From positions 1-44,657 of the forward strand of contig CABXRG010000007.1 of the NCBI GenBank assembly GCA_902514615.1: a stretch of 44,657 nt of DNA, given 5' to 3'. How positions within the stretch are numbered: position 1 is the first letter of the stretch; each line of letters opens with the position of its first letter. Below, in pieces: positions 1 to 44,657 of this stretch. The position numbers and the translations under genes were made by a program. The notes beneath the pieces are model-generated. The model searched no databases. It was not told the DNA's origin and worked only from the letters and a program-made list of their open reading frames with translations. The DNA is from an uncultured Bacteroidota bacterium. GTDB taxonomy: Bacteria; Bacteroidota; Bacteroidia; Flavobacteriales; Flavobacteriaceae.

Positions 1-135
1 TATCTTCAACCTATTATTACAATAATTTTTGCTGTAACTACTGCAAATGATACACTAGACACAACTAAGTTATTGTCCTGTATACTTGTGTTCATTGGAG
101 TTTATTTGGTTTCTATCAAGAATAAAAAAGCTTAA
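1..135 (+). CDS. C-terminal end of a DMT (EamA) family transporter, partial
   Basis: Frame 1 is open from the window edge to a TAA at 133-135 and encodes 44 residues. They read as YLQPIITIIFAV, a short polar link, then a second hydrophobic stretch (SCILVFIGVYLVSIKN) and a lysine-rich tail. This is the typical last helix pair of EamA/DMT exporters, which end in a GxxLIxxGVYL-like helix followed by a basic tail. The start lies outside the window. Substrate cannot be inferred. Family assignment rests on pattern only, from a short fragment. Confidence 0.6.
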   Translation, partial: YLQPIITIIFAVTTANDTLDTTKLLSCILVFIGVYLVSIKNKKA

Positions 136-189
136 TTATTAAATAATAAATTATAATCATTAATTATAGTGATTTTAAATTTTCTGTAA

Positions 190-197
190 TAAATTTG
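190..197 (+). promoter_or_regulatory. Bacteroidetes-type -7 promoter box (TAAATTTG)
   Basis: TAAATTTG matches the TAnnTTTG -7 consensus used by the Bacteroidetes primary sigma factor. It sits 18 nt before the preferred ATG (216) of the azurin gene. No clear -33 TTG is visible at the usual distance, so this is a partial match. Confidence 0.4.
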
Positions 198-215
198 AAT
201 AAATATCTTAATTAT

Positions 216-729
216 ATGAAACTTAAACTCATACTAATATTTTCATTACTCATATGGTCGTGCAACAACACAAACAACTCAAAAGAAAAATTTGAATATG
301 AAAGAGTTAAAGAAGAACCAAATATTGTTCAAAATAATTCTATCTCAAACAATGTTATTCTTAACTCAAATGATCAGATGAAGTTTGACAAAAAGAATTG
401 TAATAATAGGTTGAAGATATATAAATGAACCAACTGTAGTTACATTAACATTAAATCATACAGGAAGATTCCCTGTAAGTTCAATGGGACATAATTTTGT
501 TCTACTAAAAAAAGGAGTTGATGTTAACAATTATGCCCTTAAAGCTGCCGGAGCAAGAAACTCTGAATATATACCTGATGGTGATAATGAGCTGGCTTAT
601 ACAAAAATGCTGGGAGGAGGAGAATCAGACACTATTACTTTTGATGCTCCAGAACCCGGGACTTATATTTTTATTTGTTCATTTCCAGGACACTACCAAT
701 TAATGATGGGTGAATTTATAGTTGGATAG
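216..729 (+). pseudogene. Azurin-type blue copper lipoprotein, frameshifted
   Basis: Azurin is a periplasmic one-electron carrier. The 5' part (216-428) encodes a lipoprotein signal (FSLLIWSC, Cys at residue 16) and reaches NDQMKFDKK, the start of the azurin fold. It then runs into a TGA at 426-428. The rest of the fold continues in frame +1 from about 415: INEPTVVTLTLNHTGRF, SSMGHNF, and the loop FICSFPGHYQLMMG, stopping at 729. All expected copper ligands are present: His in MGHN, then Cys, His and Met in the C-terminal loop. Reading back in frame +1 gives a plausible strand (RIVII) at 394-408 but also a TGA at 412-414, so more than one lesion is possible. ATG 216 is preferred over the upstream TTG at 195 because it starts the signal peptide. 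It is either a decayed gene or a sequencing/assembly error. The next gene, 27 bp downstream, is a cytochrome c, a natural redox partner. Confidence 0.75.
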
Positions 730-756
730 TATTTGTTAATATCCTAATTTACCAAA

Positions 757-1176
757 ATGAATAGATTATTATCTATTATTTTTTTTACTATGATTTCATG
801 TAATTCCCAATCAGGTGATTCTTCCTTAAAATCAACAATGATAAGTGATAAAGGAATTGGACCAGTAAATAAAGTAATATTAGATAAAGATATAGATCCT
901 GGCTTAGCTAAATCAGGAGAAAAACTGTTTAATCAACTTTGTGCTTCCTGTCATATGATTAATAAGGAGTCAATAGGTCCCGCAATTGAAGGGATTTTAA
1001 ATAGGCGGTCAACTGAGTGGGTGATGAATATGATTCTCAATCCAACTGAAATGCTTCAAAAAGATCCTCAAGCAAAAAAACTCTTAGAAGAGTATAATAA
1101 TGTATACATGTACAATCAACATTTAATTGAAGAAGAGGTAAGGGAAATTATTGAATATTTTAGAACGATAAATTAA
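757..1176 (+). CDS. Lipoprotein class I c-type cytochrome
   Basis: A 139-residue protein with a lipoprotein signal (lipobox MISC, Cys15), a linker of about 30 residues, and one cytochrome c domain. The heme motif CASCH lies at residues 62-66, followed by SIGPAIEGIL, the usual post-heme Gly-Pro. The likely axial Met is M118, before a terminal helix of the EEEVREIIEYFR type. It should be anchored to a membrane leaflet facing the periplasm and pass electrons to or from a partner, perhaps the azurin encoded just upstream. Azurin plus small cytochrome c pairs are seen beside respiratory gene clusters in flavobacteria, but no oxidase or reductase is visible here. Its last 4 nt overlap the convergent gene at 1173. 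Confidence 0.85.
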   Translation: MNRLLSIIFFTMISCNSQSGDSSLKSTMISDKGIGPVNKVILDKDIDPGLAKSGEKLFNQLCASCHMINKESIGPAIEGILNRRSTEWVMNMILNPTEMLQKDPQAKKLLEEYNNVYMYNQHLIEEEVREIIEYFRTIN

Positions 1177-1718
1177 ACATCAACATTTCCATCATAATAG
1201 CCAGGAATTGGGACATATCCTAGTTTATTGGTCATTACATATTCTGTCAATTTATAAGATCTAACTGCCATTTGCCTAAATAAACCGAATACTTGTGAAT
1301 AATTATTACCATTAGACTCAATGAAATCTGATGAGTCTAGATGATTTGATAAATATTTCTCTAATGTAATATCATTAACATCATCTATAGATTTTTGATT
1401 TTCATTACTTAATATTACATCTGTCAATTCTTCTATTTCTTTGTTTAACTCAGATTGACTGTCAGAAGGAGTGTTTCTATAAATATAAGCGTCTACAAAC
1501 CTTGATAATTTTAATGATATCGCTCCAGGAGTATCAGTTTCTGGAATAATAATTTCAAAAATTCTATCTATAAAACCAATTTGTTTTTTTGTAAAAAAAT
1601 CAGGAGACCAATCAATTTCGTTAGATTGACATGATTGAAGAATAGATAGGATACTTGATGAAAAAGTTATTGATCCAAATGATATTCCAATATTTTTTAA
1701 TGCTTTTCTTCTATTCAT
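1173..1718 (-). CDS. Gluconate 2-dehydrogenase subunit 3 family lipoprotein (orphan)
   Basis: 181 residues. The N-terminus MNRRKALKNIG is a twin-arginine type signal, with a hydrophobic stretch ending in LQSC (Cys30), so a Tat-exported lipoprotein is likely. The body has the family pattern: an early helix (FIDRIFEIIIPETDTPGA), an acidic mid region, and a C-terminal FRQMAVRSYKLTEYVMTNKLGYVPIPGYYDG segment typical of subunit 3 of GMC-type membrane dehydrogenases. In related bacteria this subunit directly precedes a GMC flavoprotein gene. Here the downstream side is the convergent cytochrome c (4-nt overlap), so the catalytic partner is missing. Upstream, only about 20 bp separates it from a truncated gene on the other strand, leaving no room for a normal promoter. 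Confidence 0.75.
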   Translation of the reverse strand: MNRRKALKNIGISFGSITFSSSILSILQSCQSNEIDWSPDFFTKKQIGFIDRIFEIIIPETDTPGAISLKLSRFVDAYIYRNTPSDSQSELNKEIEELTDVILSNENQKSIDDVNDITLEKYLSNHLDSSDFIESNGNNYSQVFGLFRQMAVRSYKLTEYVMTNKLGYVPIPGYYDGNVDV

Positions 1719-1733
1719 AATTAGATATTTTGT

Positions 1734-2693
1734 TTGTTTAATTCCTCAACGGCATGGTTAGCATTCTCTTCAGGTCTTGCAGCAATAGATGCAATATTGA
1801 AAACATTGAATCCAGGAGATGAGATAATATCTACCAATGATTTATATGGTGGAAGTTACAGGTTATTTAAAACAATATTTGAGAAATATCATTTGAAATT
1901 TCATTTTGTAAATATGGAGGATTTAAAATCAGTTGAGGAAAAAATTAATTCAAACACTAAATTAATTTGGGCTGAAACTCCAACTAATCCAATGATGAAT
2001 GTGGTTGATATTATGTCAATGTCAACTCTTTCAAAACAAAATAATATACTTTTATGTGTAGATAACACATTTGCCACTCCATACATACAAAGACCTCTAG
2101 ATTTAGGAGCAGATATTGTCATGCACTCTGCAACTAAATATATTGCAGGACACAGTGATGTTGTAATTGGTGCAATAGTTATAAATGATTCAATATTACA
2201 TGAAAAGTTATCCTTTATACAGAATGCATCTGGTGCAACTCCAGGCCCAATGGATTGTTTCCTTACACTGCGAGGTATAAAAACTCTTCATTTAAGAATG
2301 CAGAGACATTCTGAAAATGCTGAAAAAATAGCTATGTTTCTTAAAGATCATAAAAAAGTTAAAAATGTTTACTGGGCAGGATTGAAAGATCACAAAAATT
2401 ATAAAATTGCAAAAAACCAGATGGATGTTTTTGGAGGAATGGTGTCTTTTATTCCAATTGATAACTCCTTTGAAACAGCAAAACGAATAGCTGAAAACCT
2501 TAAGCTATTTACATTAGCTGAATCACTTGGTGGAGTAGAGAGTTTATGTTGTCATCCTGCAAGTATGACTCATGCTTCAATTCCTGCAGAGGAAAGAAAA
2601 AAATCAGGATTAGTAGAGTCACTTTTAAGACTAAGTGTTGGAGTCGAAGATGTAGATGACTTAATAGATGACTTAAATAATGCTATAGGGTAA
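1734..2693 (+). pseudogene. metB: Cystathionine gamma-synthase/lyase, N-terminus missing
   Basis: This PLP enzyme of Cys/Met metabolism makes or cleaves cystathionine. The readable frame starts at a TTG (1734), preceded by a TAG in frame at 1722-1724. Homology begins at about NSSTAWLAFSSGLAAID, roughly residue 65 of the usual ~380-residue enzyme; only 319 codons remain. From there on it is well kept: STNDLYGGSYRLF, AETPTNPMMN, VDNTFATPY, the PLP-lysine segment HSATKYIAGHSD, and SLGGVESLCCHPASMTHA. The lost N-terminal part normally carries the Tyr and Arg (YSRxxNPTR) that reach the PLP phosphate of the neighbouring subunit, so this product is probably inactive. The break falls right after the start of the divergent gene at 1718, suggesting a deletion or assembly junction. 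Confidence 0.75.
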
Positions 2694-2698
2694 TATTA

Positions 2699-3466
2699 AT
2701 GGAAATTCCAAAAGACAAAAAAATATATTTTAGTTCAGATAATCATCTGGGTTCTCCTTCATTAGAGGAAAGCCATGAAAGAGAAAAAATATTTGTTTCA
2801 TGGTTAGAATCTGTAAAAGATGATGCTGATATAATTTTTCTACTAGGAGATTTATTTGACTTTTGGTTTGAATATAAAGAAGCAGTTCCAAGGGGGTTTA
2901 CAAGAGTGTTAGGAAAGCTAGCAGAATTATCAGATTCAGGAATAAAAATATATTTTTTTATTGGAAATCATGATTATTGGATGACTGACTATTTTGAAAA
3001 AGAATTAAACATTAAAGTTTTTAAATCACCTGAGTTATTTATTTTTAATTCTAAATCATTTTTGATAGGACATGGCGACGGTTTAGGACCTGGAGATTAT
3101 GGATATAAAAGAATGAAATTAGTACTTTCTAATCCATTTTTTATATGGTTATATAGACTGCTTCATCCAGATATTGGTATTAAACTAGGGAAGCATCTTT
3201 CTCAGAACAATAAGCTTATTTCTGGAGATGAAGACAAAAAATTCAAAGGGGAAAAAAAAGAGTGGTTAATTCAATATTGTTTAAAGAAATTATCCCAAGA
3301 GCATATCGACTATTTTGTTTTTGGTCATAGGCATTTGCCAATTGTTCATCAGTTAAAACCTAAATCTAAATATATAAACTTAGGTGATTGGATCACTCAC
3401 TTTACATTTGGTGTTTTTGATGGAAAGACATTTAATCTTAGAAATTATTTAAAGAAAAATGATTGA
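2699..3466 (+). CDS. lpxH: UDP-2,3-diacylglucosamine diphosphatase (LpxH-like)
   Basis: 255-residue calcineurin-like metallophosphoesterase predicted to hydrolyse UDP-2,3-diacylglucosamine to lipid X at the inner face of the inner membrane during lipid A synthesis. All metal-binding blocks are visible in order: SDNHLG near the N-terminus, LLGDLFDFWFE (about 49-59), GNHDYW (about 94-99), GHGDGLGPGD (about 125-134) and FGHRHLP (about 208-214). A hydrophobic insertion (NPFFIWLYRLLHPDIG) in the middle fits the membrane-contacting cap of LpxH. It starts 5 nt after the truncated metB and overlaps hflX by 8 nt, so the two are probably co-translated. Length matches the Bacteroidetes form. Confidence 0.88.
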   Translation: MEIPKDKKIYFSSDNHLGSPSLEESHEREKIFVSWLESVKDDADIIFLLGDLFDFWFEYKEAVPRGFTRVLGKLAELSDSGIKIYFFIGNHDYWMTDYFEKELNIKVFKSPELFIFNSKSFLIGHGDGLGPGDYGYKRMKLVLSNPFFIWLYRLLHPDIGIKLGKHLSQNNKLISGDEDKKFKGEKKEWLIQYCLKKLSQEHIDYFVFGHRHLPIVHQLKPKSKYINLGDWITHFTFGVFDGKTFNLRNYLKKND

Positions 3467-4658
3467 ATCAAAAAAGTCAAATTTTGAGAGAACTGTCCTA
3501 GTTGGAATAATCAATGACTCGCAAAATGAAGAAAAGCTAGATGAATTTCTCGAAGAGTTAGAATTTTTATCTGTAACAGCAGGAGGAAAAGTGATTAAAA
3601 AATTCAAACAAAAAATAAACACTCCCAATCCAAAGACTTTTATAGGTAAGGGTAAAATTGAGGAAATTCAGAAATATATTAAAAATAATGATGTTTCAAT
3701 TGTTGTTTTTGATGACGAACTTTCACCTACTCAACAATCTAATATAGAAAGACAACTGAAGTGTAAAATACTAGATAGAACAGCTTTAATTCTTGATATT
3801 TTTGCCCAGAGGGCAAAAACAAGTTATGCTAAAACTCAAGTTGAATTAGCTCAATATGAATATTTGTTGCCCAGATTAAAAGGTCTATGGACTCACCTTG
3901 AAAGACAAAAAGGGGGAATTGGTATGAGAGGTCCTGGAGAAACAGAAATTGAAACGGATAGAAGAATTGTTAGAGATAAGATATCATTATTAAAAAAGAA
4001 AATTTCTACTATTGACAAACAAATGAAAGTTCAAAGAGGTAACAGAGGGTCATTGGTTAGAGTTGCTCTAGTTGGATATACCAATGTTGGAAAGTCAACT
4101 ATAATGAATTTATTGTCAAAGAGTAAAGTTTTTGCTGAAGACAAATTATTTGCTACTCTTGACACAACTGTTAGAAAAGTAGTAATAAATACTTTACCCT
4201 TTCTTTTAACTGATACAGTTGGGTTTATCAGAAAACTTCCAACACAATTAATAGAGTCATTTAAAAGCACCCTTGAAGAGGTGAAAGATGCTGATATTCT
4301 TCTTCATATTGTTGATATATCACATCCAAGTTTTGAAGATCATATAGTTTCAGTAAATAAAATTCTTAGTGAAATAAATTGTCATAACAAGTATAGTCTT
4401 ATGATATTTAATAAAATTGACAACTACACTCAAGATGATTTTAATGATTCTCTATCTAAGAATAATAGCCATTATTCATTAATGCAGTGGAGAAATACGT
4501 GGATGAATAAAACAAATGGTAAAGCGTTGTTTATATCTGCAAAAAATAAGATTAACTTTGATAACCTTAGGAAAGAGATTTATGAATTAGTTAAAAATGT
4601 AGATATGAGTCATTTTCCTAAGAATGATTATTTATACCCCGAATATTTTTCTAAGTGA
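3459..4658 (+). CDS. hflX: GTPase HflX
   Basis: Ribosome-associated GTPase that splits stalled or stressed 70S ribosomes. The 399-residue protein has the N-terminal HflX domain (VFDDELSPTQQSNIE), the glycine-rich linker (GGIGMRGPGETEIETDRR, about 150-167), a coiled-coil helix pair, then the G domain. G1 is GYTNVGKST (about 206), G3 is DTVGF, G4 is NKID and G5 is a SAK segment. The ATG at 3459 lies inside the end of lpxH (8-nt overlap). A short dyad follows its stop. Length and motif order are normal. Confidence 0.93.
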   Translation: MIESKKSNFERTVLVGIINDSQNEEKLDEFLEELEFLSVTAGGKVIKKFKQKINTPNPKTFIGKGKIEEIQKYIKNNDVSIVVFDDELSPTQQSNIERQLKCKILDRTALILDIFAQRAKTSYAKTQVELAQYEYLLPRLKGLWTHLERQKGGIGMRGPGETEIETDRRIVRDKISLLKKKISTIDKQMKVQRGNRGSLVRVALVGYTNVGKSTIMNLLSKSKVFAEDKLFATLDTTVRKVVINTLPFLLTDTVGFIRKLPTQLIESFKSTLEEVKDADILLHIVDISHPSFEDHIVSVNKILSEINCHNKYSLMIFNKIDNYTQDDFNDSLSKNNSHYSLMQWRNTWMNKTNGKALFISAKNKINFDNLRKEIYELVKNVDMSHFPKNDYLYPEYFSK

Positions 4659-4662
4659 GTTT

Positions 4663-4679
4663 TTGGTTAATTTAACCAA
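4663..4679. promoter_or_regulatory. Perfect 17-bp palindrome after hflX
   Basis: TTGGTTAA-T-TTAACCAA, a perfect inverted repeat 5 nt after the hflX stop and about 60 nt before moxR. As RNA it could fold into a 6-bp stem with a 5-nt loop, but with only two G-C pairs and no following T-run it would be a weak terminator. As DNA it looks like an operator half-site pair. Further downstream (4710-4717) GAAATTTG is a one-mismatch version of the -7 box for moxR. Confidence 0.35.
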
Positions 4680-4737
4680 TTATTAACAAGTATTTTACTA
4701 ATAAATTTTGAAATTTGAATAAATAAATTCAGTAACA

Positions 4738-5742
4738 ATGAGTGATAATAAAACGAATATAGATTTAAATAAGAAGGACGAATTGATCAAGCAGGAAAGT
4801 GCTTTTGTAGATCTTCTTTCACTTGAAATAAATAAAAAGATCATAGGTCAAAAGAAAATGATAGAAAGATTAATGATAGGACTTTTGGGTAAAGGGCATA
4901 TTTTACTTGAAGGGGTGCCTGGTCTTGCAAAAACACTTGCAATAAATAGTTTAAGTAGTGCTGTTAAAGGCTCATTTAGTAGGATACAGTTTACTCCAGA
5001 TCTACTTCCAGCAGATGTTGTTGGTACTATGATTTATAACATGAAAGAAGGTAATTTCTCAATAAAGCAAGGACCGGTGTTTGCAAACTTTGTACTTGCA
5101 GATGAAATTAATAGAGCTCCAGCAAAAGTTCAATCGGCATTACTTGAAGCAATGCAAGAGAAACAAGTTACTATCGGGGATAAAACCTTCAAATTATCAG
5201 ACCCCTTTCTTGTCATGGCAACTCAAAACCCAGTAGAACAAGAAGGAACCTACCCTTTACCTGAAGCACAAGTTGATAGATTTATGTTGAAAGTTGTTGT
5301 TGATTATCCAAAACTAGAAGAAGAGCAAAAGATTATTAATATGAATCTTTCATCTTCGCAAGAAAAAATTCAACCTGTTGTCACTACAAAACAAATAACT
5401 AATGCACAAAAAATTGTTAATGATGTATATATGGATGAAAAAATTGAAAAGTATATACTTGATCTTATTTTTTGTACCAGATATCCTGAGAAATATAATT
5501 TAAAAAACTTATCTCCACTTATTTCATTTGGTGCATCACCACGTGGAAGTATAAACCTTGCATTAGCATCTAAATGTTATGCTTTTATTAAACATAGAGG
5601 TTTTGTGATACCAGAGGATGTCAGGGAAGTTGTTACAGATGTATTAAGACATAGGATAGGATTAACATATGAAGCTGAAGCTGAAAATGTATCGACTGAG
5701 GATATAATTAAACAAATTGTAAACACTGTTGAAGTACCCTAA
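4738..5742 (+). CDS. moxR: MoxR-type AAA+ ATPase
   Basis: 334-residue AAA+ chaperone-like ATPase, first gene of the Bat operon. Walker A is EGVPGLAKT (about 60-68), Walker B is LADEINRAP (about 120-128), sensor 1 is MATQNP, and the C-terminal lid contains SPRGSINL. MoxR ATPases act with VWA-domain proteins, probably in assembly or activation of envelope complexes; five VWA or Bat proteins follow. The gene is preceded by a 79-bp spacer, the only real gap before this operon, so the main promoter probably lies there. Only 3 nt separate its stop from the next gene. Confidence 0.93.
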   Translation: MSDNKTNIDLNKKDELIKQESAFVDLLSLEINKKIIGQKKMIERLMIGLLGKGHILLEGVPGLAKTLAINSLSSAVKGSFSRIQFTPDLLPADVVGTMIYNMKEGNFSIKQGPVFANFVLADEINRAPAKVQSALLEAMQEKQVTIGDKTFKLSDPFLVMATQNPVEQEGTYPLPEAQVDRFMLKVVVDYPKLEEEQKIINMNLSSSQEKIQPVVTTKQITNAQKIVNDVYMDEKIEKYILDLIFCTRYPEKYNLKNLSPLISFGASPRGSINLALASKCYAFIKHRGFVIPEDVREVVTDVLRHRIGLTYEAEAENVSTEDIIKQIVNTVEVP

Positions 5743-5745
5743 TTA

Positions 5746-6612
5746 ATGGATTCTAAAGAATTACTAAAGAAAGTAAGACAAATTGAAATTAAAAGTAGAA
5801 GGTTAAGTGATAATCTTTTTGGAGGAGAATACTTAAGCACTTTCAAGGGTAGAGGTATGACATTTAGTGAAGTAAGAAAATATGAGTTTGGTGATGATAT
5901 AAGATCAATTGATTGGAATGTAACAGCCAGATACAATGAACCTTTTATAAAAATTTTTGAAGAGGAAAGAGAGTTGACATTAATGTTGCTTATTGATGTA
6001 AGTGGCTCAAAAAACTTTGCTACAAGAAATAAATTAAAAAAAGAAATTGTTACTGAAATTGCAGCAACTTTAGCTTTTTCTGCTCTTAAAAATAATGATA
6101 AAGTAGGCGCAATACTATTCACAGATACTGTTGAGTTGTTTATACCGCCAAATAAGGGTAAAAGACATATTTTACGAATTATAAGAGAGCTTCTTGAATT
6201 TAAACCTAAAAGCTCCAAAACAAATATTGATTCATCTCTCAAATTTTTATTAAGTGTTATCCAAAAAAAGGCTATAGTTTTTGTTTTATCTGATTTTATT
6301 GATAGTGAGTATGATAAAACTTTAAAATTAGCAGCAAAAAAATTTGATTTAACAGGAATTAGAATTTTTGATCAAATGGAAACTGTAATTCCTAAACTAG
6401 GTTTTGTTCCAATGATAGATGCCGAAACAAATGAATTAGTTTGGGTTGATACATCTTCCAAAAAAATCAGAGAAAAGTATTTATCAAATTATAATTTATC
6501 ATTAAAAAAGTTTGAAAGTTTATTTAATAAAAATGGAGCAGGTGTAATCAATTGTATGGTAGATGAAAGTTACGTAAAGAAACTCTTGGGTTATTTTAAA
6601 CAAAGAGCATAA
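5746..6612 (+). CDS. DUF58 domain protein (VWA-like), Bat operon
   Basis: 288 residues. The N-terminus has the DUF58 signature: GRGMTFSEVRKYEFGDDIR then SIDWNVTARYNEPFIKIFEEER. A degenerate VWA fold follows, with MIDAS residues DVSGS (about 83-87), a Thr in TNIDSSL and an Asp in LSDFIDS. There is no signal peptide or membrane helix, so it is cytoplasmic. In this gene order DUF58 proteins are thought to link the MoxR ATPase with membrane-bound BatA/B; the biochemical role is unknown. The stop overlaps the next start by 1 nt. Confidence 0.9.
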   Translation: MDSKELLKKVRQIEIKSRRLSDNLFGGEYLSTFKGRGMTFSEVRKYEFGDDIRSIDWNVTARYNEPFIKIFEEERELTLMLLIDVSGSKNFATRNKLKKEIVTEIAATLAFSALKNNDKVGAILFTDTVELFIPPNKGKRHILRIIRELLEFKPKSSKTNIDSSLKFLLSVIQKKAIVFVLSDFIDSEYDKTLKLAAKKFDLTGIRIFDQMETVIPKLGFVPMIDAETNELVWVDTSSKKIREKYLSNYNLSLKKFESLFNKNGAGVINCMVDESYVKKLLGYFKQRA

Positions 6613-8180
6613 TGAAGAAAATAATATTTCTTTGGATCATATCTACCACCTATTTGATAGGACAGTCTGCAAATTTTGATTCAAATATTGATATTTCAAC
6701 TACAATTGATACTACTCAAGTTAAAATCGGACAAGAGATTAATTTTAACATTGATATTTCTTCAAAAAATAAATATAACATACGTTTTGATGAAAATCCA
6801 AATTTCATGCCTTTTGAGGTTTTAAAATCTTATCCCTCAGATACAATCATTGAATCCTCAAAAATTTCTAAGAAGTATTCATTAATTAATTTTGAACCAG
6901 GAGAATATTGGATTCCTCCACAAAAAATATATTTCAATCAATCTTTAAAATTTAGTGACTCATTACTGGTAATAGTTAATGACGTTGAAGTAGACACCAT
7001 CAAGCAAAATTTGTTTGACATAAAACCTATAATTCCTGTTAAAAGAAATTATCAAAGAATAATAACCAATTCAATTATTGGATTTTTGATTTTAACTCTC
7101 ATTTATATAGTTCTTAGATTTCGTTTATTTAGTAAAAAGAACAGCTCATTAAACGAGATGAAATCACTTTATCAAATTGCTATTGAAAAATTGGGTGATT
7201 TAGATAATTTATCTCCTAATTCTCAAATTGAATTTAAAGAGTACTATACTATTTTAATTGATATTTTTAGAGAATATTTAGAATCTCAAGTTAAAATTCC
7301 TGCAATGGAAAGTACGTCAAGAGAGCTAATTGTAAGAATAAATATGCTAAAAGATAGTGGAAACTATGATTTTGAATTAAAACAGATCAACGAACTAGAG
7401 AGCCTTTTCACAAAATCTGACTTAATAAAATTTGCTAAGTCTTTACCAACAAAAAATGACATCAATATTGACATCTTAACGATCAAAGATTTTATTGATT
7501 CTACTGAAAAAATTTATAATGAAAAATATAAAAAACCTGATGAAGAAGAAGTGCCGGATGAAGAAAGATCTGTATTAGACAACCTTAAAATGTTTTTGAA
7601 ATACTCATTCTTAATAACATCTACATCAATTATCATATGCATAGTAATATTTGGCTACTACCCAGTAAGAGACACAATATTATTAAATCCAACAAAACAA
7701 CTTCTTTCAAAGGATTGGTATACAAGCCAATATGGATCTCCTCCAGTAGAGTTAAAAACACCAAATATTCTTGTTAGAATTAATGATAGTATAGCAAAAA
7801 ATAAATTTGAAATGGGAAGTTTTGATGACTCTTTTTTCCTGTCTCTTGATTTTAAGGATATTATTCAAAGTGAAAATCCTGCAAACATTGACAATTTAAA
7901 AAATGAATTAATAAATCAATTTCAAAACTTAGGCTCTAAAAACATACTTGTTAAAGACGATCAATTCTCTATAAAATCTGGTGATATTGGATTAAGATTT
8001 TATGGTAGTTTAGATATTGAGAAAAATAATAATTTGATTAGATCAAATTTTACATCAATTATATTACCCTATGATAAAAAGACAATAACACTTATTATTG
8101 TTTATAGAGATAATGATAGGTATACTGATAAAATAGAGTCAAGAATTTTAGAAAGCTTTGATATTATAAAAGAATTATAA
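6612..8180 (+). CDS. BatD-like membrane protein with extra C-terminal domain
   Basis: 522 residues, in the slot between DUF58 and batA where Bacteroidetes carry a BatD/DUF4381-like gene. It has a signal peptide (about 1-18, ending LIGQS), a beta-rich extracytoplasmic domain with a late PGEYWIPPQKI segment, and a first membrane helix (about 151-170). A cytoplasmic helical region follows (LNEMKSLYQIAIEKLG... with ESTSRELI), then a second helix (about 331-349) and a C-terminal domain of about 170 residues that I do not recognise. If the topology is right, that last domain faces the periplasm. It overlaps both neighbours by 1 nt, so translation is coupled. Function in the complex is unknown. Confidence 0.7.
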   Translation: MKKIIFLWIISTTYLIGQSANFDSNIDISTTIDTTQVKIGQEINFNIDISSKNKYNIRFDENPNFMPFEVLKSYPSDTIIESSKISKKYSLINFEPGEYWIPPQKIYFNQSLKFSDSLLVIVNDVEVDTIKQNLFDIKPIIPVKRNYQRIITNSIIGFLILTLIYIVLRFRLFSKKNSSLNEMKSLYQIAIEKLGDLDNLSPNSQIEFKEYYTILIDIFREYLESQVKIPAMESTSRELIVRINMLKDSGNYDFELKQINELESLFTKSDLIKFAKSLPTKNDINIDILTIKDFIDSTEKIYNEKYKKPDEEEVPDEERSVLDNLKMFLKYSFLITSTSIIICIVIFGYYPVRDTILLNPTKQLLSKDWYTSQYGSPPVELKTPNILVRINDSIAKNKFEMGSFDDSFFLSLDFKDIIQSENPANIDNLKNELINQFQNLGSKNILVKDDQFSIKSGDIGLRFYGSLDIEKNNNLIRSNFTSIILPYDKKTITLIIVYRDNDRYTDKIESRILESFDIIKEL

Positions 8181-9184
8181 TGCTAAATGATATTTACTTT
8201 GCGGATCCAGAGTTTCTTATAATACTAATTATAATTCCTGTAGCTATATATTTTTGGTTTAGATTTGGAAAACTTACCCAAGCTACATTAAGACACTCTT
8301 CTTTATCATTATTGAAGTTAAATAATTCACTTTTATCAAAACTTAGACCTTCATTAAATATAATTAGAATAATAGTGATATTACTATTAATTATTGCTGT
8401 TTCAAGACCTCAATCAAAGTCTACATCTAAGAGAATTAAAACTTCAAGAGGTATTGATATTGTAATGGTTATAGATATATCTTCAAGTATGTTATCAAAG
8501 GACCTTAAACCTGATAGATTAACTGCATTAAAGAATGTGGCATCTAACTTTATAGATGACAGACCTAATGATAGAATTGGTCTTGTTGTTTATGCTGCGG
8601 AGAGTTATACCAAAACACCTGTTACTACAGATAAATTGATTTTAAAACAATCTCTTAGTGAGATAAATTATGAATCACTTTTAGAAGATGGGACAGCTAT
8701 AGGCATGGGACTTTCAACTGCTGTAAATAGACTAAAGGAAAGTACAGCAAAAAGTAAAGTAATAATTCTTCTTACAGATGGTGTTAATAATTCAGGATTT
8801 ATAGACCCTAGAGTTGCAGCAGAACTTGCAGCAGAATATGAAATTAAAACATATACAATAGGTCTTGGTACAAATGGAAGAGCTTTAGCTCCAGTTTCAA
8901 TTTTACCTAATGGAAGTTTTCAATTTAGTTTAACAAAAGTAGAGATTGATGAGGACCTGTTGAGATATATTTCTGAAAAAACTTCAGGAAGATATTTTAG
9001 AGCAACAGACAATTTAGAGCTGCAAAACATATATGATGAAATTAATAAATTGGAGAAAACGGAAGTAACTGAGACTATTTTTACTAATGTCTCAGAAAAA
9101 TATAAATCTTTTGTTTTCATTGGACTAATACTTTTTGTTATTGAAATAATTGCAAGAAAAACAATCTTTAAGAGCTTTATATAA
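8180..9184 (+). CDS. batA: BatA, VWA-domain membrane protein
   Basis: 334 residues. Two N-terminal membrane helices (about 9-25 and 60-75), a VWA domain, and a C-terminal helix (about 310-328). The metal-ion-dependent adhesion site is complete: DISSS (DxSxS, about 98-102), Thr in DGTAIGMG and Asp in LLTDGVN. Bat proteins were named for Bacteroides aerotolerance and probably form a membrane complex in the envelope. The start overlaps the previous stop by 1 nt (TAATG), as does its own stop with batB. Confidence 0.9.
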   Translation: MLNDIYFADPEFLIILIIIPVAIYFWFRFGKLTQATLRHSSLSLLKLNNSLLSKLRPSLNIIRIIVILLLIIAVSRPQSKSTSKRIKTSRGIDIVMVIDISSSMLSKDLKPDRLTALKNVASNFIDDRPNDRIGLVVYAAESYTKTPVTTDKLILKQSLSEINYESLLEDGTAIGMGLSTAVNRLKESTAKSKVIILLTDGVNNSGFIDPRVAAELAAEYEIKTYTIGLGTNGRALAPVSILPNGSFQFSLTKVEIDEDLLRYISEKTSGRYFRATDNLELQNIYDEINKLEKTEVTETIFTNVSEKYKSFVFIGLILFVIEIIARKTIFKSFI

Positions 9185-10224
9185 TGTATCAGTTTGACAA
9201 CCCACATTTTCTTTATTTAGCACTTATAATTCCAATAGTCATAATTATTAATTGGTTTTATATGTCATGGAGAAAAAGAGTACAAAAGACATTTTCAAAT
9301 AAAGAATTACTTAATCTCATAAGTCCCAATAGGTCAAATTTTAAACTCAATCTAAAACTTGTCTTAGAATCATTCGTAATATTATTTTTATGTGTAGCTC
9401 TTGCAAATCCCAAAATTGGAACTGAATTAAAATCAATTAACAGAGAAGGAGTTGATATTGTCTTTGCTATTGATGTATCTAAGAGTATGCTAGCTGAAGA
9501 CGTGGCACCTAATAGACTTATAAGGTCAAAAAGAATTATTTCTGAAGTTATTAATTCTTTAAGCACTGATAGAGTTGGAATTGTAGCTTATGCTGCACAG
9601 GCTATTCCTCAAGTACCTCTTACTACTGACTTTGCTTCAGTTAAGAATTTTTTACAAATAATAGATACAGACATGTTGTCTTCTCAAGGTACTTCAATTG
9701 ATTCAGCATTAAATCTATCAGTAAATTTCTTTGATCAAAATTCTGAGACTAATAGAGTTTTGATACTTATTTCTGACGGAGAAGATCATGATGATATACC
9801 AGGGAGTATTACTAATTTAATTATCGAAAACAATATTAATCTCATTACAATTGGTGTAGGTCAAGAGTCTGGGACAACAATTCCACTTAAAATAGATGGA
9901 ACGGTTGATTCATATAAAAAAGACAGCAATGGCGATGTAGTAATAACTAAGCGTAATAGTGATATTTTACTTAAAATGGCTAATTCTTCAAAAGGGGAGT
10001 ATATTGATGGAAATATTACAGATGAAGCTTTAGAAACTATAAAAACAAAATTAGATAAAATTGATAAATCAGAATTTGAATCATCACAGTTTGTTGAATA
10101 TAAACAGCAATTTCAAGTATTTATTTTATTGTCATTATTGTTTATCATTTCTGATATTTTTATATTTCAAACTAAAACAAAATGGATACAAAATTTAAAT
10201 CTATTTAATGAGAATGAAGATTAG
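9184..10224 (+). CDS. batB: BatB, VWA-domain membrane protein
   Basis: 346 residues and a clear paralogue of the preceding BatA: two N-terminal helices, a VWA domain, and a C-terminal helix (about 305-328). MIDAS residues are intact (DVSKS, Thr in QGTSIDSAL, Asp in LISDGEDHDD). A GTTIPLKIDG / SYKKDSNGDVVITK segment follows, typical of BatB. Overlaps batA by 1 nt and batC by 17 nt. It presumably heterodimerises with BatA in the inner membrane. Confidence 0.9.
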   Translation: MYQFDNPHFLYLALIIPIVIIINWFYMSWRKRVQKTFSNKELLNLISPNRSNFKLNLKLVLESFVILFLCVALANPKIGTELKSINREGVDIVFAIDVSKSMLAEDVAPNRLIRSKRIISEVINSLSTDRVGIVAYAAQAIPQVPLTTDFASVKNFLQIIDTDMLSSQGTSIDSALNLSVNFFDQNSETNRVLILISDGEDHDDIPGSITNLIIENNINLITIGVGQESGTTIPLKIDGTVDSYKKDSNGDVVITKRNSDILLKMANSSKGEYIDGNITDEALETIKTKLDKIDKSEFESSQFVEYKQQFQVFILLSLLFIISDIFIFQTKTKWIQNLNLFNENED

Positions 10225-10945
10225 CTTTTACATATCATTTCTATTTCTAGTAATTTCTGTCTCATCTTATAGTCAAGGTGATCCAAATAACCTTGTTTTT
10301 AATGGAAATAAACAATCTGTTAAAAAAAAATATACTGAAGCAGAAGTGGAATATCGTAAAGCTATCTCAAAAGATAAAGCTAAATCTAAAGCAGCTCATA
10401 ATCTAGGAAATATACTTTTTGAAAATGAAAATTATGACGAGGCAATTCAAGAATATTTTAAAACTCAAAAAAATTCTGAGTTAGACCTTGAAAGACATTC
10501 AGCATTTCACAATCTTGGTAATTCATACATGAAGAAAAAAGATTATGCTCAAGCTATCGAAGCCTATAAAAACGCTCTCAGAAGCAACTCTCAAGATGAT
10601 GAAACTAGATATAATTATGCTTTAGCAAAAAAATTTTTAGAAGGAGATAAGCGTCAAAATTCTCAAAATAATAATGAATCTGAAGATGAAAAGAAAGATA
10701 AATCTGAAGATCAAAAGGAAAATAAAGATCAAAATCAAAATAGTGATAAAGACTCTGATTCTGAAAAAGAAAAACCTAAGGAAAAAGATGAGAATCAAGA
10801 AAAAGACCAAGGAGGTGGACTTTCAAAACAACAAATGGAAAATCTTCTAGAAGCTGTAAATAATATTGAAAAAGATTTAAATCAAAAATTAAAATCTGGA
10901 AAAAAGAAAGTTCAAACAACAAAAAAAGCTGAAAAAGATTGGTAA
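10208..10945 (+). CDS. batC: BatC, TPR protein
   Basis: 245 residues: signal peptide (about 1-23, ending SYSQ), then about three tetratricopeptide repeats with the usual A-x-x-x-L-G-N pattern (AHNLGNILFENENYDEAI, FHNLGNSYMKKKDYAQAI). A very low-complexity acidic/basic linker rich in Lys, Glu, Asp, Gln and Asn follows (about 150-205), and a terminal helix (QQMENLLEAVNNIEKDL). It is predicted to be a periplasmic scaffold that binds other Bat proteins. A second ATG two codons later (10214) is an equally plausible start. Overlaps batB by 17 nt and batD by 7 nt. Confidence 0.88.
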   Translation: MRMKISFYISFLFLVISVSSYSQGDPNNLVFNGNKQSVKKKYTEAEVEYRKAISKDKAKSKAAHNLGNILFENENYDEAIQEYFKTQKNSELDLERHSAFHNLGNSYMKKKDYAQAIEAYKNALRSNSQDDETRYNYALAKKFLEGDKRQNSQNNNESEDEKKDKSEDQKENKDQNQNSDKDSDSEKEKPKEKDENQEKDQGGGLSKQQMENLLEAVNNIEKDLNQKLKSGKKKVQTTKKAEKDW

Positions 10946-12681
10946 AAAAATTTTTCATATTATTTCTAAGTCTAAACTCTTTAATTTTAAGCGCTCAGGT
11001 AAACTTTGAAGCCTCTGTAAGTAAATCAAAACTTGCTCTAAATGAAAGATTAAGGGTTGACTTTGTTATGAATCAAAATGGAGATAATTTTTCCCCTCCT
11101 GAATTTAATAATTTTCAAATAATAGGAGGCCCTAACCAATCAGTTAAAACCCTTTATGTAAATGGGGAAAGAGAATTCTCAAAGACATATTCTTATTTCT
11201 TAAAACCACTTAAAAAAGGAAGGCTAAAAATAAATCAAGCCTCTATTGAAATAGATGGTGAAATATATAAATCACTCCAGGTTGAAGTTTTAATTACAGA
11301 TTCTGTTCAACAGCCCTCAGATGCCATAACTCAATATTTTAATGATGATGATATAGAATTGAGAGCCTTGATATCTAAAGGATCACCTTATTTAAATGAA
11401 CCAATAACAGTAGTTTACAAGCTTTATTATAAGGCTCCAATAAACATTTCAGATGCTCGTGAGACAGAGACCCCAAAATTCAAAGATTTCTGGAGTCAAA
11501 CTATAAAAATACCCCAGTTAAAAGTAAAGAGAGAAATATACAAAGGGCAGAACTATAATGTAGTAGAATGGAGAAAAGTAGTTCTATATCCCCAAAAGAT
11601 TGGTGAATTAGAAATTTCTCCCCTATCATTAAATTTAGTTCTTGATGTACCTACTGACAAAAGAGACTTTTTTGGTAATGTTATTTATGATCAAACTTCT
11701 CAATTTATATCTACAGGTATGAGGAGAATCATTGTCAAAGACTTACCTCAGACAGGTAAACCTAATAGCTTTTCTGGTGCAGTTGGTAAATTTGAGTTTG
11801 ATGTAATCTTAAACAAAAATTCTTTAAGGGCAACTGAATCTTTTATGGCTGAACTTAAAGTTAAGGGGAATGGAAATCTTAAACTATTTGATTTGCCAGA
11901 TATTTTAGTACCAAACTCAATGGAGCTTTTTGAACCAGAAAGAGAGGAACTTATAAACACAAACTTATCAGGTATGAGTGGATCTGTTTCAAAATTTTTT
12001 ACCGTTATTCCTAGATTTCAGGGAAATTTTCCAATAGAAGAAGTAGAGTTCTCATATTTTGATCCAGAATTAGAAAAATATAAAATTTTAAAATCACCAA
12101 GACTTACAATTGATGTTTATGATGGTCCAGTGATAAGCAATGCAATTACAAATGAAAATTCAAATATTATTACTTCAAATGATTCATTCCGTTTTATTAA
12201 AACGAATCCAAATCTTAAAGAAGTTAAAAGTGATAGATTTTTTCAATCTAATTTCTTCTATGTAACAGTAACAACACCATTCATACTTCTTCTTTCTTTA
12301 TTACTATTTAAAACATATAAAAAAAATAGAAAAGAATCATCTAATGAGTTAATTAGAATTCAGGAAAAGCAGATTAATAAGATGATTGAATCTGCAAAAA
12401 AATCAATTGGAGACAAGGTTATATTTTATGACAAAATTGAAAAAGCTATTATAAAAAGTTTAATGGTTAAATTTTCAATTAAAATGGAAAGTTTAAATAA
12501 GGATAAAATCCAATATATTGGGGAAGAAAAAGGACTAAAAAAGGATGATATCCTATTAATCATAAAATTAATTGAAAACTGTGAAAAGGCTAAATATTCG
12601 AGATCTTCAGACAGTATAATGAACAATGATTTAGAAAATGCTAGAAAAGCAATTAGATCAATTTTAAAAGTTAAAGCATGA
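10939..12681 (+). CDS. batD: BatD, large extracytoplasmic protein
   Basis: 580 residues with signal peptide (ending LILSAQ), several beta-sandwich repeats containing the BatD landmarks FNNFQIIGGPNQS, FFGNVIYDQ and GAVGKFEFDV, one membrane helix (about 439-460), and a cytoplasmic helical tail. The only in-frame start that keeps the signal peptide is TTG at 10939, inside the end of batC; translation is probably coupled. Length is usual for the family. The tail ends in an ENARKAIRSILK-type helix also found in homologues. Confidence 0.9.
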   Translation: MVKKFFILFLSLNSLILSAQVNFEASVSKSKLALNERLRVDFVMNQNGDNFSPPEFNNFQIIGGPNQSVKTLYVNGEREFSKTYSYFLKPLKKGRLKINQASIEIDGEIYKSLQVEVLITDSVQQPSDAITQYFNDDDIELRALISKGSPYLNEPITVVYKLYYKAPINISDARETETPKFKDFWSQTIKIPQLKVKREIYKGQNYNVVEWRKVVLYPQKIGELEISPLSLNLVLDVPTDKRDFFGNVIYDQTSQFISTGMRRIIVKDLPQTGKPNSFSGAVGKFEFDVILNKNSLRATESFMAELKVKGNGNLKLFDLPDILVPNSMELFEPEREELINTNLSGMSGSVSKFFTVIPRFQGNFPIEEVEFSYFDPELEKYKILKSPRLTIDVYDGPVISNAITNENSNIITSNDSFRFIKTNPNLKEVKSDRFFQSNFFYVTVTTPFILLLSLLLFKTYKKNRKESSNELIRIQEKQINKMIESAKKSIGDKVIFYDKIEKAIIKSLMVKFSIKMESLNKDKIQYIGEEKGLKKDDILLIIKLIENCEKAKYSRSSDSIMNNDLENARKAIRSILKVKA

Positions 12682-13418
12682 AGATATTTTTGATCTTTTT
12701 ATCAATTTTTTTAAATAACCAAGTTGTAGAAGACTTATTTGAGCAATCCAATAATTTCTATACTAACGGAGAATATCAAAATGCTGTTACAGGATATTTA
12801 GATATTTTAGAATCTGGATATGAAAGTGCTGAACTTTATTTCAATATTGGAAATACATTTTATAAATTAAATAATATTCCTGAAAGCAATTTTTATTATG
12901 AAAAAGCAAAATCAATTTCTCCAAATGATGAAGATATTTTAACAAACTTGTCATTTGCTCAAAACCTCCGAATTGATAAAATAGAAGTATTACCAGTTAC
13001 TGAGTTACAAAAATTAAAACTTTCAATTTTAGATTTGTTTTTAGAGAAAGGGTGGACGGTAACACTCGTTGTTTTAATCTGGATTATGTGTTTTTCTACT
13101 ATTTTTTATATCCTTTCAAATGATTCAAAATTTAAAAGATTATTCTTTAGTGTTTCAATTATTTTTATGATTTTATCTTCTTTGACACTATTTGTAAATC
13201 TTGAAAAGAAAAAACTAAGTGAAATAAAGTATGCAATTATATATGATAAAGAAATTGAGGTTTGGTCTGAACCAAATAAAATTTCTGAATTAAAATTTAT
13301 ACTTCATGAGGGGACAAAGGTTAAACAGTTAGATGTTATACAGGATTGGGTAAGTATCCAGCTTGAAAATGGTACACTTGGATGGGTTCAATTATCTAGT
13401 TTAAAAATTCTAGATTAA
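12678..13418 (+). CDS. batE: BatE, TPR and SH3-like membrane protein
   Basis: 246 residues. An N-terminal hydrophobic signal is followed by two to three TPR units (LYFNIGNTFYKLNNIPESNF), then two membrane helices (about 125-146 and 155-174). A C-terminal bacterial SH3 domain (about 185-246) has the motif WVSIQLENGTLGWVQLSSL. It is last in the Bat operon and overlaps batD by 4 nt (ATGA). Its 3' end overlaps the convergent cvpA by 9 nt, so there is no room for a separate terminator between the two. Confidence 0.88.
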   Translation: MKIFLIFLSIFLNNQVVEDLFEQSNNFYTNGEYQNAVTGYLDILESGYESAELYFNIGNTFYKLNNIPESNFYYEKAKSISPNDEDILTNLSFAQNLRIDKIEVLPVTELQKLKLSILDLFLEKGWTVTLVVLIWIMCFSTIFYILSNDSKFKRLFFSVSIIFMILSSLTLFVNLEKKKLSEIKYAIIYDKEIEVWSEPNKISELKFILHEGTKVKQLDVIQDWVSIQLENGTLGWVQLSSLKILD

Positions 13419-13907
13419 ATCTCCTTGATACATTTCTTTACTAATTTCAAATGAATCAAATAGAATTTCAGACAATATGTGCATTTGAACCATCAGTACT
13501 GAATCACTAATTAGGGAAATTGATAAAAGATTTAAAGAAAAAACAACTTTTGTTAGAATCAATAGAATTAAAAGTAGTTTCAATCCTCCAAAAAGCCCTC
13601 CCATTAAACTATTTAAAAGACCTAAGTAGACAATTTTTGCTAGTTTAGTAAATCCTTTTGCGAAAAAAATAATTAGTGAATAACTAAGAATAAAAATTAT
13701 AATAAAGGAGATAGTGTTTACTAAATTCAGATTTAGATTTATAAACTTCACTATCTGTTGAGACAAAAGACTATCGATATTACCTGATATAAAAAAAGAA
13801 ATAAAAACTCCGAAGAAACTGGATAGCTCAATAATCAAACCTTTTGAATATCCCCTTATAACCCCAAAACTTATTATTGCAATTATTACTAAATCAATTA
13901 AATTCAT
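13410..13907 (-). CDS. cvpA: CvpA family membrane protein
   Basis: 165 residues, four predicted membrane helices. The N-terminus has the family signature: MNLIDLVIIAIISFGVIRGYSKGLI, with the RGYxKG turn after helix 1. The middle has FAKGFTKLAKIVYLGLLNSLMGGLFGGLK. CvpA proteins support envelope stress tolerance and, in some species, colicin V production; the molecular role is not settled. It faces pheS divergently across 70 bp. Confidence 0.85.
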   Translation of the reverse strand: MNLIDLVIIAIISFGVIRGYSKGLIIELSSFFGVFISFFISGNIDSLLSQQIVKFINLNLNLVNTISFIIIFILSYSLIIFFAKGFTKLAKIVYLGLLNSLMGGLFGGLKLLLILLILTKVVFSLNLLSISLISDSVLMVQMHILSEILFDSFEISKEMYQGDLI

Positions 13908-13918
13908 AAAACTTAATT

Positions 13919-13926
13919 TATATTTG
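13919..13926 (+). promoter_or_regulatory. -7 promoter box for pheS (TATATTTG)
   Basis: TATATTTG is a full match to TAnnTTTG, followed by CA as in the tRNA-Asp promoter of this window. It lies 51 nt before the pheS ATG. No TTG was found at the expected -33 distance. Confidence 0.5.
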
Positions 13927-13977
13927 CAATATACATAAGGATAATTACACGCTTTTGATTTTATTTAAAAAATTAAG

Positions 13978-14982
13978 ATGATAGAAAAACTTGAGGGATA
14001 TATATCGGATTTAAATAAGTTTGACTCACATGACCTGAATGAGATAGAGTCTTTAAAGATTAAGTTTCTTGGAAGAAAAGGTTTAATTAATGAACTATTT
14101 TCTGACTTTAAAAATGTCCCAGCTGAGCAAAAAAAAGAGTTTGGTCAAAAAATAAATGAATTAAAGATTCTGGCACAAAACAAATACGATGTTTTAAAAT
14201 CAAACATTAAAAAGTCAAGTAATACAATTTCAGAAGATTTTACAAAACCAGGATTTCCAGTTTCTTCAGGCTCACTTCATCCAATAACTTTGATTAAAAA
14301 TAGAATTATTGATATATTTTCAAAAGTAGGATTTGAGCTATCTGAAGGACCTGAAATTGAAGATGATTGGCATAACTTTACTGCATTAAATCTGCCTCAA
14401 CATCACCCTGCAAGAGATATGCAAGATACTTTCTTTATTCAGCAGAATCCTGATATTCTCTTACGAACTCATACCTCATCAGTACAGGTAAGATATCTTG
14501 AAGATAACCCACCTCCTCTAAAAATAATATCACCGGGTAGAGTCTATAGAAATGAAGCGATATCATCTAGATCCCATTGTATTTTTCATCAAATTGAAGG
14601 AATTTATGTTGATGAGAATGTTTCATTTGCTGATTTAAAACAAATGATACTTTATTTTACTAAATCTATGTTTGGAAAATCAAAGTTAAGGTTTAGACCT
14701 TCATTCTTTCCATTTACTGAACCAAGTGCTGAAGTAGATATTTATTGGGGTCTTGAAACAGAAACAGATTATAGAATTACTAAAGGAACTGGTTGGCTTG
14801 AAATTATGGGTTGTGGGATGGTTGATCCAAATGTATTAGAAAATTGTAATATTGACTCTGAAAAGTATACTGGGTATGCTTTTGGTTTAGGCCTAGAAAG
14901 AATTGCAATGCTTATCTATCAAATTCCAGATATTAGACTTTTTTTTGAAAATGACATAAGATTTTTAAACCAGTTTAAATAA
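13978..14982 (+). CDS. pheS: Phenylalanine-tRNA ligase alpha subunit
   Basis: 334 residues, normal for bacterial PheS. It has an N-terminal coiled-coil arm (about 1-85) with the LGRKG turn, then the class II catalytic core: motif 1 area FELSEGPEIEDDWHNFTALN, QHHPARDMQDTFF, LLRTHTSSVQ, motif 2 area PGRVYRNEAISSRSHCIFHQ, and motif 3 area YAFGLGLERIAMLIY. It charges tRNA-Phe together with PheT, which is not in this window. It ends 5 nt before the convergent ALDH gene. Confidence 0.95.
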   Translation: MIEKLEGYISDLNKFDSHDLNEIESLKIKFLGRKGLINELFSDFKNVPAEQKKEFGQKINELKILAQNKYDVLKSNIKKSSNTISEDFTKPGFPVSSGSLHPITLIKNRIIDIFSKVGFELSEGPEIEDDWHNFTALNLPQHHPARDMQDTFFIQQNPDILLRTHTSSVQVRYLEDNPPPLKIISPGRVYRNEAISSRSHCIFHQIEGIYVDENVSFADLKQMILYFTKSMFGKSKLRFRPSFFPFTEPSAEVDIYWGLETETDYRITKGTGWLEIMGCGMVDPNVLENCNIDSEKYTGYAFGLGLERIAMLIYQIPDIRLFFENDIRFLNQFK

Positions 14983-14987
14983 TAATC

Positions 14988-16526
14988 TTAACCAATATCA
15001 AATTTTATGCCCTGAGCTAGAGGAAGTTCAGAAGAGTAATTTATAGTATTTGTTTGTCTTCTCATATAAACTTTCCATGCGTCAGATCCACTCTCTCTTC
15101 CACCTCCTGTATCTTTTTCTCCACCAAATGCACCGCCAATTTCAGCACCAGATGTACCAATATTCACATTAGCAATTCCACAATCACTTCCCCAATGAGA
15201 TAGAAAAGTTTCTGCTTCCCTTAAATTATTAGTCATTATTGCTGAAGAAAGACCTTGATCGACTTCATTTTGAATCTCTAGAGCATTTTGAATATTTCCT
15301 GAGTATTTTATTAAGTATAATATAGGAGCAAAAGTTTCTTGGTGAACAATTTTCAAGGAATGATCAACTTCTGCTATTGCAGGTTTTACGTAACAACCAC
15401 TAATATAATTGTCTCCAGTAAGAACCTCGCCTTCAACTAACCAAGCTCCTCCTTGATCATTTACTTCTGATATAGCATGTTGATATGATATTACAGCTTG
15501 CTTGTCTATAAGTGGGCCAACATGATTGATAGAATCAAGAGGATCTCCAATCTTAATTTGATTGTATGCTTTAATTAATGAGTCTTTTACTTTTTCGTAA
15601 ATTTTCTCATGTACGATCAACCTCCTAGTTGAGGTACATCTTTGTCCACAAGTGCCAACTGCTCCAAAAACTGTCCCCATAATTGTCATTTTTAAATCAG
15701 CCTCAGGCGTAACTATTATTGCATTGTTACCTCCTAGTTCAAGTAAAGTTTTACCTAATCTTGCACCAACTTTTTCAGAAACAATTTTACCCATTCTTGT
15801 TGATCCTGTTGCAGATACTAAAGGAATACTCTTATTTTGTGATAACATTTCACCAATTTTGTAATCACCATTTATTAAACATGAAACCCCCTCAGGAATA
15901 TTATTCTCTTTAAGCACCTCCCCAATAATCTTTTGACAAACAATACTACAAAGGGGAGTCTTTTCACTAGGTTTCCAAATAGCAACATTTCCACAAACCC
16001 ATGCTAATGCCACATTCCAGCTCCAAACGGCAACTGGAAAATTAAATGCAGATATTATTCCAACAATTCCTAGGGGATGATATTGTTCATACATTCTATG
16101 TGTTGGTCTTTCAGAATGCATTGTAAATCCATGAAGTTGTCTAGACAAACCTACAGCAAAGTCACATATATCGATCATTTCTTGAACTTCACCAAGTCCC
16201 TCTTGATATGATTTACCCATTTCATAAGAAACAAGAGTTCCAAGTAATTCTTTTTCCTCTCTAAGTTTATTTCCAAATTGACGCACTAACTCACCTCTTT
16301 TAGGAGCTGGGATTTTTCTAAATTCTTTAAATGCTTTTTTCGAAACTTCGATAATATGATCAAAATCTTTTTTTGAACCTGAAGAAATTTCTCCAATTAA
16401 TTCTCCATCAACTGGAGAATAACTTTTTAATATTTCACCAGAACTAAACCATTCTGAACCAGTAGAACATCCATGACTTAATTCATTAAGTCCATATTTT
16501 TTAAATAATTGATTTAAATTTTCCAT
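14988..16526 (-). CDS. Aldehyde dehydrogenase, ALDH7 (antiquitin/AmaB) type
   Basis: 512 residues. NAD-binding and catalytic landmarks are in order: SAFNFPVAVWSWN, WKPSEKTPL, SATGSTRMGK, the general-base Glu in LLELGGNNAII, and the nucleophilic Cys in GTCGQRCTSTRRL. The extended C-terminus (FGGEKDTGGGRESGSDAWKVYMRRQ) is typical of the ALDH7 subfamily. These enzymes oxidise alpha-aminoadipate semialdehyde (lysine catabolism) or related semialdehydes; the substrate here is inferred from subfamily only. The start is 2 nt from the pyk stop, so the two are probably cotranscribed. Confidence 0.85.
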   Translation of the reverse strand: MENLNQLFKKYGLNELSHGCSTGSEWFSSGEILKSYSPVDGELIGEISSGSKKDFDHIIEVSKKAFKEFRKIPAPKRGELVRQFGNKLREEKELLGTLVSYEMGKSYQEGLGEVQEMIDICDFAVGLSRQLHGFTMHSERPTHRMYEQYHPLGIVGIISAFNFPVAVWSWNVALAWVCGNVAIWKPSEKTPLCSIVCQKIIGEVLKENNIPEGVSCLINGDYKIGEMLSQNKSIPLVSATGSTRMGKIVSEKVGARLGKTLLELGGNNAIIVTPEADLKMTIMGTVFGAVGTCGQRCTSTRRLIVHEKIYEKVKDSLIKAYNQIKIGDPLDSINHVGPLIDKQAVISYQHAISEVNDQGGAWLVEGEVLTGDNYISGCYVKPAIAEVDHSLKIVHQETFAPILYLIKYSGNIQNALEIQNEVDQGLSSAIMTNNLREAETFLSHWGSDCGIANVNIGTSGAEIGGAFGGEKDTGGGRESGSDAWKVYMRRQTNTINYSSELPLAQGIKFDIG

Positions 16527-16528
16527 TT

Positions 16529-17959
16529 CTAAATTTTTGAAACTCTTACCGTGTTAACCATTCCTTTTTCATGAATTGGCATTGAAGTTAAATTAATAAC
16601 CTTTTCATCTTTCTGTAGATAGTTATTTTCAACTGCTATTTTATTTATCTCCTCAACAGTTTTATCAGTGCTTTCTGTTCCACTATAATAAAATGCTTTT
16701 ACACCCCACAAAAGGTTTAGTTGAGTTAGAATTCTTTTATTTGATGTAAAAACTAAAACATGTGTTTTAGGTCTCCAAGATGAAATCTGATATGCTGTAT
16801 AACCACTATTAGTTAAAGTGCTTATGGCTTTAGCATTTGTATCATTTGCAATTTTAGCTGCATAATAACATATGGATTTTGTGATAAATCTATCAGATTC
16901 ATAATCAGTTGGATGCTTATGTTTTAATGAAATTAGGTTTGAATTTTCAACCTTTCCAATTATTCTTGAAATTGTTTGTATAACCTCAACAGGATACTTA
17001 CCTACAGAAGTTTCGCCTGATAACATTACGGCGTCTGCTCCATCCATAACTGAGTTAGCCACATCATTAACTTCAGCTCTATTAGGATTAAGGCTTTCCA
17101 TCATACTTTCCATCATTTGAGTTGCAATTATAACAGGAATTCTGGCTTTCTTGGCCTTATGAACAAGTTTTTTTTGAATCAATGGAACCTCAGCCGCGTT
17201 AATTTCAACTCCTAAGTCTCCTCTTGCAACCATTATTCCACTTGCATGTTTCATAATATCATCAATATTCTTTACACCTTCAGGTTTTTCAATTTTTGCA
17301 ATAACAGGAATTCTATGATCAGTATTTTTTTCTAATAATTCTATTAAAGATTTCATATCAGATTCATGCCTTACAAATGAAAGTGCAATCCAATCAACAT
17401 TTTGTTTAGCTGAGAATATAGCATCCTCAATATCTTTTTTTGTTAATGCAGGTTGAGAAATATTGGTATTTGGCAGGTTAAATCCTTTATTTGAGGAAAT
17501 ATTGCCTCCTTGAATTACTTCTGCTTTTATTTGATCTTTTTTATTAGTGTCAGTAACCTTTAAAATTATTTTACCATCATCTATCAAAATTTTCTCTCCC
17601 TGTTTAATGTCTTTTGGAAGACTTTGATAATTTATAAAAATCATCTTATCATCTCCTATGAATTCTTTTCCTGTTTTTATTTTAACCTCTGAACCAACAC
17701 TGAGAATTATATTTTGTGACATTTCACCAATTCTAAGTTTAGGTCCTTGAAGATCTGCAAGTATTGAAGTATTAGTGTTTAAGTTGTCGTTAATTCTTCT
17801 TATGTCATTTATTAAAATTTCAGCCTCTTGATGGCTTGAATGAGAGAAATTAATTCTCAATACATCAACACCTTCTTTTATAAGTTCTTCAATAGTATTA
17901 TAAGATGAGGAAGCTGGACCTAGAGTAGCAATTATCTTTGTTTTTTTTATTCTCTTCAT
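16529..17959 (-). CDS. pyk: Pyruvate kinase
   Basis: 476 residues. Converts phosphoenolpyruvate and ADP to pyruvate and ATP, the last step of glycolysis. Visible motifs: KIIATLGPAS at the N-terminus, LRINFSH, DLQGPKLRIG, the catalytic lysine region VIAKIEKPEGV, the metal-binding ARGDLGVE, and IIATQMMESM with the following SVMDGADAVMLSGETSVGKYP. The C-terminal regulatory domain is present. The start ATG overlaps the upstream IPExxxVDY gene by 4 nt (ATGA), indicating translational coupling. Confidence 0.95.
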   Translation of the reverse strand: MKRIKKTKIIATLGPASSSYNTIEELIKEGVDVLRINFSHSSHQEAEILINDIRRINDNLNTNTSILADLQGPKLRIGEMSQNIILSVGSEVKIKTGKEFIGDDKMIFINYQSLPKDIKQGEKILIDDGKIILKVTDTNKKDQIKAEVIQGGNISSNKGFNLPNTNISQPALTKKDIEDAIFSAKQNVDWIALSFVRHESDMKSLIELLEKNTDHRIPVIAKIEKPEGVKNIDDIMKHASGIMVARGDLGVEINAAEVPLIQKKLVHKAKKARIPVIIATQMMESMMESLNPNRAEVNDVANSVMDGADAVMLSGETSVGKYPVEVIQTISRIIGKVENSNLISLKHKHPTDYESDRFITKSICYYAAKIANDTNAKAISTLTNSGYTAYQISSWRPKTHVLVFTSNKRILTQLNLLWGVKAFYYSGTESTDKTVEEINKIAVENNYLQKDEKVINLTSMPIHEKGMVNTVRVSKI

Positions 17960-18414
17960 ATATCAAGATTAAAATTTTCCGAAAGCTCTGTACTTGGTAA
18001 TTTATAGACAAGTGAGATATTTGGAATTTTTTGCATTTTCTCTATCAGATTAGATGTTGAAAAATAACAGTTTTGTTTTATAAAAAAGTCAACTTCTTTA
18101 TGTGATTCTATCAAAGATAACTCTTTTGTATTTGCGAAACTAAAAAGTGAATCTAATAGTTCAGATTCCTCAATCTCAATATTAAATTTATTTTTGAAAA
18201 GCTCAAAATCAATTCCTTTTTGTTTATCCTCCCAGTTATAATGAAGAACAGTTGACTTGTTTTCAATCTTTAAATCGTTATTAGATCTAACAAAATTTGT
18301 AAAGCAATATTTGTTTATCTGAAAGGCTAACGAGAAAATATTTAAATTAGAATGAATAGCAATAATCTTAAACTTCTCTTGAATACTAGAATCTAATTTT
18401 AATACCTTTTTGAT
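17956..18414 (-). CDS. IPExxxVDY-family protein without a canonical start codon
   Basis: An open minus-strand frame of about 152 codons fills the space between fabF and pyk and ends in the TGA at 17956-17958. It matches the small, uncharacterised IPExxxVDY family found directly before pyk in flavobacteria: IAIHSNLNIFSLAFQINK near the start, a VLHYNWED strand, a KEVDFFIKQ strand, and a C-terminal IPNISLVYKLPS segment that is the name-giving region in variant form. The homologous start would be KKVLKLDSS, but the codon in front is ATC (18412-18414). There is no ATG, GTG or TTG between the in-frame stop at 18427-18429 and the conserved region. It may use ATC or ATT, be damaged, or be re-initiated after fabF, whose stop is 17 nt upstream. 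Confidence 0.65.
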   Translation of the reverse strand: MKKVLKLDSSIQEKFKIIAIHSNLNIFSLAFQINKYCFTNFVRSNNDLKIENKSTVLHYNWEDKQKGIDFELFKNKFNIEIEESELLDSLFSFANTKELSLIESHKEVDFFIKQNCYFSTSNLIEKMQKIPNISLVYKLPSTELSENFNLDI

Positions 18415-18431
18415 ACTACAGAAAGTTTATG

Positions 18432-19682
18432 CTAATCAAGCTTTTTAAATATAACACATGCATTGTGTCCGCCAAAACCAAATGTGTTTGACATAGCAAT
18501 GTTTACTGATCTTTTTTGAGGAGAAGAAAATGTAAAATTTAATTTAGGATCAATGTTTTCATCATCATTAAAATGATTAATAGTTGGAGGTATAATCCCA
18601 TGCTTCATTGCTAAAATACATGAAATTGCTTCAACAGCTCCAGCAGCACCTAGAAGATGTCCTGTCATAGATTTCGTGGAGTTAATGTTCAATTTATATG
18701 CATCATCTTGGAAGACTTCTTTAACAGCTTTACTTTCTGCTACATCTCCAAGAGGTGTTGAAGTTCCATGCATATTAATAAGATCAATATCAGAAGTATT
18801 CAAATTAGCATCGTCCAAACAGTTTTTCATAACTTTTATTGCCCCTCTTCCATCTGGATGGGGTGCTGTCATATGATATGCATCACAGGATAAACCTCCA
18901 CCAATAAGTTCAGCATAAATTTTAGCTCCTCTATTTATGGCGTGTTCATAGTCTTCAAGTATTAATGATCCAGCCCCTTCACCTAAAACAAAACCATCTC
19001 TATCTCTATCAAATGGTCTTGAAGCACTTGAGGGATCATCATTTCTTGTAGATAATGCATGCATAGCATTAAACCCTCCGACTCCCGCAATAGTTACAGG
19101 TGCTTCTGAGCCACCTGCTACAACAACATCAGCTCGCCCAATTCGAATATAAGTTAAAGCATCTATTAGTGCATTTGAAGAAGAAGCACAAGCTGAAACG
19201 GTAGCATAATTAGGTCCCTGAAAACCATATTTCATGGCTATTAATCCTGGTGCAATGTCTGGTATCATTTTAGGGATCATAAATGGATTAAATCTAGGAG
19301 TTCCATTACCCTCAGAATAATTTAATACTTCATTTTGAAAAGTTTCTAAACCACCGATTCCAGCACCCCAGATTACACCAATTCTATCAAAGTTTGGACT
19401 TGATTCTATTAGTTTAGAATCTTTTATAGCTTCTGTGGCAGCTACTATCCCATATTGTGAAAACTTATCATATCTTCTGTGCTCTTTTCTTTCAAAATGA
19501 TCAGCAGGATCAAACCCTTTTAATTCACACGCAAATTTAGTTTTGAATTCAGAAGCATCGAACTGTTTTATATCAGCACACCCACTTGTGCCACTAATCA
19601 GTCCATTCCAATATGAATTTAAATCGTTACCAATCGGAGTTAAAGCTCCCATTCCAGTAACTACAACTCTTCTTGATGTCAT
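18432..19682 (-). CDS. fabF: Beta-ketoacyl-ACP synthase II
   Basis: 416 residues. Elongating condensing enzyme of type II fatty acid synthesis, joining malonyl-ACP to acyl-ACP. The Cys-His-His triad is complete: Cys165 in VSACASSSN, His in NMHGTSTPLGD and His in MTGHLLGAAGA. The C-terminal NTFGFGGHNA is intact. It sits 12 nt after acpP, the classic pair. In related genomes rnc usually follows fabF; here the next reading frame is the IPExxxVDY gene 17 nt on. Confidence 0.95.
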   Translation of the reverse strand: MTSRRVVVTGMGALTPIGNDLNSYWNGLISGTSGCADIKQFDASEFKTKFACELKGFDPADHFERKEHRRYDKFSQYGIVAATEAIKDSKLIESSPNFDRIGVIWGAGIGGLETFQNEVLNYSEGNGTPRFNPFMIPKMIPDIAPGLIAMKYGFQGPNYATVSACASSSNALIDALTYIRIGRADVVVAGGSEAPVTIAGVGGFNAMHALSTRNDDPSSASRPFDRDRDGFVLGEGAGSLILEDYEHAINRGAKIYAELIGGGLSCDAYHMTAPHPDGRGAIKVMKNCLDDANLNTSDIDLINMHGTSTPLGDVAESKAVKEVFQDDAYKLNINSTKSMTGHLLGAAGAVEAISCILAMKHGIIPPTINHFNDDENIDPKLNFTFSSPQKRSVNIAMSNTFGFGGHNACVIFKKLD

Positions 19683-19694
19683 TCAATTAAATTT

Positions 19695-19928
19695 TTATTT
19701 TGATTTTTCTATAAACTCTATAGCTTGACCAACTGAAACAATATTTTCTGCTTGATCATCAGGAATTTGAATATCGAATTCTTTTTCGAATTCCATAATA
19801 AGTTCTACAGTATCTAGTGAGTCAGCCCCTAGGTCATTAGTAAAACTAGCTTCAGGAACCACCTCGTTCTCATCAACTCCCAATTTATCTACTATTATTG
19901 CTTTTACTCTTGAAGAAATATCTGACAT
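19695..19928 (-). CDS. acpP: Acyl carrier protein
   Basis: 77 residues starting at ATG 19926-19928 ([12 protein letters not shown]). The 4'-phosphopantetheine attachment site is Ser37 in DLGADSLDT, followed by the acidic recognition helix [22 protein letters not shown] 30 nt upstream is in frame but would add ten residues absent from typical ACPs and overlap the -7 box, so ATG is preferred. First gene of the acpP-fabF-IPExxxVDY-pyk-ALDH run on the minus strand. Confidence 0.95.
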
Positions 19929-19955
19929 AATATGTTTATTTATGTGTTCAGTTGA

Positions 19956-19963
19956 CAAAATTA
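19956..19963 (-). promoter_or_regulatory. -7 promoter box for acpP (TAATTTTG)
   Basis: On the minus strand TAATTTTG matches TAnnTTTG, 27 nt before the acpP ATG. This also argues that the acpP message starts downstream of the alternative TTG start. The -33 element is not clear. Confidence 0.45.
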
Positions 19964-20060
19964 AAAAATTTTATCAAATCTGGCCTTTAATTCTAAATTA
20001 TACCTTTATTTGTTAAATAAAAAAGTTTTTTTCAAATATATTGAAGCACAATCATTATTT

Positions 20061-20627
20061 ATGAAAAAAAAGATTGTCATTTTTATTTCAGGTAAAGGAT
20101 CAAACGCTCTAAACATAATAAATCATTTTAGTGAAACTGATAACTTAACTGTTTCACATGTTTATTCAAACAACAAAACATCTTCTTTTTTTGAGCATAA
20201 ATTTAACTCAAATATTAAGGTCTTATATTTTCAAAATAAAGACCTTGAAACCAAAATTTTTGATGATTTAAAACATATAGAACCTGATTTAATTGTTCTA
20301 GCGGGTTTTCTTAAAAAAATACCTATTTCATTTATTCATAACTTTAAAAAAAAGATCATAAATATTCATCCATCTCTTTTACCAAATTATGGTGGTAAGG
20401 GTATGTATGGATCTATAATTCACAATAAAGTAATAGAGAATAATGAAAAAGAGACTGGAATAACAATTCATTATGTATCCGAACAATATGATTCAGGAGA
20501 AATAATATATCAAAAGAAAATAAGTATTGTAGATAATGATTCTGCTGAATCCATAGAGAAAAAAATACATAAACTTGAATATGAGTATTATCCAAAAATT
20601 ATCAAATCCATAATTGAAAATCAATGA
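20061..20627 (+). CDS. purN: Phosphoribosylglycinamide formyltransferase
   Basis: 188 residues from ATG 20061; an upstream TTG at 20010 would add a non-homologous leader. It formylates GAR with 10-formyl-THF in purine synthesis. The N-terminal SGKGSN loop binds the ribose phosphate. Catalytic Asn101 and His103 lie in NIHPSLLP, and Asp144 in EQYDSGEIIY, with the GGKGMYG loop between. It is divergent from acpP across about 130 bp and overlaps rnhA by 4 nt (ATGA). Confidence 0.93.
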   Translation: MKKKIVIFISGKGSNALNIINHFSETDNLTVSHVYSNNKTSSFFEHKFNSNIKVLYFQNKDLETKIFDDLKHIEPDLIVLAGFLKKIPISFIHNFKKKIINIHPSLLPNYGGKGMYGSIIHNKVIENNEKETGITIHYVSEQYDSGEIIYQKKISIVDNDSAESIEKKIHKLEYEYYPKIIKSIIENQ

Positions 20628-21088
20628 GTAGATTAATAAAAATATATACTGACGGCTCATCTGTTGGAAATCCTGGCCCAGGAGGTTATGGAATAGTTAT
20701 GTTAGTTGACAAAGAGGATTATAAAAAAGAATTTAGTCAGGGATTTAAGTTAACTACCAACAATAGAATGGAGCTTTTAGCTGTAATTGTTGCTCTTGAG
20801 AAAATAAAAATTAAGAATTCAAGTGTTAATGTCTATACTGATTCCAAGTATGTGTCTGATGCTGTAGAAAAAGGATGGCTTTTTAATTGGGTAAAAAAAG
20901 ATTTTAAGAAGAAAAAAAATCCAGACTTATGGAAAAGATTTTTAAAGATTTATGATGATCATAAGGTTAAATTTCATTGGGTAAAGGGACATAATAATGA
21001 TTTTTATAATGAAAGATGTGATTTTTTAGCTAATCTTGCAGCTAAGAATTCTAATCTCATTGAAGATAAAGGATATTTAAATAATTAA
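20624..21088 (+). CDS. rnhA: Ribonuclease HI
   Basis: 154 residues, the normal size for type I RNase H, which degrades RNA in RNA-DNA hybrids. Catalytic carboxylates are all visible: Asp10 in YTDGSSVGNPG, Glu50 in NNRMELLA, Asp73 in VYTDSKYV and Asp133 in NERCDFLA. The assisting His is His123 in WVKGHN. The basic handle region (KKDFKKKKNPDLWKRF) is present. The start overlaps the purN stop. Confidence 0.95.
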   Translation: MSRLIKIYTDGSSVGNPGPGGYGIVMLVDKEDYKKEFSQGFKLTTNNRMELLAVIVALEKIKIKNSSVNVYTDSKYVSDAVEKGWLFNWVKKDFKKKKNPDLWKRFLKIYDDHKVKFHWVKGHNNDFYNERCDFLANLAAKNSNLIEDKGYLNN

Positions 21089-21099
21089 AACTTAAACAA

Positions 21100-22002
21100 A
21101 TGTCAAAAAAATCTCTTTTAATAGTTGCTTCACTGGCATATGATGGAATAGAAACTAAAGAAAATAAAGTTGATAATATTCTTGGTGGAGCAGGTACATA
21201 TATATGTTTATCTGTAAAGCATTTTGACAATAATTGTTCTATTATTTCAGTAGTAGGAAATGATTTTAAAAATCATGATTTAAATCTATTAGAATCTTGT
21301 GATGTTGATATCTCAGGAATTGAAATCATTGAAAATGATAAAACATTTTATTGGAGTTGTTTATATACAGATAATTTCAAAGAAAGAATTACAACAAAAA
21401 CTGAGCTAAATGTCATGGCAAATTTTAATCCCATAATTCCTGATGAAAAATCATCTCCAGACATTTTATTACTTGGAAATCTTCATCCTGAAATTCAATT
21501 ATCTGCAATTAATCAAATAAAAAATAAACCTGCTGCAATAATTTTGGATACAATGAATTACTGGATTGAACATTATTGGGGTACTGTAAAAGAAGTTATA
21601 TCTAAAGTTGATATTATATCTATAAACGATGAAGAATCAGAGATGATTACGGGTCAAAAGGATTCGAATGAGGCTGCTAAAGTTCTTCATAGTATGGGGC
21701 CAAAGTTTGTGATAATTAAAAAAGGAAAACAAGGTGCGGAGTTATTTAATTATGAAAAAAAATATATAACAGATATATATCATGTTGATAAAGTAAAAGA
21801 TCCCACTGGCGCTGGTGATTGTTTTATTGGTGGTATTTCAGGTTTTTTATCTCAATCTGACGAAGTGTCCTTTGAATCTATAAAATCAGCAATTGATTAT
21901 GGTACATGTTTAGCATCTTTTAATGTTGAAGAGATGGGAACAAAAAACTTGTTAAATTTGTCAATTAATGATATTGAAACAAGAGTTAATAAATTAAAAT
22001 AG
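21100..22002 (+). CDS. PfkB-family carbohydrate kinase
   Basis: 300 residues of the ribokinase fold. The GGAGTYICLSV segment near residue 30 corresponds to the family's first signature. The second signature DPTGAGDCFIGG (about 233-244) carries the anion hole and catalytic Asp. Substrate is uncertain. In flavobacteria a PfkB kinase directly precedes purF, as here (the purF GTG follows its stop with no spacer), hinting at a nucleoside or ribose substrate, but this is inference. Confidence 0.88.
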   Translation: MSKKSLLIVASLAYDGIETKENKVDNILGGAGTYICLSVKHFDNNCSIISVVGNDFKNHDLNLLESCDVDISGIEIIENDKTFYWSCLYTDNFKERITTKTELNVMANFNPIIPDEKSSPDILLLGNLHPEIQLSAINQIKNKPAAIILDTMNYWIEHYWGTVKEVISKVDIISINDEESEMITGQKDSNEAAKVLHSMGPKFVIIKKGKQGAELFNYEKKYITDIYHVDKVKDPTGAGDCFIGGISGFLSQSDEVSFESIKSAIDYGTCLASFNVEEMGTKNLLNLSINDIETRVNKLK

Positions 22003-23817
22003 GTGAGTGATCAATTAAAACATGAATGTGGAATTGCCTTAGTTCATCTAAAAAAGCCACTTCAATTTTACAATCAGAAATATGGATCTCATATGTACGG
22101 GATTGATAAAATGTTTCTGATGATGGAGAAACAAAAAAATAGAGGGCAGGACGGAGCAGGTTTTGCAAGTTTAAAACTTGACCTTAAACCTGGTGATAAA
22201 TATTTTCATAGAGTAAGATCGTTTGATCAACAGGCAATTCATTCTGTTTTTAAAAAAATTAACAAAAAAATTAATCAATTCAACAAGTCTGAAAAATTAG
22301 ACTTTAATTCTGATAGTTTTTACAGGAAGACTCCTTTCATAGGTCAGGTAATGCTGGGGCATGTGAGATATGGAACTTATGGAAAAAACTCCATTGAAAA
22401 TGTTCAACCTGTAATGAGGCAAAATAACTGGATGAATAGAAACTTAATTCTAGCTGGAAATTTTAACATGACAAATAATGATGAATTATTTGAAAGTCTC
22501 GTACAATTAGGTCAGCACCCAAGGGAGCAATCTGACACAATTACAATCATGGAGAAGATAGGTCACTTCTTAGATTCTGAAGTTATATCTAATTATAAAA
22601 AATTGAAGAGAAAGGGTGTTTTAAAAATAGATATGCCTCCTATGATTGAAAAAAACCTAGATATACAAAAAATATTAAAAAAATCTTCAAAAAAATGGGA
22701 TGGAGGTTATGTAATTGCAGGAATGTTAGGTCATGGTGACTCATTTGTCATGAGAGATCCAAATGGTATTAGGCCTGCTTATTTTTATGAGGATGATGAA
22801 GTGGTAGTTGTAGCCTCAGAAAGACCTGCAATACAAACAGTTTTTGATGTTTCATATTCAGATATTAATGAAGTTCCTAGAGGTAATGCGCTGATAATTA
22901 AAAAAAATGGTAGTACTTCAATTAAAGAAATACTTAAGCCAAAAATAAATAAATCGTGTTCATTTGAACGAATTTATTTTTCAAGAGGTTCTGATGCTGA
23001 CATCTATAAGGAAAGAAAAATGCTAGGAAGTCTTCTTATTCCTCAAATTGAAAAGTCTATAAAAAAAGATTACGGAAAAACTGTTTTTTCTTTTATTCCA
23101 AATACTGCAGAAACATCTTTTTACGGATTAATAGAAAAGGCAAAGAAGCATAATCCTAGAATTGAAAAAATAGCTATTAAAGACGCTAAACTAAGAACCT
23201 TTATATCTGAGGATAAGGGAAGAGAAGACTTAGTTGCTCATGTTTATGATATAACATATGGGGTAGTTAAAAATTCTGATAATCTTGTTATTATTGATGA
23301 TAGTATTGTTAGAGGAACCACACTTAGAGAAAGTATATTAAAAATGCTTTTTAGATTAAACCCAAAAAAAATAGTTGTTGTTTCAAGTGCTCCACAGATT
23401 AGATATCCTGACTGTTATGGAATTGACATGGCAAGAATTGGAGACTTTATAGCTTTTAGGGCTGCGATAGAAATTCACAAAGACCAAGGTACATACGATT
23501 ATATAATTGAGAAGACATACCAAAAATGTAAAACCACAATAGAATCTGGAGTATACAAAGTTAATCATGTAAAAGACATATATAAGGGTTTTTCTCCAGA
23601 ATTAATATCTTCTAAAATGTCAGAAATGTTGGTTGATGATGATTCAAATGTTGAATTAGATATAATTTTTCAAAAGGTTGAAAACCTACATAAAGCATGT
23701 AAAAATCATAAAGGTGACTGGTACTTTACTGGAAATTATCCTACGCCTGGTGGAAATAAAGTTGTTAATCAAGCTTTCGTAAACTTTGTAGAAGGTACAT
23801 CAGATAGAGCCTACTAG
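22003..23817 (+). CDS. purF: Amidophosphoribosyltransferase-like (PurF), Bacteroidetes long form
   Basis: 604 residues starting at GTG immediately after the PfkB stop. The N-terminus MSDQLKHECGIA places the Ntn glutaminase Cys at residue 9, so it is not at position 2 after simple Met removal. Glutaminase residues include RGQDGAGFASL and GHVRYGTYG. The phosphoribosyltransferase part carries the PRPP loop VIIDDSIVRGTT. It would make phosphoribosylamine from PRPP and glutamine, the first step of purine synthesis. It is about 100 residues longer than E. coli PurF; the long form is usual in this phylum. The GTG is supported by homologous N-termini. Confidence 0.9.
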   Translation: MSDQLKHECGIALVHLKKPLQFYNQKYGSHMYGIDKMFLMMEKQKNRGQDGAGFASLKLDLKPGDKYFHRVRSFDQQAIHSVFKKINKKINQFNKSEKLDFNSDSFYRKTPFIGQVMLGHVRYGTYGKNSIENVQPVMRQNNWMNRNLILAGNFNMTNNDELFESLVQLGQHPREQSDTITIMEKIGHFLDSEVISNYKKLKRKGVLKIDMPPMIEKNLDIQKILKKSSKKWDGGYVIAGMLGHGDSFVMRDPNGIRPAYFYEDDEVVVVASERPAIQTVFDVSYSDINEVPRGNALIIKKNGSTSIKEILKPKINKSCSFERIYFSRGSDADIYKERKMLGSLLIPQIEKSIKKDYGKTVFSFIPNTAETSFYGLIEKAKKHNPRIEKIAIKDAKLRTFISEDKGREDLVAHVYDITYGVVKNSDNLVIIDDSIVRGTTLRESILKMLFRLNPKKIVVVSSAPQIRYPDCYGIDMARIGDFIAFRAAIEIHKDQGTYDYIIEKTYQKCKTTIESGVYKVNHVKDIYKGFSPELISSKMSEMLVDDDSNVELDIIFQKVENLHKACKNHKGDWYFTGNYPTPGGNKVVNQAFVNFVEGTSDRAY

Positions 23818-23925
23818 ATTTTATAAGAAAAAATAATCTCAAAATAAGTTTTATTTATAAAAAAAATATCTTAAATTGAAGATACCAGAACATAAGTAGG
23901 TTAAGTTCATGGTAAGATTTGGGGC

Positions 23926-23951
23926 AAAAAAGGGGATTTATCCCCTTTTTT
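23926..23951. terminator. Bidirectional terminator between purF and sodA
   Basis: An 11-bp perfect stem (AAAAAAGGGGA with TCCCCTTTTTT) around a TTTA loop, with A- and T-runs at both sides, so it can act on both strands. Its right arm touches the sodA stop codon (23951-23953). The remaining spacer (23818-23925) shows no ORF or promoter box. Confidence 0.85.
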
Positions 23952-24553
23952 TATTTCTCTGTAAATTTTCTGTTTACTTCATCCCAATTAATTACATTAA
24001 AAAATGCATTTATATAATCAGGTCTTCTGTTTTGATAATTTAGATAGTATGCATGTTCCCAAACATCTAGACAAAGTATTGGATCACCTCCACAACCATT
24101 AGACATTAATGGGTTATCTTGATTTGCTGTAGAACATATTTCAAGTTTTCCATTGGAATGAGCACATAACCAAGCCCATCCAGAGCCAAATCTAGTTGCA
24201 GCTGCTTTACTAAATTCATTTTTGAAATTTTCAAATGAACCAAAATTAGACTTTATTGATTCTGAAATTTCAGATTTTGGTTCTCCTCCACAGTTGGGAC
24301 CCATTATTTCCCAAAATAGATTATGATTATAGTACCCTCCTGCATTATTTCTTAATCCACCGTTACTAAGATCTAAAGATTTCAGTATTTCTTGAATATC
24401 TTTATTTTCATTATCAGTTCCTGAAATAAGGTTATTTAAGTTATTAGTGTAACCATTATGGTGTTTTCCATAATGAATTTCCATAGTTTTAGCATCTATG
24501 TTTGGTTCTAATGCATCAAAAGCATAATTTAATTTAGGTAATTCGAAAGCCAT
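23951..24553 (-). CDS. sodA: Superoxide dismutase (Fe/Mn)
   Basis: 200 residues. All four metal ligands are visible: His27 in EIHYGKHH, His77 in [10 protein letters not shown], Asp163 and His167 in [10 protein letters not shown]. Converts superoxide to oxygen and hydrogen peroxide in the cytoplasm. Whether it uses Fe or Mn cannot be read with confidence. It is divergent from the helicase-nuclease gene, with 49 bp between starts. Confidence 0.95.
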
Positions 24554-24602
24554 AATTTTTTTTACAAAATTAGGATTATTTTATTAAGTTTCAATATTAA
24601 AT

Positions 24603-27600
24603 ATGGACTACTCATTTAAAATAATAAATTCTTCAGCAGGATCTGGTAAAACCTTTAATCTTGCAATTGCTTATATAGCTAAACTTTTAAAAAATGAAGA
24701 TGATGAGCATTTTAAATCAATGCTGGCTCTGACTTTTACAAATAAGGCTTCGATTGAGATGAAAGATCGAATATTGATCTACTTATCTGATTTAAAACAT
24801 AAAAGGAACAAAATAATATATGATATTATTATAGAAAAAACTGGTCTAGATCAATTAACTATTGAGAAAAAATCTTCCAATATTTTAGAAAAAATTTTAC
24901 ATCATTATTCAAATTTTAATGTAATAACAATTGATAGTTTTACAAATAATATTATCAAAAGTATATCTGAGGTATCAGAGAATAAAGATGATTATATAAT
25001 TGAACTTGATAATTCAGTTTATTTAGACCAAGTTATTGACGAATTATTCTCAGATTTAGATGAAGATTATGACCTAAAAGAATTATTTATTGAGTTTGCT
25101 AAATTCAAGCTCTCTATTAATCAAAGTTGGGATATTTCCTACGATTTAAAAGATTTTGGATTATTTATAGATAAAGAATCAAATAGAGATCAAGTAGATT
25201 ATTTTAAAAAAATGAATTTTAATTTATTCTACCAGATAAAAAATAAATTATCTATAATTAAAGGGGAGAATACATCAAATATTAATGATTTAATTAACAA
25301 TTCAATTGAATTAATAAGTAATAACGGCCTAGGAGAAACTGATTTCAGAGGAGGTTTTTTAGTTAAATATTTAAAATCTTTTATAAATGAGGATAGCTTC
25401 TACATTAATGATTCAATTGAAAGATCCTTAAAGGGAGAATCTAATTTATATAACAAAACTCTTGAAAAACATAAGGTAGAAAGAATCGAAAAAATTAGAT
25501 TGAGTCTACTTAATAATTACTTAACAACAAAAAAATTAATAATAGAGATTTACAAGATAAACTCAAGTTTATCTTTTCTTCCTTCATTATCTCTAATTTC
25601 AAGAATTGAAAAAAAAATTAATCAAATTCAAACTGATAATAAAATTAGACTTATAAGTAAATTTAATTCCCAACTAAATCTACTTATTAAGCTAAACGAA
25701 GCTCCATACATATATGAAAAACTAGGATCTAGATATATTGATTTTTTTATAGATGAATTCCAAGATACATCTGAACTTCAATGGGAAAATCTAATTCCAT
25801 TAATTTCAAATTCTGTCCACAGTGAGTCACATGATGGTTCAAAAGGTTCTCTGCTGATTGTGGGGGATCCAAAACAATCTATTTATAGATGGCGTGGAGG
25901 TAAGTTTAATCAATTTATAAACTTAATATATAATCGATCAAACCCTTTTCATTTTAAACCAATTTTAGAGAATACAGATATTAATTATAGAAGTTGTAAA
26001 GAAATTGTTGATTTTAATTCAGATTTCTTTAATTATTTATCTAATGAATTAGATATAGAAATATACAACTCAGATGATTTAAATTTTAATCAAAGTTCTA
26101 ATAAAAAAGAAAGTGGCTATGTTTCTATTGATACCTCAGAGGAGGATTTATTTTATTCAAAAATTGAAAATCAAATTTTAGATGTATTAAATAGGGGTTT
26201 TTCACCATCTGACATAACTATTTTAGTTAGAAAAAACAGATATGCTAAAGAGCTAATTGAAAATATTAATAATTCAAAATTTGAATTAATCTCTAGTGAT
26301 ATTCTTCAAATTAACAACTCTGTAAAAGTACAATTTATTATTTCACTTTTTAAGTTAAGACTTAATGCTAATGATTATTACGAAAGAAAAAGAGTTGTAG
26401 ATTTCTTATTTAACGAAAATTATTTTGAGAAGAATTATGATAATTTAAATCAATGTTTTTTTAATAACCTTTCAAAAATCAATATAAATGAGTTCTTCAA
26501 AAATATTTCAAAAAATAAATTTGACTTTACACACTTCTCTTCTCTAGATGTCTTAGACGCAATTAAATATTGTTCATCTATTTTTAAGTTAGACACTGCA
26601 GATCCATTTATTATTGCTTTAATAGATGATATTTTTGAATTTCTTGAAAGCAATGAGAATTCAATCAAAGCATTTCTTTTACATTGGAAAAAAAAGTCAG
26701 ATAATATAAACTTAAATATATCTGCAAATCAAAATTCAATTAGTATTTCCACTATTCACAAATCAAAAGGACTTGAGTTTCCTGTTGTAATTTCACCTAT
26801 TTACAGTGATAAACTTGATGAAAATAATTACAAAGATCTCATCTGGTTATATGAACCCTTTGAAAGCATAAATAATTTGAAGTGGATTTTAATGAGAAAA
26901 ACAAAAAACCTCTTAAATATGGGTGATACTGCTAAAGAGATGTTTGAAAGTGGTGTTTTTAACAATTTATTAGATTCAATAAATTTACTTTATGTGGCTT
27001 TTACAAGAGCTGAAAAAGAACTTTATATTATTTCAAAAAAAGATACCTCTAGTGTTAAAACGTTTTCTAGTTTAATTCAAGATTTCTTAGAGTATAAGTC
27101 AAAAACAAATAATTATTCTTTAGGTAAAAAAACTATACATAAAAATATTTTAGAAGAAATTGATTTAGAATTAAATAATTCAAAGAAGAAAAAAATAAAT
27201 ATAATTTCAACTTCCAAGAATGTAAATCAAGCAAAATATATATCTGATACACTATCTAAAATTTACAGTAAAGATAAATCTGCAAAAGTTTTTGTTTTTT
27301 TTGCAAATCAAAAACTATTCAAGCTTGTAAACTTTTATGACGATAGTAATAATTTAACTTTTTCTTCAAACTATCATCTTTTTGAATTAAAAAATCCCGC
27401 ATTTGATCATGTTATAATTTCTAATATGAATGAAGGATTATTCCCTTTTAGTGATATTAAAGAGGGAACTCTGTCTAATTCAGATAAACTACAATTTGAT
27501 AACATGACTCAAAATGATCAAGAAAATAAAATATCAAATATGTTTTATGAATTGATAAATAATTCCAAAGAAATTCATTTAATCTATGACTCTGACTTAA

Positions 27601-28562
27601 ACTCTTTTATAAGTGGTGAAAAAAGCAGATATATCAAACAGTTAGAATTATTAAAACAAGAGTCTTATGTGTGTGTGAGAAAAGTAATAACTCAAAAAAT
27701 TAGTACCAAAAAAAGTGAATCGGCTTTAATTAAAAAAGATAGTTTAATTGATAATAAACTTGACAATATTTTAAAACAGGGAATTTCAGCTTCGACTCTA
27801 AATCTATTTATAAAAAATCCATACTTGTTTTATGAGCAGAAAATTCTTAATGTCAATGATATTGAAGAATCTATATATTTAAATTATATGGACCAAGGGA
27901 CGTTAATTCATAAAGTAATTGAAAGATTATACAAACCTTATATAGGATTAAATCTTGAAGTAAAACACATAGATTTAATGAAGAAAGAATTAGTAAATGA
28001 ATCAGTAAATTCATTTACTGAACTTTATTCTAAAGAGCCAAAAGGCAAAAATTTAATATTTATTGAAGTTTTAAAAGAGTACATTAATAACACTCTTAAT
28101 TATGAGAAGAATCAATTAATAAATGACAAAGCTAAGATTAAAATAATCTCATTAGAAAAAAAAATATCTACTAATATTTCAGTTAAAAATAAAGATGTAA
28201 AGCTTAATGGTATTATAGATAGAATAGATTTATATAATGGTGGATTAAGAGTAATAGATTATAAATCTGGATTAGTAAATCAAGGAGTTTTAGATTTAAA
28301 ATATATTGATAAAATTAAAACAGATCACAAACTTTCTTATCTACTCCAGTTACTTTTTTATAAATATTTAGCAGGCAATTGCTATACAAATGAGGAAATT
28401 ATAGATATTGGTATATGCTCATTAAAAAAAAGAAACTCTCCATTTCTTTTTGTAAAAGATCATTCAGCATTACCTATTAAAAAAATTAAAATGATTTTAT
28501 CAGACATTATATCAGATATTTTAGAAACAAATGAGTTTATTGATTCGGGAAATCCTTTGTGA
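24603..28562 (+). CDS. AddA-AddB fusion: UvrD-type helicase joined to AddB-like nuclease
   Basis: 1319 residues in one frame. Residues 1 to about 850 are a complete SF1A helicase of the AddA/RecB kind: motif I SSAGSGKT (about 10-17), Ia TFTNKASIEMK, Ic TIDSF, II IDEFQDTS (about 384), III VGDPKQSIYRWRGG (about 419), IV NYRS (about 460), V STIHKSKGLEFPVV (about 715), and VI LYVAFTRAEKEL (about 796). From about 862 the sequence resembles AddB: NVNQAKYISDTLSKI, then IISNMNEGLFPF (about 938), SASTLNLFIKNPYLFYEQKIL, and a PD-(D/E)XK nuclease (GTLIHKVIERLY, about 1099; GIIDRIDLY and VIDYKSG, about 1203-1222; then QLLFYKYL). AddA's own nuclease domain and roughly the first half of AddB are absent. 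Predicted role is double-strand-break end resection. The 3' end overlaps crtI by 26 nt. Confidence 0.8.
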   Translation: MDYSFKIINSSAGSGKTFNLAIAYIAKLLKNEDDEHFKSMLALTFTNKASIEMKDRILIYLSDLKHKRNKIIYDIIIEKTGLDQLTIEKKSSNILEKILHHYSNFNVITIDSFTNNIIKSISEVSENKDDYIIELDNSVYLDQVIDELFSDLDEDYDLKELFIEFAKFKLSINQSWDISYDLKDFGLFIDKESNRDQVDYFKKMNFNLFYQIKNKLSIIKGENTSNINDLINNSIELISNNGLGETDFRGGFLVKYLKSFINEDSFYINDSIERSLKGESNLYNKTLEKHKVERIEKIRLSLLNNYLTTKKLIIEIYKINSSLSFLPSLSLISRIEKKINQIQTDNKIRLISKFNSQLNLLIKLNEAPYIYEKLGSRYIDFFIDEFQDTSELQWENLIPLISNSVHSESHDGSKGSLLIVGDPKQSIYRWRGGKFNQFINLIYNRSNPFHFKPILENTDINYRSCKEIVDFNSDFFNYLSNELDIEIYNSDDLNFNQSSNKKESGYVSIDTSEEDLFYSKIENQILDVLNRGFSPSDITILVRKNRYAKELIENINNSKFELISSDILQINNSVKVQFIISLFKLRLNANDYYERKRVVDFLFNENYFEKNYDNLNQCFFNNLSKININEFFKNISKNKFDFTHFSSLDVLDAIKYCSSIFKLDTADPFIIALIDDIFEFLESNENSIKAFLLHWKKKSDNINLNISANQNSISISTIHKSKGLEFPVVISPIYSDKLDENNYKDLIWLYEPFESINNLKWILMRKTKNLLNMGDTAKEMFESGVFNNLLDSINLLYVAFTRAEKELYIISKKDTSSVKTFSSLIQDFLEYKSKTNNYSLGKKTIHKNILEEIDLELNNSKKKKINIISTSKNVNQAKYISDTLSKIYSKDKSAKVFVFFANQKLFKLVNFYDDSNNLTFSSNYHLFELKNPAFDHVIISNMNEGLFPFSDIKEGTLSNSDKLQFDNMTQNDQENKISNMFYELINNSKEIHLIYDSDLNSFISGEKSRYIKQLELLKQESYVCVRKVITQKISTKKSESALIKKDSLIDNKLDNILKQGISASTLNLFIKNPYLFYEQKILNVNDIEESIYLNYMDQGTLIHKVIERLYKPYIGLNLEVKHIDLMKKELVNESVNSFTELYSKEPKGKNLIFIEVLKEYINNTLNYEKNQLINDKAKIKIISLEKKISTNISVKNKDVKLNGIIDRIDLYNGGLRVIDYKSGLVNQGVLDLKYIDKIKTDHKLSYLLQLLFYKYLAGNCYTNEEIIDIGICSLKKRNSPFLFVKDHSALPIKKIKMILSDIISDILETNEFIDSGNPL

Positions 28563-30009
28563 CGATACTGGACACAATCTTTCCAGAAATCAATGATGGA
28601 GGAACGCCAGGACCAGGAACAGTCAGTTGGCCAGTAAAATAAAGACCTTTTATTTTTTTACTTCTAATACTTGGTTTAAAAATTGAAGTTTGAAATAACG
28701 TGTTAGCTAATCCATAGGCATTACCTTTGTATGAATTATATTCATTAATAAAATCTTTTACACAAAAAGATTTTTTATACACAATATGATCGCTTATTTT
28801 TTCTCCTGAAACCTCTTCAATTCTTTTAAGTACAACTTCTAAATATTTATCTCTAATACTTTCTTCATCTTCTAGGTCTGGTGCAATTGGAACTAAAATA
28901 AAACAATTTTCGTGTCCTTTTGGCGCCATACTTTGATCTGTTAATGAAGGAAAATTTAAATAAAAAAGTGGAGATTCAGGCCATTTTGGATTATCGTAAA
29001 TTTCAGAGGCATGTTTATTAAAGTCAACATCAAAAAAAAGGTTGTGGTGATTAAGTTTTTTTATTTTTTTATCTAAACCAATGTAAAATAGAAGGGAGGA
29101 GGGAGCAAATACTTTTTTATCCCAATAGGAGTCTGAATAATTTTTTAGATGATTAGGAATAAGTTTCTCAGTATGATTATAATCAGCTCCACTTATTACA
29201 ATATCACATAAAAAGCTATTACCATTTGCAACCACTCCAGTAACTTTTTTATTTTCTACTAATATCTCATTAACTGGATGATTTGATTTAAATTTTACTC
29301 CTTTTTCTACAGCAAGTTCAATCATAGATTCAACCACTCTATACATCCCCCCCCTTTCTGGGAACCATGTTCCTAATCCAAAATCTGCATGATTCATTAT
29401 GTTATAAAAAGCAGGGGTTTTTTCTGGTTTTGCACCTAGGAATAGAACAGGAAACTCAAGAATTTGTTTTAGCTTACTATTTTTGAAGTATTTAGATACT
29501 TCTGATTTAATGTTAGTAGCAAAGTACCTTAAGCGTCTAACGGTTCCAAACGTGATTAATTCTAAAATAGATTCTCCCGGTTTATAAACAACTTTTTCCA
29601 TTGCAATGGAGTAATTTTTTTTGGCTTCAGCCATAAATTGTTTCAACTTTTTTGATGCACCTTTTTCATGTTTTTCAAAAGTTTGACTAATTTTTTCAAG
29701 ATCATCTCCAATCTCTATAAAGTCATTTTTACCAAAGTAAACTCTATAGGCTGGGTCTAACTTTTTTAGAGTGTAATAATCTTCAACTCTTTTATTAAAG
29801 TCATTAAAGTATTTTTCAAAAACATCTGGCATCCAGTACCAAGAAGGCCCCATATCAAAGGTAAAGCCTTGAGCTTCGAATTTTCTTGCTCTACCACCAA
29901 AAGATTTATTTTTTTCAAGTATAGTTACATCATATCCTATATCTGCTAGATAAGTTGCAGCAGAAATTGAAGAAAAACCAGAACCAATAATTATAATTTT
30001 TTTAGTCAT
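28537..30009 (-). CDS. crtI: Phytoene desaturase family protein (CrtI)
   Basis: 490 residues. N-terminal FAD-binding Rossmann motif IIIGSGFSSISAATYLA, then GGRARKFEAQGFTFDMGPSWYWMP, a hallmark of bacterial CrtI. The C-terminus has GLYFTGQLTVPGPGVPPSLISGK, the second FAD-binding block. It desaturates phytoene towards lycopene for carotenoid pigments. crtB, which often sits beside crtI, is not here; a CruF-like carotenoid gene lies at the right edge of the window. A close homologue such as CrtD is possible. The start overlaps a 31-codon ORF by 8 nt. Confidence 0.88.
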   Translation of the reverse strand: MTKKIIIIGSGFSSISAATYLADIGYDVTILEKNKSFGGRARKFEAQGFTFDMGPSWYWMPDVFEKYFNDFNKRVEDYYTLKKLDPAYRVYFGKNDFIEIGDDLEKISQTFEKHEKGASKKLKQFMAEAKKNYSIAMEKVVYKPGESILELITFGTVRRLRYFATNIKSEVSKYFKNSKLKQILEFPVLFLGAKPEKTPAFYNIMNHADFGLGTWFPERGGMYRVVESMIELAVEKGVKFKSNHPVNEILVENKKVTGVVANGNSFLCDIVISGADYNHTEKLIPNHLKNYSDSYWDKKVFAPSSLLFYIGLDKKIKKLNHHNLFFDVDFNKHASEIYDNPKWPESPLFYLNFPSLTDQSMAPKGHENCFILVPIAPDLEDEESIRDKYLEVVLKRIEEVSGEKISDHIVYKKSFCVKDFINEYNSYKGNAYGLANTLFQTSIFKPSIRSKKIKGLYFTGQLTVPGPGVPPSLISGKIVSSIVTKDFPNQ

Positions 30010-30097
30010 TTTTGGAAGTCATGTAGTCATAAAAAATAGAACCTAAAACTACAATCATTGAGAGAATAACTATAAATACAACAAACGATTTACTCAT
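30002..30097 (-). CDS. 31-residue single-helix membrane peptide, coupled to crtI
   Basis: ATG at 30095-30097, TAA at 30002-30004. It encodes MSKSFVVFIVILSMIV, a further hydrophobic run (VLGSIF), then a polar tail YDYMTSKND. This is one transmembrane helix with a short basic N-terminus. Its last 8 nt overlap the crtI start, the arrangement seen for translationally coupled genes. I do not recognise a family. It could be a small membrane protein or a leader-type ORF that sets crtI translation. Confidence 0.5.
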   Translation of the reverse strand: MSKSFVVFIVILSMIVVLGSIFYDYMTSKND

Positions 30098-30149
30098 ATT
30101 TTAAATATTGAATGATAAAAGTATAAAATATCGTAGATTTAGTTCAATT

Positions 30150-30662
30150 ATGAGAGCGTTTTTAGATAATAAATTTTTATTAATTATAATTCTAATTACA
30201 TCATGCAATCAAACTGTAGATAATAATTCTAATTCAATTGAAAATAAAGAAAAATCGATTGAAGCAGTTTTTGAAATTCCATTAATACTTGAAGATGATT
30301 TTAAACTAGAGAATAATCTTGACAGTTGGTCTGAGTTTAACCGTATAGAATATTATACTCTAGCCCTAGCAAATTCAATAAGTGGTTATCTTGAAAATGA
30401 TTATACTTATTTATCAGAAACACTGAATTCTTTGAGTAAATACTCAAGTGAAATGTCTAGTTCAGAATTTTCGTTATATGAGAATAGACCAGAAATAAAA
30501 GGAAGATTAAAACTTTTAAATATTCAAATTCAAAACACAAATCTTAACATTAAGGATTGGGACAAAGTGAAGGGACTTGAAGAGTTAAATAAAATATTGA
30601 AATTCTACAATTATTCAGTAAACACTATTGAGTCAATTTTGGATGATAATTTATTAAATTAA
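30150..30662 (+). CDS. Lipoprotein of unknown function
   Basis: 170 residues from ATG 30150, which begins a clear lipoprotein signal (MRAFLDNKFLLIIILITSC, Cys at residue 19). A TTG at 30108 would add 14 polar residues in front and spoil the signal. After a Ser/Asn-rich linker the protein is mostly helical and acidic, with a conserved-looking WSEFNRIEYYTLALANSISGYL segment. No domain is recognised. It overlaps the end of metG by 4 nt on the opposite strand and is divergent from the crtI unit. Confidence 0.65.
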   Translation: MRAFLDNKFLLIIILITSCNQTVDNNSNSIENKEKSIEAVFEIPLILEDDFKLENNLDSWSEFNRIEYYTLALANSISGYLENDYTYLSETLNSLSKYSSEMSSSEFSLYENRPEIKGRLKLLNIQIQNTNLNIKDWDKVKGLEELNKILKFYNYSVNTIESILDDNLLN

Positions 30663-32347
30663 AGGTTCTTTTTTAATTTATTAATTTGAAATTCAATTTC
30701 AGAATCTTCTATTCTTCTAAATAACATTTCTTTATTTATAATTGTAAAATTGAAATCTATTTCACTACTTAGATTCTCAAGATTAGTCCATTCTGATTTA
30801 TTAAGCCCAATCATTTTTTTTAGCTTTTCAGATATATAAGGCATGAATGGTTCGGAAAGAACGGCCAAGTAAACAACTATTTCAAAAGAAGTTTTTAATA
30901 TCTCCTCAACTCTTTCAGGATTTTCATTTTTTATTTTCCATGGTTCATTATCTGCCAGATGTTTGTTGCCTGTTCTAGCTATGCTCATTAGATTTTTTAG
31001 AGCCTCCCTAAATTTAAACTCATTTAAATTGGATTGAATATTATTTTTTAGAGAAACAACTTCTTTAAGAACTTCAGTGTCACTATCAGTTACAGTTTTT
31101 GGATTAGGTATTTTACCTTCATAATATTTATCTATTAATGAAAGCACACGATTAGTGAAGTTACCGAATATAGAAACTAACTCACTATTATTTCTCGTTT
31201 GAAATTCCTTCCATGTAAAATCATTATCCTTAGTCTCAGGGCAAGTTGATGTTAGGACGTATCTGAGAACATCCTGCATGTCGGGAAACTCAATTAAATA
31301 TTCATGAAGCCATACTGCCCAGTTTCTAGAAGTTGATATTTTATCTCCTTCTAAATTAAGAAATTCATTTGCGGGAACATTTTTGGGTAAAATAAAATCT
31401 CCAAACATTTTTAACATTATAGGAAAAATGACACAATGAAACACAATGTTATCCTTCCCAATAAAATGAATAAGATTGGTTTTAGGATTCTTCCAATAAT
31501 GTTCCCAATCTTTATTATTATTTTGAGCCCATTCCTTGGTTGATGAAATATATCCAATAGGCGCTTCAAACCAAACATATAATACTTTTCCATCATCACC
31601 ATCTACCTGAACAGGAATACCCCAATCTAAGTCTCTAGTTACTGCTCTAGGTTTTAAACCACTGTCAAGCCATGATTTCACTTGTCCAATTACATTGGTC
31701 TTCCACTTATCTTTATTTTCAACAGTTATCCAATTTCTAAGGAATTCCTCAAACTCATTAAGTTTTATATAATAATGTTTAGTCTCCTTTAAAATTGGAG
31801 TAGAATCTGATATAGTTGATTTTGGATTTTTTAATTCTTCTGGACTTAATGTAGATCCACATTTCTCACATTGATCTCCATAAGCATCTTTAGCATCACA
31901 TACAGGACAGTCACCTGAAATATATCTATCAGCTAAAAATTGATTTTCTTCAGCATCATAAAATTGCTCAGACTTTATTAATGAAAAAAGATTTTTCTCC
32001 TTTAATGTATTGAATAATTCTAAAGATGTTTCATGATGAATTTTTTTGGAGGTTCTAGAATAATTATCAAATGAAATTCCAAATTCATCAAAAGATGTTT
32101 TTATGATATTATCATATTTATCAATTAACTCTTTAGGTGATATTGATGCTTTTTTCGAAGCTAAAGATATTGCAACACCATGTTCATCACTTCCACATAT
32201 AAATGCCACCTCATTACCTGTAAGTCTTTTATATCTAGCATATATATCTGCAGGGATATAAACACCAGCTAAATGACCAATATGAATAGGCCCATTAGCA
32301 TATGGTAAAGCTGCAGTAATTGTAAAAGTTTCTTTATTTTTTAACAT
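30659..32347 (-). CDS. metG: Methionine-tRNA ligase, short form
   Basis: 562 residues. Class I signature HIGH lies in ANGPIHIGHLAGVYIP (about 17-32) and the KMSKS equivalent in EGDKISTSRNW. The zinc knuckle is CPVCDAKDAYGDQCEKCG (CxxC...CxxC). The anticodon-binding helical bundle follows (DNEPWKI landmark) and the protein ends in a coiled segment SEIEFQINKLKKNL. The dimerising C-terminal tRNA-binding (EMAP/Trbp111) domain carried by many Bacteroidetes and by E. coli MetG is absent. Divergent from dnaE over 72 bp. Confidence 0.93.
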   Translation of the reverse strand: MLKNKETFTITAALPYANGPIHIGHLAGVYIPADIYARYKRLTGNEVAFICGSDEHGVAISLASKKASISPKELIDKYDNIIKTSFDEFGISFDNYSRTSKKIHHETSLELFNTLKEKNLFSLIKSEQFYDAEENQFLADRYISGDCPVCDAKDAYGDQCEKCGSTLSPEELKNPKSTISDSTPILKETKHYYIKLNEFEEFLRNWITVENKDKWKTNVIGQVKSWLDSGLKPRAVTRDLDWGIPVQVDGDDGKVLYVWFEAPIGYISSTKEWAQNNNKDWEHYWKNPKTNLIHFIGKDNIVFHCVIFPIMLKMFGDFILPKNVPANEFLNLEGDKISTSRNWAVWLHEYLIEFPDMQDVLRYVLTSTCPETKDNDFTWKEFQTRNNSELVSIFGNFTNRVLSLIDKYYEGKIPNPKTVTDSDTEVLKEVVSLKNNIQSNLNEFKFREALKNLMSIARTGNKHLADNEPWKIKNENPERVEEILKTSFEIVVYLAVLSEPFMPYISEKLKKMIGLNKSEWTNLENLSSEIDFNFTIINKEMLFRRIEDSEIEFQINKLKKNL

Positions 32348-32419
32348 TAAAAACTATTGATAATAATTGAAAACGAATCCAAGATAAAATATTAAATTAG
32401 TAATTGAAACTATTCCCAA

Positions 32420-35400
32420 ATGTTTTTAATTTTTGATACAGAAACTACTGGTTTACCAAAAAAATGGAGTGCGCCTTTAACAGATTTTGACAATTGGCCA
32501 AGAGCAATTCAAGTAGCTTGGCAAGTTCATGATTTGAGTGGAAATTGTATATCAAATCAAAGTTATATTGTCCACCCAGATGGTTTTTCAATTCCATATG
32601 ATTCAGAAAAAATACATGGAATTTCAACTCAATTAGCAAAAAAAATTGGAGTAGACATAAGCTTTGTTTTGACTAAGTTTCAAGAGGATCTTAATAAATC
32701 AAAGTTTATATGTGGACATAATTTAAATTTTGATGAAAAGATTATGGGCTCTGAATATATAAGATCTTATGGAAGCAACCCACTTCAAGACTTTCCAAAA
32801 ATAGATACCTGTACCGAAGAAACAGCAGGAATTTGTATGCTTAAAGGAGGAAGAGGAAGGAAGTTTAAACTACCAACTTTAATGGAGCTGTATACTCATT
32901 TGTTTAATGAAAAATTTGAATCTGCTCATAATGCCTCAGCGGATGTTGAAGCAACAGCATTGTGTCTATTTAAGTTATTAAAAGAACAAAAGATTCATCC
33001 AAATTCTCTTTCAGACCATATAGATATTATAGATAAACTGGCTGATCTTGATCTTGCTAAAATCAAAGTAGCTGATATAGTACATATCGATTTATTTGAT
33101 CAGTCAAAACAATTAAAGGAAAACATAAAGCCAGATACTACTGAAGAATCTGTTTCAATTAAAGAAGTTTCTCAAGAATTTAAGTTTGGTCATTTACACT
33201 CTTACACTCAATTTTCAATATTACAATCAACATCCAAGATTTCAGATTTATTAAAGTATTCAATAGAGCATTCTCATGATGCAATGGCTATTACAGATAA
33301 ATCAAATCTTATGGGAGCATTTCACTTTATAAAAACACTTAAAAATTATAATGAAAACCTTAAAGAAGGTCAAAAATATATTAAGCCAATTATTGGTTGT
33401 GAGTTAAATGTATGTGAAAATCATCTAGATAAATCTAATAGAGATGATGGTTATCAAATGATTTTTTTAGCAAAAAATAAAAATGGATTTAGAAATATTT
33501 CAAAATTGAGTTCAATTGCCAATATTGATGGATTTTATTATCTCCCAAGGATTGATAAAAACATACTTAGCAAATATTCTGAAGACATAGTTGTTTTATC
33601 TGGAGGTTTAAAAGGGGAAATATCTTCAAAAATTCTAAATCAAGGAGAAGAAAAAGCGGAAGAATCTTTAAGCTGGTGGAAAGACACTTATGGATCTGAT
33701 TTTTATCTTGAGATTCAAAGACACAGTCAAGAAAATGAAGACTATGTGCTTCCTATCATTAAAGAATTTAGCTCTAAGTATGGAATAAAACTTATAGCTA
33801 CAAATAATTCTTTCTACACTACTAAATCTGAAGCTAATGCACACGATATATTATTATGTGTAAGAGATGGTGAGAAGCAATCAGTTCCAATTGGAAGGGG
33901 TCGAGGATTTAGATATGGTCTGCCAAATGAAGAGTACTGGTATAAGCCAAAGGATGAAATGTTTAAACTGTTTAATGATATTCCTGACAGCATATATAAT
34001 ATATCTGAAATAATAGATAAAGTGGAACCTTTTGATCTTGCTAGAGAAGTATTGCTTCCAGATTTTAGTGTACCAGAGAAATTTATTCAAAAAAATGACT
34101 TTGATAATCAAAAAGGTCAAAACCTTTATTTAAGACATTTAACCTTAGAGGGGATAAAGTCAAAATATAATAATCTTGATAAAGATCTTCAAGAGAGAAT
34201 TGATTTTGAACTTGATGTAATTTCTAAAACAGGATATCCCGGATATTTTCTAATTGTCCAAGACTTTATTAATGCTGCAAGAGAAATGGGAGTCTCTGTA
34301 GGACCAGGAAGAGGATCAGCTGCAGGATCAGTTGTAGCTTATGCTCTAGGAATAACTAGTATTGATCCTATAAAGTATAACTTGCTTTTTGAAAGATTTT
34401 TAAATCCAGATAGAGTTAGTTTGCCAGATATAGATATTGATTTTGATGATGAAGGACGAAATAAAGTTATAGAATATGTAGTAGATAAATATGGTTCTCA
34501 ACAAGTTGCTCAGATAATTACTTACGGAAGAATGGCAGCTAAATCATCAATAAGAGATACAGGTAGAGTTCTTGATTTATCATTATCAGAGGTTGACCGA
34601 ATTTCAAAACTTGTTCCAAACATGAAGCTTGGCGAAATTTTTTCTAAGAAAGAAATTGATTTAAAATCAGAGCTTAGAACAGACGAGTTTAGTAGAGTTA
34701 GTGAATTAAAAAAACTGTATAATGCTTCAGATTTATCAGCTCAAACTTTAAAACAGGCAAGCATGTTAGAGGGGTCTCTAAGAAATACTGGTATTCATGC
34801 CTGTGGTGTTATTATAACACCAAGTGATATTTCAGAATTCGTTCCAATTACTAAAGCAAAAGATTCAGATTTTTATGTAACACAATTTGATAATTCGGTT
34901 GTTGAAGATGCAGGGCTTTTAAAAATGGATTTCTTAGGCTTAAAGACACTAACTATTATAAAAGATACAGTTAAATTGATAAAATATAAGCATGATATTC
35001 AATTGTATCCAGAGGAGTTTCAGCTTGATGATAAAAAAACTTATGAATTATTCCAAAAAGGAGAAACAGTTGGAATTTTTCAGTATGAATCACCTGGAAT
35101 GCAAAAATATTTAAAGGAATTAAAGCCTTCTGACTTTAATGATCTTATTGCAATGAATGCTTTATATAGACCAGGACCATTAGAATATATACCATCATTT
35201 ATTTCTAGAAAAAATGGATCTGAGCCAATTGCATATGACTTGCCTGAGATGGAAGAATTTCTAAAGGAAACGTATGGAATTACAGTATATCAAGAGCAGG
35301 TAATGTTATTGTCTCAAAAGATTGCAGATTTCTCAAAAGGTGAAGCGGACCTGCTAAGAAAAGCAATGGGAAAGAAAATATTTGCTTTAATTGAGAAGCT

Positions 35401-36739
35401 AAAGCCAAAGTTCATGACTGGAGGTCAGGAGAATGGTTATAGTATTGAAATTTTAGAAAAAATATGGAAAGATTGGGAGGCTTTTGCTTCATATGCTTTT
35501 AATAAATCTCATTCTACTTGTTATGCATTTATAGGTTATCAAACAGCATACTTAAAAGCCAATTATCCATCTGAATATATGGCTGCAGTTCTTTCCAATA
35601 ATATGAATGATATAAAACAAGTTTCATTTTTTATGGAGGAATGCAAGAGAATGGGAATTAGAGTATTAGGTCCAGATATTAATGAATCTTATTATAAGTT
35701 TAATGTCAATGAAGATCAAGCTATTAGATTTGGAATGGGAGCAATTAAAGGAGTTGGAAAAGGAGCTGTAGAGACAATTGTTGAAAACAGAAAAGACGGT
35801 GACTATAAAGACATATATGACTTTGCAAAAAGAATAGATCTTAGATTAGCAAACAAAAAAACTTTTGAAAATCTTGTTTTAGCTGGAGGATTTGATTCAT
35901 TTAAAAATAAAAGAGCTCAATACTTTAATATAGATAATGATGGTCTCACCTTTTTAGAAAAAACTGTAAAGTATGGTGCAAAATATCAAGAATCGATTAA
36001 TTCCTCTCAGATAAGTTTATTTGGGGAAGGTACTATCGATAATACATCTGAATTAAATATGCCAGATTGTGAGGAGTGGATTAATCTTGAGAGATTAAAG
36101 AAGGAAAGGGAAGTTGTGGGTATCTATATTTCGGCTCATCCATTAGATGATTATTTAAGGGAGATTAATAATTTCACATCTACAAGCCTTTCTTCTTTAA
36201 GTGATTTAAATAGAATAGTAAATAAAGATTTTTATGTGGGTGGAATTATTAATGAAGTAGAACATTTAATTTCAAAGACAGGAAATGGATTTGGTGTTTT
36301 TTCATTTGAAGATTTTAATGATCAGTATAAATTCAGAATTTTTGGAGAAGATTATTTAAAGTATAAACACTTACTTGAAGAAAATAAAATTTTAAGATTA
36401 AGAATTGCAATTAAAGAAGGATGGGTAAATAGAGAAACTGGAAGAATTGGAGATCCTAGAATTCAATTTTTAAATATGGAATTATTAGATGGTATTATAG
36501 ACTCAAGTTCTAAAAAAATAACATTTAAAATAGACTCAAGTAATTTCAATGAAAATGAGGTTAAAAAATTAAAAAACACATTATCTAAACATAAAGGTTC
36601 AAAGCCAGTCTATTTTGATATTCATGATTCAAAAAATAAATTCAAATTAAATATGATATCAGAACAAGCTAAGGTATCTATAACAAAAGAGCTACTAGTA
36701 TCACTGGAGCAAGATGAATTTAGATATAAATTAAATTAG
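32420..36739 (+). CDS. dnaE: DNA polymerase III alpha subunit with N-terminal proofreading exonuclease
   Basis: 1439 residues. Residues 1-190 are a DnaQ-like 3'-5' exonuclease: FDTETTGLP (Asp7, Glu9), HNLNFD (exo II), and HNASADVEATALC (exo III His and Asp). A PHP domain follows (about 253-460, FGHLHSYTQFS). The polymerase core has VGPGRGSAAGS and the catalytic aspartates PDIDIDFDDEGR (about 669-680). Later come PGPLEY and YQEQVM, the tandem helix-hairpin-helix/beta-binding region, and an OB-fold (about 1260-1350, VGGIINEVEHLI). Having polymerase and proofreading in one chain, instead of a separate epsilon, is a feature of this phylum. It is the replicative polymerase. Confidence 0.93.
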   Translation: MFLIFDTETTGLPKKWSAPLTDFDNWPRAIQVAWQVHDLSGNCISNQSYIVHPDGFSIPYDSEKIHGISTQLAKKIGVDISFVLTKFQEDLNKSKFICGHNLNFDEKIMGSEYIRSYGSNPLQDFPKIDTCTEETAGICMLKGGRGRKFKLPTLMELYTHLFNEKFESAHNASADVEATALCLFKLLKEQKIHPNSLSDHIDIIDKLADLDLAKIKVADIVHIDLFDQSKQLKENIKPDTTEESVSIKEVSQEFKFGHLHSYTQFSILQSTSKISDLLKYSIEHSHDAMAITDKSNLMGAFHFIKTLKNYNENLKEGQKYIKPIIGCELNVCENHLDKSNRDDGYQMIFLAKNKNGFRNISKLSSIANIDGFYYLPRIDKNILSKYSEDIVVLSGGLKGEISSKILNQGEEKAEESLSWWKDTYGSDFYLEIQRHSQENEDYVLPIIKEFSSKYGIKLIATNNSFYTTKSEANAHDILLCVRDGEKQSVPIGRGRGFRYGLPNEEYWYKPKDEMFKLFNDIPDSIYNISEIIDKVEPFDLAREVLLPDFSVPEKFIQKNDFDNQKGQNLYLRHLTLEGIKSKYNNLDKDLQERIDFELDVISKTGYPGYFLIVQDFINAAREMGVSVGPGRGSAAGSVVAYALGITSIDPIKYNLLFERFLNPDRVSLPDIDIDFDDEGRNKVIEYVVDKYGSQQVAQIITYGRMAAKSSIRDTGRVLDLSLSEVDRISKLVPNMKLGEIFSKKEIDLKSELRTDEFSRVSELKKLYNASDLSAQTLKQASMLEGSLRNTGIHACGVIITPSDISEFVPITKAKDSDFYVTQFDNSVVEDAGLLKMDFLGLKTLTIIKDTVKLIKYKHDIQLYPEEFQLDDKKTYELFQKGETVGIFQYESPGMQKYLKELKPSDFNDLIAMNALYRPGPLEYIPSFISRKNGSEPIAYDLPEMEEFLKETYGITVYQEQVMLLSQKIADFSKGEADLLRKAMGKKIFALIEKLKPKFMTGGQENGYSIEILEKIWKDWEAFASYAFNKSHSTCYAFIGYQTAYLKANYPSEYMAAVLSNNMNDIKQVSFFMEECKRMGIRVLGPDINESYYKFNVNEDQAIRFGMGAIKGVGKGAVETIVENRKDGDYKDIYDFAKRIDLRLANKKTFENLVLAGGFDSFKNKRAQYFNIDNDGLTFLEKTVKYGAKYQESINSSQISLFGEGTIDNTSELNMPDCEEWINLERLKKEREVVGIYISAHPLDDYLREINNFTSTSLSSLSDLNRIVNKDFYVGGIINEVEHLISKTGNGFGVFSFEDFNDQYKFRIFGEDYLKYKHLLEENKILRLRIAIKEGWVNRETGRIGDPRIQFLNMELLDGIIDSSSKKITFKIDSSNFNENEVKKLKNTLSKHKGSKPVYFDIHDSKNKFKLNMISEQAKVSITKELLVSLEQDEFRYKLN

Positions 36740-36770
36740 TTTAAAATTTAATTATTTTAAGAATTAACCT

Positions 36771-36778
36771 TAGATTTG
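36771..36778 (+). promoter_or_regulatory. -7 promoter box for trxA (TAGATTTG)
   Basis: TAGATTTG fits TAnnTTTG and is 19 nt before the trxA ATG, giving a very short leader. No TTG lies at the usual -33 distance. Confidence 0.5.
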
Positions 36779-36796
36779 CTCCCTAAATTATAAGTT

Positions 36797-37114
36797 ATGG
36801 CATTAGAATTAAATGATTCAATTTTTGAAGAAAAAGTACTAAAATCTGACAAGCCTGTTCTTGTTGATTTTTGGGCAGAATGGTGTGGTCCATGTAGAAT
36901 GGTAGGTCCAATAATGGAAGAGTTAAGTAAAGATTTTGATGGAAAAGCTGTAGTTGGAAAGATTGATGTAGATGCTAATCAAGAGTTTGCTGCAAAGTAT
37001 GGTGTTAGAAATATTCCAACAGTTCTTTTATTCAAAGATGGTGAGCTTGTATCAAGACAAGTAGGTGTTGCTCCAAAAAAAACATACGAAGATGCAATTA
37101 ATGCAGCTTTATAA
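36797..37114 (+). CDS. trxA: Thioredoxin
   Basis: 105 residues, full-length cytoplasmic thioredoxin. Active site WCGPC with Cys30 and Cys33 in DFWAEWCGPC, the conserved cis-proline in RNIPTVLLF, and no signal peptide. It reduces disulfides in ribonucleotide reductase, peroxiredoxins and others. It lies 57 bp after dnaE with its own promoter box and is followed after 29 bp by tRNA-Asp. Confidence 0.96.
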   Translation: MALELNDSIFEEKVLKSDKPVLVDFWAEWCGPCRMVGPIMEELSKDFDGKAVVGKIDVDANQEFAAKYGVRNIPTVLLFKDGELVSRQVGVAPKKTYEDAINAAL

Positions 37115-37125
37115 CTCAAAATAAT

Positions 37126-37133
37126 TATATTTG
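37126..37133 (+). promoter_or_regulatory. -7 promoter box for tRNA-Asp (TATATTTG)
   Basis: TATATTTG followed by CAACCGTT ends 10 nt before the tRNA. The extended form TTTGCA(A)CCGTT recurs before the candidate small RNA at 42400, which suggests a stable-RNA type promoter in this genome. Confidence 0.55.
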
Positions 37134-37143
37134 CAACCGTTTT

Positions 37144-37217
37144 GGTCTGGTAGTTCAGTTGGTTAGAATACCTGCCTGTCACGCAGGGGGTCGCGGGTTC
37201 GAGTCCCGTCCAGACCG
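37144..37217 (+). tRNA. tRNA-Asp (GTC)
   Basis: 74-nt cloverleaf: acceptor GGTCTGG pairs with CCAGACC. D-arm with AGTTGGTTAGAA, anticodon stem CCTGC/GCAGG around loop CTGTCAC (anticodon GTC at 37178-37180), T-arm CGGG-TTCGAGT-CCCG, and discriminator G at 37217. The 3' CCA is not encoded (CAA follows). Its 3' part is repeated 2.1 kb downstream, marking it as an integration site. Confidence 0.96.
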
Positions 37218-37223
37218 CAAAAT
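37195..37223 (+). repeat. att-like direct repeat, left copy (tRNA-Asp 3' end)
   Basis: The last 23 nt of tRNA-Asp plus 6 nt (GGGTTC, GAGT, CCCGTCCAGACCGCAAAAT). The same 29 nt, with changes only in the four-base block, recurs at 39310-39338. Duplication of a tRNA 3' end is the usual trace of site-specific integration by a tyrosine recombinase. Confidence 0.7.
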
Positions 37224-37224
37224 C

Positions 37225-37248
37225 ATCCTCCAATTTGGGGGATTTTTT
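37225..37248 (+). terminator. Terminator after tRNA-Asp
   Basis: ATCCTCC, loop AATTT, GGGGGAT, then TTTTTG: a 7-bp stem with one G-T pair and a T-run. It lies 8 nt after the tRNA, inside the putative island. Confidence 0.7.
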
Positions 37249-37395
37249 GTTTCTTATCCTCTGTAAATCAAAACTGACACTTATTTCAAACCTCCTCAAA
37301 TAGGTATGAGGATTAAATTGAGGACTAAACTTAGTAGTTTATTTGTTTTTAGTGTATATTTTAGTGAGTGTTTTATTCCCATAAATCCAATTTTT

Positions 37396-37416
37396 TCAAC
37401 AAATGTAATCCTCACT
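37396..37416 (+). repeat. 21-bp direct repeat, left copy
   Basis: Starts TCAACAAAT, ends TAATCCTC plus ACT. The copy at 39241-39261 differs at 2 of 21 positions. The pair flanks both island genes, inside the att repeats. Confidence 0.6.
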
Positions 37417-37537
37417 TAGACACAAATTATGATATATATTTATATCGTATTATTTCGGTCCCATTTGGGACTGGTTTGTTAATAAACTTTGATTTAATTG
37501 CCATATAATTTTTAAATTACAAGAGAAATAAATAATA

Positions 37538-38119
37538 ATGAAAGATTCTTTAGAAAAATATATTTCGAATTATATTGACTTTACACCTAAAGAGTACTTT
37601 ACTATTAGAAGTTACTTTAAAAGCAAAATACTTAAAAGACGAGAAATTCTTCACGACACCAATTTTGTTTGTTATAACGTTTATTTTATTGAAAGCGGAA
37701 TCATTAGATATTATCAAATGGAAGATGGAGAAGAAGTGACTGGGCAATTTTTTTTTGAGGGAGGATGGTATACTGATTTAGATAGTTTTCTTTTTAATAG
37801 TTATTCTAGACAGACTGCACAGGCCATTGAAAGCACATCACTACTTTACATATCTAAACAAGATTTGGAAAAATTGTATAAAGAGATTCCCCAATTTGAA
37901 CGATTAGGACGACTTATTGCTGAACAGGCATTTATTGGACTCAGAAAGAAAACGGATAACCTTACGCTCTTAGATGCCAAGGAACGCTATTTAAACCTAT
38001 TAAAACATCGGCCTAAAGTAATTAGAAGAATCCCCCAATATTACATTGCCAGTTACTTGGGAATAAAGCCACAATCTTTAAGCCGAATTCGCAAGGACGT
38101 ATCATCTGATTTTTCTTAA
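37538..38119 (+). CDS. Crp/Fnr family transcriptional regulator
   Basis: 193 residues of the short Bacteroidetes Crp/Fnr type. The N-terminal cyclic-nucleotide-binding-like beta barrel (about 25-115) has VYFIESGIIRYYQMEDGEEVTGQFFFEGGW. The connecting helix carries AKERYLNLLKHRPKVIRRIP, and the C-terminal helix-turn-helix is YYIASYLGIKPQSLSRIRKD. There are no Fnr-type cysteines. It precedes a membrane-protein gene by 64 bp on the same strand and may control it. It lies inside the tRNA-Asp mini-island. Confidence 0.88.
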   Translation: MKDSLEKYISNYIDFTPKEYFTIRSYFKSKILKRREILHDTNFVCYNVYFIESGIIRYYQMEDGEEVTGQFFFEGGWYTDLDSFLFNSYSRQTAQAIESTSLLYISKQDLEKLYKEIPQFERLGRLIAEQAFIGLRKKTDNLTLLDAKERYLNLLKHRPKVIRRIPQYYIASYLGIKPQSLSRIRKDVSSDFS

Positions 38120-38183
38120 CATAGGTGTATGTTTCAAACACTTGTCTATGTTTAATTTTGTAATAAATTTAAAACATAGATAA

Positions 38184-39143
38184 ATGAAAAAAACAAACCG
38201 TAGTGCAATACTTTTGTTTAGTATTTTTTGGATTGTTGTAACATCTTCATATTTTTTATTTGTTTCAATGGGATTTACCTTGTCTTCAATAGCAGAAGAT
38301 GGTTTACATAGTCTATTAACCATTTATATTCCTGTCTTATTTCTTGTAGTTTTTTTATTACTTTATTTAACTCAGAAAAGAGAATCAGTTAATTGGGTAA
38401 AGCTTTATGCTGTTGATAAAGACTTAGCGAAAAAAGAGGCTTATTTATGTTTTCTTTACTTAATAATAACTCAGCTAATTTTGGGAGTAGGATTCAATAT
38501 AGGGCTACATTTTCCTGGTACTGATATTTACTCAACTGGAAGTCATTTTCAAGAAGATATATTGATTTGGGTAATTACTTACACAATTATATATACCATT
38601 ATTCCTCTGTTATGGCTTAAAAAAAAAGGTCTTTCCTTAAAAAATCTTTTCGCCTCATTTAAATGGAGAAGAGATCTATGGATAATAATTTTTTATTGGG
38701 CTTTAGATTTTTTTGGGCCAATTGTTGTTGGGGATACTGATTTTATTGGAGGTATTTCAGCAAGTCAATATATACTAGGAGTACCCTTAGGTATTTTAGT
38801 TAATTCCTTAGGAGCTGGTTTTCCTGTTGTAGTTATGATGCATATGGTTTTTATTCCACGAATAGCCGTAATATTTAAGCATAAAATCACAGTTATATTA
38901 CTTGGAGGTCTTTTTTACTCTTTTTTCAGTTTGTTTGACCAAGGAGTTGATTATAGTAATCTATCTATTGGGCTAACTTCCTTTACATATATAATTATGA
39001 CACAAACACTTGTTGGTATGGGAAAGGCAACTTTTACTGTTGTAACAGGAAATCCATTTATTCATTTTATTACGTTACACATTATTAGTGCTAGGGTTCC
39101 ATTTGATACACGAATGTATATTGACATATTTAAACTTAAGTAG
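38184..39143 (+). CDS. Polytopic membrane protein, unknown (possibly CPBP-like)
   Basis: 319 residues with about seven to nine hydrophobic helices, the first at about 10-32. A basic KKKGLSLKNLFASFKWRRD loop in the middle is similar in style to the loop before the core of CPBP-family (Abi/Rce1) proteins. The catalytic EExxxR motif of CPBP proteases is not seen, and His residues near MMHMVF and FIHFITLHII are only suggestive. Function unknown. Same strand as the Crp/Fnr gene, 64 bp downstream; the two are the only cargo of the mini-island. Confidence 0.6.
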   Translation: MKKTNRSAILLFSIFWIVVTSSYFLFVSMGFTLSSIAEDGLHSLLTIYIPVLFLVVFLLLYLTQKRESVNWVKLYAVDKDLAKKEAYLCFLYLIITQLILGVGFNIGLHFPGTDIYSTGSHFQEDILIWVITYTIIYTIIPLLWLKKKGLSLKNLFASFKWRRDLWIIIFYWALDFFGPIVVGDTDFIGGISASQYILGVPLGILVNSLGAGFPVVVMMHMVFIPRIAVIFKHKITVILLGGLFYSFFSLFDQGVDYSNLSIGLTSFTYIIMTQTLVGMGKATFTVVTGNPFIHFITLHIISARVPFDTRMYIDIFKLK

Positions 39144-39192
39144 TTATATATATTAAATATCATTTGAACCAAAATTTAGTACTCAACTTAGG

Positions 39193-39217
39193 TAAACCCT
39201 TTACTCATCAGGGTTTA
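39193..39217 (+). other. Hairpin after the island membrane-protein gene
   Basis: TAAACCCT and AGGGTTTA separated by a 9-nt loop: an 8-bp stem 50 nt after the stop, without a clear T-run. It may be a weak terminator or part of the right-end recombination region. Nearby TACTCA occurs at 39180, 39202 and 39222, the last as half of the palindrome TACTCA-A-TGAGTA. Confidence 0.4.
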
Positions 39218-39240
39218 AGTTTACTCAATGAGTACAAAAA

Positions 39241-39261
39241 TCAACAAATTTAATCCTCGCT
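39241..39261 (+). repeat. 21-bp direct repeat, right copy
   Basis: Same as the copy at 37396-37416 except T for G at the tenth position and G for A near the end. It is 48 bp left of the right att-like repeat. Confidence 0.6.
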
Positions 39262-39309
39262 GATGAAACGAGTTAATTGTATTAGTCTGATTAGATAGTA
39301 GTTATAAAT

Positions 39310-39338
39310 GGGTTCAGTTCCCGTCCAGACCGCAAAAT
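39310..39338 (+). repeat. att-like direct repeat, right copy (tRNA-Asp 3' fragment)
   Basis: GGGTTC, AGTT, CCCGTCCAGACCGCAAAAT. It matches the tRNA-Asp 3' end except the T-loop block (AGTT instead of GAGT). Upstream GTCTG at 39285-39289 can pair with CAGAC, but there is no anticodon arm, so this is a fragment and not a second tRNA. A terminator follows at once. Confidence 0.7.
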
Positions 39339-39340
39339 AA

Positions 39341-39367
39341 AAAACCCTCTAAATAGAGGGTTTTTTT
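39341..39367. terminator. Bidirectional terminator right of the island
   Basis: AAAACCCTCT, loop AAAT, AGAGGGTTTT plus more T: a 10-bp stem with A- and T-runs on both sides. It probably served the original tRNA-Asp transcript before integration. It can also stop the minus-strand gene ending at 39385. Confidence 0.85.
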
Positions 39368-39384
39368 ATATATGATAAATCAAG

Positions 39385-39774
39385 TTAATTCTTTGAACTA
39401 TTTCTTTTTATAATTTTTTCTCCTACTCTAAATTCAATCATAGCAAGGAAAATTATGAGTATAATTTCGACTATGATAAATGTCCAACCTAAAATCTTAA
39501 TTGTATTGAAATAATAAGAAATTAATCCGATTGATATGCAACAATATACTAAATTCAATACAGCAATTCCTTTTAATAATAATCCAATTTTTATATGTTT
39601 CCAATAACAATAGAAATCATAAATCACAAAGAATATAGGTATTGATGCTAGGAAATATAATACAGAAGAAGGTATTCCGAATAGTTTTTCCAATTTAACA
39701 AGAACAAAACCTAAAAAATAAACTGATAGAATTGCTCCAAATCCATCTATCAAAAAGAGTTTTTTTGGATTCAA
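39385..39774 (-). CDS. Four-helix membrane protein, conserved hypothetical
   Basis: 129 residues starting MNPKKLFLIDGFGAILS. Four membrane helices at about 9-28, 39-55, 66-86 and 92-112, with YDFYCYWKHIKIG between helices 2 and 3 and a basic tail. I recall similar short proteins in other flavobacteria, but no function is known. It stands alone between the island terminator and the HTH operon. The 141 bp upstream (39775-39915) show no further gene and no good promoter box. Confidence 0.7.
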   Translation of the reverse strand: MNPKKLFLIDGFGAILSVYFLGFVLVKLEKLFGIPSSVLYFLASIPIFFVIYDFYCYWKHIKIGLLLKGIAVLNLVYCCISIGLISYYFNTIKILGWTFIIVEIILIIFLAMIEFRVGEKIIKRNSSKN

Positions 39775-39915
39775 TTCAGCTTTTATTATTAAGTCTTCGA
39801 ATTTAAACCTCTAAGTTTTTTGATTTTTTTAAAAATAATTTTAGAACCCAAATTTTAAAGTTTATAATCTTGTTCCATAAAATGTATATTTTTTTCATAT
39901 TAGTTGTTTTTAATA

Positions 39916-40116
39916 TTAGTCCTCAAAATAAAATAGTTTTTCAATTTTGATATTTAGTTTTTTTGAAATCTTCATCGCTAATTCTAGAGTAGGCTTATAC
40001 CTATACCCTTCAATAGAAATTATTGTTTGACGACTTACATCTACACTATTTCCTAATTCTTCCTGAGTGAAACCTTTTTTCTGTCTCACTTCTTTTAAGT
40101 TGTTTTTTAATATCAT
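39916..40116 (-). CDS. XRE-type helix-turn-helix regulator
   Basis: 66 residues from the ATG at 40114-40116. An in-frame longer start would run into the upstream gene. Almost the whole protein is one HTH domain: LKEVRQKKGFTQEELGNSVDVSRQTIISIEGYRYKPTLELAMKIS. This is the DNA-binding-only form often found with small membrane proteins in Firmicutes and Bacteroidetes. Its ATG is 1 nt after the stop of the preceding membrane-protein gene (TAAGATG), so they are cotranslated. It is a likely repressor of its own operon through the palindromes at 41034-41087. Confidence 0.85.
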   Translation of the reverse strand: MILKNNLKEVRQKKGFTQEELGNSVDVSRQTIISIEGYRYKPTLELAMKISKKLNIKIEKLFYFED

Positions 40117-40117
40117 C

Positions 40118-40597
40118 TTAAATGCTTCTATATAAGTAAAACTGATATAATGATTTAACAACTGATATAATGACAAGTAATGCCAGAATCATAAAAACAA
40201 CTCCAGCATCTGTTAGGGTAAAGTTTTCATACAATTCTTCGTTATTCAAATTCTTTAATATGAATGAAAAATTCATTCTAGAGCATACATATCCAATAAA
40301 TATAAATAATGAGAATTCATAAAGTAAGTATCCTACTTTATAAGATTTTGAATTAATAAGATCATCTCTTTCATCTTTAGCTTCTCTTTTTTTAAAGACA
40401 AACTCTAATAAAGAATATGTAACAGAGAAATAGATGGCAGTAAATACTAGGATTTCTATTACTACTCTAACTAAGCCATCCATTAAAACCAAATTATTAT
40501 CATTGTTCTCATAAAAATATGGTATAAAAATAAATGCAAATGATATGGAAAAAATAATTTCTATTAATATTGATATTTCTTTTTTGGATAGGATCAT
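40118..40597 (-). CDS. Four-helix membrane protein, middle gene of HTH operon
   Basis: 159 residues with four membrane helices (about 10-28, 38-62, 88-108, 133-152). A charged loop KKREAKDERDDLINSKSYKVGYLLYEF after helix 2 resembles the DER(D/T) loop of DUF2178-like proteins that pair with small HTH regulators. The assignment to that family is tentative. Ten nt separate it from the ExbB-like gene upstream. Confidence 0.65.
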   Translation of the reverse strand: MILSKKEISILIEIIFSISFAFIFIPYFYENNDNNLVLMDGLVRVVIEILVFTAIYFSVTYSLLEFVFKKREAKDERDDLINSKSYKVGYLLYEFSLFIFIGYVCSRMNFSFILKNLNNEELYENFTLTDAGVVFMILALLVIISVVKSLYQFYLYRSI

Positions 40598-40607
40598 AGT
40601 TGTAATA

Positions 40608-41021
40608 TTATTTTTGAATTATTCGAAGTATAAGAATTGAAAGTTTTGATACTGAAAAAGTTAATAATCCAAAAAGAGGAGACAGTAATGCAACTTTAAG
40701 ACCTCCTGCAATAATGCCTGGTTGAGCTTCTCCTGTTGCTTCCAAAACATCAAAAGCACTTATTAATCCTAAAAAAGCTCCCATCACTCCTAAAGCAAGA
40801 CCTAGTGTACCACTATCACTAATATGTTTTAGCATTTTTTTTGAAATTTCAACGTTTGACTTGATATTCAAAAAAGATTTTGCTGTAAAATAAATTGATA
40901 TTAATAAACAGATAAGAATAAGAGACATAAAAAAAGCTCCTCCTTCCACAAATCTATTAATTAAAGTAGTTCCGATTAATCCTGTAATTATTGCCATAAT
41001 CCTTAATATTTTTAGTTTCAT
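40608..41021 (-). CDS. MotA/TolQ/ExbB-like proton-channel family protein, short
   Basis: 137 residues. The C-terminal two thirds show the family pattern: LALGVMGAFLGLISAFDVLEATGEAQPGIIAGGLKVALLSPLFGLLTFSVSKLSILI, a small-residue helix, a short loop and a second helix. An extra helix pair precedes it (about 8-46). No ExbD/TolR or TonB partner is encoded nearby; instead the operon continues with a 4-TM protein and an HTH regulator. It may be a stand-alone family variant. First gene of the operon. Confidence 0.7.
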   Translation of the reverse strand: MKLKILRIMAIITGLIGTTLINRFVEGGAFFMSLILICLLISIYFTAKSFLNIKSNVEISKKMLKHISDSGTLGLALGVMGAFLGLISAFDVLEATGEAQPGIIAGGLKVALLSPLFGLLTFSVSKLSILILRIIQK

Positions 41022-41033
41022 TTTTAATTTTAT

Positions 41034-41053
41034 ATGTTAAGCTAACTTTACAA
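41034..41053. promoter_or_regulatory. Operator-like palindrome 1 (imperfect)
   Basis: ATGTTAAGCTAACTTTACAA, identical at 17 of 20 positions to the perfect palindrome 34 bp away. It lies just upstream of the ExbB-like ATG and overlaps the end of the -7 box, where a repressor would block the start of transcription. Confidence 0.6.
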
Positions 41054-41058
41054 ATATA
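41051..41058 (-). promoter_or_regulatory. -7 promoter box for the ExbB-like/HTH operon (TATATTTG)
   Basis: Minus-strand TATATTTG fits TAnnTTTG and is 30 nt before the first ATG (41021). It lies between the two palindromes; the second covers the expected -33 region. Confidence 0.6.
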
Positions 41059-41067
41059 CACAAAAAA

Positions 41068-41087
41068 ATGTTAAGTTAACTTAACAT
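41068..41087. promoter_or_regulatory. Operator-like palindrome 2 (perfect)
   Basis: ATGTTAAGTTAACTTAACAT, a perfect 20-bp palindrome. Its spacing from the first copy (34 bp, about three helical turns) fits two repressor dimers on the same DNA face. The obvious candidate binder is the XRE-type protein encoded by the operon's last gene. Confidence 0.6.
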
Positions 41088-41142
41088 GATTAATAATTTT
41101 CAATACGTGATTAATTAAATAAATTTTCATTAATTTAATTAG

Positions 41143-42378
41143 ATGAAGAAGGCCTTAATTCTATTCTTGTTATGCTCTAATCTTTATTCTCAGATTTCCA
41201 GTAAAAAGATTGATAGGTGGATTTCAAAAAATGAAAATTTAAAAAGTTCAGTTGTTTCAATAGCAATTAAACAATTGAATAAGGATAAAAAAATATCAGG
41301 AGTTGGATTTAATACCTCAATGACTCCAGCATCGAATATAAAAATTTTAACTGTTTTAGGTTCACTTACTTCAGGAGATACTATTCCTTCAATTAAATAT
41401 AAAATTTCCAATGATACATTAAGGATTTCATCAACTGGATATCCGTTTATTGCTCATCCAAAATATGATGATGAGGATCTTGAGACTTTTATTAAATCAT
41501 TTAATCATATTGTATATCACAAGCCTAATATTGACTTGACTAAATATGGTCCTGCTTGGGCTTGGGACGATTTTAAATATTATTTTCAAGCTGAAAGATC
41601 AGAAATGCCAATTTATGGAAATGTCATTCAGATCGTTAAAGAATTTAATGACTCTATTAAAGTAACACCTGATATTTTTCAAGTAGTGAATAACCTTAAA
41701 CAGAAAGAAAAAGTATACAGAGATAATCAAGAAAACAATTTCTTTATCAACCCTTCTCTAATTAAAGCTGGAGATACAATTTATTATCCATTTGTTACAT
41801 CAAGAAAAATTACAATGAATTTACTAGAGAGTTTTTTTGAAACCTCTATTAGCTATGAGGAAGATGAATTAAAAAATTATAAAATCTGGAATAGTAAGAT
41901 TAAAGATGATATATACTCTGCCATTTTGAAGGACTCAGATAATCTCATTTCTGAGAGTTTAGCTGCTAATATTTCTTTTAGATTTAATGATACAATATCT
42001 GTAGATAAAGGTCTTAAAATAATCCAAAACAGTTTAGATGACAATAAAATACAATTATATGATGGTTCTGGACTTTCCAGATATAATTTGATTAATTCTT
42101 CATCGTTAATTTCTGCTTTAGAAAAGATATATCATTACTATGGTTTTGAAAAAATTAAAGAAATTTTTCCTAATAACTATATTATGACTGATACTGATGA
42201 TTTTGTTTGGGGTAAAACAGGCACATTAAAAAATAATCATAACTATTCTGGATATATAACTACAGATAGAGGAAGACTATATGTTTTCAGCATTATGATT
42301 AATCATTTTACTGAAGATATAAATGTAATTAAGGAGACTATTTCAGACTTTTTGAAATATATAAAGTCAAGTACATAA
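41143..42378 (+). CDS. dacB: D-alanyl-D-alanine carboxypeptidase/endopeptidase, PBP4 type
   Basis: 411 residues with signal peptide (MKKALILFLLCSNLYSQ). Penicillin-binding motifs: SxxK as SNIK in MTPASNIKIL (about 64-67), a conserved YDGSGLSRYNL block (second motif region), and KTG in WGKTGTLKN. Trims or cleaves peptidoglycan peptides in the periplasm. Length and the insertion between the first two motifs fit the Bacteroidetes PBP4 group. It is divergent from the ExbB/HTH operon, so the palindromes lie 55-110 bp upstream and could affect it too. Confidence 0.9.
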   Translation: MKKALILFLLCSNLYSQISSKKIDRWISKNENLKSSVVSIAIKQLNKDKKISGVGFNTSMTPASNIKILTVLGSLTSGDTIPSIKYKISNDTLRISSTGYPFIAHPKYDDEDLETFIKSFNHIVYHKPNIDLTKYGPAWAWDDFKYYFQAERSEMPIYGNVIQIVKEFNDSIKVTPDIFQVVNNLKQKEKVYRDNQENNFFINPSLIKAGDTIYYPFVTSRKITMNLLESFFETSISYEEDELKNYKIWNSKIKDDIYSAILKDSDNLISESLAANISFRFNDTISVDKGLKIIQNSLDDNKIQLYDGSGLSRYNLINSSSLISALEKIYHYYGFEKIKEIFPNNYIMTDTDDFVWGKTGTLKNNHNYSGYITTDRGRLYVFSIMINHFTEDINVIKETISDFLKYIKSST

Positions 42379-42385
42379 AAAACAT

Positions 42386-42393
42386 TACATTTG
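42386..42393 (+). promoter_or_regulatory. -7 promoter box for candidate small RNA (TACATTTG)
   Basis: TACATTTG then CACCGTT, almost the same extended box as in front of tRNA-Asp (TATATTTG, CAACCGTT). It is 7 nt after the dacB stop, with no protein-coding start downstream on this strand. Confidence 0.5.
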
Positions 42394-42399
42394 CACCGT

Positions 42400-42450
42400 T
42401 GTGTGTTGCTTAAGGCAACTAAATAAGCTTTCCTCTGGAGGGCTTTTTTT
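42400..42450 (+). ncRNA. Candidate small RNA between dacB and rmuC
   Basis: About 50 nt behind the promoter box at 42386. Two hairpins are visible: GTTGC-TTAAG-GCAAC (42405-42419), then an imperfect stem AAGC...TCCT/AGGG-CTT (42425-42445) running into seven T (42444-42450), a terminator form. No ORF. The 3' end touches the rmuC stop on the other strand. It could be a distinct small RNA, or just the dacB terminator with an extra hairpin. A relation to the Flavo-1 RNA motif is conceivable, but I cannot confirm it from memory. Confidence 0.45.
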
Positions 42451-43498
42451 ATTCCTCTACTAAAGGTCTTTCTAGGCTTTCTGTTTCAATTCCTATATTA
42501 GATCTGTTAGATGTTAGCTTGGTAATGTCTTTATCAATTTTTTTAAATTCTTTATTACTTACATTATAGTGATTGACAACTGTCCCTAAACTATTACCCA
42601 GCTTTTCATGGTAGGTTAAATAAGCTTTAAGATGGTTACCTAGCTTTTCAATATTCATTTGAATTTCACTTATTGATTCTTCAACCTTCATGTTGTTTAA
42701 AGCTTTATTAGTAACCTGAAGCATTGGAAATAAACTCATTGGTGATACGATCATCACCTTCTTTTGGTAAGCATAAGAAACTAGATCTCTTTGATTAATT
42801 TTTAAAGATCCAACTTTATTGTTTAGTAGATCTTGGTAAAGACCATCTGCAGGAATAAACATATAAGCATAGTCAACTGTCCCTTCGTTGGGTCTTATAT
42901 ATTTAGAAGTTTCATCAATTCTATTTTTAATATCATTTTTAAATTTCTTTTCAAGATCATTTAATCTATCCGTATCAGTTTCATCACTTTCTATCATTTT
43001 ATTATAATTATCTAGAGAGAACTTTGCATCAATTGGAATAATAAATTCCCCCACTTTAATTATAGCGTCTACAGCTTCGTTATTACTAAATGAGTATTGC
43101 ATTTGAAATAATTCAGGAGGTAAAACATTAGCTAAAAGATTCTCTAATTGTATTTCCCCAAGAATACCTCTTTGCTTTTGATTACCAAGAATCTTTTCAA
43201 GGGTTTTCATTTGATTGGCAAACGTTAAAACTTGCTCATTAGTTCCCTTAATTTTTTCAAGTTCTTTAGTCACCTTTTCAAGAGTATCAGACATGTTCTT
43301 TTGATCTTGCTTTGAATCTTTAATTTGATCAGCTAGATTTTTTGCAGACTCTAACTTGAAAGCTTCAACTAAATTATCAAGCTTTGATTCGATTTCTTTT
43401 TTGTTTTCTTGAGAGTTAGTCTCAATTTGTTTTTTTATTAAAAAATAAAGCCCAAATAGAGATCCAGCAAGAACTATTAAAATGAATAAATATTCCAT
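42449..43498 (-). CDS. rmuC: RmuC-family DNA recombination protein
   Basis: 349 residues: one N-terminal membrane helix (about 3-20), a long coiled coil (about 25-105), then the restriction-endonuclease-like domain with GILGEIQLENLL and the acidic pair plus lysine in VDAIIKVGEFIIPIDAKF (PD-(D/E)XK pattern). YAYMFIPADGLY and MIVSPMSLFPML are family landmarks. RmuC limits DNA inversion between repeats in E. coli; the biochemistry is unproven. Stop codon lies in the T-run of the opposite-strand small RNA or terminator. Confidence 0.9.
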   Translation of the reverse strand: MEYLFILIVLAGSLFGLYFLIKKQIETNSQENKKEIESKLDNLVEAFKLESAKNLADQIKDSKQDQKNMSDTLEKVTKELEKIKGTNEQVLTFANQMKTLEKILGNQKQRGILGEIQLENLLANVLPPELFQMQYSFSNNEAVDAIIKVGEFIIPIDAKFSLDNYNKMIESDETDTDRLNDLEKKFKNDIKNRIDETSKYIRPNEGTVDYAYMFIPADGLYQDLLNNKVGSLKINQRDLVSYAYQKKVMIVSPMSLFPMLQVTNKALNNMKVEESISEIQMNIEKLGNHLKAYLTYHEKLGNSLGTVVNHYNVSNKEFKKIDKDITKLTSNRSNIGIETESLERPLVEE

Positions 43499-43541
43499 TA
43501 TCTAAATTTAATCAAAACACAATTATTAAAAGAGTATTTAA

Positions 43542-43571
43542 AAAAAAACCCTCATTAATGAGGGTTTTTTT
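43542..43571. terminator. Bidirectional terminator (30-bp perfect inverted repeat)
   Basis: Seven A, CCCTCATT, AATGAGGG, seven T: perfectly symmetric. It serves the minus-strand lipoprotein gene ending at 43587 and separates it from rmuC, which starts at 43498. Confidence 0.85.
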
Positions 43572-43586
43572 GTAGTTAAAAGAATT

Positions 43587-44219
43587 TTATTCTTTTGTAT
43601 AGATGAAATAATCTTGCATCGGATACATTACATGAGCGTAAGGAGTTCCATCAAACATGATATAGGGAGCACCTGAATTAAAATCAGTTGTCATTCCTTC
43701 TAGTGATGACGGATCAGCAGGCATTCTCATTAAATGAGGCCCAGATTCAATCCACTGACCTGGTTCTGCTTCTTCTTTAGTCATTACCATAGGTTTAGTG
43801 TTATCTTCTCCCATGTCTCCATGCAGCATCCATGCATACCCATCTTTATCCATAACAGGAACTTCTCCAGCAAAATAAGCACCTATCCACTTAAATACTT
43901 CTGCATCACCACAAAGTGGCATAGCTTCATGTGCATCAACCCACCCATTTTCAGGATCAGATTGACCTCTTGGATTAGCTGGTAAACATGTCCATCCATT
44001 AGTACCTTCTCTAAGAAGTTTTCCACCCATATCTGGCGGACCGTCAAATATTGTTGCATCAGCAGCTATGTAATCAGGAGCAGCTGTTGAATAAGCCCAT
44101 ATTTGCCATTCAGCAGATGTATGTGAGCCTTCTGGTTCCCCATTATTGGTTTGATTTTCAACTGGCATGTTACAACTTGCTACTAAAGCCAGTGTTAGTA
44201 TTAAATATAAATGTTTCAT
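43587..44219 (-). CDS. Lipoprotein of an uncharacterised secreted family, higher G+C
   Basis: 210 residues. Lipoprotein signal MKHLYLILTLALVASC (Cys16), then an Asn/Glu-rich linker and one globular domain. Recognisable stretches: IWAYSTAAPDYIAADATIFDG, LREGTNGWTCLPANPRG, MPLCGDAEVFKWIGAYFAG, WIESGPHLMRMPAD, and GAPYIMFDGTPYAHVMYPM. Two further Cys (in WTCLP and PLCGD) could form a disulfide. I recall proteins of this pattern in unrelated marine bacteria, without known function. Composition stands out: 49 of 120 bases are G or C at 43621-43740, against 17 of 60 in rmuC at 42481-42540, suggesting transfer or strong selection on codons. Confidence 0.75.
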   Translation of the reverse strand: MKHLYLILTLALVASCNMPVENQTNNGEPEGSHTSAEWQIWAYSTAAPDYIAADATIFDGPPDMGGKLLREGTNGWTCLPANPRGQSDPENGWVDAHEAMPLCGDAEVFKWIGAYFAGEVPVMDKDGYAWMLHGDMGEDNTKPMVMTKEEAEPGQWIESGPHLMRMPADPSSLEGMTTDFNSGAPYIMFDGTPYAHVMYPMQDYFIYTKE

Positions 44220-44241
44220 AATAGATTTATTTTATATAAAT

Positions 44242-44657
44242 CTAAAGAAAAACTGCTAACAACCCAAAAAACAAAAATTGAATGACTAAAATATTTGTTG
44301 ACAGGTTATACTCTTTATTTTTAACTGTTTTGAAAAAAACATATTGAAAACAAAATGAAAATATAAACCACCACAAATAATTAGAAAAGGGAACAGGTGA
44401 TATTATGAATTCCCAATAATCAAGTTTAGGTGCACTTTTTTCAATAAGAAGATCAATTAATACCATAAGAAATGAAGCAAATATTATCTTATAAATTATC
44501 TTCCCTTTTATAAGTTTATCTGATAAACTACCAGTAATAATAATCAACAATACCCAATTAAAACCAATTACATAAGGAACTTCAAAAATCTTTGGACCAA
44601 GATTATTACCGTAACTATATTCTCCAAAGAAAAGACCATAGTTAACTCCCAATATCT
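44242..44657 (-). CDS. Carotenoid biosynthesis protein (CruF/DUF422-like), N-terminus off window
   Basis: The frame is open to the right edge; the visible 138 residues are the C-terminal part. LGVNYGLFFGEYSYGNNLGPKIFEVPYVIGFNWVLL matches the conserved GVNxGxxFGxYxYG core of the DUF422/CruF family of carotenoid hydratases and related membrane enzymes. Two or three hydrophobic helices follow, with a conserved-looking LDYWEF. An apparent start at TTG 44652 is only the window edge effect, since homology continues upstream. Fits a pigment pathway with crtI at 28.5 kb. Confidence 0.75.
   Translation of the reverse strand, partial: ILGVNYGLFFGEYSYGNNLGPKIFEVPYVIGFNWVLLIIITGSLSDKLIKGKIIYKIIFASFLMVLIDLLIEKSAPKLDYWEFIISPVPFSNYLWWFIFSFCFQYVFFKTVKNKEYNLSTNILVIQFLFFGLLAVFL

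Follow-up and report, generated by a model that had tools for sequence, protein, structure and literature searches.

In a group of ocean bacteria with tiny genomes, the two addAB genes are merged into one trimmed gene

Textbooks present AddAB and RecBCD as the prime case in which a DNA word, Chi, converts a destructive enzyme into one of repair. The characterised enzymes of this kind, AddAB, AdnAB and RecBCD, are multi-subunit, and RecBCD has one nuclease that cuts both strands. In Dna2 and Bad, the nuclease comes first and is followed by a helicase of another class. AddAB nuclease mutants of H. pylori are said to have been reported by Amundsen in 2009. In the AddAB literature drawn on here, the AddB nuclease is described as cutting the 5′ strand and the AddA nuclease the Chi-regulated 3′ strand, while Chi is read by the N-terminal region of AddB (PMC4824097, PMC4027173). 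F68, F210 and E129 of AddB are among the residues named there for Chi binding or latch control (PMC4824097). In the Wolbachia of isopods, the AddA nuclease domain is reported to have been lost through a premature stop in six strains (PMC4224334), and the bacterial enzyme Bad is reported to have an iron-sulphur cluster involving four cysteines (PMC7430649).

The DNA analysed here, referred to as the window (44,657 nt), belongs to a draft assembly in 40 contigs that is 80.6% complete and whose genus is, by inference, MED-G11 of GTDB. A first-pass annotation had read a single unbroken frame of 1319 codons in it, and the frame indeed runs from ATG to stop as one gene with AddA- and AddB-derived parts (Table 1). 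A further 13 genomes of the genus also have the frame intact (1313–1320 aa, 58–80% identity), with the same AddA/AddB join and the same neighbours, and the fusion is confirmed as a real feature. We consider it rather probable that this gene encodes a one-chain, Chi-independent end-resection enzyme derived by deletions from addA and addB.

Table 1. Positions in the window of the fused gene, its parts and its neighbours
Feature	Coordinates	Strand	Residues	Basis or remark
sod (Fe/Mn superoxide dismutase)	23951..24553	-		upstream neighbour of the fusion
Fused addA-addB gene	24603..28562	+	1319 aa	one frame
AddA-derived SF1A helicase	24603..27137	+	1 to ~845	hhalign, Pfam, motifs
Junction/linker	27138..27164	+	~846–854	covered by neither the AddA nor the AddB profile match
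AddB 2A domain, first half	27165..27332	+	~855–910 (AddB ~260–313)	hhalign probability 95.6 (E 1.3e-8)
AddB 2A domain, second half	27378..27752	+	926 to ~1050 (AddB from ~503)	hhalign
AddB PD-(D/E)XK nuclease	27753..28559	+	~1051–1319	Pfam, motifs, fold
crtI-type phytoene desaturase	28537..30009	-		convergent, overlaps fusion 3′ end by 26 bases

The head of the protein matches the AddA of 12 relatives at E 4e-152 (hhalign), and Pfam places UvrD-helicase at residues 7–440 and UvrD_C at 686–812. Landmarks are K16 of Walker A, DEFQDTS from residue 384 and motif VI from 795. All SF1 helicase motifs of AddA are present, as had been claimed for the frame, with patterns at residues 10–805 that are kept in all 14 intact copies (the window and 13 other loci), except for the motif V pattern, kept in 13 of them. 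In the tail, the entire second AddB segment (fusion ~926–1312) aligns with AddB ~503–906 at E 1.6e-62 over 384 columns (hhalign). An origin of the tail from AddA's own nuclease was rejected, the AddA profile reaching only E 5e-4 over 55 columns. The earlier reading of a complete PD-(D/E)XK nuclease is borne out by the match to PF12705 PDDEXK_1 (residues 1061–1259, E 6.9e-19) and by the patterns near H1103, D1206, D1219-Y-K1221 and Q1249, which are kept in 14/14 copies with invariant catalytic residues. The annotation had also placed the second half of AddB from residue ~862 onwards; the AddB origin stands, the single block does not, since AddA extends to ~845 and two AddB pieces follow. A second, internal deletion had thus been overlooked, by which about 190 aa of AddB 2B are absent between the halves of 2A. 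A four-cysteine iron-sulphur cluster was not found, as the 14 fusions have no cysteine in common from residue 1056 onwards; the 7 aligned AddBs of the same family also lack the pattern, which was seen by eye in the 5 AddBs of other families.

Because the protein exceeds 1200 aa, structural modelling was applied to residues 120–1319, using an alignment in which pieces of AddA and of AddB are mixed (pTM 0.63), and separately to the tail (pTM 0.56, with pLDDT <50 at tail-model residues 23–46). The models leave the docking of the nuclease on the motor uncertain, a point against the proposed enzyme, and weight was placed only on single-domain matches because two-domain alignments gave rmsd values of at least 12 Å. 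The tail model aligns with UvrD 298–646 (Z 12.8, 159 residues, rmsd 3.4) and the nuclease with the Cas4 fold (Z 14.4, 217 residues, rmsd 3.4). In the PDB, the tail is matched best by the AddB chains of AddAB, with AdnA chains nearly tied (Foldseek), and the match begins at about residue 280–287 of B. subtilis AddB. These results bear on the possibility that the fusion is a destroyer resembling RecB, in which the tethered single nuclease cuts both strands and overhangs are controlled by means other than Chi, such as the Mg/ATP balance or coverage by RecA or SSB. As in RecB, the helicase precedes the nuclease within a single chain; the one nuclease of RecB cuts both strands, so that strand choice may not survive such re-wiring. 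The 120–1319 model aligns to RecB chains over 614–779 residues (Z 14.6–15.4), but at rmsd 28–32, and one RecB chain reaches an rmsd of 6.2 over 571 residues (Z 13.9). The NCBIfam recB model also matches the head, at 117.8 bits, far below its equivalog cut-off of 696. Against this, the nuclease belongs to AddB by sequence and profile, and AddB chains outrank RecB chains by fold; we regard a RecB-like destroyer as unlikely.

Judged by profile comparison, the missing parts are the AddA nuclease, the 1A/1B domains of AddB (the Chi scanner) and some 190 residues of AddB 2B, which agrees with the initial view that one helicase and one nuclease were kept and the nuclease of AddA dropped. Since the H, PDR, DYKTG and Q motifs are kept in the AddA nuclease of 12/12 relatives, the nuclease that was lost was apparently intact. 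The AddA nuclease profile matched in none of 25 genomes of the genus and in 24 of 25 genomes from outside it. The AddB 1A/1B profile gave nothing convincing in the 25 genus genomes and E 3e-41 or better in 24 of the 25 others, and detached copies of these two parts elsewhere in the genus were rejected on the two profiles. A separate addA or addB, for which the annotation had advised a search, was likewise not found in the 25 genus genomes, six of which show no part and four of which have contig-cut frames only. On the AddB 1A/1B profile result, it is improbable that a second, diverged subunit, RecC- or AddB-like beyond recognition, supplies a scanner to the fusion. Such a partner would fit the multi-subunit make-up noted above for the characterised enzymes, and there are two weak matches to the N-terminal half of AddB, one in G009 (E 2.1e-4) and one in G018 (E 0.004), each within a 556-aa frame.

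Across the whole gene, dN/dS was 0.131–0.168 in seven of seven pairs, with dS >1 in two of them, on which a pseudogene was rejected; residues 831–925 had the highest dN/dS of four segments in 5/7 pairs, which, like the low pLDDT of tail-model residues 23–46, is in keeping with a linker at the junction. The fusions form one clade in a careful helicase tree (100/100) and, for the tail, in a quick tree (SH-aLRT 100), which indicates one origin of the fusion. The stem branches are long (1.43 and 2.13 changes per column), leaving room for a changed function, and this was counted against the model that we propose. They would suit a decaying or repurposed remnant, whose resection role had passed to other enzymes and which was vanishing or had taken up, for example, a Dna2-like trimming of flaps. 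The frame is broken in one genome (G007/L063), and RecJ is present in 19/25 genus genomes. Such a remnant is very improbable, however, given the low dN/dS throughout and the conserved catalytic patterns. RecO was found in 20/25 genus genomes (above cut-off in 14). A search of the assembly to which the window belongs (80.6% complete) gave neither RecJ nor RecO, and this also counts against the proposed one-chain resection enzyme.

Among the 25 genus genomes, the fused frame is intact in 14, broken in one and cut by a contig end in four, and six incomplete genomes show no part of it; the tail was found in 18/25, always within a fused or contig-cut frame. Outside the genus, 33 of 35 relatives have two frames. 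Two of the outcomes that had been named as refuting the fusion were looked for in the 25 genus genomes and not seen, namely a second AddB and a pair of intact genes separated by an assembly gap; in 14/25 the join lies inside intact frames. Its recurrence in 13 genomes besides the window's takes the place of mapping reads across it. The chance that assembly or binning joined two genes, a concern with a 40-contig draft, is practically nil, as it is ruled out by the 13 other intact copies of near-equal length and with the same join and neighbours, some from genomes with AG-... isolate names, presumably of the single-cell kind, although some AG titles say MAG. In a family sample, 117/120 genomes gave a match; the window's was the only fused one, none of the 116 other genera having AddB carried a fusion, and their frames measured 615–959 aa, the shortest (G082) being cut by a contig end. 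An order sample, which shares genomes with the family and phylum samples, matched in 97/109 genomes, with other frames of 655–1051 aa except one of 1438 aa (G297); this was rejected as an independent fusion, its first ~470 residues giving no match at E 1e-4 to the fusion or to any of three AddAs. The phylum sample (29/118 matches, other frames 769–1148 aa, the longest in G237) is weak, the AddB of many distant Bacteroidota being probably too diverged for the query.

In 12 regions from relatives, chosen because addA and addB lie close together, addA (1038–1086 codons) is upstream of addB (872–938) on the same strand with 0–2 genes between, close to the sizes of about 1000 and 900 codons first assumed. 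In some relatives the glycine C-acetyltransferase gene kbl sits between the two and in others both are adjacent; in the genus, its sole homologue is 31–34% identical and occurs in 22/25 genomes at E 1e-30. The fusion occupies the ancestral addA locus, as marked by sod, which lies beside it and also adjoins addA in 5/12 relatives' regions; no homologue of the crtI-type phytoene desaturase was found in the 12 regions. Since addA and addB are not neighbours in 14/33 two-gene relatives, a deletion scenario requires an ancestor of the clustered kind. In such an ancestor, deletions between addA and the downstream addB would have fused the frames, removing the AddA nuclease, any genes between and AddB 1A/1B, and a further deletion would have taken out the 2B domain, giving a one-chain end-resection enzyme. 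Its AddA motor would enter a DNA end and travel along the 3′-ending strand, the AddB 2A domain, having lost its 1A partner, would act as a scaffold, and the AddB nuclease would cut the displaced 5′-ending strand. The first-pass annotation missed this strand logic: the nuclease kept is AddB's, predicted to act on the 5′ strand, and the AddA nuclease for the 3′ strand is lost, from which we infer an enzyme that always makes 3′ overhangs independently of Chi. With that nuclease and its Chi-silencing scanner both gone, the enzyme would be in the permanent post-Chi state of AddAB and provide RecA with a 3′ overhang from the outset, in a presumed role in break repair. Blindness to Chi is strongly suggested by the position of F68, F210 and E129, all of which precede the start of the tail match; the latch residue R629 falls within the part that could be kept.

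The lineage shows which parts of the machine natural selection can discard. Loss of the 3′-strand nuclease is predicted to make Chi unnecessary, and the fusion may represent a naturally pared-down repair enzyme with no need of the Chi 'stop' signal, possibly trading poorer destruction of linear phage DNA for steady overhang making. The fusion further suggests that, under genome streamlining, a complex can be pruned of domains rather than lost as a whole, and its single chain of 1319 residues offers a test case for the minimal requirements of end resection. With slightly less assurance than for the enzyme itself, we lean towards a single-polypeptide resector with one motor and one nuclease, permanently recombinogenic because it has shed precisely the two components on which Chi control depends, in a free-living ocean lineage that repairs breaks without any Chi system, as a bacterial counterpart of Dna2 made from AddAB.

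Among known systems, the fusion resembles AddAB (RexAB) of the B. subtilis type in having, by descent, the SF1A motor of AddA with all its motifs and the nuclease of AddB, at the addA locus of relatives. It differs in being one chain instead of two subunits, in lacking the C-terminal AddA nuclease, the Chi-reading 1A/1B domains and 2B, and in having no iron-sulphur cysteines, a trait shared with the 7 aligned AddBs of the same family. With RecB of RecBCD it has in common a single chain in which one PD-(D/E)XK nuclease comes after the helicase, but the nuclease comes from AddB and the score is far under the RecB family cut-off. The Wolbachia AddA offers a parallel in the natural loss of the AddA nuclease, whereas a fusion is not mentioned there, neither "fusion" nor "fused" appearing in the article's text (PMC4224334). 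A natural AddA-AddB fusion was not found in titles and abstract openings among the matches listed, a search whose coverage excludes most subscription journals. Dna2 and Bad share the similar outline of helicase and nuclease in one polypeptide (PMC7430649), but the fusion lacks the iron-sulphur cysteines around the nuclease and places the helicase, of UvrD/AddA type, first.

In the window, the gene is read as a single open frame of 1319 codons, and its description in the first-pass annotation as an AddA helicase and an AddB nuclease joined in one uninterrupted chain is borne out both by Pfam and by comparison with AddA and AddB profiles from 12 relatives (see the table). Residues 2-893 match the AddA profile (E 4e-152), sensibly up to about residue 845, just short of the AddA nuclease. 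The tail that follows had been taken for the second half of AddB. Its AddB origin and nuclease stand, but it is made of two separate pieces from which AddB 2B is absent: residues ~855-910 correspond to AddB 260-312 (E 1.3e-8) and residues ~926-1312 to AddB 503-906 (E 1.6e-62). Because these AddB segments are matched and the AddA profile reaches only E 5e-4, the tail is, judging by the profiles, the two halves of AddB 2A, without the 2B usually inserted there, plus the AddB nuclease. Residues 815-1319 were modelled with AlphaFold2 (pLDDT 81.5, pTM 0.56). The model's best PDB matches were to AddB from the Bacillus subtilis AddAB complex, at E 1.0e-10 to 3.4e-10, and AdnA chains scored almost as well (E 1.7e-10 and 2.9e-10). 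Alignment with VIA-align starts at about residue 280-287 of AddB (Z 17.3-18.3, 417-421 residues; rmsd 12 Å across two domains). Residues 29-216 of the model align with UvrD 298-646 (159 residues, Z 12.8, rmsd 3.4), which corresponds to 2A spanning the absent 2B. Residues 241-505 of the model match a nuclease of the Cas4 family (217 residues, Z 14.4, rmsd 3.4). A model of residues 120-1319 (pLDDT 79.2, pTM 0.63) left the docking of the parts unsettled.

Coordinates of the fusion gene, its domains and other features discussed in the text
Feature	Location	Strand	Details
Fusion gene	window 24603-28562	+	1319 aa
UvrD-helicase	fusion residues 7-440		Pfam
UvrD_C	fusion residues 686-812		Pfam
PDDEXK_1	fusion residues 1061-1259		Pfam
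Methionyl-tRNA synthetase	window 30659-32347	-	562 aa; NCBIfam profile matched only to position 545 of 676
DNA polymerase III alpha	window 32420-36739	+	1439 aa; N-terminal exonuclease domain PF00929, residues 3-180
Weak AddB N-terminal match	G009:C1:249458-249700		556-aa frame; E 2.1e-4
Weak AddB N-terminal match	G018:C3:112567-112806		556-aa frame; E 0.004
Long AddB frame	G297:C126 (L136:2493-6719)		1408-aa ORF
0.6-Mb genomes of the order sample			G283, G292, G300, G307, G314, G321, G327, G334, G341, G348, G355

The fused architecture is conserved within the genus. The source draft genome (1.03 Mb, 40 contigs, 80.6% complete), of which the window is contig C7 (28.6% GC), gave one match in a PDDEXK_1 family search, the fusion gene, and a whole-protein search to E 1 returned only the protein itself. 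Any part of the fusion was found in 19 of 25 genus genomes. Fourteen, the window's included, carry it intact in one frame, the others being 58-80% identical to the window's protein, and four carry pieces cut by contig ends (G014, G015, G018, G022). The sole broken frame (G007:C22; loci L011, L054 and L063) has stops near the N-terminal part and is otherwise open for 1138 aa, which reflects either a sequencing error or a pseudogene in the making. No part was found in G001, G002, G003, G012, G013 and G023, all at most 81% complete. The tail occurs in 18 of the 25 genomes, at a single place in each and always within a fused or contig-cut frame, so that the proposed search for a separate addB yielded none. 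Catalytic residues are invariant across 11 aligned copies, and the catalytic patterns are kept in 14 copies with one variant in motif V. Whole-gene dN/dS was 0.131-0.168 in seven pairs, two of them with dS >1; helicase and nuclease gave similar values, and the junction region was highest in five pairs (0.12-0.52 across all). The fusions group as one clade both in the helicase tree (55 rows, support 100/100) and in a quick tail tree (52 rows, support 100). The stems are long (1.43 and 2.13 changes per column), and wider placement carries little meaning because of the long branches and the uneven letter make-up that the tool flagged.

Among the best 80 of 121 matches to named genome contigs were 13 intact fusions, one with a broken frame and three cut; these are the same genomes as the genus set and add no evidence. 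Carriers include Cryomorphaceae bacterium MED-G11 FRAM18_bin151 and isolates AG-912-I19, AG-435-G19 and AG-447-E18, names presumably of the single-cell kind. NS5 marine group MAGs have been placed in four GTDB genera including MED-G11, there called NS5_A, which at 1.17 Mb and ~30% GC is the smallest of the NS5 genera described (PMC9122927). Judging by the titles of the matching contigs, the window's genus would correspond to GTDB MED-G11.

Outside the genus, helicase and tail matches lie in separate frames in 33 of 35 relatives (12/12 in the same family, 21/23 in the order, the remaining two having neither match), in agreement with the two genes expected in related bacteria. In a family sample of 120 genomes, one per genus, the tail was present in 117; only the window's frame exceeded 1000 aa, the other 116 measuring 615-959 aa. 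No further fusion was seen in the order sample (matches in 97 of 109 genomes) or the phylum sample (29 of 118). The long AddB frame of genome G297 was rejected as a fusion: the opening stretch of ~470 residues has no match to AddA or AddB and runs over other open frames, and its upstream start is probably wrong. Eleven 0.6-Mb genomes, which would be the size of insect endosymbionts, have AddB frames of 757-924 aa unfused to AddA, indicating that a small genome alone does not bring about fusion.

Of the 33 two-gene relatives, 19 have both matches within ~8 kb on the same strand, addA first; in the remaining 14 the matches are far apart, on different contigs or, in one genome, on opposite strands. 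Comparison of 12 of the 19 clustered regions revealed 0-2 genes between addA and addB (in each case with two, such as locus L032, these are glycine C-acetyltransferase and an OmpA-like gene) and sod on the far side of addA in five. Since the order in the genus is sod(-), fusion, crtI(-), the fusion occupies the addA locus. It can be accounted for by the loss of DNA between addA and addB, as neighbours on one strand, and a second deletion within AddB. Of kbl (glycine C-acetyltransferase), only a 31-34% identical homologue occurs in 22 of the 25 genus genomes; the other three had no match at E 1e-30.

Both losses proposed in the first-pass annotation are supported by profile search. The AddA nuclease was not found in any of the 25 genus genomes, whereas 24 of 25 non-genus genomes had matches; the AddB 1A/1B profile likewise matched 24 of these 25, against two weak matches in the genus. 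The lost nuclease looks to have been an active one, since relatives keep its motifs: H, PDR, DYKTG and Q in 12/12, and H, PDR, K and Q, with few changes elsewhere, in 18 further proteins. In an alignment of 12 AddB proteins, the seven from the window's family lack the iron-sulphur cysteine pattern, whereas the five from elsewhere in the order show it; by this distribution it is an older loss in the family's branch.

In the AddAB accounts consulted (PMC4027173, PMC4824097), the AddA motor travels along the 3' strand, and each strand's exit is lined by a nuclease, that of AddA for the 3' strand and that of AddB for the 5' strand. The same accounts place Chi reading in the helicase-like N-terminal region of AddB, and the Chi-binding residues that they tested (F68, F210), like E129, the partner in the latch, precede residue 280; after Chi, the 3' strand is spared from the AddA nuclease while degradation of the 5' strand continues (PMC4027173, PMC4824097). 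The fusion retains the motor and the 5'-strand nuclease, without the 3'-strand nuclease and the scanner, and the simplest reading is that of an enzyme locked in post-Chi mode. The data show its domain make-up and conservation directly, and its activity, strand choice and independence of Chi are predicted on that reading. RecJ (19/25 genomes) and RecO (20/25, over cut-off in 14) are retained in the genus about as often as the fusion, so the pathway seems to be in place; neither was found in the window's own 80.6% complete assembly.

Methionyl-tRNA synthetase, encoded nearby and of similar length in other genus copies, seems to have lost its C-terminal part, which we take to be the tRNA-binding domain, and is perhaps one more case of domain trimming. 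DNA polymerase III alpha is of equal length in all genus copies seen whole.

Literature searches confined to an open-licence collection turned up no report of an AddA-AddB fusion. A naturally occurring AddA that has lost its nuclease is described in Wolbachia (PMC4224334). RecB has the same domain order as the fusion but belongs to a separate lineage. The fusion is not AddAB in the strict sense, because the two-subunit structure, the AddA nuclease and the AddB scanner were each looked for and are absent. By its sequence it is nevertheless a descendant of AddAB, and it probably works as part of that system.
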